Assembly: GCA_902532525.1 (NCBI GenBank)
Contig: CACAIK010000011.1
Span: 1-39,119 of the forward strand
Direction of reading: 5' to 3'
DNA length: 39,119 nucleotides
Source: an uncultured Pelagibacteraceae bacterium
Lineage (GTDB): Bacteria; Pseudomonadota; Alphaproteobacteria; Pelagibacterales; Pelagibacteraceae
The position numbers and the translations under genes are program-made. Every line of letters begins with the position of its first letter. The stretch's first letter is position 1. The notes below the pieces were generated by a model that was not told where the DNA came from, did not search any database, and saw nothing but the letters and a program-made list of their open reading frames with translations. Positions 1-39,119 of this stretch are shown piece by piece.

Positions 1-1
1 T

Positions 2-229
2 CATTTGCCACTGACAGAAAAAGAGATAAAAATTATAAATTTTTTAAATAGTTTAAGTAAAGCAGCTACTATCAATAGTTTACAATCAGAGGTATGGGGT
101 TATAAATCTAAATTGGAAACGCATACTGTTGAGACTCACGTTTATAGACTTAGAAAAAAAGTAGAAAAAAAGTTTAATGATAAATCATTTATTATTAGTA
201 TAGAAAATGGGTACAAAATTGAAAAGTAA
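2..229 (+). CDS. OmpR-family response regulator, C-terminal DNA-binding domain (5' end outside window)
   Basis: The reading frame is open to the left edge, so the TTG at position 5 is probably internal and the gene begins outside the window. The visible ~75 residues form a winged-helix Trans_reg_C domain: an LTEKE...FLNSL helix, an EVWGY turn, the recognition-helix stretch ETHVYRLRKKV and the closing wing with IISIENGYKI. This is the effector half of OmpR/PhoB-type two-component regulators, which bind DNA when an upstream receiver domain is phosphorylated. Receiver, kinase partner and target cannot be seen. Its last 23 bases overlap the start of the ArfA-like ORF in another frame, so the two may be translationally coupled. 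Confidence 0.8.
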   Translation, partial: HLPLTEKEIKIINFLNSLSKAATINSLQSEVWGYKSKLETHTVETHVYRLRKKVEKKFNDKSFIISIENGYKIEK

Positions 230-335
230 AAGAAACCAAATTGCTAAAGATCTTTTTACCAGAAAGTATAAATCTAGAGTTGTAAGATCAAAAAAGGGTA
301 AGGGAAGTTACAATAGGAAAAAAGCTATAGTCTAG
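207..335 (+). CDS. arfA: Alternative ribosome-rescue factor A (ArfA-like), 42 aa
   Basis: A 42-codon ORF starts with ATG inside the end of the response-regulator gene and stops with TAG. Residues 16-38 include LFTRKY and then SKKGKGSYNRKK, which matches the core of ArfA (LFRQR... NKKGKGSYMRK in E. coli). ArfA recognises ribosomes stalled on mRNAs lacking a stop codon and recruits RF2; the KKGKGSY-R-K segment sits in the empty mRNA channel. The protein is strongly basic, as expected. E. coli arfA encodes about 72 residues and is truncated by mRNA cleavage; here the ORF already ends just after the active core. Its last 11 bases overlap the convergent adenosine-kinase-like gene. Identification rests on the motif only, but the motif is distinctive. 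Confidence 0.75.
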   Translation: MGTKLKSKRNQIAKDLFTRKYKSRVVRSKKGKGSYNRKKAIV

Positions 336-1254
336 CTCCGATTTGTTGAATAATTTTTGAAGACATTTCTCTGCCTTTGTTAAGACTTTCCAAACTTTCC
401 ATATTGTTTAAATAGCCATGTAAAAAACCTGCTGCAAATAAATCTCCAGCACCAGTAAGATCCTTAATATCTAAATTTTTATGACTTTCATTTTCTGCTA
501 TATCATCTTTATAAATTGATATTGCTCCTTTCTCTCCACGTGTGATAACTAAATGTTTTCCTAAATTTTTTCCAAAGTCTACCACATCGTTAAAATTTTT
601 AGCGTCTATCAAAGACATCATTTCTTGTTCATTTGCAAATGTGATATCTAGTTTATTCATCACTAAATCTAGAAAATGTTTCTTATGTCTATCCACACAA
701 AATTGATCTGATAAAGACATAGCAACTTTGCTAGCACTATTTATGGCTTTTTCAAAAGCTTTCTTAGGTTCTCCCTCATCCCATAAGTAACCCTCAAGAA
801 ATATCATTTCTGATTGTTTAACAATTTTGGTATCTACATCATTTTCATTTATTTTTCCTGCTATTCCTAAGTATGTACACATTGTTCTTTCAGAGTCTGG
901 TGTCACCAAAATTAAACAAGTGCCAGTAGGTAATTCTTCTTTTTTTTTCTTACAAAAATATTTTACGTTTTCAGATTTTAATCCTTCTTCATACTTACTT
1001 CCTAAATTATCATCACTAACTTTACCTATGAAACCAACTTTGTTTCCTAGTTGAGATAATCCAACAATAGAATTTGCTACTGAACCGCCTGAGATAGTTT
1101 TTTCTATGTTTAGACTTGATAAAAGTAATTTAAACTCATTTTCGTCAAAAATGAGTTTCATCGTACCTTTTGTTAACTGATTTTTTGTTATAAAATCATC
1201 TTCAACTTTACAAATCACATCAACAATTGCATTCCCAATTCCTAAAATTTTCAT
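325..1254 (-). CDS. PfkB/ribokinase-family sugar kinase, probable adenosine kinase
   Basis: A 309-residue protein opening with MKILGIGNAIVDVICKV, the N-terminal strand typical of adenosine kinase-like PfkB enzymes. GGSVANSI near residue 57 is the substrate-binding di-glycine motif, and DLTGAGDLFAAGF near residue 265 is PfkB signature 2, with the anion hole and catalytic Asp. The family phosphorylates nucleosides or sugars with ATP; adenosine to AMP salvage is the likely reaction, but fructose/ribose kinase activity cannot be excluded. Its ATG overlaps the stop of the upstream oxygenase gene in a TAATG junction, so it is probably the last gene of the minus-strand operon. It converges on the ArfA-like ORF with an 11-base overlap. 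Confidence 0.85.
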   Translation of the reverse strand: MKILGIGNAIVDVICKVEDDFITKNQLTKGTMKLIFDENEFKLLLSSLNIEKTISGGSVANSIVGLSQLGNKVGFIGKVSDDNLGSKYEEGLKSENVKYFCKKKKEELPTGTCLILVTPDSERTMCTYLGIAGKINENDVDTKIVKQSEMIFLEGYLWDEGEPKKAFEKAINSASKVAMSLSDQFCVDRHKKHFLDLVMNKLDITFANEQEMMSLIDAKNFNDVVDFGKNLGKHLVITRGEKGAISIYKDDIAENESHKNLDIKDLTGAGDLFAAGFLHGYLNNMESLESLNKGREMSSKIIQQIGARL

Positions 1255-1946
1255 TATATTTTAGTCCATTCATTAAGAGGTGGTAAACCCATTTCTAAAA
1301 GTCTTGAATCTTTAGCTACACAAATTATATCTGCGGATATAGATATTCTTTCATCATTATTTTGTGAAACTTGTGTAGAATGGATTGTTTTTGAAGGGAA
1401 AACAATTATGTCGTTTTCTTCTACGTTTACGATTGCTTGAGTAACATTAAATTGGTTCATTTTTTTTACAATTCCCTTTTGTAAAGCATTTTCTGATCTA
1501 AATATACCTGGCATAATCTCATTATTATAATTTTCATCAAATATAATAAGATTTGAATCACTTTTATTCTTTCTTAAATAATAAGCAAAAGATATGTGAG
1601 ACTGAAAATGTTTGTGTTTTTTTATTCTTTCATCACCTTCTGATATCGTCGCCCATGACCTTTGTATATAAATATCAACAAGTTTTTCGTCAATCTCAAC
1701 ACAATTTAAGTATGCAATAACTCTTTTTTTAATCTCCGAAAATAATTTTTCGAAACTTTTACTTTTGTGTATAAATTCAAATCCTTGTGTATCACCTGTC
1801 CATGAGTTTGATTTTGTTTGATAAGCAAGATTTTTTGAATCTTTTTTCATTTTTCTTATCTCATCAATCATTAAAAGTTTTTCTTGTTCACTCATATCAA
1901 TTTTATCTTTAATTATTGTTAGAGGAAAAAGGTTAATAATATTCAT
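1254..1946 (-). CDS. Putative 2OG-Fe(II) oxygenase, TIGR02466 / 2OG-FeII_Oxy_5 type
   Basis: This 230-residue protein begins NIINLFPLTIIKDKI, the FPxxI-type opening of the TIGR02466 family. A first His-rich segment (KKHKHFQSHISFAYYLRKN) is followed by a beta strand FDENY. The C-terminal segment NDIIVFPSKTIHSTQVSQN...ERISISADI resembles the distal metal-binding His and 2-oxoglutarate-binding Arg of a cupin-like fold. Proteins of this family are predicted non-heme iron dioxygenases with unknown substrates. It sits between nth and the adenosine-kinase-like gene, adjacent to nth without spacing and overlapping the kinase start by one base, so co-expression is likely. Family assignment is fairly safe; substrate is unknown. 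Confidence 0.7.
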   Translation of the reverse strand: MNIINLFPLTIIKDKIDMSEQEKLLMIDEIRKMKKDSKNLAYQTKSNSWTGDTQGFEFIHKSKSFEKLFSEIKKRVIAYLNCVEIDEKLVDIYIQRSWATISEGDERIKKHKHFQSHISFAYYLRKNKSDSNLIIFDENYNNEIMPGIFRSENALQKGIVKKMNQFNVTQAIVNVEENDIIVFPSKTIHSTQVSQNNDERISISADIICVAKDSRLLEMGLPPLNEWTKI

Positions 1947-2600
1947 TTAAGCTTTTTTTGTCTTTATAGGTTTTTTCCTTTTAGGATAACAAGTAGTACA
2001 AATTTTACAAGAAATACCGTAACACTCTCTTGCTTTACAGTATTCCCTTCCATAATAAATAATTTGAAGATGGAGTTTATTCCAATATTTTTTAGGAAAT
2101 AGACGCTTTAAATCTTCTTCAGTTTGAACAACATTTTTTCCATTAGTTAAACCCCAACGTTGAGCAAGTCTGTGTATATGAGTATCTATAGGAAACGCTG
2201 GATAACCAAAACCTTGTGACATAACTACACTTGCTGTTTTATGTCCAACGCCAGGAAGTTCCTCCAACTCCTCAAACGTCTTCGGAACTCTACCATTATA
2301 TTTTTCGACTAAAGTCTTTGACAAATTATAAATACTTTTTGCTTTAATTCTAAAAATTCCAATACTTCTTATTAATTTTTCTATTCTTTTTCTCCCAAGC
2401 TTAACAAAATGTTCAGGTCTGTTATATTTTGGATAAATATTTTTTGTAACATTATTAACATTTATGTCTGTGCATTGAGCCGAAAGTAGTACAGATATTA
2501 AAAGAGTAAATATATTTCTATGTTTTAATGGTATAGGTGTTGTCGGATATGTTTTATTAAGTATTTTTAATACTATTTTGGCTCTCTGTACTTCATTCAT
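1947..2600 (-). CDS. nth: Endonuclease III (DNA glycosylase/AP lyase)
   Basis: A 217-residue base-excision repair enzyme that removes oxidised pyrimidines and cleaves the abasic strand. The helix-hairpin-helix LPGVGHKTASVV carries the catalytic Lys at residue 121, and FPIDTHIHRL carries the catalytic Asp at 139, positions nearly identical to E. coli Nth (K120, D138). The C-terminal iron-sulfur loop has five cysteines, at 188, 193, 198, 201 and 204. The spacing differs from the classical C-X6-C-X2-C-X5-C, so which four bind the cluster is unclear. The ATG overlaps the dapB stop (TAATG), which indicates translational coupling. Confidence 0.95.
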   Translation of the reverse strand: MNEVQRAKIVLKILNKTYPTTPIPLKHRNIFTLLISVLLSAQCTDINVNNVTKNIYPKYNRPEHFVKLGRKRIEKLIRSIGIFRIKAKSIYNLSKTLVEKYNGRVPKTFEELEELPGVGHKTASVVMSQGFGYPAFPIDTHIHRLAQRWGLTNGKNVVQTEEDLKRLFPKKYWNKLHLQIIYYGREYCKARECYGISCKICTTCYPKRKKPIKTKKA

Positions 2601-3376
2601 TATTTAAAATTCAGAAGGCTCCTCATCGAATAAAGACCTGGTTTTTTATTTTTTAGCCATTTTGCAGCAGTTATTGCTCCTTCTGAATATAAAGCTCTAT
2701 CAAAAGCTTCGTGGTTTAATGTTATTATTTCTTTTCCACTTGAAAAAGTAACTTCATGTTCGCCAATAATCTCACCTTTTCTAATTGAATTAAAATTTAT
2801 TTTTTCTCCATAAGGAAATTTTTTTTTATTTAAGTATTTTTTTCCCATTATTTTATAAAAGTCTTTATTTTTTCCTGTGGCTATCCCTTTTCCAAGCATT
2901 AAAGCTGTCCCAGACGGATGATCTTTTTTATGTTTGTGATGTACTTCAAAAACTTTACTAAGATAATTATTACCAAGTGATGCCGATGTAATCTCCGTAA
3001 GGTACATGAGAAGATTAATCCCAAGGCTCATATTGCCCGCTTTTAAAATTGAGATTTTTTTGGAAAACTTCTTTATTAATTCCTCCTCTTTTTTTGTAAA
3101 ACCTGTTGTACCAATGACTACTTTTTTTTTTAATTTTGTAGCTATCTTTAAAACTTCAAATGTGCATTTCGGTATTGTGAAATCTATTATTACATTAGCT
3201 TTACCTAGAGCTTTCTCAGTATTTAATTCTGGTTTAATTCCATTAATCTTTTTATTGATTAATCTGTTTTCTGTTAGAGAAACTAATTTAGTCGTTTTGT
3301 CCTTAGTTACGGTTTTAATGAGTTGTTGGCCCATTCTTCCCATACATCCAGTTATGGCTATTTTAATTTTACTCAT
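2600..3376 (-). CDS. dapB: 4-hydroxy-tetrahydrodipicolinate reductase
   Basis: This 258-residue enzyme carries out the NAD(P)H-dependent reduction of hydroxytetrahydrodipicolinate in the diaminopimelate/lysine pathway. The N-terminal Rossmann motif GCMGRMGQ (residues 10-17) binds the nucleotide. VIGTTGF follows near residue 87. The C-terminal catalytic motif HHKHKKDHPSGTA holds the general-acid His146 and Lys150 expected from E. coli DapB. Length is close to the family norm. It lies 27 bases after dnaJ and overlaps nth, within the grpE-dnaK-dnaJ-dapB-nth run on the minus strand; dnaJ-dapB adjacency is common in Alphaproteobacteria. Confidence 0.95.
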   Translation of the reverse strand: MSKIKIAITGCMGRMGQQLIKTVTKDKTTKLVSLTENRLINKKINGIKPELNTEKALGKANVIIDFTIPKCTFEVLKIATKLKKKVVIGTTGFTKKEEELIKKFSKKISILKAGNMSLGINLLMYLTEITSASLGNNYLSKVFEVHHKHKKDHPSGTALMLGKGIATGKNKDFYKIMGKKYLNKKKFPYGEKINFNSIRKGEIIGEHEVTFSSGKEIITLNHEAFDRALYSEGAITAAKWLKNKKPGLYSMRSLLNFK

Positions 3377-3403
3377 GTTTAAATTTTAGACTAGCACTAT
3401 TGG

Positions 3404-4528
3404 CTAGTTTTTCCAAAAACTTTTAGCCTTTTGAAAGAATTTTTTAATACTTGGATTAGATTTTTCGTTTTCAATTTCTCTAAATTTTTCTAATAATTCT
3501 TTTTGTTCTTTATTTAGAGATATTGGAATTTCAGTATTTACTTGTACATAAAGGTCTCCAAAATCACCACCTCTCATGTGTGGCATACCTTTTCCTCTTA
3601 ATCTAAATTGTTTACCACTTTGTGTCCCAGCTGGAATTTTAATTTTTGCTTTACCACCATCTATTGTTGGAATTTCAATTGAGGTACCAAGTGCTGCATC
3701 TGCAATAGAAACAGGGCATTCAAAAAATAAGTTTTCATCAGACCTTTTAAATAAGTCATGAGAGTGAACATTTATGAATAAGTACAAATCACCACTGCTA
3801 GCACCTTTTGATCCAGCCTCACCTTTTCCAGAAAGTCTTATTCTGGTCCCATCATCCACACCTTTTGGAATGGTAACCGACAATCTTTTTGACGCCTGCT
3901 TTTTGCCTTGTCCATTACAACTTGTACATGGATGGGTAATTTCTTCTCCAGCGCCAGCACATTGAGGGCAAGTTTGTTGGACTGTAAAAAAACCTTGGCT
4001 TGATCTTACTTGACCATGACCACCGCACATCGAACATAAGCCCGCTTGATGTCCTGGTTTTGATCCTGATCCACTGCAAGTATCGCATTTTTCTGATGTA
4101 GAGAATTTTATGTCTTGTTTCTTTCCAGTAAAGGCTTCCTCCAAAGATATAGACAAGTCATATCTGAGATCTGAGCCTCTATTATTTGATCTTCTTGATC
4201 TACGACCTCCACCAAAACCTTCTCCAAAGAAGTCCTCAAAAATGTCAGAGAAATGGTTTGAAAAATCAAAATTTCCAAATCCTCCTCTTCCACCTCCTCC
4301 ATTTTCAAAAGCTGCATGACCAAAATTATCATAATTTTGTTTTCTCTCAGAATTAGAAAGCACATGATAAGCTTCAGATGCTTCTTTAAATTTTTCTTCA
4401 GCACCTTTGTCATCTTTATTTTTATCTGGATGATATTTAACTGCGAGTTTTCTGTAAGCTGATTTTATCTGATCTGCGGAAGCACTTTTATTTAAACCTA
4501 ATACTTCGTAATAATCTCTTTTTGCCAT
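3404..4528 (-). CDS. dnaJ: Chaperone DnaJ (Hsp40)
   Basis: A 374-residue type I J-protein that stimulates DnaK ATPase and delivers unfolded clients. The J domain has the diagnostic HPD at residues 33-35. A Gly/Phe-rich linker with [13 protein letters not shown] follows. Four zinc-finger repeats come next ([32 protein letters not shown]), and then the two beta-rich substrate-binding domains. It lies 28 bases after dnaK on the minus strand, without an evident terminator, so it is probably on the same heat-shock transcript. All domains of a full-length DnaJ are present. Confidence 0.98.
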
Positions 4529-4556
4529 AACATGTTATAGACAAACAGTTGTTTTA

Positions 4557-6479
4557 TTAGGCGCTTTTTTCTTTGTTCTCGTCTTTTACTTCTTCAAAAT
4601 CTGCATCAACAACGTTATCGTCTTTTGTATCTTCTTTCTTTGCGTCTTTTGGAGCATCTTCAGGTTTTGCACCTTGTTGTGATTTGTATATCGCTTCACC
4701 TAATTTCATAGATGCCTGAACTAAATCTTGAGTTTTCTTTTTAATTTCTTCAACATCAGTTCCCTTAAGGGCATTTCTTAGATTTGCTGATGCATCTTCA
4801 ATAGCTTTTTTATCTGCGTCTGAAACTTTACTTCCATGTTCTTTTAAATTTTTTTCAGTTGAGTGTATTAATGTATCTGCTTGATTTCTTGCATCAACAG
4901 CTTCTCTTTTCTTTTTATCTTCTTCTTTATTAGTTTCTGCATCTTTTACCATTTGATTTATTTCTTCATCACTCAATCCTCCAGATGCTTGAATTTGAAT
5001 TTTTTGCTCTTTACCAGTTCCTTTGTCTTTGGCTGATACATTAACTATACCATTTGCATCAATATCAAATGTTACCTCAATTTGAGGAACACCCCTTGGT
5101 GCTGGAGCTATGCCAACTAATTCAAAATTTCCTAAAACTTTATTATCTGATGCCATCTCTCTTTCACCCTGAAGAACTCTGATTGATACGGCAGGTTGAT
5201 TATCTTCAGCAGTTGAAAATACTTGGCTCTTTTTTGTCGGGATTGTAGTATTTTTATCAATTAACTTTGTTGATACACCGCCCAATGTTTCTATTCCTAA
5301 AGATAAAGGAGTTACATCTAAAAGTAACACATCCTTTACGTCACCTTGTAACACACCTGCTTGAATTGCAGCTCCCATAGCAACAACCTCATCAGGATTT
5401 ACAGATTTGTTAGGATCTTTCCCAAAGAAATTTTTTACTTCTTCTATAACTTTTGGCATTCTAGTCATACCACCAACTAGTACTATTTCATCCACTTCAC
5501 TCGCAGATAAGCCAGCATCTTTTAGAGCAGTTTTGCATGGTGGTATCGTTCTTGAAATAAGATCTTCGACTAATGCCTCTAATTTAGCTCTAGTCATTTT
5601 CAAGTTAATGTGTTTTGGCCCAGTTTTATCGGCAGTAATAAATGGAAGATTTATCTCAGTTTGGGTCGCCGATGATAATTCTATTTTCGCTTTTTCTGCA
5701 GCTTCTTTAAGTCTTTGCAATGCTAATTTGTCAGACTTTAAATCGATACCATTTTCTTTTTTGAATTCTGATAGTAGATAATCAACAATTGAATTATCAA
5801 AATCTTCTCCACCTAAAAATGTATCACCATTAGTAGATTTTACTTCAAATACACCATCTCCCAATTCAAGGATTGAAACATCAAATGTTCCTCCACCTAA
5901 ATCATAGACTGCAATTTTCTTATTAGCTTTTTTATCTAAACCGTATGCTAAAGAAGCTGCGGTTGGTTCATTTATAATCCTCAAAACCTCAAGGCCTGCA
6001 ATTTTACCTGCATCTTTTGTTGCTTGCCTTTGAGCATCATTAAAATATGCTGGAACAGTAATAACAGCTTGTTTGACTTCTGAACCTAAATATTTTTCAG
6101 CAGTCTCCTTCATCTTTTGAAGTGTGAAAGCAGAGATTTGAGACGGTGAATATTTTTGGCCTTTGGCTTCAATCCAAGCGTCACCTTTATCAGAATTAAC
6201 TATTTTAAAAGGGGCAGTCTCAACATCTTTTTTGACTGTTGGATCATCAAAATTTCTTCCAATTAATCTTTTAACTGCAAATATAGTATTCTCAGGATTT
6301 GTGACAGCTTGCCTTTTTGCTGGTTGACCTATTAATTTTTCACCCTCATCAGTAAATGCTACAACTGAAGGTGTTGTTCTTGCACCTTCGGCATTCTCTA
6401 AAACTTTGGCTTGTGTTCCCTCCATAACGGCTACACAAGAATTTGTTGTCCCTAAGTCTATACCTATTACTTTACTCAT
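4557..6479 (-). CDS. dnaK: Chaperone DnaK (Hsp70)
   Basis: A 640-residue Hsp70 with normal length and domain order. The ATPase domain opens with [16 protein letters not shown], carries the phosphate-binding segment [16 protein letters not shown] near residue 195 and the adenosine motif [12 protein letters not shown] near 340. The substrate-binding domain includes [17 protein letters not shown] after the linker. The acidic tail contains DADFEEVKD, the usual bacterial C-terminal motif. It works with the neighbouring GrpE and DnaJ in protein folding and heat-shock response. The 61-base gap to grpE shows no clear promoter, so expression from a promoter before grpE is plausible. Confidence 0.99.
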
Positions 6480-6540
6480 AAATTATCCTATTTGATGCTC
6501 ATATAAGTGCTAATTTTACAACTACAACCATAATAAATAA

Positions 6541-7191
6541 TTAATTTTTAGGGTCTTTTTCTTCATTTTCTTGGTTTTTTTGGTCACTTGGCTTTTCTTC
6601 GTGTTTCTCTTCAACTTTTTTTTTGGATACAGCTACTAACGAAGGTCTTAGCAACCTGTCCTTCATCATAAAACCTTTTTGAATTTCTTGAACTATTGTA
6701 CCCTGATCTTTGGTATCATCTTCAACTTCCATCATTGCCTGATGTAAATTTGGATCTAGTTTTTCGTTAAGTGCTTTAATCGGCTCAATATTATTTTTTT
6801 TGAAAATTGAAATCATATCTTTATTAATAATATCAATATGCTCTATCAATTTTTTTAGCGTGTCTTTATCTTTTATAGTTTCATCACTTTCCAGTGTTTG
6901 TTTTGATCTCTCTAAGTTATCTAAAAGATTAAGTGTTTCCCTTGCAAATGAAAATCCACCATATTCAAAAGCTTCATCTTTTTCTTTTTCAAATCTTCTT
7001 CTTTGATTTTCCATTTCTGCAAATGTTCTAGCAACTTTATCTTTAAGATTTGCAATTTCATCTTCAGGTAAAAGTTGTTCCTCTTCTTCTTTTTTTTCAG
7101 CTTCTTCTATGGGTTGTTTATCTGTATTTAGCTCCGAATTTTCATCTTCTATATTTTGCTCTTCTTTATTTGATAATTCTTCTTTTTCCAT
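6541..7191 (-). CDS. grpE: Nucleotide-exchange factor GrpE
   Basis: This 216-residue co-chaperone releases ADP from DnaK. The first ~50 residues are very acidic and low-complexity (EEKEEEEQLLPEDE). A long coiled coil follows (KVARTFAEMENQRRRFEKEKDEA), then the helical bundle with FARETLNLLDNLERS. The C-terminal beta wing carries LDPNLHQAMMEVEDD, the GrpE signature, and GFMMKDRLLRPSLVAVSK. It is the first gene of the minus-strand chaperone run. hrcA, often upstream of grpE in other Alphaproteobacteria, is absent here; rdgB is divergent only 36 bases away. Confidence 0.96.
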   Translation of the reverse strand: MEKEELSNKEEQNIEDENSELNTDKQPIEEAEKKEEEEQLLPEDEIANLKDKVARTFAEMENQRRRFEKEKDEAFEYGGFSFARETLNLLDNLERSKQTLESDETIKDKDTLKKLIEHIDIINKDMISIFKKNNIEPIKALNEKLDPNLHQAMMEVEDDTKDQGTIVQEIQKGFMMKDRLLRPSLVAVSKKKVEEKHEEKPSDQKNQENEEKDPKN

Positions 7192-7199
7192 TACGGTCT

Positions 7200-7227
7200 A
7201 TATGGTAAGAAATTCATGAATTTCTAG
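7200..7227 (-). promoter_or_regulatory. Possible RpoH (heat-shock) promoter before grpE
   Basis: Read on the minus strand, CTAGAAA (7227-7221) is one base from the sigma-32 -35 element CTTGAAA. It is followed by 13 bases and TACCATAT (7207-7200), which resembles CCCCATNT. Transcription would begin around 7193, leaving almost no leader before the grpE ATG at 7191. Position and heat-shock context support it; the -10 match is only moderate and the near-leaderless arrangement is a caution. Confidence 0.35.
7208..7225. repeat. Perfect 18-bp palindrome between grpE and rdgB
   Basis: AGAAATTCATGAATTTCT is identical to its reverse complement. It occupies half of the 36-base divergent spacer and ends three bases before the rdgB ATG. 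It also lies between the two elements of the proposed heat-shock promoter. It could be an operator for a dimeric regulator, or chance in AT-rich DNA. Confidence 0.6.
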
Positions 7228-7830
7228 ATGTTAAAAAAAAAAATTAAAGAAATAGTAGTAGGGTCTAATAATGACGGAAAAATAAAAGAAATTAGAGATT
7301 TACTACCTAAATATTACAATATCACATCACCCAAAGACTATGGTCTCAAAAGTCCAAAAGAAAATGGTAATACTTTTTTGGAAAATTCTTTAATAAAAGC
7401 TAAATATTTTTCTAAAAAGACAAAAAAAGTCTGTATCGCAGATGATTCAGGGCTAGAAGTTGAGCTGCTCAACAATCAGCCAGGCATTTATTCAGCAAGA
7501 TGGGGAGGAAAAAAAGGAGATTTTAATTTGGCAATTTCCAAAGTTTATAACAAGCTCTCGAGACTAGACAAAAACTGGAAATCAAAGAAAATTAAAGCTA
7601 GATTTATTTGTGCTTTGACTATTTATGGAATAAAGAAAAAACCTATTCAGTCTTTAGGAATTGTTGTAGGCAGAATTTCAAAAAAAAAAATTGGAAACAA
7701 AGGCTTTGGATATGACCCAATTTTTATACCTGAAAACAAAAAACAAACATTTGGTCAAATGAATCAAAAAACTAAGTTTAGGAATGACCATCGATCAAAA
7801 GCTTTCAGAAAGATTAAAAAATTTCTTTAA
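7228..7830 (+). CDS. rdgB: RdgB/HAM1 non-canonical purine NTP pyrophosphatase
   Basis: A 200-residue housecleaning enzyme that hydrolyses dITP, XTP and related triphosphates to monophosphates and so prevents their incorporation. The N-terminal VGSNNDGKIKEI motif is the nucleotide-binding SNNxxK loop. CIADDSGLEVELLNNQPGIYSARW contains the catalytic Asp and substrate pocket. FGYDPIFIP and DHRSKAF complete the family signature near the C-terminus. It is divergent from grpE and its 3' end overlaps the convergent LpoA-like gene by 17 bases. No clear Shine-Dalgarno is visible because a palindrome occupies the upstream site. Confidence 0.95.
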   Translation: MLKKKIKEIVVGSNNDGKIKEIRDLLPKYYNITSPKDYGLKSPKENGNTFLENSLIKAKYFSKKTKKVCIADDSGLEVELLNNQPGIYSARWGGKKGDFNLAISKVYNKLSRLDKNWKSKKIKARFICALTIYGIKKKPIQSLGIVVGRISKKKIGNKGFGYDPIFIPENKKQTFGQMNQKTKFRNDHRSKAFRKIKKFL

Positions 7831-8965
7831 AAGTTTTTTCTTCTATTCCATAAAAATTTAATTGATGTGTAATTGTCCTTTGGTTTATTTCAAAAATACC
7901 AATTTTCCCTTTGAATTTATTTTTCTTAAAAAATAAATTTTCATCAGTTTTAAAATTATTATTTATTAATAAGTAATATACTAAACCGACTAGATCATAA
8001 CTTAAAAAAGAAATTTGATTTGGTAAAGTTTTGAAATTTTGAAAGTAATCTTTTTTAAATATTTCAAAATTATTTCTGTTAATCGATGGAAAATACATTG
8101 GATGTAATGAGGTATCTTTTAGCAGACTTTCATCAAACCATTGGTTTAGTGTAATATATTTAATTCTCTTAGAGGATACATCGGTATATAGCAAAGAAGT
8201 AGCAACACTTTTAAGGCTTTCACTAAAATCGGCAATTATAACTGAGTCAAAGTTAATAAAACCTAAAGTGTCTTTTTTTTTTAGTTTTTCTATTTTTCTT
8301 TTTTTGTTTAAAATGTTTGAATCTTCAATCCTTTTAATTTCATCTTCTAAATTTTGTTTTCTTTGTTGATACCGTGTTAAATCCTCTATTTGTTTTGTAA
8401 GTAATGTCGGATCTTTACTATAGATAAATTTTTCTTTTAATATTAAATTGGTTTTTTTAATAGCATCTTCTATTTCTCTCTTATATTCTGTCTCGGGGAT
8501 TAAAAATATTGTATTTTTTAAATTATTTTCACTTAAATATTTTTTAATAGTATTAATTTGTGAAATTGCATTAACTCCACCAGAAATTACGTTTTTTGGA
8601 TTATTTCTAATTTTGTTTGTAAATGATAAAAATGTAATTTCATTTAATTCATCCAAATATTTATTGCTTTCATTGAAGACTGGTCCAATAATTATTTTTA
8701 TACCATTTTTGTAAAGCTCTTTAGATACTCTAAGTGCATCTATTGGATTTGCTTTAGTGTCCTTTGGTATTATTGTGATCCTATCATCATTAATTTTACT
8801 CAATGCCATTCTTGTTGATTTAACAATCGATTTACCAATATATGAATATTCACCTGACAGAGGCACAATTAAACCTATTTTAATTTTCTCATCAGAAATT
8901 GCTTTAAGATTGGCAAAAACGATTATGAGAAAAACTTTTAAAATTATGATATAAAACTTTTTCAT
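7814..8965 (-). CDS. LpoA-like / periplasmic-binding-fold penicillin-binding protein activator
   Basis: A 383-residue protein with an N-terminal hydrophobic signal segment (FYIIILKVFLIIVFANLKA) ahead of KIGLIVPLSGEYSYIGKSI. That opening is typical of type 1 periplasmic-binding (LivK/LpoA) folds. A lysine/glutamate-rich, probably coiled segment lies near residues 190-235. No lipobox Cys is evident, so it is secreted rather than clearly lipidated. LpoA activates PBP1A in gammaproteobacteria and is encoded next to rsmI, as here (divergent, nine-base gap). That synteny favours an LpoA-like envelope role over amino-acid transport, since no permease or ATPase gene is nearby. Function is inferred from fold and neighbourhood. 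Confidence 0.7.
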   Translation of the reverse strand: MKKFYIIILKVFLIIVFANLKAISDEKIKIGLIVPLSGEYSYIGKSIVKSTRMALSKINDDRITIIPKDTKANPIDALRVSKELYKNGIKIIIGPVFNESNKYLDELNEITFLSFTNKIRNNPKNVISGGVNAISQINTIKKYLSENNLKNTIFLIPETEYKREIEDAIKKTNLILKEKFIYSKDPTLLTKQIEDLTRYQQRKQNLEDEIKRIEDSNILNKKRKIEKLKKKDTLGFINFDSVIIADFSESLKSVATSLLYTDVSSKRIKYITLNQWFDESLLKDTSLHPMYFPSINRNNFEIFKKDYFQNFKTLPNQISFLSYDLVGLVYYLLINNNFKTDENLFFKKNKFKGKIGIFEINQRTITHQLNFYGIEEKTFKEIF

Positions 8966-8974
8966 TATCTTTAA

Positions 8975-9832
8975 ATGTATAATTTAGAATTAAATGATAT
9001 TTTAAAACCTGGGCTATATTGTGTTGCAACACCAATAGGAAATTTAGGCGATATTACTTTTAGGGCTATATACATCTTAAATAAATCTGACCTCATTTTG
9101 TCAGAAGACACAAGAGTTTCAAGCAAACTATTATCCAAGTTTAATATTAAATCAAAGTTATTATCAAACCATAAGTTTAACGAAAAAAAAAATGTTAAAA
9201 ATATTTTAAATTTACTAAAAGAAAATAAAATTATTTCAATCATTTCTGATGCTGGCACTCCTACAATTTCTGATCCAGGCAAGATTTTAATCAATGAATG
9301 TATTAAGAATAAAATAGAAATATTTCCAGTTCCAGGACCATCTGCAGCAATAGCTGCTATTTCTGTAAGTGGGTTTTCTAATAATTTCTTTTTTTGCGGT
9401 TTTCTACCTGAAAAAAAGTTGCATATAGAAAACCTTTTTCAAAAAATTTCAAAGTTAGATTGTTCGATTATTTTTTTCATCTCACCAAAAAAAATTAAAA
9501 AAATTACTGCCCAAATTCAAAAATATTTCAATGATAGAGAAATTCTAATAACTAGAGAAATGACAAAATTACATGAAGAATATGTACGAGATAAGGTGAA
9601 AAACCTTATTAATATTGACATATCTCAAAAAGGTGAAATGGCAATAGTAATATCAGAAAAACTTAATTTACAAAATAAGTTACAAGAAATTGAAGAATCG
9701 GTTAAAAAAAAAATTGATAAACTTTTAAAAAAAATGTCAATTAAAGATATAACTTCAAAAATTAGTAAGGAAAATAATATTTCAAAAAAAATAGTTTATG
9801 ATTTTTGTTTAAAGAAAAAAAATGAAATTTAG
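8975..9832 (+). CDS. rsmI: 16S rRNA (cytidine-1402-2'-O)-methyltransferase
   Basis: This 285-residue tetrapyrrole-methylase-fold enzyme uses SAM to methylate the ribose of C1402 in the ribosomal decoding centre. YCVATPIGNLGDITFRA near residue 18 is the hallmark RsmI opening. SEDTRVSSKLL follows near residue 43, ISDAGTPTISDPG near 90 and PVPGPSAAIAAISVSG near 117. The C-terminal half is lysine-rich. The start is only nine bases from the divergent LpoA-like gene, so its promoter must lie inside that coding sequence. The 3' end overlaps the BON lipoprotein gene by 11 bases. Confidence 0.96.
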   Translation: MYNLELNDILKPGLYCVATPIGNLGDITFRAIYILNKSDLILSEDTRVSSKLLSKFNIKSKLLSNHKFNEKKNVKNILNLLKENKIISIISDAGTPTISDPGKILINECIKNKIEIFPVPGPSAAIAAISVSGFSNNFFFCGFLPEKKLHIENLFQKISKLDCSIIFFISPKKIKKITAQIQKYFNDREILITREMTKLHEEYVRDKVKNLINIDISQKGEMAIVISEKLNLQNKLQEIEESVKKKIDKLLKKMSIKDITSKISKENNISKKIVYDFCLKKKNEI

Positions 9833-10415
9833 AAATTTAATATTAATATTAGTATTTATATCAATTTCTGGGTGTGTTGGTTATTCATCTACTGGAGTTT
9901 TAGGTACTGGTGTTTCTATAGCAATGGACCCAAGAACTATAGGAACTCAAATAGATGACTCGTTGATGCAAAAAAATTTAAGAGCAAAATTGATATTGAT
10001 GGATAAGGGATACATTCTAAATGTAAAAACTAAAGTTTTAGATGGAAGAATTTTTATAACAGGTAAAGTAGATACCGTAGAAGAAAAATTAAAAATTACA
10101 AAACTAGGTTGGGAAATAAAAGGCGCAAGATCAGTTAAAAATGATTTAAAAATAAAAGAAAATTTTAATTTTAAGCAAACAGCCAAAGATGTACTGATAA
10201 CTTCTCAATTAAGGACAGCCATGATAACAAATAAAAAAATAAAGTCCGCAAATTATGACATCGATACTTACAAGAAAATAATTTATGTTTATGGTATTTC
10301 CCAGAATGAAGACGAAAGGGCCGAAGTTATAAACGAGGCCAAGAAAGTCCTTGACGTTGAGGATGTGGTTACAAGTATTTTTTTAGTTGAGGACTTAAGA
10401 GTTGTAAAAAACTAA
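9822..10415 (+). CDS. BON-domain outer-membrane lipoprotein (DolP/YraP-like)
   Basis: A 197-residue protein whose signal peptide ends in the lipobox I15-S16-G17-C18, so it should be a lipoprotein. Two BON domains follow: one with MQKNLRAKLIL...ILNVKTKVLDGRIFITGKV, the second with VLITSQLRTAMITN...YDIDTYKKIIYVYGI. DolP binds anionic phospholipids and helps maintain outer-membrane integrity and BAM function. Its place directly after rsmI, near an LpoA-like gene, mirrors the lpoA-yraN-diaA-dolP region of enteric bacteria, although yraN and diaA are missing. It overlaps rsmI by 11 bases and maeB convergently by four. Confidence 0.85.
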   Translation: MKFRNLILILVFISISGCVGYSSTGVLGTGVSIAMDPRTIGTQIDDSLMQKNLRAKLILMDKGYILNVKTKVLDGRIFITGKVDTVEEKLKITKLGWEIKGARSVKNDLKIKENFNFKQTAKDVLITSQLRTAMITNKKIKSANYDIDTYKKIIYVYGISQNEDERAEVINEAKKVLDVEDVVTSIFLVEDLRVVKN

Positions 10416-12700
10416 TTTGGTTTTTTGTAATTAATTACTCCCGCTGAATACGCTGCAACTGATGCTAAATTTAATATATCAGATGTTGATGATCTTAACG
10501 GAGCAATTTCAATTGCTTGACCTAAACCTATTAATAGTGGTCCGATAACTTTAGCTCCGCCTAAAGTTTTCATTATTTTATAAGTTATGGCAGCACTGTG
10601 TTGACCTGGCATAATTAAAATATTTGCATTACCAACTATCTCAGAGAAAGGATAAAGTTCTCTATATTCATCACTTAAAGCCACATCAGGCTGCATGTCT
10701 CCATCAAACTTAAAGTTAACCCCCTTTTTTTTTAAAATTTCAACTGCATCTCTTATATGTTTAGTTCTAGCAGTAATTGGTTGGCCAAATGTTGAGTGTG
10801 AAAGGAAAGCAACTTTTGGTTCAAAACCAAACAATTTTGCAACTCTAGATGCAGAAATAGCAATCTCAGATAGTTGTTCAGAAGTTGGGTACTCATGAAC
10901 ACTTGTATCTGCAATAAACACGGTTTTGCCTTTATTAACAATCATGTTCAATCCAAACATAATTTCTCCCGGTCTAGCATCTATGACTTTTTTTACCTTA
11001 TCAAGAGATTGTCCATACCTTCTTGAGTTCCCAGTGACCATTGCATCAGCATCACCACAAGCCACCATACAAGAACCCCAAATAACCCTATCATTCCTTA
11101 CCATTTTATCACAATCTCTTTCTAGCAGACCTTCCTTTCTTTGAAGTTTTTTAAAAAGATAATTTACATATTTTGCTCTTTTCTCTTTAATAGTTGAATT
11201 TACAATATCGATATCAAAGTTTTCACCGTAACCAATTTCTTTTAGCTTTTCTTTAACCACTTTTTCTTTAGCAACTAAAATAGGTGTACCCAGTCCACTA
11301 TTTTTAAAAGCTATCGCAGCTTTTAAAGTATTTTCATCTTCACCGTCCGCAAATACAACTTTTTTATTTGTTTTTTTAATTTGATTATTTATTCCCTGCA
11401 TTATAGTGACTGATGGATCAAGTCTTTGTTTTAGTTGCTCTGAGTATTGGTCAAAATTTTCTATTTTTTTTCTAGCCACGCCTGATTTAATGGCAGCTTT
11501 TGCTACAGCTAATGGTATTACACTTATTAACCGTGGATCAAAAGTAGATGGAATAATATATTCTCTTCCATAATTAGGTCTTTCACCACCCATTGCAGCC
11601 GCAACTTCGTCAGGCACAAATTCTCTAGCGAGTGATGCAATTGCATTAGCTGCAGCAACTTTCATTTCTTCATTAATAGTTTTTGCTCTAACATCTAATG
11701 CTCCTCTAAATATGTATGGAAATCCAATTAAATTATTTACTTGGTTTGGATAATCAGATCTGCCTGTTGCTATAATTGCATCTTTTCTTACTTCTTCAAT
11801 GTCTTCTGGTTTTATTTCTGGATCTGGATTTGCGCAGGCGAATATAATTGGATTTTTAGCCATCTTCTTAACCATACTTTTTTTAACAACACCGGCCGCA
11901 GATAAACCTAAAAATACATCTGCATTTTTCATTGCATCGTCTAAACTTTTATCTTTTGTATCTACAGCAAATTCTTTTTTCCAAGTATTAATATCTTTTC
12001 TGTTTTTATTTATAACACCTTTTGTATCTAACATTTTAATATTATTTTTTGGAATACCAGTACTTCTAAATAATTTTGCACATGCCATAGCAGCAGCACC
12101 TGCACCATTGATTACTATTTTAATTTTTTTTAAGTTCTTTTTTGCAATATCGACAGCGTTGATCAATGCAGCTGTTGTTATAATCGCTGTCCCATGTTGA
12201 TCGTCATGAAATACAGGAATATCTAGAATTTTTTTTAATTCATCTTCAATTATAAAACAGTTTGGAGCCGCTATATCTTCAAGATTTATACCACCAAAAC
12301 TTTTTGCTATATTTTTAATTGAATTAATTATTTCTTTTGTATCTTCTGTGTCTATTTCCAAATCTATGGAGTCGATATCTGCAAATCTTTTAAAAAGGAC
12401 AGCTTTTCCCTCCATTACTGGTTTTGATGCTATGGCTCCTAAGTTACCGAGTCCCAATATTGCAGACCCGTTACTAATTACAGCAACAAGGTTCCCTTTT
12501 GTAGTATAATCATATGCTAATTCCGGATTATTGGCTATTGCTTTTACAGGAGCCGCCACACCAGGAGAATAAGCTAAGGCCAAGTCTCTTTTTGTTGTTA
12601 CAGGTTTAGATGAAACGATCTCTATTTTGCCAGATTTATCATTAGTATGAAAATCTAGAGCTTCTTTATCAGAATAATGTTCAATTTTGTTTTTTTTCAT
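10412..12700 (-). CDS. maeB: NADP-dependent malic enzyme with C-terminal phosphotransacetylase-like domain
   Basis: A 762-residue MaeB-type enzyme that oxidatively decarboxylates malate to pyruvate and produces NADPH. Residues to ~170 form the malic domain, with AYSPGVAAPV and VFHDDQHGTAIITTAAL. The NAD(P)-binding domain contains IVINGAGAAAMACAKLF. From about residue 440 a PTA_PTB domain follows (KKVVFADGEDENTLKAA... ISASRVAKLFGFEPKVAFLSHST). In MaeB this domain acts in regulation by acetyl-CoA and oligomerisation rather than phosphate acetyl transfer. Length is typical for the fused form. It is monocistronic and divergent from murJ. Confidence 0.97.
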   Translation of the reverse strand: MKKNKIEHYSDKEALDFHTNDKSGKIEIVSSKPVTTKRDLALAYSPGVAAPVKAIANNPELAYDYTTKGNLVAVISNGSAILGLGNLGAIASKPVMEGKAVLFKRFADIDSIDLEIDTEDTKEIINSIKNIAKSFGGINLEDIAAPNCFIIEDELKKILDIPVFHDDQHGTAIITTAALINAVDIAKKNLKKIKIVINGAGAAAMACAKLFRSTGIPKNNIKMLDTKGVINKNRKDINTWKKEFAVDTKDKSLDDAMKNADVFLGLSAAGVVKKSMVKKMAKNPIIFACANPDPEIKPEDIEEVRKDAIIATGRSDYPNQVNNLIGFPYIFRGALDVRAKTINEEMKVAAANAIASLAREFVPDEVAAAMGGERPNYGREYIIPSTFDPRLISVIPLAVAKAAIKSGVARKKIENFDQYSEQLKQRLDPSVTIMQGINNQIKKTNKKVVFADGEDENTLKAAIAFKNSGLGTPILVAKEKVVKEKLKEIGYGENFDIDIVNSTIKEKRAKYVNYLFKKLQRKEGLLERDCDKMVRNDRVIWGSCMVACGDADAMVTGNSRRYGQSLDKVKKVIDARPGEIMFGLNMIVNKGKTVFIADTSVHEYPTSEQLSEIAISASRVAKLFGFEPKVAFLSHSTFGQPITARTKHIRDAVEILKKKGVNFKFDGDMQPDVALSDEYRELYPFSEIVGNANILIMPGQHSAAITYKIMKTLGGAKVIGPLLIGLGQAIEIAPLRSSTSDILNLASVAAYSAGVINYKKPN

Positions 12701-12743
12701 TATTTGTTAGATATACAAAAGGATTAAGCTACTAATATGATTT

Positions 12744-14270
12744 ATGAATTTAATTAAGTCAACAGGCACATTTAGTCTGTTTGTATTACTAAGCAGAATT
12801 TTAGGATATATTAGAGACTTTTTTATAGCTATTTATCTTGGTTCAGGACCAATTGCTGACGCTTTCTTCGTTGCATTTAGAATACCAAACACTTTTAGAA
12901 GATTATTTGCAGAAGGTACTTTTAATGCAGCATTTGTTCCATCTTACACTTCAGAACTTTTATCTAGTAAAAAAAAAGCTCAAAAATTTGCAAACTCGAT
13001 ATTTAATTTATTGGTCTTAGCACTTTTATGTCTCACAATACTAGTTGAGATTTTTATGCCGAGTTTTATAAAATTAATAGCCCCTGGCTTCTCAGATATA
13101 GATCAAAAGTTCAAATTAGCAGTTGATTTAACAAGAATTACATTCCCTTTTTTACTTTTTATAAGTATAGCTTCTTTTTTTTCAGCAATTTTAAATTCTC
13201 ACAATAAATTTGCCGCTGCCGCTGCTGCCCCACTCTTTTTAAATATAATATTAATAATATGTTTCCTTCTTATAAAAAATGATAAACATTTAGTTTACTA
13301 TCTAAGTTATGCAGTAACATTTGCGGGAATTATACAATTTATATTTTTAATTGTTTTTACTAAAAAATATTTTTATCCAAATTTTAATTTTAATTTTCAA
13401 CTAGATAATAAAATAAAATTCTTTTTTAAAAAGCTCTTACCAAGCATATTTTCATCAGGAGTTACTCAAATTAATATATTAGTTGGAACAATAATTGCAT
13501 CTTTTCAAGCTAGTGCAGTTTCATATTTGTATTATGCAGACAGAATATACCAGATAAACTTAGCAATAGCGGGGATTGCAATCGGTATAATAATTTTACC
13601 CAATCTAAGCAGATATGTTAAAAGTAAAAACAATATAAAATTGGAAATTTTACAAAATAAGTCTTTGGAGTTGAGTTTATTTTTAAGTCTTCCTGCTACA
13701 CTAGCATTAATTTTTGCTTCTGAAGAAATTGTTTCTGCACTTTTTGGGTATGGATCTTTTAACGAAGAAAGTGTTAAAAATTCAGCTCTTGCATTATTTT
13801 ATTTTGCATTGGGGCTTCCTGCATTTTCGATGATTAAAATATTTTCAAGTTTTATATTCGCTAGAAATGATACTAAAACACCTTTTTATTTTTCATTGAT
13901 TTCAGTAATTTTGAATATTGTTATTAGTGTATCTTTATTTAGTAAACTTGGTTTCATTATAATTCCTATAGCAACAACTGTTTCTTCTTGGGTGAATGGT
14001 CTCTTGCTTATGGTATTTGTACTTAATAAAAATTACTTTAATTTTAACAATTTGTTTTTTATACAACTCTTTAAAATATTTATTTCAAATTTAATTTGTT
14101 TAGGATTATTTAAAATATCAATAAACTATTTTAGTAATTATTTTATATTTTCAAATAGTTATAAATTTTTAGCAATTATATTATTAGTTCTTTTAACTTT
14201 TGCTTTTTATTTGTTGATTTCAATACTCATTAAGGCCTTTAAAATATCTGATATTAAATTAAACTATTAA
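12744..14270 (+). CDS. murJ: Lipid II flippase MurJ
   Basis: This 508-residue polytopic membrane protein of the MOP exporter superfamily flips lipid II across the inner membrane for peptidoglycan synthesis. The opening STGTFSLFVLLSRILGYIRD is the diagnostic MurJ start. FRIPNTFRRLFAEGTFNAAFVPSY follows, with the conserved Arg residues lining the central cavity. Around 14 hydrophobic segments run to the C-terminus, matching the family. It lies three bases before trpS on the same strand. Phe/Ile/Leu/Asn content is very high, in keeping with an AT-rich genome. Confidence 0.97.
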   Translation: MNLIKSTGTFSLFVLLSRILGYIRDFFIAIYLGSGPIADAFFVAFRIPNTFRRLFAEGTFNAAFVPSYTSELLSSKKKAQKFANSIFNLLVLALLCLTILVEIFMPSFIKLIAPGFSDIDQKFKLAVDLTRITFPFLLFISIASFFSAILNSHNKFAAAAAAPLFLNIILIICFLLIKNDKHLVYYLSYAVTFAGIIQFIFLIVFTKKYFYPNFNFNFQLDNKIKFFFKKLLPSIFSSGVTQINILVGTIIASFQASAVSYLYYADRIYQINLAIAGIAIGIIILPNLSRYVKSKNNIKLEILQNKSLELSLFLSLPATLALIFASEEIVSALFGYGSFNEESVKNSALALFYFALGLPAFSMIKIFSSFIFARNDTKTPFYFSLISVILNIVISVSLFSKLGFIIIPIATTVSSWVNGLLLMVFVLNKNYFNFNNLFFIQLFKIFISNLICLGLFKISINYFSNYFIFSNSYKFLAIILLVLLTFAFYLLISILIKAFKISDIKLNY

Positions 14271-14273
14271 ATT

Positions 14274-15275
14274 ATGTCAAAAAAAATTTTTTCTGGAGTT
14301 CAGCCAACGGGAAATTTACATCTTGGCAATTATATAGGTGCAATAAAAAATTTTGTTGATTTACAAAATAACAAAGATAATAAATGCATTTTTTGTGTTG
14401 TGGATCTTCATGCTATTACTGTAATGCAAGACCCGACAGAACTAAAAAATAATATTAGAGAGACAGCAGCAGCATTTATAGCAAGCGGCATTGACCCAAA
14501 AAATAGTATAATATTTAATCAATCCTTAGTTCCCGCACATTCTGAGGGTTCTTGGATTTTAGGATGTGTAGCCAGAATGGGATGGCTCAATAGAATGACA
14601 CAATTCAAAGAGAAAGCTGGAAAAGATAAAGAAAAAGCTAGCGTTGGTTTATATATTTATCCAGTTCTAATGGCTTCTGATATTCTTTTATATGATGCTA
14701 CTCATGTGCCAGTTGGAGATGATCAAAAACAGCATTTAGAACTTTGTAGAGATATAGCTCAAAAATTTAATAACGAATATAAATGTCCAGATCTTCTCAG
14801 ACCACCTGAGCCCCTCATACAAAAACATTTTTCAAGAATAATGAGTTTGAAAGACGGCACAAAAAAAATGAGTAAGTCAGATATTGTTGAAGGAAGTAGG
14901 ATTAATTTAACAGATACCGAGGATCAAATCATTAACAAAATAAAAAAAGCAAAAACAGATAATGATACTTTACCTGGAAATGAGGTTGGACTTAAAGGTA
15001 GACCTGAAGCAGAAAACTTGATGGGTATTTACTCTAGCTTAACTAATCAAAATATTACCGATACATTAAATGAATTTGAGGGAAAAAATTTTTCTGATTT
15101 AAAAAATAAACTATCTGAAATAATTGTGACTAAACTCTCACCTATATCAAAAGAAATACAAAAATTGTTATTAGATAAAAATTATATAGATCAAATTTTA
15201 GAGGATGGTGCAGCAAAAGCTCAGGATATCTCTTCTAAAAAAGTTAAAAAGATAAAAGAAATAGTCGGTTTTTAA
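14274..15275 (+). CDS. trpS: Tryptophanyl-tRNA synthetase
   Basis: A 333-residue class I aminoacyl-tRNA synthetase that charges tRNA-Trp. [16 protein letters not shown] near the N-terminus contains the HIGH-type motif HLGN (residues 16-19). [15 protein letters not shown] follows near residue 150. The KMSKS loop KKMSKSD lies near residue 200. Length matches bacterial TrpS. It follows murJ by three bases, the order also seen in other Alphaproteobacteria, and precedes the Nfu-type gene by 37 bases. Confidence 0.98.
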
Positions 15276-15312
15276 TCATTTAATATTTTGAAATAAACAC
15301 TATATAAAACTT

Positions 15313-15855
15313 ATGTTTATACAAACTGAAAATACACCAAATCCAAACTCATTAAAGTTTCTACCAGGTAGAAAGGTATCTAATGATGGTTCTTTAGAAG
15401 TTCTAAATCAGGAAGATACAAACAATTTATTGATCAAGAATTTATTACAAATAAATGGAGTGACTGGAGTATTTTTAGGTGAAGATTTTTTTTCTATAAA
15501 TAAAGAAGAGAATAAAAAGTGGGAAGATATTCAGCATATTGTTATATCTTATGTAAACGAGCATTACGCAAATGGTAATACTTGCATTATAGATAAAATA
15601 AATGAAGAAGATCAAAACAAAAATTATTCAGAGATTGAAAAAAAGATAATAAGTATTCTAGATTCAAAAATCAGACCTGCAGTTGCAAGAGATGGAGGAG
15701 ATATAAAGTTTCAAGAATTCAAGGATGGAAAAGTTAAAGTTTTGTTAAAAGGTAGCTGTTCAGGCTGTCCATCTTCAACTCTTACTTTAAAAAAAGGAGT
15801 AGAAAACTTACTTTGTCATTATATACCTGAGGTTAAAGAAGTTTTAGCTGTATAA
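15313..15855 (+). CDS. nfuA: Nfu-type Fe-S cluster carrier (Nfu_N plus NifU C-terminal domain)
   Basis: A 180-residue protein with an N-terminal Nfu_N/Scaffold domain (FIQTENTPNPNSLKFLPGR). The C-terminal NifU domain has RPAVARDGGDIKFQEF and the cluster-binding pair Cys149 and Cys152 in GSCSGCPSSTLTL. It is expected to carry 4Fe-4S clusters to client apoproteins such as the radical-SAM enzyme MiaB, encoded 3 kb downstream. The architecture is that of the mitochondrial/alphaproteobacterial NFU1 type; the symbol nfuA is used loosely. Nfu genes lie near tsaB and miaB in many Alphaproteobacteria. Confidence 0.93.
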   Translation: MFIQTENTPNPNSLKFLPGRKVSNDGSLEVLNQEDTNNLLIKNLLQINGVTGVFLGEDFFSINKEENKKWEDIQHIVISYVNEHYANGNTCIIDKINEEDQNKNYSEIEKKIISILDSKIRPAVARDGGDIKFQEFKDGKVKVLLKGSCSGCPSSTLTLKKGVENLLCHYIPEVKEVLAV

Positions 15856-15883
15856 TTAATTAATAATAATTATATTTAAATTA

Positions 15884-16975
15884 ATGGTCAGACAAAAAAA
15901 AAATAAAAATATCAAACTCAAACGAAAAAGAAATAATATATTCAGATTTTCCGCAATAAGTATATTTGTAATATTCTCATTCTTTTCTTTACCAACTGTA
16001 AATAATTTTTTAGATAAAAACTTAAATTTCAAAAAATCTATAATCTCAAACGCTGGTATAAATTTTGACCAAGAATTAGAAAAAAGAAAAAAAATTCTTG
16101 ACGGAGAAACAGAAACTAAATCAAAAAACCTTAGTTTAAAAAATATTTTTGCTGATATTGATTTTTTCAGTACAGATGACGAGGGACAAAATTCAATAAG
16201 ATTTGATGCAAGAACAATTGAACAATTGTTTAAAGATACAAATTATAATCTTGAAAGAGTTAGAGAGACTAAGTTAGTAAATATAGGCAACAAAATTGAC
16301 CATCTTCCAAAAGAGATTAAAAGTATAGAGAGTTCAAAGAAGAGAAAGAGATTATTTATTCAAATAGTTTTACCACTAATCGTAGAAGAAAACGCTAAAA
16401 TTCGACTTGATAGAAAGGAATTATTTAGAATATTGGCTAAGAATATTAACACAGAAAAAGAAAAGAATTGGTTAAAAGAAAAATTTAAACAATATGGTTT
16501 AAGAGATGGAGATTTTTATTCTCTGAAAGTTAGAATGGATGAAATACCTGTCTCTCTAGCACTTGCTCAAGCTGCTAAAGAAACTGGATGGGGGACTTCC
16601 AGATTTGCACAGGAGGGCAATGCATTATTTGGACAATGGACTTGGAACGGTGAAGGAATAAGACCAGCAGGTGTAGATAAAGATGCAAAACACAAAGTTG
16701 CAAAGTTTGCAGTTCTCAAAGCATCAGTTAGAGCTTACCAGCGAAATTTAAATACCCATAGTAGTTATATCGAATTTAGAAAAGAAAGAGCAATTCAAAG
16801 AGACAATGATGAAAAATTGGATAGTTTAAAGTTGGTAAATTATTTAGATAAATATGCAGAGACAGGGCAACAATACATTGATGTTTTAAAACAAATTATA
16901 AAGCAAAATTCTCTTATGGATTTTGATGATGTAAATGTAATGCCTACAAGTAATAAGACTAAAAAATTAATTTAA
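15884..16975 (+). CDS. Bax-like glucosaminidase-domain protein
   Basis: A 363-residue protein with a basic N-terminus followed by a hydrophobic segment near residues 22-42 (FSAISIFVIFSFFSLPTV), so it is probably membrane-anchored with a periplasmic domain. From about residue 220 a glucosaminidase domain appears: PVSLALAQAAKETGWGTSRF has the catalytic Glu, and GNALFGQWTW follows, as in E. coli Bax. The family is predicted to cleave peptidoglycan glycan strands. Residues ~50-200 are charged and unrecognised. It overlaps the convergent deacetylase gene by four bases. Confidence 0.83.
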   Translation: MVRQKKNKNIKLKRKRNNIFRFSAISIFVIFSFFSLPTVNNFLDKNLNFKKSIISNAGINFDQELEKRKKILDGETETKSKNLSLKNIFADIDFFSTDDEGQNSIRFDARTIEQLFKDTNYNLERVRETKLVNIGNKIDHLPKEIKSIESSKKRKRLFIQIVLPLIVEENAKIRLDRKELFRILAKNINTEKEKNWLKEKFKQYGLRDGDFYSLKVRMDEIPVSLALAQAAKETGWGTSRFAQEGNALFGQWTWNGEGIRPAGVDKDAKHKVAKFAVLKASVRAYQRNLNTHSSYIEFRKERAIQRDNDEKLDSLKLVNYLDKYAETGQQYIDVLKQIIKQNSLMDFDDVNVMPTSNKTKKLI

Positions 16976-18033
16976 TTTTGAACAAATTGGAAACCTGAAA
17001 ATCTCCACCCATTTTCATCTTTTAAAGAACAGTTAATTCTCCCTCTTCTTTCAATAAATTTTCCAGCAAAATTAATATTTAATATATTGTCAATTAAAAC
17101 TATTTTTGTTTTTCTCCATTTTGATCCTTCATTCGAAAAACAATTAATATTTTCTAAATTTTTTTGATCTTTAAAAAACTCTATCGTCATTTTTGGGGGG
17201 TTTTCTCCATCATTCATAAATTTGTTTTCAGGTCTAATAATTTTATACTGAAGGGGCAAATAAGATATTACCTCCTTAAATCTTTTTATTTCGCCGTATT
17301 TTTCGTTTATAGGAAATCTGGGCAGTTCATATCTATCTTTATTTAAATCAATAACACCTGAATGTTGGCCAAATGCAAATTCAAATTTATTCGAAATATA
17401 TTTTTTTTGCTCTAAATTATATTCACCAAAAGGATATGAAAAAAAACTAGGATTATAACCTAACTTATCTTTAAAAATTTTAATTGATTTCTCAATATCA
17501 TCTAAAAACTTTTGATAAGTAAATTTGGTTAAATAATCGTGTGAATGTGAATGATTACCAATGTATGCAAAGTTCTCTTTTTCAACTTCATTTATTTGGT
17601 TCCAACTCATATATCCTTTATTACCAACAGCTTCAGTTGAGACAAACAAAATAAATGGGATTTTATTCTTCTTTAAAATCGGCCAAGCATTTTCATAAAA
17701 TGATGTAAATCCATCATCAATAGTTAATAAAATTTTTTTATGTTTCTTAATCTTTTTAAAATTTTTTGATAATTCACCAGGGTTGTAAAAATCTATATTG
17801 CTATCTTTTATTAAATTAATGTGTTTTTTAAACATATCTAATCTTATATTTGTAGATGGGTACTTGTTTTCTTCAAATCTATGATACATAATTGATAAAA
17901 TACCTTGTTCATCTTTAAAATATTTTTTATTTACTACTTCAGCTTTAGCGTTTAAAAAAATAATAAAAAAAATGAATACTTTAATAATTAATGCTGCAGA
18001 CGATAAAATTTTATTTACACACATAACTAACAT
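16972..18033 (-). CDS. Secreted polysaccharide deacetylase (NodB/CE4-like)
   Basis: A 353-residue protein with an N-terminal signal-like stretch (IIKVFIFFIIFLNAKA). LSIMYHRFEENKYPSTNIR is the opening of PgaB/YadE-type deacetylases. NodB motif 1 is ILLTIDDGFTSFY, with the metal/catalytic Asp pair. Motif 2 is NHSHSHDYL, with the zinc-binding His residues. FSYPFGEYN and LPRFPINEKYG complete the domain, and residues ~250-353 form an unrecognised beta-rich tail. It likely removes acetyl groups from a surface or wall glycan. The chosen ATG overlaps the divergent tsaB by 62 bases; a second ATG three codons in reduces this little, so the true start is uncertain. Confidence 0.85.
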   Translation of the reverse strand: MLVMCVNKILSSAALIIKVFIFFIIFLNAKAEVVNKKYFKDEQGILSIMYHRFEENKYPSTNIRLDMFKKHINLIKDSNIDFYNPGELSKNFKKIKKHKKILLTIDDGFTSFYENAWPILKKNKIPFILFVSTEAVGNKGYMSWNQINEVEKENFAYIGNHSHSHDYLTKFTYQKFLDDIEKSIKIFKDKLGYNPSFFSYPFGEYNLEQKKYISNKFEFAFGQHSGVIDLNKDRYELPRFPINEKYGEIKRFKEVISYLPLQYKIIRPENKFMNDGENPPKMTIEFFKDQKNLENINCFSNEGSKWRKTKIVLIDNILNINFAGKFIERRGRINCSLKDENGWRFSGFQFVQN

Positions 18034-18349
18034 AGAATCTTATACTACCGCTCATATAAACAGTAGAGAAAATTTTGATAAAATAATGATACTAATTTTG
18101 AATTTCCTAAATGAACATAATTCAAATTTAGGTGAAATAACCCAAATATTTGTTAATCAAGGTCCAGGCAAAGTTTCAAGTATTAAGAACTCGATAGCTA
18201 TTGCAAAAGGTATTGCTTTTGCAAAAAATATTGATTTATATGGATTTTTCAGTGAGCAGCTAATTAATAAAAATGTAGATCAATTAGTAAAAATTGATAA
18301 GAGAAATTTTACAAATATTAATTTGATTAAACCCCTTTACTCGAGTTAA
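17972..18349 (+). CDS. tsaB: Short TsaB-like protein (t6A tRNA modification), N-terminal lobe only
   Basis: A 125-residue protein matching the first half of TsaB. It opens NTLIINAADDKILF like the ASKHA first strand, and FVNQGPGKVSSIKNSIAIAKGIAFAKNIDLYG corresponds to the TsaB GPGSFTGxRxG...AKGLA segment. TsaB normally has about 220-230 residues and partners TsaD/TsaE to make threonylcarbamoyladenosine in tRNAs. Here the second lobe is missing and a clean TAA ends the ORF nine bases before fur. The N-terminal lobe forms the TsaD interface, so a minimal functional form is possible. Its position before fur and miaB is the canonical alphaproteobacterial location, although rimI is missing. Confidence 0.72.
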   Translation: MNTLIINAADDKILFTHITNIESYTTAHINSRENFDKIMILILNFLNEHNSNLGEITQIFVNQGPGKVSSIKNSIAIAKGIAFAKNIDLYGFFSEQLINKNVDQLVKIDKRNFTNINLIKPLYSS

Positions 18350-18357
18350 AATACAGT

Positions 18358-18777
18358 ATGTTAGAATCTATTGAAGAAAAATGCCAAAAAAATGGCGTTA
18401 AGCTCACCGATCAAAGAAGGATAATAGCTAGAGTAATATCAGAGTCTAAAAAAACATACGGAGAATCTGACCACCCAGATGTTGATGAATTATATAATAG
18501 AGTTTCTCAAATTGATTCTAAAATTAGCATTGCTACAGTTTATAGAACAGTCAAACTTTTTGAAGAAGCGGGTATATTAACAAAACATGATTTTAAATCT
18601 GGAAAGGCAAGATATGAATTAAATGATGATCATAATCATTTAATTGATATAAAAACTGGAGAAATAATAGAATTTGTTGACGAAGAGATCGAGGAATTAC
18701 AAAAAAAAATTGCTGATAAATACGGTTATAAACTCGTTGATCATAAATTAGAACTATACGGAATTAAAAAAAAATAA
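18358..18777 (+). CDS. fur: Fur-family metal-responsive repressor (Fur/Mur)
   Basis: A 139-residue Fur protein. The N-terminal winged helix contains KLTDQRRIIARVI and the recognition helix SIATVYRTVKLFEEAG. The dimerisation/metal domain carries the DDHNHLID motif with His92 and His94, plus His39, acidic residues near 106-113 and His129, matching the usual regulatory metal sites. C-terminal CxxC zinc motifs are absent. In some Alphaproteobacteria the orthologue at this locus responds to manganese (Mur) rather than iron; the sequence alone does not decide. It lies between tsaB and miaB. Confidence 0.93.
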   Translation: MLESIEEKCQKNGVKLTDQRRIIARVISESKKTYGESDHPDVDELYNRVSQIDSKISIATVYRTVKLFEEAGILTKHDFKSGKARYELNDDHNHLIDIKTGEIIEFVDEEIEELQKKIADKYGYKLVDHKLELYGIKKK

Positions 18778-18780
18778 TTC

Positions 18781-20112
18781 ATGCATAAAAAGGTTTTTAT
18801 AAAGACATTTGGTTGTCAAATGAATGAGTATGACTCGAATAGGATATATGATGCTGTTAGAGCTATAGGTTATAATAAAACCGAAAATCAGGATGAAGCT
18901 GATTGTTATATTTTAAACACTTGTCATATTAGAGATAAAGCTAAAGATAAAGTTTATCATGAGATTGGGAGGGTTAAGAAATTATACAAAGATAAAAAAA
19001 AACCAATAATGGTGGTTGCAGGTTGTGTAGCACAAGCTGAAAATACAGAGATGCTCAATAGAGAAAAATATATAGATCTAGTTATAGGTCCACAATCTTA
19101 TCAAAAAATAAATAATCTTTTAAAGAATTTTGAGGAAGAAAATAAAGTTGAAGAAACTGAATTTGACTCAGTTTCTAAGTTTAGGTACTTTGATAATATT
19201 AAAAATGATAATACCACAGTTTCATCTTTCTTAACGATTCAAGAGGGTTGTGATAAGTTCTGTAATTTTTGCGTTGTTCCTTATACTAGAGGACCAGAGT
19301 ATTCTAGACCATTCAAAAGCATTATTGATGAAGCTGAGAGATTGATAAAGAACGGATCTAAAGAAATAACTTTTCTTGGTCAAAATGTAAATGCATATTC
19401 TTATATAGATGGATCCAGAGAGTACCGACTTTCAGATCTTATTAACACGCTTAGCAAATATAACGAAATAAGTAGAATTAGATATACTACATCTCATCCA
19501 AGAGATATGACAGATGATCTAATTGAATGTTACAAAAATTCAAAAAAATTAATGCCTTTTGTTCATTTACCCATTCAAAGTGGTTCTGATAGAATATTAA
19601 AAATGATGAACAGAAAGCATACCGTAAATTATTATTTAAATATATACGAAAAATTAATCAAAATTAATCCTGATATAAAATTTTCTAGTGACTTTATTAT
19701 TGGATACCCTGGAGAAACGGAGAATGATTTTAAAGAAACTTTAAATTTAGTTAATAAAATTAAATTTATAAATTCATTCTCTTTTATTTTTAGTCCACGA
19801 CCAGGAACAAAGGCCGCTAAATTAAAGATTAATGATAAAGATAAACTTAAAAATAGACTGATAACTATTCAAGAAAAATTATTTAGTAATCAAATAGAAT
19901 TGAATAAATCTTTAGAAGGCAAAAACTTAGAGGTACTTGTGGAAAATAAACTTAAAAACCAAAACAAATATTTTGGAAGAAATAAATTTTTAAATTCAGT
20001 AATTTTTGATGGTAATGAAAGTCATATCGGCAAACTAATTAAAATTAATGTCGAAAAAAGTAATCAAAATTCTTTATTTGGTAAAGTAATAGATGAAATG
20101 AGAGCAGCATAA
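18781..20112 (+). CDS. miaB: tRNA-2-methylthio-N6-dimethylallyladenosine synthase MiaB
   Basis: This 443-residue radical-SAM methylthiotransferase adds the 2-methylthio group to i6A37 of tRNAs. The N-terminal UPF0004 domain binds one 4Fe-4S cluster through Cys in FGCQMNEYDS, LNTCHIRDKA and AGCVAQ. The radical-SAM CxxxCxxC is GCDKFCNFCVVPYTRG. A C-terminal TRAM domain (LEGKNLEVLVENKL... GKLIKINV) contacts RNA. Length is typical. It starts three bases after the fur stop and ends one base before the TTG start of phoH. Confidence 0.98.
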   Translation: MHKKVFIKTFGCQMNEYDSNRIYDAVRAIGYNKTENQDEADCYILNTCHIRDKAKDKVYHEIGRVKKLYKDKKKPIMVVAGCVAQAENTEMLNREKYIDLVIGPQSYQKINNLLKNFEEENKVEETEFDSVSKFRYFDNIKNDNTTVSSFLTIQEGCDKFCNFCVVPYTRGPEYSRPFKSIIDEAERLIKNGSKEITFLGQNVNAYSYIDGSREYRLSDLINTLSKYNEISRIRYTTSHPRDMTDDLIECYKNSKKLMPFVHLPIQSGSDRILKMMNRKHTVNYYLNIYEKLIKINPDIKFSSDFIIGYPGETENDFKETLNLVNKIKFINSFSFIFSPRPGTKAAKLKINDKDKLKNRLITIQEKLFSNQIELNKSLEGKNLEVLVENKLKNQNKYFGRNKFLNSVIFDGNESHIGKLIKINVEKSNQNSLFGKVIDEMRAA

Positions 20113-20113
20113 T

Positions 20114-21121
20114 TTGAAAAATTTTGCAAAATCAAAAATCAATCCTGATCTAAAATACGTATATTCAGAAAACAACGCCCTAAGCATTGTATTTCAGAGT
20201 AATGAATTACTCTTAGGTGTTTTAGGAGAATTTAATAATAACTTAAAAGAATTAGAAAAAATTACAAATACCAGTATTTACTCTAGAGGAAATTCAATTT
20301 TACTAAAAAATACTCCTGAAAAAAATGAATTAATAAAGAATGCAATTCAATTTCTTGTAGATCAATTTTTAAATAATGGATCATTAGAAAAAAAGGATAT
20401 AGAGTCATCTGTAAACAAATTTATGATTGATGAGAAAGTTACAAATAAAAGTGGAAATATAGAATATATAATAAAAACTCCAAAAAAATCTGTAATACCA
20501 AGATCAGAGAAGCAAAAAAATTATATTAGGGCCTTAAAAGAGTCAGATATTGTTATTTCAGCAGGACCAGCTGGAACTGGTAAAACTTTTTTAGCTGTCG
20601 CAGTTGCTTTAACAATGTTACTTGAAAAAAAAATAGAACGTATAATTTTATCTAGACCAGCAGTAGAAGCTGGAGAAAGATTAGGTTTTTTACCAGGAGA
20701 TATGAGAGAAAAAGTTGATCCTTATTTAAGACCTCTTTACGACTCATTGTATGACTTATTAGATTTTGAAAAAATTCAAAAAAAGATAGAAGTTGGAGAT
20801 ATTGAAATTGCACCACTTGCTTTTATGAGGGGAAGAACTTTAAAAAATTCTTTTGCAATTCTTGATGAGGCACAAAATGCCACTGATACTCAAATAAAAA
20901 TGTTCTTAACAAGAATTGGTGAAAATTCCAAAATAGTTATTAATGGTGACCCTTCCCAAATAGATTTACCAAATAAAACAATTTCAGGCTTAAATAGATC
21001 AAAAAAATTACTTGGTCATTTAAAGGAAATATCGGTAGTAGATTTTGATCACACTGATGTTGTAAGACACCCACTAGTTTCTAAGATAGTAAAGGCTTAT
21101 TCTGATAAAAATTCAGATTAA
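20114..21121 (+). CDS. PhoH family ATPase (YbeZ-like)
   Basis: A 335-residue PhoH/YbeZ protein. The N-terminal ~120 residues are KH-like. The P-loop SAGPAGTGKTFLAVA (Walker A at 151-158) and FAILDEAQNAT (Walker B) define the ATPase, followed by KIVINGDPSQIDLP. YbeZ is a predicted RNA-linked ATPase that partners YbeY in ribosome/16S rRNA quality control, and ybeY follows directly with a TAATG overlap. The start codon is TTG at 20114, one base after the miaB stop; no ATG nearby fits. Confidence 0.95.
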   Translation: MKNFAKSKINPDLKYVYSENNALSIVFQSNELLLGVLGEFNNNLKELEKITNTSIYSRGNSILLKNTPEKNELIKNAIQFLVDQFLNNGSLEKKDIESSVNKFMIDEKVTNKSGNIEYIIKTPKKSVIPRSEKQKNYIRALKESDIVISAGPAGTGKTFLAVAVALTMLLEKKIERIILSRPAVEAGERLGFLPGDMREKVDPYLRPLYDSLYDLLDFEKIQKKIEVGDIEIAPLAFMRGRTLKNSFAILDEAQNATDTQIKMFLTRIGENSKIVINGDPSQIDLPNKTISGLNRSKKLLGHLKEISVVDFDHTDVVRHPLVSKIVKAYSDKNSD

Positions 21122-21567
21122 TGATTAAAGCCTTTATAGTTATAGACAAAAAAATTTGGGAAAAAAAATTAAAAAAACCTGAAATTTACTTCAAAAAGAA
21201 ATTAAATAAATTATCAAAATTCAGCTCCTTTAAAAATAAGAACCAAGAATTTACTGTGATGCTTACTAATAATAAAAAAATGAAAAATTTAAATTCAAAG
21301 TTTAGAAATAAAAATGTTTCAACAGACGTACTATCTTTTCCCCTAAAAGTTAAATCAAAAAATAAATTATATTTAGGGGATATAGCAATTTCTTTTGAAA
21401 TAATTAATAGAAGAGCAAAATCATCTAGTTTTGATCACGAATTAGATAAAATGTGGATACACGGTTATTTGCATCTTTTAGGATATGATCATAAAAAAAA
21501 TAAAGATTATTATCTAATGAGGAAAAAAGAAAATTTAATATTTAAAAAATTGAATAAAATAAATTGA
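21121..21567 (+). CDS. ybeY: Endoribonuclease YbeY
   Basis: A 148-residue zinc-dependent RNase involved in 16S rRNA 3' maturation and 70S quality control. The signature HGYLHLLGYDH near residue 118 holds the three zinc-binding His residues. TDVLSFPL and GDIAISFE are further conserved family strands. The first ~40 residues are lysine-rich. Its ATG overlaps the phoH stop (TAATG), and its TGA overlaps the TTG start of lnt. Both junctions suggest coupled translation. Confidence 0.95.
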   Translation: MIKAFIVIDKKIWEKKLKKPEIYFKKKLNKLSKFSSFKNKNQEFTVMLTNNKKMKNLNSKFRNKNVSTDVLSFPLKVKSKNKLYLGDIAISFEIINRRAKSSSFDHELDKMWIHGYLHLLGYDHKKNKDYYLMRKKENLIFKKLNKIN

Positions 21568-23084
21568 ACTCTATTTTAGAAAATAAAGCTTTCCTATTTT
21601 TAATATGCTTACTTTTAGGTATACTAACTTCGTTTAGTTTACCCCCTTTTAATTTATTTTTTATTAATTTTTTAACACTTCCATTACTACTTTACATATT
21701 AGTCAATTATGTAAATAATAAAATTATTTCATTTTTTGTTGGTTGGATCTTTGGATTTGGTTATTTTATTTCAAACCTTTATTGGATTGCAAATTCTTTA
21801 ACATTTGATGTAAATTTCAAATTTTTCATTCCATTTGCATTAATATTAATCCCTTTATTTTTGGGAATATTTTATGGTTTAGTTACTTTTCTATGCAATT
21901 TTTTTAAATTAAAAAATAAAATCTCATCAATTTTAATCTTTTCAATTTCTTTTGGTGGAATTGAGTTTCTAAGAAGTTTTATCTTTGGTGGTTTTCCGTG
22001 GAATTTAGTGGTTTTTAGTCTTTCAAATAATTTACATTCTTTACAAATTTTGTCTTATATAGGCACTTATTCATTAAATTTATTATCAATAACTATATTT
22101 TTATTACCAGTAATATTCTTTTTTAAATATAAAAGCTTAACTAAGTTTTTAATATTTGGTCTTAGTTTAATCTTAGTAATGATCAACTTTTTATATGGAA
22201 ATTTGATTATTAACAATTTTGAAAAAAAAAAACATGATAATTTAAGTTCTATTATTCGAGTTGTCTCTCCAAATGTACCCATCGAAAGATTTTTATCAAA
22301 TCAAGATACTGAAAAAAGTATTAATGAATTGATTAGTTTAAGTGATCCAAATAATAATAAAAAAACGATATTTGTTTACCCAGAGGGAATCATTACAGGT
22401 ATATACTTAAAAGATCTAAAATTTTTCAAAGATATCTTCAAAGACAATTATAATAATAACCATAAGGTCATATTAGGTATAAATAGTATCAACCAAAATA
22501 AAATTTATAATTCTTTAATAGTATTAAATAACGAGTCAGAATTATTATATAAGTATAATAAGAATAAACTTGTTCCATTTGGAGAATTTTTGCCTTTTGA
22601 AAATTTCTTTAAAAGAATAGGTTTAAAAAAAATAACTCAAGGATATCAATCATTTTCAGCTGATGATAAAAGAGAAATTTTGGAAATGAATCAATTAAAA
22701 TTTGTCCCACTTATTTGTTATGAAATTATCTATTCAGGAAAAATCAATCCAAATAAAAATTATTATGATTTTATATTAAATATTTCTGAGGATGGTTGGT
22801 TTGGAAAAACCATTGGACCTCAACAACATTTGAGTCACTCAATATTCAGATCAATTGAAGAAGGTAAAAATGTTATAAGATCAACAAATAATGGAATATC
22901 TGCTTTTGTTAATCCCAAAGGTCAAATTATTAAACAAATTACGGAAAAAGGATACTTTGATGTTAAAAAAATCAAACGTGTTAATAAAACTTATTTTGCT
23001 AAGCACGGTAATAAGATCTTCTTTTATTTTGTTCTAATTTATACTACTTTCATTGTGATTTTAAAAATTAGGGAGAATAAATGA
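21564..23084 (+). CDS. lnt: Apolipoprotein N-acyltransferase
   Basis: A 506-residue inner-membrane enzyme that adds the third acyl chain to lipoproteins. The N-terminal half has about six to seven transmembrane segments, with [16 protein letters not shown] and GGFPWNLV conserved. The C-terminal half is a nitrilase-like domain with the catalytic triad: Glu in VYPEGIITG, Lys in [14 protein letters not shown] and Cys in [13 protein letters not shown] final transmembrane helix closes the protein. Start is TTG overlapping the ybeY stop. corC, often between ybeY and lnt in relatives, is absent. The BON lipoprotein in this window is a plausible substrate. Confidence 0.95.
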
Positions 23085-24244
23085 AAAAAGATTACTTATT
23101 TACTAGCGAGTCAGTATCCGAAGGTCATCCAGACAAAGTTTGCGATAGAATTTCAGATATGGTTGTAGATACATATTTGGCAGCTGAACCTCAATCAAGA
23201 GTTGCCTGTGAAACTTTAACAACAACAAACAAAGTTGTATTAGCTGGTGAAGTAAGAGGTCCAGAAATTAAAAAAGAAGATTTAATAGAAAAAGTAAGAC
23301 ATTGCATTAAAGATATAGGTTATGATCAAAAGGGATTTACTTGGAAAGAGGCAACTTCAGTTGAAAGTCATTTGCATGCTCAATCTTCTGATATTGCTAT
23401 GGGTGTAGACTCTTCCGGAAATAAAGATGAAGGTGCTGGTGACCAAGGTATTATGTTTGGTTACGCATGCAATGAAACTGATGTTCTTATGCCTGCGCCA
23501 ATACATTATTCTCATAAAATATTAAGACTTATGGCCGAGGATAGAAAATCGGGAAATTTAAAAAATATAGAACCAGACTCAAAAAGCCAAATAACAATTG
23601 AATATAAAGATGGAAAGCCATCATCAGTTAAATCTGTAGTTATATCAACTCAACACTCACCTGATGTAAATCAAACTCAAGTAAGAGATCTAGTTAAACC
23701 TTATATTGAAAAATCAATACCTAAAGATTTATTAAATTCATTAGATGAAAATGAAATTTATGTAAATCCTACAGGAAATTTTGTAATCGGGGGCCCGGAC
23801 GGCGATAGTGGTTTGACAGGTAGAAAAATTATTGTTGATACATATGGTGGAGCCGCCCCACATGGTGGAGGAGCATTTTCTGGGAAAGATCCTACAAAGG
23901 TAGATAGATCAGCTGCTTACGCATCCAGATATTTGGCAAAAAATGTTGTAGCATCTAAAATTGCTGATAAATGTTTGATTCAACTTGCATATGCTATAGG
24001 TGTATCGAAACCTTTATCAATTTATGTTGATTTATTTGATAATGATGATGAAAAAAATAAACACGTAGAAAAAATTATTCATGAAAATTTTGATTTAAGC
24101 CCCAGAGGTATAAGAGAGATGTTAGGTTTAAATAAACCAATATATGAAAAAACAGCAGCATATGGACACTTCGGAAGAATTCCAGATAAGCAAGGCTCAT
24201 TTTCATGGGAAAAGACAGATAAATCAAACTTATTTAGTAAGTAA
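23081..24244 (+). CDS. metK: S-adenosylmethionine synthetase
   Basis: This 387-residue enzyme makes SAM from methionine and ATP. Conserved segments appear in order: [52 protein letters not shown], and [21 protein letters not shown] with the P-loop-like pocket. Length is normal. It overlaps lnt by four bases (ATGA), so no riboswitch space exists directly upstream, although SAM riboswitches are known in SAR11. A strong terminator follows 57 bases after the stop. SAM serves MiaB and RsmI in this window. Confidence 0.98.
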
Positions 24245-24300
24245 ATAAAGTTGAATATTAAAAAAAAATAAATATATTTCACTTACATTATTGAAATTTC

Positions 24301-24328
24301 AAAATGGGCTTCGGCCCATTTTTTTTTT
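24301..24328 (+). terminator. Rho-independent terminator after metK
   Basis: AAAATGGGC (24301-24309) pairs perfectly with GCCCATTTT (24314-24322) around a TTCG loop, giving the very stable C(UUCG)G tetraloop. The T run continues to 24328. It lies 56 bases after the metK stop and 12 bases before the nusA ATG. It is the clearest intrinsic terminator seen in the window. A perfect 12-base palindrome (24291-24302) abuts its left arm. Confidence 0.92.
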
Positions 24329-24340
24329 AGGATTAATTAA

Positions 24341-25894
24341 ATGTTAAATAGAAGAGCAGATAAACTAGAATTAATAAGAATAGCAGAAGCAGTAGCTTTA
24401 GAAAAATCGATTGATAAAGAGTTAATTATTGGATCAATGGAAAACGGTATTGCAAAAGCAGCTAAATCTAAATTTGGATCTGAAAACGAAATTAAAGTTG
24501 AAATTGACAGAGAAAATGGTGAAATTGGAATATTTAGAAAACTGGTAATTGTAGAAAATCCTGAAAATTCAAACTTAGAAATAACCCTTAATGATGCTAT
24601 AAAACTTAACGGAAGTAATGAGGGAAAACAAATTGGAGATGAAGTTTTACAACCATTACCGTCATTTGATTTTGGTAGAATAGCAGCACAAACTGCAAAA
24701 CAAGTAATTAGTTTTAACGTAAGGGAAGCAGAAAGAGAGAGACAATATAACGATTTTAAAGACAAAATTGATACCATCTTGAGTGGTATAGTTAAAAGAC
24801 TAGAGTTTGGAAACGTAATTGTTGATCTTGGAAGAACCGAAGCAATAATTCAAAAAAATGAAATGATCCCAAGAGAAAATATAAAGGCAGGAGATAGAGT
24901 AAAAGCATATTGCTTAGACGTAAGAAGAGAACCAAGAGGACAACAAATTTTTCTTTCTCGAGCACATCCTAAATTCATGGAAAAATTATTCATACAAGAG
25001 GTTCCAGAAATATATGATGGACTTATTGAGATTAAATCATCCTCAAGAGACCCGGGTAGCAGAGCAAAAATATGTGTTAAAGCAATTGATACATCTTTAG
25101 ATCCAGTGGGAGCGTGTGTAGGTATGAGGGGAAGTAGAGTTCAAGCAGTTGTAAACGAACTTCAAGGTGAGAAAATCGATATAGTTAACTGGTCAGAAGA
25201 TCCAGCAGTTGTGGTAGCAAATGCACTTTCTCCAGCAGAGGTGCAAAGAGTTAATGTAGATGAACAGGGAAGAAAGTTAGATGTCATTTTAACCGAGGAA
25301 AATTTGAGTAAGGCAATTGGAAGAAGGGGCCAAAATGTTAGATTGGCAACTAAATTAATGAATTATGAAATTAACATCATGACTGATCAAGAAGATTCGG
25401 AGAGAAGACAAATTGAATTCAAAGAGAAAACAGATAACTTTGTAAAAAATTTAGAACTAGATGAAACTTTAGGACAGTTACTAGTAGCAGAAGGATTTTC
25501 ATCAATAGACGACATTAAAGATAGTAATCCTGAAGCTTTAATGAAAATAGAAGGCATTGAAGAAGAGACTGCTAAAGAATTAATTGAAAGAGCTAAAGAA
25601 TTTTATGAAAAAGACCAAGAGGAAATATCTAAAAGAATTAAAGATTTAGGGTTAGAGAATGATTTAATTAATCACAAAGGTTTGACACCTGGAATGCTTG
25701 TAACATTAGGTGAACAAAAAATATTAACACTAAACGATTTTGCAGATTTGGCATCTGATGAATTGACAGGTGGATACGATGTTGTCAAAGGTGAAAGAGT
25801 AAGAATTAAAGGGTATTTAGAAGATTTTGCTCTTTCAAAAAAAGAAGCAGACGATTTAATTATGTCCGCAAGAGACATTGTTTATAAAGATTGA
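24341..25894 (+). CDS. nusA: Transcription elongation/termination factor NusA
   Basis: A 517-residue RNA-polymerase-binding factor that acts in pausing, intrinsic termination and antitermination. The N-terminal domain opens LNRRADKLELIRIAEAVA. An S1 domain (SGIVKRLEFGNVIVDLGRTEAII) follows near residue 145. Two KH domains contain DPVGACVGMRGSRVQAVVNEL and AIGRRGQNVRLATKLMN. Two C-terminal helix-hairpin-helix AR-type repeats end the protein. rimP, which usually precedes nusA, is absent; instead a terminator sits directly before the start. infB follows after ten bases. Confidence 0.98.
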   Translation: MLNRRADKLELIRIAEAVALEKSIDKELIIGSMENGIAKAAKSKFGSENEIKVEIDRENGEIGIFRKLVIVENPENSNLEITLNDAIKLNGSNEGKQIGDEVLQPLPSFDFGRIAAQTAKQVISFNVREAERERQYNDFKDKIDTILSGIVKRLEFGNVIVDLGRTEAIIQKNEMIPRENIKAGDRVKAYCLDVRREPRGQQIFLSRAHPKFMEKLFIQEVPEIYDGLIEIKSSSRDPGSRAKICVKAIDTSLDPVGACVGMRGSRVQAVVNELQGEKIDIVNWSEDPAVVVANALSPAEVQRVNVDEQGRKLDVILTEENLSKAIGRRGQNVRLATKLMNYEINIMTDQEDSERRQIEFKEKTDNFVKNLELDETLGQLLVAEGFSSIDDIKDSNPEALMKIEGIEEETAKELIERAKEFYEKDQEEISKRIKDLGLENDLINHKGLTPGMLVTLGEQKILTLNDFADLASDELTGGYDVVKGERVRIKGYLEDFALSKKEADDLIMSARDIVYKD

Positions 25895-25904
25895 GAGATG
25901 AAAA

Positions 25905-28124
25905 ATGGAAAAGAAAAAATTAAAGTTATCAATTTCCGGAGCTTCCAAAAAGACTATCAACAGTATTGAACAAGCTAGATCTCAATCAAAGAATACAGTT
26001 TTAATAGAGAAAAGGCCCCCTAGATTTGGAAGTAAAACAAACTTTTCTAGAGGCGCAAGACCAGTAGATAATAAATCACAAAGCACATATATTCCGAAAA
26101 AAACTAATTTTTCAAAACCTTTATCACCAATCACTTCTGATTTTGAAAAAAGAAAACTTGCAGAACAAAGAGCAACAAGAAGATTAAAAGGCGAAAATGT
26201 ACAAAAAGAAAATAAACAAAATAAACTGGGTGGTAAAAGAAGAGAGTTAAAACTCACAGTTTCAAGGGCATTAAGCGGAGATGATATTGGAATAAGGTCT
26301 AGAAGTTTAGCTTCATTGAAAAGAGCGAAGCAAAAAGAGAATAGATTATTAAACAAAGAGGAAACAAAGGAGAACTTTAAACCAGTTAAAAGAGATATAA
26401 ATATACCTGAGATAATTACAATTAGAGAATTAGCAAATAGAATGGCTGAACAATCAAGTAGTATAATCAAACATTTGATGGGTATGGGAGTAACAGTTAC
26501 AATCAATCATACAATTGATTCCGATACCGCAGAATACTTAGTTAAAGAATTTGGACACAATCCTGTTAAAGAGAAAAAAGCAGAGGAAATTTTAGAAAAA
26601 ATAAAAGAAATAAAAACTCAAAATTTAAAGAGTAGAGCTCCTATAGTAACAGTTATGGGGCACGTTGATCACGGCAAGACATCTGTTTTAGATGTTTTAA
26701 GAAAAGCAAATGTTGTTTCTGGTGAATTTGGTGGAATTACTCAACATATTGGTGCATATCAGATAACACATGAAAAAAATAAAATAACTTTTATTGACAC
26801 CCCTGGTCATGCAGCTTTCACCGAAATGCGGGCAAGAGGATCAAAATTAACAGATATAGTAATTCTTGTAGTTGCTGCTGATGACGGAGTAAAACCTCAA
26901 ACAATAGAATCAATAAAACATGCCAAAGCAGCTAAAGTACCAATTGTTGTCGCAATAAATAAATGTGATCTTCCTGAAGCTGACCCTCAAAAAATCAAAA
27001 ATCAACTTTTGGAGTACGAACTTATAGCAGAAGACTTATCAGGTGATACATTAATGGTAGAAATATCAACTAAAACAAAACAAAATTTAGATAAATTAAT
27101 TGAGAGTATTATTTTGCAAGCAGAAATATTAGACCTAAAAACTGATTTTGATACTGATGCAAAGGGGATTGTTCTGGAGTCTAAAATCGATATAGGAAGA
27201 GGACCAATTGCAAATGTTATTATTACAGCAGGAACTTTAAGAAAAGGAGATCATTTTGTAAGTGGTTTAAAGTGGGGAAAAGTCAGAGCAATAATAAATG
27301 ACCAGGGGAAACAAATTGATATAGCTGAACCTTCAAAGCCAATTGAGATATTAGGAATTAATGGAGCAGCAAAATCAGGGGATGACTTTATTGTATTAAA
27401 AACTGAAAAAGATGCAAAATCTCTATCTGATGGCAGAATACAAGAAGCAAAAGAAAGCAAAAATTCAGTGTCATTTGTTACTCAAGACTCTGCTTTTAAA
27501 GATACATCATCTGAAGAACTAAATATTATTATAAAATCGGATGTTCATGGCTCTTCAGAAGCTATAAAAAATGCAATAACTCAAATTAAACATGACGAAG
27601 TAAAACCAAAAATACTTTTGTCAGATATTGGTATGGTTACAGAAACTGATGTTACATTAGCAAAAGCATCTAATGCTGTAATTATAGCCTTTAATGTAAA
27701 ACCTAGCAAAGAAGCCAAAAAAAGAGCTGAACAAGAAAAAATTTCAATTTCTAATTTTAATATTATTTATGAAGTTTTAGATTTCATAAAAAGTAAAATG
27801 TCTGGTCTATTAACACCGGAAGTAGATGAAAAAATTATAGGAACTGCAGAAATACTGGAAATATTTAAAGTTTCAAAAGTCGGCAAGGTTGCAGGCTCAA
27901 AAGTAACAGATGGAGAAATTACCCAAGATTCTAATGCAAGGGTTATCAGAGATGGAGCTATAATTTTTAATGGTAAAATAGGTTCGATATTCAGAGAGAA
28001 AAACCAAACCAAACAGGTATCTGCTGGCCTAGAATGTGGAATAACTCTTAAAGATTTCGCAGATTTCCAGAAAAATGACGTAATTGAAGTTTATAATTCT
28101 ACAATAACAGAGAGAACGATATAA
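25905..28124 (+). CDS. infB: Translation initiation factor IF-2
   Basis: A 739-residue GTPase that brings initiator tRNA to the 30S subunit and promotes subunit joining. Residues 1-165 are a basic, low-complexity N-terminus, shorter than in E. coli IF2 (890 residues). The IF2_N domain follows (ITIRELANRMAEQSSSIIKHLMGMG). The G domain has APIVTVMGHVDHGKTSVLD (G1), DTPGHAAFTEMRARG (G3) and NKCDLPEADP (G4). Domains II-IV end the protein. ylxR is not found between nusA and infB. The stop overlaps the rbfA start (TAATG). Confidence 0.98.
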   Translation: MEKKKLKLSISGASKKTINSIEQARSQSKNTVLIEKRPPRFGSKTNFSRGARPVDNKSQSTYIPKKTNFSKPLSPITSDFEKRKLAEQRATRRLKGENVQKENKQNKLGGKRRELKLTVSRALSGDDIGIRSRSLASLKRAKQKENRLLNKEETKENFKPVKRDINIPEIITIRELANRMAEQSSSIIKHLMGMGVTVTINHTIDSDTAEYLVKEFGHNPVKEKKAEEILEKIKEIKTQNLKSRAPIVTVMGHVDHGKTSVLDVLRKANVVSGEFGGITQHIGAYQITHEKNKITFIDTPGHAAFTEMRARGSKLTDIVILVVAADDGVKPQTIESIKHAKAAKVPIVVAINKCDLPEADPQKIKNQLLEYELIAEDLSGDTLMVEISTKTKQNLDKLIESIILQAEILDLKTDFDTDAKGIVLESKIDIGRGPIANVIITAGTLRKGDHFVSGLKWGKVRAIINDQGKQIDIAEPSKPIEILGINGAAKSGDDFIVLKTEKDAKSLSDGRIQEAKESKNSVSFVTQDSAFKDTSSEELNIIIKSDVHGSSEAIKNAITQIKHDEVKPKILLSDIGMVTETDVTLAKASNAVIIAFNVKPSKEAKKRAEQEKISISNFNIIYEVLDFIKSKMSGLLTPEVDEKIIGTAEILEIFKVSKVGKVAGSKVTDGEITQDSNARVIRDGAIIFNGKIGSIFREKNQTKQVSAGLECGITLKDFADFQKNDVIEVYNSTITERTI

Positions 28125-28489
28125 TGACTAACTTAGGAAGGCCAGTTTCTCAAAGACAATTACGAGTCGGTGAAATGATAAAACAAGCACTAGGAATGTT
28201 ATTTATAAGAGATGAAGCAAAATTACCAAATTTATCAACAAAAGAGATAACTGTGACTGAAGTTAGAATGTCCCCAGATTTGAAAACAGCAAAAATTTTT
28301 GTAATGCCTTTAGGTGGAAAAGACGCTGAAGAAGTCGTTACTAAATTAAAAGAATTTTCATTTGTAATAAGAAAAGTCTTATCAAAAAAGATAGTAATGA
28401 AATTTTTACCAAAGTTATTTTTTGTAAAAGATGATTCTTTTGATTACGCAGAAAAAATTGAAAATTTAATTAAACAAACAAATAAGTAA
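28124..28489 (+). CDS. rbfA: 30S ribosome-binding factor RbfA
   Basis: A 121-residue KH-fold factor for 16S rRNA 5' maturation and late 30S assembly. Conserved parts are RQLRVGEMIKQALGMLF at the N-terminus, ITVTEVRMSPDLKTAKIFVMPLGG in the core strands, and the helix FVIRKVLSKKIVMKFLPKLFFVKDDSFDYAEKI. Length matches the family. Start overlaps the infB stop by one base. truB, often the next gene, is absent; rpsO follows after ten bases with a good AGGAAAAG ribosome-binding site. Confidence 0.95.
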   Translation: MTNLGRPVSQRQLRVGEMIKQALGMLFIRDEAKLPNLSTKEITVTEVRMSPDLKTAKIFVMPLGGKDAEEVVTKLKEFSFVIRKVLSKKIVMKFLPKLFFVKDDSFDYAEKIENLIKQTNK

Positions 28490-28499
28490 GGAAAAGAAA

Positions 28500-28748
28500 A
28501 TGGTAAATAAATCAAAAGATCTAGCAATCCATGATAAGGATACAGGTTCTTCAGAAGTTCAAGTTGCTCAACTAACAGATAAAATTGAGAATTTGTCTAA
28601 ACATATTAAACAGTTCAAAAAAGATAAACATTCATCTGTTGGACTTTTAAGAGCAGTAAATAGAAGAAAAAAATTATTAGACTATCTAAAGAAAAATAAA
28701 GTGGAGTCTTATAAAGAAGTAATATCAAAATTAAATTTAAGGAAGTAA
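28500..28748 (+). CDS. rpsO: 30S ribosomal protein S15
   Basis: An 82-residue primary rRNA-binding protein of the central domain of the 30S subunit. The HDKDTGSSEVQVAQLTDKIENL core and VGLLRAVNRRKKLLDYLKK are highly conserved S15 signatures. It is slightly shorter at the N-terminus than the 89-residue E. coli protein. AGGAAAAGAAA just upstream of the ATG is one of the better Shine-Dalgarno sites in this window. pnp starts immediately after the stop, the usual rpsO-pnp arrangement. Confidence 0.98.
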   Translation: MVNKSKDLAIHDKDTGSSEVQVAQLTDKIENLSKHIKQFKKDKHSSVGLLRAVNRRKKLLDYLKKNKVESYKEVISKLNLRK

Positions 28749-30821
28749 ATGTTTAAAGTTGTAAAGAAAGAAATAGAAGTAGCAGGAAAAAAAATTAGTT
28801 TAGAAACAGGTAAAATAGCAAGACAAGCAGATGGTGCAATCATCGCTCAGTGTGGAGAAACAGTAGTTTTAGCAACAGCAGTTGGAGCCAAAAAAGTTAA
28901 TCCAGATATGGATTACTTTCCTTTGTCAGTAAATTATCAAGAAAAATATTACGCAGCTGGTAAAATTCCGGGTGGATATTTTAAAAGAGAAGCGAGACCA
29001 ACAGATAGTGAAACATTAATTTCAAGATTAATTGATAGACCTATTAGACCATTATTCCCAGATGAATTCAAAAACGAAGTTCAGGTACTACCAACTGTGA
29101 TATCTTATGACAAAGAGAACGAAGCAGATATTTTATCAATAATTGCTTCATCAGCAGCTTTGGCAATTTCGGGAATGCCATTTTTAGGCCCAGTAGGTGC
29201 GTCTAGAGTTGGCTTTATTAAAGGAGAATACGTTCTTAACCCTACCAAAGCACAACTTAAAGATTCTAAATTAGATCTTGTTGTGGCTGGAACAAAAGAC
29301 GCGGTTTTAATGGTTGAGTCCGAAGCAAGTGGTTTAACTGAAGAGGAAATGTTAAATGCTGTTAAGTTCGGTCACGAAAGGTTTGTTCCTGTAATCGAGA
29401 TGATCGAGGATCTGGCCAAAGAATGTAAAAAATCAGATTGGGTTATTGAGAAGAAAGATCTTTCAGAAGTAAGAAATAAATTAGAAAGCGAATTTACAGA
29501 AGAACTGAAAAAAGCATTTTCAATAAAAGATAAACAGGAAAGATCAAATTTAATATCTGAGATAACCGATAAAGCAAAAAAACTTTATGAAGAAAATGAA
29601 AATTATACAGATCTTGATGTCAATTCAGAACTTAAAAATTTAGAGAAAAGAATTGTGAGAACAGATATTTTAAAAAATAAAAATAGAATTGATGGCCGAG
29701 GTCTTGCAGATGTTAGACCAATAATGTGTGAAGTTGGAATTCTTCCAAGAGTGCATGGCTCTGCTTTGTTCACTAGAGGAGAAACACAAGCGATAGTTAC
29801 TACTACACTTGGTACATCTGATGATGAGCAAAAAATAGAGAGTCTTGATGGGTTACAAAAAGAAAGATTTATGCTTCATTATAATTTTCCGCCATTTTCA
29901 GTTGGAGAAACTGGAAGAATTGGTACTGGAAGAAGAGAAATTGGCCATGGAAAATTAGCTTGGAGAGCAATAAATTCATCCCTGCCTTCAAAAGAAAGTT
30001 TTCCTTACACATTTAGAATTGTATCAGAGATAACAGAGTCAAATGGCTCGTCATCAATGGCAACTGTTTGTGGTTCATCTTTGGCATTGATGGATGCAGG
30101 TGTACCAATTAAAGAACCAGTTGCTGGTATTGCAATGGGATTAATTAAAGAAGGAGACGACTTTAGTGTTTTATCTGATATCTTAGGAGATGAGGATCAT
30201 CTCGGTGATATGGATTTTAAAGTTGCAGGGACTAAAGATGGAATAACATCTCTTCAAATGGATATAAAAATTACAGGAATAACATTTGAAATTATGGAGC
30301 AAGCTTTAAAACAGGCAAAAGATGGAAGAATTCATATTTTGGGTGAAATGAATAAAGCATTATCTAAATCGAGAGAAGATGTTGGAAAACATACACCTAA
30401 AATGGAAAAAATCACTGTAGATAAGAAAGATATTGCTACAGTTATCGGAAAAGGTGGAGCAACTATAAGAGAAATAGTTGAGGTATCTGGTGCCAAAGTT
30501 GACATCAATGATGAAGGTGAGGTTACAGTAGCTGCTCCAGATGAAGAATCAAGAAACAAAGCTATGCAAATGATTAAAGACTTAACTGCTAAAGCTGAAC
30601 TTAATAAAATTTACAATGGAAAAGTAATGAAAATCATGGAGTTTGGTGCGTTTGTTAATTTCCTAGGAAAACAAGATGGCCTTGTTCATATATCAGAGCT
30701 TGCTGATAAAAGAGTCGGCAAAGTAACTGATGTAGTAAAAGAAGGTGATGAAGTTAAAGTTAAAGTAATTGGCTTTGATAGAGGAAAAGTTAAGTTATCA
30801 ATTAAACAAGCTGCAATATAA
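28749..30821 (+). CDS. pnp: Polynucleotide phosphorylase
   Basis: A 690-residue phosphorolytic 3'-5' exoribonuclease of the RNA degradosome. The first RNase PH-like domain contains [19 protein letters not shown]. An all-helical linker follows. The second RNase PH domain has [20 protein letters not shown] and [24 protein letters not shown], the active-site region. KH ([19 protein letters not shown]) and S1 ([21 protein letters not shown]) RNA-binding domains close the protein. Length is typical. It directly abuts rpsO; a rhodanese gene follows after 15 bases with an AGGAGAA ribosome-binding site. Confidence 0.98.
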
Positions 30822-30836
30822 ATTTATAGGAGAAAT

Positions 30837-31202
30837 ATGAAAAAATTTGATGATTTAATGAGCGTAAGCAATGAGATTGAAAATATCAGCGCTAGCGATG
30901 CAAAAGAAAAGCTAAATGACCCAAATGTTCAATTTATCGATGTTAGGGACAAAGAGAGCTTTTCAAAAGGTACGATCGGTAATGCAATTCACTTGGATAG
31001 AGGTCTATTAGAATTTTATTTAGCAGAAGGAAGTCCTATAGAAAATGATATATTTAAAAAAAATCCTGATAAAGAATACATAGTTTTTTGTGGTGTTGGC
31101 GGACAAGGCACATTAGCAACCAAAACTATGAAAGACATGGGAGTTAAAAATGTCAAAAATATCACTGGTGGAATGAAAGAGTGGGAAAAAATCAAAGATT
31201 AA
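30837..31202 (+). CDS. Rhodanese-like sulfurtransferase domain protein
   Basis: A 121-residue single-domain rhodanese. FIDVRDKESFSKGTIGNAIHLDRG is the N-terminal CH2A-type signature. The active-site loop YIVFCGVGGQGTLATKTM has the sulfur-accepting Cys, followed by NITGGMKEWEKI at the C-terminus. It may carry persulfide sulfur in a thiolation or detoxification step; the acceptor is unknown. AGGAGAAAT precedes the ATG. It may be co-transcribed with pnp and the following microprotein. Confidence 0.88.
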   Translation: MKKFDDLMSVSNEIENISASDAKEKLNDPNVQFIDVRDKESFSKGTIGNAIHLDRGLLEFYLAEGSPIENDIFKKNPDKEYIVFCGVGGQGTLATKTMKDMGVKNVKNITGGMKEWEKIKD

Positions 31203-31220
31203 AATATTCGAAAAGTTTAA

Positions 31221-31370
31221 ATGTACAATCCCGATAATCTTAAAAATTTATTAAATAAATATAAATTTGGGAAATATTTATTTGTCGGGGGATTTACATT
31301 TTTTTTTGTAAAAGGACTTATTTGGCTAGGAATATTTATTGCATTGTATCTAGGTCTATGGACAAAATAA
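31221..31370 (+). CDS. 49-aa single-pass membrane microprotein, function unknown
   Basis: An ATG-to-TAA ORF of 49 codons begins 18 bases after the rhodanese stop. The first ~20 residues are polar and basic (YNPDNLKNLLNKYKFGKY). A hydrophobic stretch GGFTFFFVKGLIWLGIFIALYLGLW could form one or two membrane passes, with a Lys in the middle. It fills the only non-coding space between the rhodanese gene and the convergent epimerase. The membrane pattern and snug fit make it a credible gene; no family was recognised. Confidence 0.6.
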   Translation: MYNPDNLKNLLNKYKFGKYLFVGGFTFFFVKGLIWLGIFIALYLGLWTK

Positions 31371-31377
31371 TTTTAAA

Positions 31378-32424
31378 TTAAAGACAGGAAAGTAATTCAT
31401 CAATTATTTTTTTTGTATCATATTTTTGTTTCCACTTAGTATAGTCTTTTTTAAATCTTTTTAAGCTGGATATGTACCAAATATGATCTCCTACTCTTGG
31501 TTTTTTAATAATATTTTTTTTTATTTCTATATTTGTTAATTTTTGAAAAATATTAATGGCTTCAATTATTGAACAATTTGAATATCTCCCTCCCCCCATA
31601 TTGTATATTTTACCTGATTTTGGTTTTTTATAATATTCCCAGAAACAATTTATTAAATCTAAACTATGCAAATTATCTCTAACTTGTTTTCCTTTATAAC
31701 CAATTACATCATATTCTTTTTTTTCATAACAGTTTTTTACTAAATAGGAAAGGAAACCATGTAAGGGCACACCTTGATGATTAGGTCCAGTTATACATCC
31801 TGCTCTAAAACAGACTGTTTTAAGTCCCATATTCTTTCCATACTCTTGTACGATTAAATCTGCATAAGTTTTTGAGACTCCAAAAAAACTGTGTGTGCAC
31901 TCATCTATTGAGAAATTCTCAGTTATACCATTGTAAAAAGGATTTTTTTTACTCAATTCCCATCGATCCTTTTTTTCTACAAATTTGAGTTTATTAGGAT
32001 TGTCCCCATAAACTTTGTTAGTGGACATAAAAATAAAAACTGCATCAGAGCAATATTTTTTTGTTAGCTCTAGTAAATTTAGAGTTCCGAAGGCGTTTAC
32101 ATCAAAATCTAGTTTAGGAAAATTTTTTCCATAATCATGTGACGGTTGTGCAGCACAATGAATTATAATAGATATTTTTTTTTTATATTTTTTAAATATT
32201 TTTTCAATACCAGTGGTATTTCTTATGTCTAAATTGTGATGTAAATATTTCTTATTTTTTTTAATAATAGAATTCTTAATAATTGTTGTGGAAGCATTTG
32301 AACCAAAAAAATATTTTCTAAGATTATTATCAATACCAATTACATCAAAACCCTTATCACAGAAAAAATTGACTGCTTCTGAACCCACTAAACCAGTTGA
32401 ACCTGTAATTAATGCCAAAGACAT
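31378..32424 (-). CDS. NAD-dependent epimerase/dehydratase, CDP-paratose/tyvelose 2-epimerase-like
   Basis: A 348-residue extended short-chain dehydrogenase. The NAD-binding motif GSTGLVG lies at residues 8-14. NNLRKYFFGSNAST and NKVYGDNPN resemble CDP-paratose 2-epimerase (RfbE) homologues. In the usual Tyr-x3-Lys catalytic motif, the Tyr position reads Phe (F181-G-V-S-K185). The C-terminal half has CFRAGCITGPNHQGVPLHGFLSYLV. It likely acts on a nucleotide sugar for surface glycan synthesis, but no other sugar genes flank it. It is very rich in Lys/Asn/Ile and appears as an isolated gene between housekeeping blocks, possibly acquired. Confidence 0.8.
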   Translation of the reverse strand: MSLALITGSTGLVGSEAVNFFCDKGFDVIGIDNNLRKYFFGSNASTTIIKNSIIKKNKKYLHHNLDIRNTTGIEKIFKKYKKKISIIIHCAAQPSHDYGKNFPKLDFDVNAFGTLNLLELTKKYCSDAVFIFMSTNKVYGDNPNKLKFVEKKDRWELSKKNPFYNGITENFSIDECTHSFFGVSKTYADLIVQEYGKNMGLKTVCFRAGCITGPNHQGVPLHGFLSYLVKNCYEKKEYDVIGYKGKQVRDNLHSLDLINCFWEYYKKPKSGKIYNMGGGRYSNCSIIEAINIFQKLTNIEIKKNIIKKPRVGDHIWYISSLKRFKKDYTKWKQKYDTKKIIDELLSCL

Positions 32425-32466
32425 TTAATATTATATTTAATTTTAATTAAGTTGAAAATTACTACT

Positions 32467-32856
32467 TTAAAATAGAATAATCACTAAAAATATCATTTGT
32501 ATGAAATTAATTACAACAGAAATAAAGTGTGAATACTTAAATTTATTATCCTGCTTTTCATCTCTATACTTATTTATAAGCGGCATTAGTATAAAATTAG
32601 ATACAGCAAATAATGCTGCTACACTTAAAATTAAATAAAAGTCCAAGGAAAAAATTTTTAGAATTATAAAGCAAATTAAAACTAAAATACTAATAGCTAA
32701 ATTTACTGTATAGTAATAAGGAAATATTTTTCTTATAAATTTTCTAGCATTTTCTTCATTTAATGTAGTGAAAGTAACAGGCGCTACAACAAAAGAAAAG
32801 AAGAGCATAATTCCCAATATAATACTTGTTAGATAAATACTAATTTGTTGCATCAT
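32467..32856 (-). CDS. DUF4149/TMEM205-like membrane protein
   Basis: A 129-residue protein with four hydrophobic segments. YLTSIILGIMLFFSFVVAPVTF at the N-terminus and ENARKFIRKIFPYYYTVN match the DUF4149 (TMEM205-like) pattern, in which a conserved Pro and a short amphipathic loop follow the first helix. The role in bacteria is unknown. It lies 24 bases downstream of fabI on the same strand, so read-through from the fab operon is possible. The spacer contains a short tandem repeat. Confidence 0.75.
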   Translation of the reverse strand: MMQQISIYLTSIILGIMLFFSFVVAPVTFTTLNEENARKFIRKIFPYYYTVNLAISILVLICFIILKIFSLDFYLILSVAALFAVSNFILMPLINKYRDEKQDNKFKYSHFISVVINFIQMIFLVIILF

Positions 32857-32881
32857 AATTTAACTAAATTTAACTAAATTT
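32857..32881. repeat. Short tandem repeat, unit AATTTAACTA (10 bp), about 2.5 copies
   Basis: The 24-base space between fabI and the DUF4149 gene consists almost wholly of this 10-base unit, with two exact copies and a partial third. It is probably polymerase slippage in AT-rich DNA; no hairpin or terminator is formed. Confidence 0.7.
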
Positions 32882-33666
32882 CAGGTGATGTTCTTTGGAT
32901 CTGGCATCCCGACTTTATTGTAACCAGCATCCACATAGTGAATTTCACCAGTAACGCCACCAGCCATATCACTTAAAAGATATAATGCTGAATTACCAAC
33001 ATCAAGATTATCTACATTTCTTTTCAAAAATGAATGATCGGCATTCCACTTGTAAAGAAATTTAGCATCTCCAATAGCAGAAGCTGCTAAAGTTTTAATT
33101 GGTCCCGCACTTATTGCATTAACTCTAATATTCTTTGCTCCAAGATCCCTTGCAAGATACTTAACACTAGACTCTAGTGCAGCTTTACATACGCCCATTA
33201 CATTATAATTAGGTATGGCTTTATTTGCCTCATAACTCAAAGTAATCATACTACCACCTTGCTTCATTATTTTAGATGCTTCTCTTGCAACTTCAGTAAA
33301 TGAAAAACAAGATATTAACATACTTCTTAAAAAGTTTTCTCTAGTTGTATTTAAATATTCTCCTGACAACTCGGACTTATCTGAAAATGCAATTGCATGC
33401 ACAACAAAATCTATTTCTCCCCATTGGTTTTTCACATCTTCAAAAAGTTTTACAACTTCTTCTTTTTTTTCTACATCACAGCTAAATGTTACATTAGAGT
33501 TAAGTTTTTCCGCAAGCGGAACAACTCTTTTTTTTAAAGCATCACCCAAATATGTAAAAGCTAACTCTGCTCCAGCTTCTGCTAATTTTTGCGATATACC
33601 CCATGCAATTGACCTTTCATTGGCAACACCCATGATAAGACCTTTTTTTCCCTTCATTAAACTCAT
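32881..33666 (-). CDS. fabI: Enoyl-ACP reductase FabI
   Basis: This enzyme catalyses the last, NADH-dependent reduction in each fatty-acid elongation cycle. MSLMKGKKGLIMGVANERSIAWGIS is the standard alphaproteobacterial opening; I chose the ATG at 33666, four bases after the fabB stop. An upstream in-frame ATG at 33684 would overlap fabB by 14 bases. The catalytic motif is YNVMGVCKAALE (Tyr-x6-Lys). SAGPIKTLAASAI and GGVTGEIHYVDAGYN follow. It is the third gene of the fabA-fabB-fabI operon. Confidence 0.96.
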   Translation of the reverse strand: MSLMKGKKGLIMGVANERSIAWGISQKLAEAGAELAFTYLGDALKKRVVPLAEKLNSNVTFSCDVEKKEEVVKLFEDVKNQWGEIDFVVHAIAFSDKSELSGEYLNTTRENFLRSMLISCFSFTEVAREASKIMKQGGSMITLSYEANKAIPNYNVMGVCKAALESSVKYLARDLGAKNIRVNAISAGPIKTLAASAIGDAKFLYKWNADHSFLKRNVDNLDVGNSALYLLSDMAGGVTGEIHYVDAGYNKVGMPDPKNIT

Positions 33667-33670
33667 AGAT

Positions 33671-34882
33671 CTAAACTTTCTCAAACACTAGTGTTGCATT
33701 AGTTCCACCAAAACCAAAGCTGTTAGACATAATTGCATTTAAATTTACATCTTTTTCAACTTGTGTAACAATCGGATAGTTTTTTGCTTCATCATCCATT
33801 TCTGAAATATTTGCTGAAGCTGAAATAAAATTGTTCTTCATCATTATCAAACTATAAATTGCTTCGTGAACTGAAGTTGCACCTAATGAATGACCTGACA
33901 AAGATTTAGTAGAACTTATCTTAGGTTTATAGTCTGGGAAAGCCTCACCAACTGCTTTTAATTCTGTAATATCTCCTACAGGTGTTGATGTTCCGTGGGT
34001 ATTAATATAGTCAATTTTATTTTTTGAAGTTGCTAGAGCCATTTTCATACATCTCACTGCTCCCTCACCAGATGGTGCAACCATATCATAGCCATCTGAT
34101 GTTGCTCCATATCCAGTTAATTCTGAGTATATTTTAGCACCTCTTGCTTTGGCATGCTCGTATTCTTCTAAAACAAGAACTCCACCTCCACCAGCAATTA
34201 CAAAACCATCTCTTGTTTTATCATATGGTCTAGAAGCTTTTTCAGGGGTATCATTATATTTTGAGGATAGTGCAGTCATTGCATCAAACATTGCTGTCAT
34301 TGCAAAGTGAACCTCATCACTTCCACCTGCAAAAATAATATTTTGTTTTCCTAATTGAATAAGTTCCATCGCATTACCAATACAATGACCACTCGTTGCG
34401 CATGCAGAACTTATTGTGTAATTAGTGCCTTTTATTTTAAATGGAACTGCTAGAGTGGCAGAAGCAGTACTTGCCATAGTTCTTGGAACTATAAATGGAC
34501 CCATTTTTTTTGGATTTTTTTCTCTAGTTTTATCTGATGCTAAAATCACATTTTCAATTGATGGTCCTCCAGACCCCATGACCATACCTGTTGAAGTATT
34601 ACTAACCTCATTTTCTTCTAATCCAGAGTCTTTAACTGCTTCACTCATTGCAACATAATTATATGCTGAGCCAGCACCCATAAACCTAATAACTTTTCTA
34701 TCAATATAATCTTCTAATTTGATATTAGGTTTACCATGAACATGGCTTTTTAAATTATGCTCTTTGTATTCCTCAGAAAATGTTATTCCTGATTTTGTAT
34801 TAACTAATGATTGATAAACCTCATCTTGATTATTTCCTAAACATGAAACTACACCAAGTCCTGTTACAACTACTCTTTTCAT
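33671..34882 (-). CDS. fabB: 3-oxoacyl-ACP synthase I (KAS I)
   Basis: A 403-residue condensing enzyme that elongates cis-3-decenoyl-ACP made by FabA and so commits carbon to unsaturated fatty acids. The active-site Cys161 is in [12 protein letters not shown]. The two catalytic His lie in [12 protein letters not shown] and [13 protein letters not shown], and the C-terminal [13 protein letters not shown] is the family end. The fabA neighbour supports FabB over FabF. Its ATG overlaps the fabA stop (TAATG). Confidence 0.96.
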
Positions 34883-35382
34883 TATTTAAATAATCCTACC
34901 TTAAGATTTTCTGCACTATAAATCTTTTTTCCATCAGCAAGCAATATTCCATTCGCAAGACCTACAGTTGTTTCTCCTTTAACAAGAATTCTTTTCATAT
35001 CAATTTCGTATGTTGCCATTTTGACATTTTTAAGAACTTCCCCAGTGAATTTTACAGTGCTAACACCTAATGCTCTACCTCTTCCTGGATTTCCAAGCCA
35101 ACCAAGAAAAAAGCCAACTAGCTGCCACATAGCATCTAAACCAAGACAACCTGGCATAACCGGATCTTCTTTAAAATGACAATCAAAGAACCACAAATTA
35201 TCCTTAATATCAAGTTCGGCTTTCATAGAACCTTTTTTATAAAAACCCTCACTCTCAGTTATTTCTGTAATTCTATCAAACATTAGCATTGGTGGATAAG
35301 GTAATTTTGCATTGCCTGGACCAAATAACTTACCATTAGCGCAATCAATTAATTCGTCGTAATTAAAGGAACTTTTTTTCAT
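34882..35382 (-). CDS. fabA: 3-hydroxydecanoyl-ACP dehydratase/isomerase
   Basis: A 166-residue hot-dog-fold enzyme that dehydrates 3-hydroxydecanoyl-ACP and isomerises the trans-2 double bond to cis-3. [25 protein letters not shown] holds the catalytic His69 and Asp83, equivalent to E. coli His70 and Asp84. Length is typical. It is the first gene of fabA-fabB-fabI and is divergent from irr with a 73-base spacer. That spacer contains an Irr-type box, so Irr binding could also influence this operon. Confidence 0.97.
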
Positions 35383-35416
35383 AATTTTGTAATCTTATTA
35401 CTTGATTTAGTTACAT

Positions 35417-35422
35417 TATAAT
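35417..35422 (+). promoter_or_regulatory. Probable -10 element in the fabA/irr divergent spacer
   Basis: TATAAT sits in the symmetric stretch TATTATAATA and could serve either direction. No good -35 is visible at 17 bases for either irr or fabA. The site lies 11 bases before the Irr box at 35433. Confidence 0.4.
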
Positions 35423-35432
35423 ATACAAATAG

Positions 35433-35449
35433 TTTAGAATAGTTTTAAA
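35433..35449 (+). promoter_or_regulatory. Irr box (ICE-type operator) at the irr start
   Basis: TTTAGAATAGTTTTAAA fits the Irr/ICE consensus TTTAGAA-N3-TTCTAAA with one mismatch in the right half. It ends seven bases before the irr ATG and lies just downstream of a TATAAT. It suggests autoregulation of irr, and possibly an effect on divergent fabA. It is almost identical to the box at 35912. Confidence 0.7.
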
Positions 35450-35455
35450 TTGCTA

Positions 35456-35866
35456 ATGACTAGTAAACAAGAATTTATTGAAAAACTAAGAAACTCTAAC
35501 TTAAGACCAACTAAACAAAGAATAAATATATGCGAGGTTTTATTTAATAGAGATAAAACTTTCCATTTCACAATAAGCGACTTATTCAATTTAGTTAAAG
35601 ATAAAACTGGAGAAAAAGTTTCTTTGGCAACTGTTTATAATACAGTCCATGCTTTCCACAAAAAAGGTTATCTAAAAGAGATACCTATTAATTCTAATCA
35701 AACTTACTTTGATACAAATGTCACAGATCATCACCATTTCTTTGATGTTAAAGAAGAAAAGCTTATTGATCTTAAAAATGAGGATGTGGGACCTATAGAA
35801 ATTCAAAAATCTATACCTGGAAAAAAAATTAAATCAGTTGAAGTTTTAGTAAAATTAGAAGACTAG
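35456..35866 (+). CDS. irr: Iron response regulator Irr (Fur superfamily)
   Basis: A 136-residue Fur-superfamily protein. The winged helix has LRPTKQRINICEVL and the recognition helix SLATVYNTVHAFHKKG. The diagnostic Irr triple-His motif DHHHFFDV (His92-94) binds heme in this family. Irr controls iron use, heme and Fe-S genes according to heme status and is degraded or inactivated by heme or peroxide. The N-terminal heme regulatory motif of Bradyrhizobium Irr is absent. I chose ATG 35456; a TTG two codons upstream would overlap the operator. The fabA-irr divergence is conserved in many Alphaproteobacteria. Confidence 0.92.
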   Translation: MTSKQEFIEKLRNSNLRPTKQRINICEVLFNRDKTFHFTISDLFNLVKDKTGEKVSLATVYNTVHAFHKKGYLKEIPINSNQTYFDTNVTDHHHFFDVKEEKLIDLKNEDVGPIEIQKSIPGKKIKSVEVLVKLED

Positions 35867-35899
35867 CTTTCAAAATTAAATCGTAAATATTCTGACTTA

Positions 35900-35928
35900 T
35901 TGACAATCTTCTTTAGAATAATTATAAA
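35900..35928 (+). promoter_or_regulatory. Near-consensus sigma-70 promoter of katG
   Basis: TTGACA (35900-35905), a 17-base spacer and TATAAA (35923-35928) form an almost perfect housekeeping promoter, about 35 bases before the katG ATG. Transcription should begin near 35935. The -10 element is entirely inside the Irr-type box at 35912-35928, so a bound regulator would block it. Confidence 0.8.
35912..35928 (+). promoter_or_regulatory. Irr box (ICE-type operator) over the katG -10 element
   Basis: TTTAGAATAATTATAAA matches TTTAGAA-N3-TTCTAAA with one mismatch. It differs from the box before irr by two bases out of 17. Overlap with the -10 element implies repression by Irr. Confidence 0.7.
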
Positions 35929-35962
35929 CAACGAATTATAATATTAAAGGAGATAAATAATA

Positions 35963-38200
35963 ATGAGTGCGGAATTTCATAAGAGTAAAACATTTAAATC
36001 AACAGAATTAAGCAAGTGCCCGTTTACAGGTGCAGGCACACCAGCAAAATTTAGCGCTGGAAGAGGACAAACAAATAGAGATTTTTGGCCAAATAGTTTG
36101 AATTTGAAAATTTTAAGTCAGCACTCGAATTTATCAAATCCAATGGAGAAAAAATTTAATTATTCTAAAGAATTTAAAAAACTAAATTACAAAGCACTCA
36201 AAAAAGATTTAAACAAATTAATGACAGACTCACAAGATTGGTGGCCAGCAGATTACGGTCATTATGGTCCTTTATTTATTAGATTAGCATGGCACGCAGC
36301 AGGTACATACAGAACAGGTGATGGTAGAGGGGGAGCTGGAACAGGTAATCAAAGGTTTGCACCGTTAAATGCTTGGCCTGATAATGTTAATTTAGATAAA
36401 GCTAGATTACTTTTGTGGCCAATAAAACAGAAATATGGAAAAAGAATTTCTTGGGCAGATTTATTTATACTAGTTGGTAATGTAGCATTAGAGTCAATGG
36501 GCTTTAAAACGTTTGGTTTTGGAGCGGGAAGAACTGATATCTGGGAACCAGAAGATGATATTTACTGGGGTTCAGAAAAAGAAATGTTAGGTGTTAAGAG
36601 ATACAGCGGAAAAAGAGATCTTGAACAACCATTGGGGGCTTCTCACATGGGATTAATTTATGTAAATCCACAAGGTCCAGATTTTAATCCAGACCCATTA
36701 AAAGCAGCTCATGATATTAGAGAAACATTTGGACGAATGGCAATGAATGATTATGAAACAGTTGCACTAGTTGCTGGTGGTCACACTTTTGGAAAATCTC
36801 ATGGTGCTGCACCTGAATCACATAAAGGACCTGATCCAGAAGCATCAAGAATTCAAGATCAAGCAACTGGTTGGAATAGTAATTATAAATCAGGAAAAGG
36901 TGTACACGCAATAAGTAGTGGTATTGAAGGGGCATGGACACAAACACCAACACAATGGGATATGGGTTACTTTGATTGTTTATTTAACCATGAATGGGAA
37001 TTGACAAAAGGACCTGCTGGAGCATTTCAATGGACTCCAAAAAAGAATGGTCAGAGAATTAAAATGGTTCCTGATGCTCATGATAAAAGTAAAATGCATC
37101 CTCCAATGATGCAAACAACTGATTTATCTTTGAGAATGGATAAAAGTTACGGACCAATTTCAAAACATTTTTATCAAAATCCAGATGAATTTGCTGATGC
37201 ATTTGCAAGAGCTTGGTTTAAGCTTACTCATAGGGACATGGGACCAAGAGCATGTTATTTAGGTAGCGAAGTACCAAAAGAACAATTAATTTGGCAAGAT
37301 CCTATAGATAAACCAAAATATAAACTTAAATCAAAAGATATAAGAGATTTAAAATCAAAGCTTTCAAAATCAAAAATCTCTGTTTCTGATTTAGTTTCCA
37401 CTGCTTGGGCTTCTGCTTCCACTTACAGAGGTTCTGACAAAAGAGGTGGAGCAAACGGAGCAAGAATTATGCTTGAGCCTCAAAGAAGTTGGAAAGTCAA
37501 TAACCCTAAAAAACTTTCAAAGGTTATTAAAGCTTTACAAAAAATTAAGAAAAAATTTGATACAAATAAAAAATCAGTCTCAATGGCGGATCTTATAGTA
37601 TTAGGTGGAAATGTAGGAATAGAAATGGCAGCAAAAAAAGCTGGTCATAAAATTCAGGTTCCATTTACTCCAGGAAGAGGAGATGCAAGACAAGACCAAA
37701 CAGATGTAAATTCATTTGGATTACTTGAGCCGCAAGCGGATGGTTTTAGAAACTACATGAAAAAAGGTAAATCTAATGTTTCAGCTGAGGAAAAATTAAT
37801 TGATAAGGCACAATTAATGGGATTAACGGCACCAGAGATGACAGTTCTTGTAGGAGGAATGAGAGTTTTAGATACAAACTATGATAGTTCTAAAAATGGA
37901 GTTTTCACAAAAAAACCTGGAGCTCTATCAACAGATTATTTTGTAAATCTTCTTGATATGAGTACCACTTGGAAAGAAACTGACAAATCTGAACAATATT
38001 TTGTTGGTAAAGATAGAAAGTCTAAAAAAACTAAGTGGAAAGGTTCAAGAGTTGACCTTATTTTTGGTTCAAATTCTCAATTAAGAGCATTATCTGAAGT
38101 CTATGCCTGCAAAGACTCATCTGACAAATTTGTTAAAGACTTTGTATCTGCATGGGTCAAAGTGATGAATGCAGATAGATTTGATTTAAGATTAAACTAG
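35963..38200 (+). CDS. katG: Catalase-peroxidase KatG
   Basis: A 745-residue bifunctional heme enzyme that removes hydrogen peroxide. The distal site is [12 protein letters not shown] with Arg107, Trp110 and His111. Tyr233 ([11 protein letters not shown]) and Met259 (GRMAMNDYE) complete the Met-Tyr-Trp adduct needed for catalase activity. Proximal His274 is in [11 protein letters not shown]. The C-terminal half is the usual degenerate duplicate. Length is normal and all key residues are present, so it should be active. AAAGGAGAT is a strong ribosome-binding site. It lies 96 bases after irr with its own promoter under an Irr box. katG is uncommon in SAR11, so it may be accessory. Confidence 0.98.
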
Positions 38201-38219
38201 TATTAAGGAAAGCGGAAAA

Positions 38220-38816
38220 ATGACATCACTATCGTTCGAAGACTTTTATAAAGTTCCTGAAATTAAGTTTGATATAAATAGATTGCGAAATGACTTAAAT
38301 CTAATTTTAGAGAAAAAGAAATTTAATTCGCCAGGTGTTACTCACTTTGGTGCAATTCCTCTAAATCAAATTCCAAATAACAAAGACTCTATAGAAGGGA
38401 ACAATATCAGAGGTAGATATTGGACTATTGCAGATGAGACAGGCAAAGAAGTCTCAAGAGACATTGATATTGATGAATCCAAATATACTCAGTTGCTACC
38501 AGAGTTCGAGAAAACTTATTTTAAAGAGGTTTATGAAATTCTTAGTAAAAAATTTAAACTAGGAAGAGTAAGGCTTTTATTAAAAGAGCCAAGATCAACG
38601 CTAAGCTGGCACAAAGATCCAGAGTGTAGATTGCATATTCCGATAGTAACCAATGCAGGTTGTTCAATGGTCATTGAAAATGTTGCAAAACATTTGCCTG
38701 CTGATGGACATGTATGGATTACTAATAACACAAAGTATCATAACTTTTTTAATGGAGGAGAACAGGCTAGAGTTCACTTAGTTGCTTGTGTTCTTGAAAG
38801 CCCGTTTAAAGAATAA
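38220..38816 (+). CDS. Aspartyl/asparaginyl beta-hydroxylase-like 2OG-Fe(II) oxygenase
   Basis: A 198-residue protein with a double-stranded beta-helix core. SWHKDPECRLHIPIVTNAGC contains the His131-x-Asp133 pair, KYHNFFNGG the distal His174, and QARVHLVACV the 2-oxoglutarate-binding Arg184. This is the full facial triad plus Arg of the PF05118-type hydroxylases. The substrate is unknown; peptide or small-molecule hydroxylation are both possible. It starts 19 bases after the katG stop with GGAAAGCGG upstream, and its stop overlaps the next gene, so katG, this gene and the DUF2061 gene probably form one operon. Confidence 0.8.
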   Translation: MTSLSFEDFYKVPEIKFDINRLRNDLNLILEKKKFNSPGVTHFGAIPLNQIPNNKDSIEGNNIRGRYWTIADETGKEVSRDIDIDESKYTQLLPEFEKTYFKEVYEILSKKFKLGRVRLLLKEPRSTLSWHKDPECRLHIPIVTNAGCSMVIENVAKHLPADGHVWITNNTKYHNFFNGGEQARVHLVACVLESPFKE

Positions 38817-39100
38817 TGGAAGTTACCAACGGTATTTTTAAAGCTGCCGGTCAGATTTATTCCAATAACAGAGGCTCTATTTTAAGAACAATTGTTTATA
38901 CAGTTGGTCATTTTGCAATTGCTATAACTGTTTTGATGTTAGTTGCTGATGTATCTTTTATGATAGCTTTGACCGATGCGATTGTAGAACCAATCGCCAA
39001 TTCTATTTGGTATTTCATTTTAGATAAGTGGTGCTTAGTAGAAACTAAAAGTTTTAAAGGGTGGGTTGATGAAGAAAATCTTTGGGGAAAAATCAACTAA
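38816..39100 (+). CDS. DUF2061 membrane protein
   Basis: A 94-residue protein with two hydrophobic segments: IVYTVGHFAIAITVLMLVADVSF and an IALTDAIVEPIANSIWYFILDKW stretch. The pattern, a Arg-rich start followed by T-Y-V/H-F helix and an ...KxxxYxxHE/DKxW-type end, resembles DUF2061, small membrane proteins of unknown role. Start is coupled to the upstream hydroxylase by TAATG. The remaining 19 bases of the window contain no further gene. Confidence 0.65.
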   Translation: MEVTNGIFKAAGQIYSNNRGSILRTIVYTVGHFAIAITVLMLVADVSFMIALTDAIVEPIANSIWYFILDKWCLVETKSFKGWVDEENLWGKIN

Positions 39101-39119
39101 CCCTTTAAGTTGTATATAT

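Follow-up and report, generated by a model that had tools for sequence, protein, structure and literature searches.

The irr–katG locus of an uncultured Pelagibacteraceae bacterium is probably a self-contained peroxide-defence slot that is controlled by Irr and whose enzyme is exchangeable. We analysed it within a contiguous stretch of 39,119 nucleotides (hereafter the window), which belongs to a draft genome (1,183,021 bases, 38 contigs, 86% complete). SAR11 bacteria are among the most abundant cell groups of the ocean, and their peroxide defence bears on who detoxifies sea-water H2O2. The locus presents a candidate one-locus, one-regulator switch for which strains that carry katG or rubrerythrin (rbr), that have lost irr or that have katG at another locus serve as natural controls, so that whether SAR11 regulates catalase, and by what, is now a testable question.

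Two boxes, a promoter and an Irr-lineage regulator in the window

Direct reading of the sequence placed two 17-bp boxes on the + strand, TTTAGAATAGTTTTAAA at 35433–35449 and TTTAGAATAATTATAAA at 35912–35928, where the first-pass annotation had described them. Positions 10 and 13 distinguish the two boxes, each of which departs from the ICE-like pattern TTTAGAANNNTTCTAAA by one mismatch at position 13, which carries T or A for C. Box 1 ends 6 bp 5' of the ATG (35456) of irr, a Fur-superfamily regulator gene (35456–35866, + strand) with an alternative in-frame TTG at 35450. In many members of the genus the box likewise ends 5–6 bp 5' of the irr ATG (35433–35456 in the window), and because this gap leaves no space for a ribosome-binding site, the irr mRNA may be leaderless.

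Box 2 lies before katG (35963–38200, + strand), which encodes a bifunctional catalase-peroxidase of 745 aa scoring above the curated cut-offs of NF011635 (1225 bits, cut-off 981) and TIGR00198 (1141 bits, cut-off 770). The predicted katG promoter (35900–35928, + strand) consists of TTGACA at 35900–35905, a 17-bp spacer and TATAAA at 35923–35928, and its −10 is covered by box 2, in agreement with the earlier statement that a promoter is buried under this site. The pattern TTGACA-N15-19-TATAAW matched the window once (expected 0.24; at least one match in 23 of 100 shuffles); the claim of a genome with few strong promoters was checked with this pattern, within the window. A sigma-70 scan that required T at the last −10 position did not list TTGACA-17-TATAAA, and between 35300 and 36050 the sigma-70 and terminator scan returned no promoter excess and no terminator. 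A probable katG ribosome-binding site, AAAGGAG, was read at 35946–35952 (+ strand).

On the left, irr is flanked by the divergent fabA (34882–35382, − strand), which forms the conserved edge of the slot, and by fabB (33671–34882, − strand), both assigned by profile match and long-locus comparison. Downstream of katG, profile matches identified an Asp/Arg beta-hydroxylase-like ORF (PF05118; 38220–38816, + strand), a companion of katG in many slots, and a small DUF2061-like membrane protein (38816–39100, + strand) that scores under the Pfam cut-off. The window also encodes a Fur-like paralog at about 18370–18720.

The regulator is filed with the Irr lineage on the basis of its best model, its HXH motif, the box and the irr–rbr gene order rather than by cut-off. 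IrrA (128.6 bits, cut-off 150) and Irr (119.4 bits, cut-off 170) scored highest, with PerRB (60.5) and Fur (34.9) far behind, and both of these top scores fall under the curated NCBIfam cut-off, as do those of several other Alphaproteobacteria. The HXH motif (H94 and H96 counted from the TTG) was present in 113/113 SAR11 rows and in 30/30 rows from the class, and an ICE/Irr box was found, at the level of sequence, at the target promoters and at irr.

The regulatory ligand set of PerR is H37, D85, H91, H93 and D104, and its Asp residues favour peroxide sensing. Aligned to Bacillus subtilis PerR (2fe3), the window Irr shares all five ligands, and the corresponding columns are invariant in 113/113 SAR11 and 30/30 class Irr proteins; the Fur paralog of the window has Glu at both Asp positions. 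Because Irr keeps these PerR-type H-D-H-H-D ligands, direct peroxide sensing is possible, which raises the question of whether peroxide sensing through such ligands is a general property of Irr. Irr differs from PerR, which has a structural CxxC zinc site and a different operator: the window Irr lacks CxxC, with one cysteine in the translated protein, and the known effector of Irr is haem. That cysteine, C28, is followed by E, and its column is C in 67 of the 113 rows. Irr of the Bradyrhizobium japonicum type carries an N-terminal CP haem-regulatory motif linked to degradation; the CP motif is absent at the only cysteine of the window Irr, and haem-triggered degradation of that type is hence not expected and was rejected. 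A search for OxyR in five genomes gave no match over the cut-off, with one weak match in four of them and none in the draft genome of the window.

Conservation of the boxes and their loss with irr

Because an AT-rich genome yields many weak matches to such a box, we tested position and conservation. In the window, 11 matches with up to three mismatches were found (shuffle mean 10.6), and at zero mismatches only the two boxes were recovered, with a pattern that had been built from them. The degenerate pattern TTTAGAAYNRTTHTAAW matched the whole draft genome twice, at the two boxes (reversed control, three), and its matches in three relatives (G069, G035 and G051) were confined to the slot. A looser pattern with one mismatch gave 61 matches in the draft genome against 116 for the reversed control, that is, no enrichment. 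Single-genome counts are therefore weak proof, and position and conservation carry the evidence.

Our family sample comprised 197 genomes, 131 with a strong irr match. In the 113 of these used for the tree and the residue counts, the gene next to irr is katG (82) or rbr (31); the other 18 entered the box count only, 17 with katG next and one (G096) on a contig that stops short of the next gene. A box with at most two mismatches to TTTAGAANNNTTCTAAA precedes katG in all 99 irr–katG genomes (82/82 and 17/17) and rbr in 30 of the 31 irr–rbr genomes, the best box of the remaining locus (L117) having three mismatches. Dinucleotide shuffles led us to expect 0.85 of 82 and 0.25 of 31, respectively. 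The first-pass annotation had staked its proposal on retention of the boxes in katG-bearing relatives, and there they are kept. Before irr itself, a box with at most two mismatches was found in 61 of the 99 irr–katG and 29 of the 31 irr–rbr genomes; because it is missing in 38 of the former, irr autoregulation, which the annotation had also put forward, is predicted to be common and not universal. Autoregulation of irr is reportedly known in Brucella, going by the title of a cited reference.

Loss of irr provided a natural experiment. Among 35 genomes with katG and no strong irr match, 27 were examined; eight were excluded, with the katG start absent from the contig or fragments (G128 ends inside katG). 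Nine have lost irr and still carry katG in the slot beside fabA, and a box with at most two mismatches was found in two of these (L035 with one, L152 with two). Two further slots (L031 and L153) have a site with three mismatches, and L148–L151 have nothing at up to three. In L154 (G130 C7), an apparent irr remnant with an early stop lies between fabA and katG, which has no box at up to three mismatches; this arrangement reads as irr loss in progress. Where katG lies elsewhere and a strong irr match is lacking, the box precedes katG in 0 of 18 genomes. The comparison of 82/82 with 2/20 (20 of the 27) gave a Fisher p of 4e-18, a value that ignores relatedness.

Six of the nine slot genomes that lack irr retain a Fur-like match, and so the box tracks irr rather than Fur. 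That the two boxes are Irr operators is a prediction well supported by their conservation before katG and by the disappearance of a good box from seven of the nine slots in which irr was lost; in this the earlier identification stands.

A fixed slot with alternative enzymes

The slot has a constant chromosomal position, with fabAB on one side and the dnaA region on the other, and irr–katG is one of its states. In the family sample, katG was found in 134 of 197 genomes, rbr in 31 and both in none, the overlap being judged by eye between two match lists; in the best 77 genomes, 52 have katG, 21 rbr, none both and four neither. The gene next to irr in loci without katG is rubrerythrin (Pfam PF02915; 31 loci so classed); in six of six long rbr loci, genes for a GlpC-like Fe-S protein and a further conserved protein come next. 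The clusters of the PF05118 ORF and the DUF2061-like ORF (38220–39100 in the window) each occur in eight of 19 long loci, all of them katG loci, and are absent from the six long rbr loci. The flanks are kept: the right flank in 18 and fabA–fabB in 16 of the 19 long loci, two of which are cut at a contig edge, while katG of G009 is located elsewhere. As far as each locus extends, the right flank comprises an SH3-type protein, a ThiF-like protein, mostly dut, and then dfp, ubiB, ubiE, mutM, rpsT, dnaA and dnaN, where names for unlabelled clusters are our reading of the sequences. The self-contained irr–katG switch of the first-pass annotation was therefore framed too narrowly, since katG and rubrerythrin alternate; the unit that is conserved pairs irr with a peroxide scavenger.

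The katG/rbr label changes at least seven times on the Irr tree (113 rows, only 138 columns), the label tested being that of a gene adjoining irr and hence linked to the tree gene. A tree of 42 KatG rows split the slot enzymes into two deep clades, A and B, and clade B also occurs at other loci, there without the box. This deeply separate lineage B (L202, L208 and L275–L286) is in the slot in some genera and elsewhere in others. When slot katG genes were split by identity, the box was kept by 34/34 of type A and 48/48 of type B; the 17 KatG sequences added later show 55–61% identity, as do those of type B. Operator promoters are much alike in related katG and rbr loci, as in the dual-operator loci L073 (katG) and L057 (rbr). 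The simplest account is that the enzyme gene has been exchanged while irr and the operator promoter stayed in place.

We extended the comparison to 240 genomes of Alphaproteobacteria. Adjacency was assessed among the matches listed for 149 irr, 121 rbr and 56 katG places, a set without the rbr rows of low score and without some of the katG rows; when the omitted katG rows were compared by eye with the irr rows, none was adjacent. Of the 109 genomes in this set that have irr as well as rbr, 103 carry rbr at most 700 bp downstream of irr. Outside SAR11, again among the matches listed, irr is followed by katG only in G304 (L287) and G407 (L288), with an ICE-like site between the genes at one and two mismatches, respectively, and katG is upstream of irr in G323 (L289) and G342 (L290). 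An ICE-like site with two mismatches precedes katG in L289; L290 has none. The arrangements katG–irr–rbr in a row (L289), katG–irr (L290) and irr–katG (L287 and L288) occur outside SAR11, and irr meets katG in other families. ICE-like sites lie between irr and rbr in part of the 30 class loci, two of them without mismatch. The alphaproteobacterial irr–rbr pair has the same gene order as the SAR11 rbr slots, from which SAR11 departs by repeatedly having katG in the place of rbr. Because irr–rbr is found in 103/109 listed genomes and irr–katG is rare outside SAR11, the irr–rbr order probably came first and katG took the place of rbr later.

Mycobacterial FurA belongs to another branch of the superfamily and has another operator than Irr, and we know of no exchange of furA–katG with rubrerythrin. 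The furA–katG pair resembles the SAR11 locus in that a Fur-superfamily gene lies directly upstream of katG (PMC2358910). The gene order is alike, but the best models of the SAR11 regulator are Irr, and we treat the likeness as an analogy only.

Candidate mechanism and alternative readings

Earlier work has already established Irr boxes, the control of irr by its own product and Irr-dependent regulation of rubrerythrin-like genes. In SAR11, the literature covered by our search reports no Irr–katG operator, no katG/rbr exchange and no box loss with irr loss; Rodionov et al. 2006, which is said to describe computational Irr networks in Alphaproteobacteria, lies outside that coverage. The presence of katG in SAR11 and of rubrerythrin in four of 28 SAR11 members has been reported (PMC11366302), and a catalase gene is stated for strain HTCC7211 (PMC6775983). 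Haem-free Irr binds ICE boxes, and in the member studied haem at HXH abolishes binding; the position of the box decides between repression and activation, direct activation being common (PMC7762939). Under iron limitation, rubrerythrin mRNA of Candidatus Pelagibacter ubique rose 1.57-fold; the amount of Irr protein showed no significant change, and fur and irr grouped with genes of stationary phase (PMC2864753).

The Irr/ICE systems of Rhizobiales and Rhodobacterales (irr, mbfA, ccpA, bfr) share with SAR11 the regulator lineage, by best model, and the box, and their known targets include the rubrerythrin-like MbfA and cytochrome c peroxidase (PMC3413700, PMC7762939). Rhizobial Irr governs most iron-dependent genes (PMC3413700), whereas in SAR11 the conserved sites are at irr and the adjoining scavenger. 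In Rhodobacter sphaeroides, mbfA is bound by Irr, is raised in an irr mutant and goes up about 1.5-fold under iron limitation; katE goes up about six-fold in the mutant and is described as unbound and without an Irr box (PMC3413700), unlike SAR11 katG, before which the box is a candidate direct site.

In the slot reading that we consider probable, haem-free Irr would bind TTTAGAAYNATTATAAA boxes that lie in the promoter of the adjoining scavenger and often also just before irr itself. Repression of katG is predicted because the box overlaps the −10 of TTGACA-17-TATAAA, so that bound Irr would block RNA polymerase. Abundant haem, or peroxide that damages or displaces Irr, would then release katG; in the first-pass annotation irr would be released along with it. 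KatG A, KatG B or rubrerythrin would interchange behind an operator promoter that, like irr and the flanks, is retained, so that regulator and operator would persist beyond the enzyme under their control. Irr binding, the sign of regulation and the trigger are inferred from sequence. Counting against the slot reading are the rise of rbr in iron-limited P. ubique (the directly bound mbfA of R. sphaeroides also goes up), the box upstream of the −35 in most rbr promoters, the irr box missing from 38/99 irr–katG genomes, the box present in 2/9 irr-less slots and the Irr model scores under cut-off. More tentatively, the SAR11 Irr may have shrunk from a global iron regulator to the private peroxide sensor of one slot, sensing H2O2 directly through its PerR-like H-D-H-H-D site with haem as a second input, while behind a retained operator promoter KatG A, KatG B and the diiron rubrerythrin would have been swapped by recombination within fixed flanks.

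The sign of regulation may differ between the two enzymes. By a simple rule, the box lies upstream of the −35 in 26 of 31 rbr loci and in 15 of 82 katG loci, and Irr may therefore activate rbr; a box at the −10 would repress katG, and one upstream of the −35 would let Irr activate rbr in iron or haem shortage. This agrees with the dependence of Irr action on box position (PMC7762939) and with the rise of rbr in iron-limited P. ubique, which is opposite to simple repression by haem-free Irr. However, the fold change is small, a box is found 3' of the −35 in 16 of the 31 rbr loci, 11 of which have the upstream box as well, and the rule leaves 25 of the 82 katG loci unclassified. We regard such a double role as rather doubtful. 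Somewhat less credible still, and in our view unlikely, is an iron-sparing switch by which a shortage of haem or iron would make Irr repress KatG, a haem enzyme, with no direct part for peroxide. KatG does require haem, and Irr is the haem and iron-status sensor of Alphaproteobacteria (PMC7762939), but the haem-free diiron rubrerythrin stands under the same boxes, what the two alternatives have in common is the scavenging of peroxide and not a general use of iron, and rbr went up, not down, in iron limitation. Nor was a wider iron regulon visible outside the slot with TTTAGAAYNRTTHTAAW, a pattern that could miss weaker sites: over 24 genomes it gave 48 exact matches, 30 within the slot and 18 elsewhere, against 23 for the reversed control.

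The boxes might also be read by the Fur-like paralog, which is encoded in the same window, or be mere promoter elements, given that their right half doubles as TATAAA. Both versions were rejected, and we hold them to be very improbable. The left half, TTTAGAA, is conserved though it is no −10 or −35 element, which speaks against a pure promoter element; Fur fails as the reader because a good box is gone from 7/9 irr-less slots, yet 6/9 of these genomes have the Fur-like match, and katG genes elsewhere (0/18) have no upstream box.

Eight of the 11 off-slot TTTAGAAYNRTTHTAAW sites that we inspected overlap an ORF. At L231 (G026 C1:76167 and 76296), two identical box-like sites lie in an AT-rich stretch beside a low-complexity ORF. 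At L227 (G113 C1:443720), the perfect palindrome TTTAGAATAATTCTAAA lies off-slot, 35 bp before an ORF of 264 aa, and is possibly an extra Irr target in that lineage.
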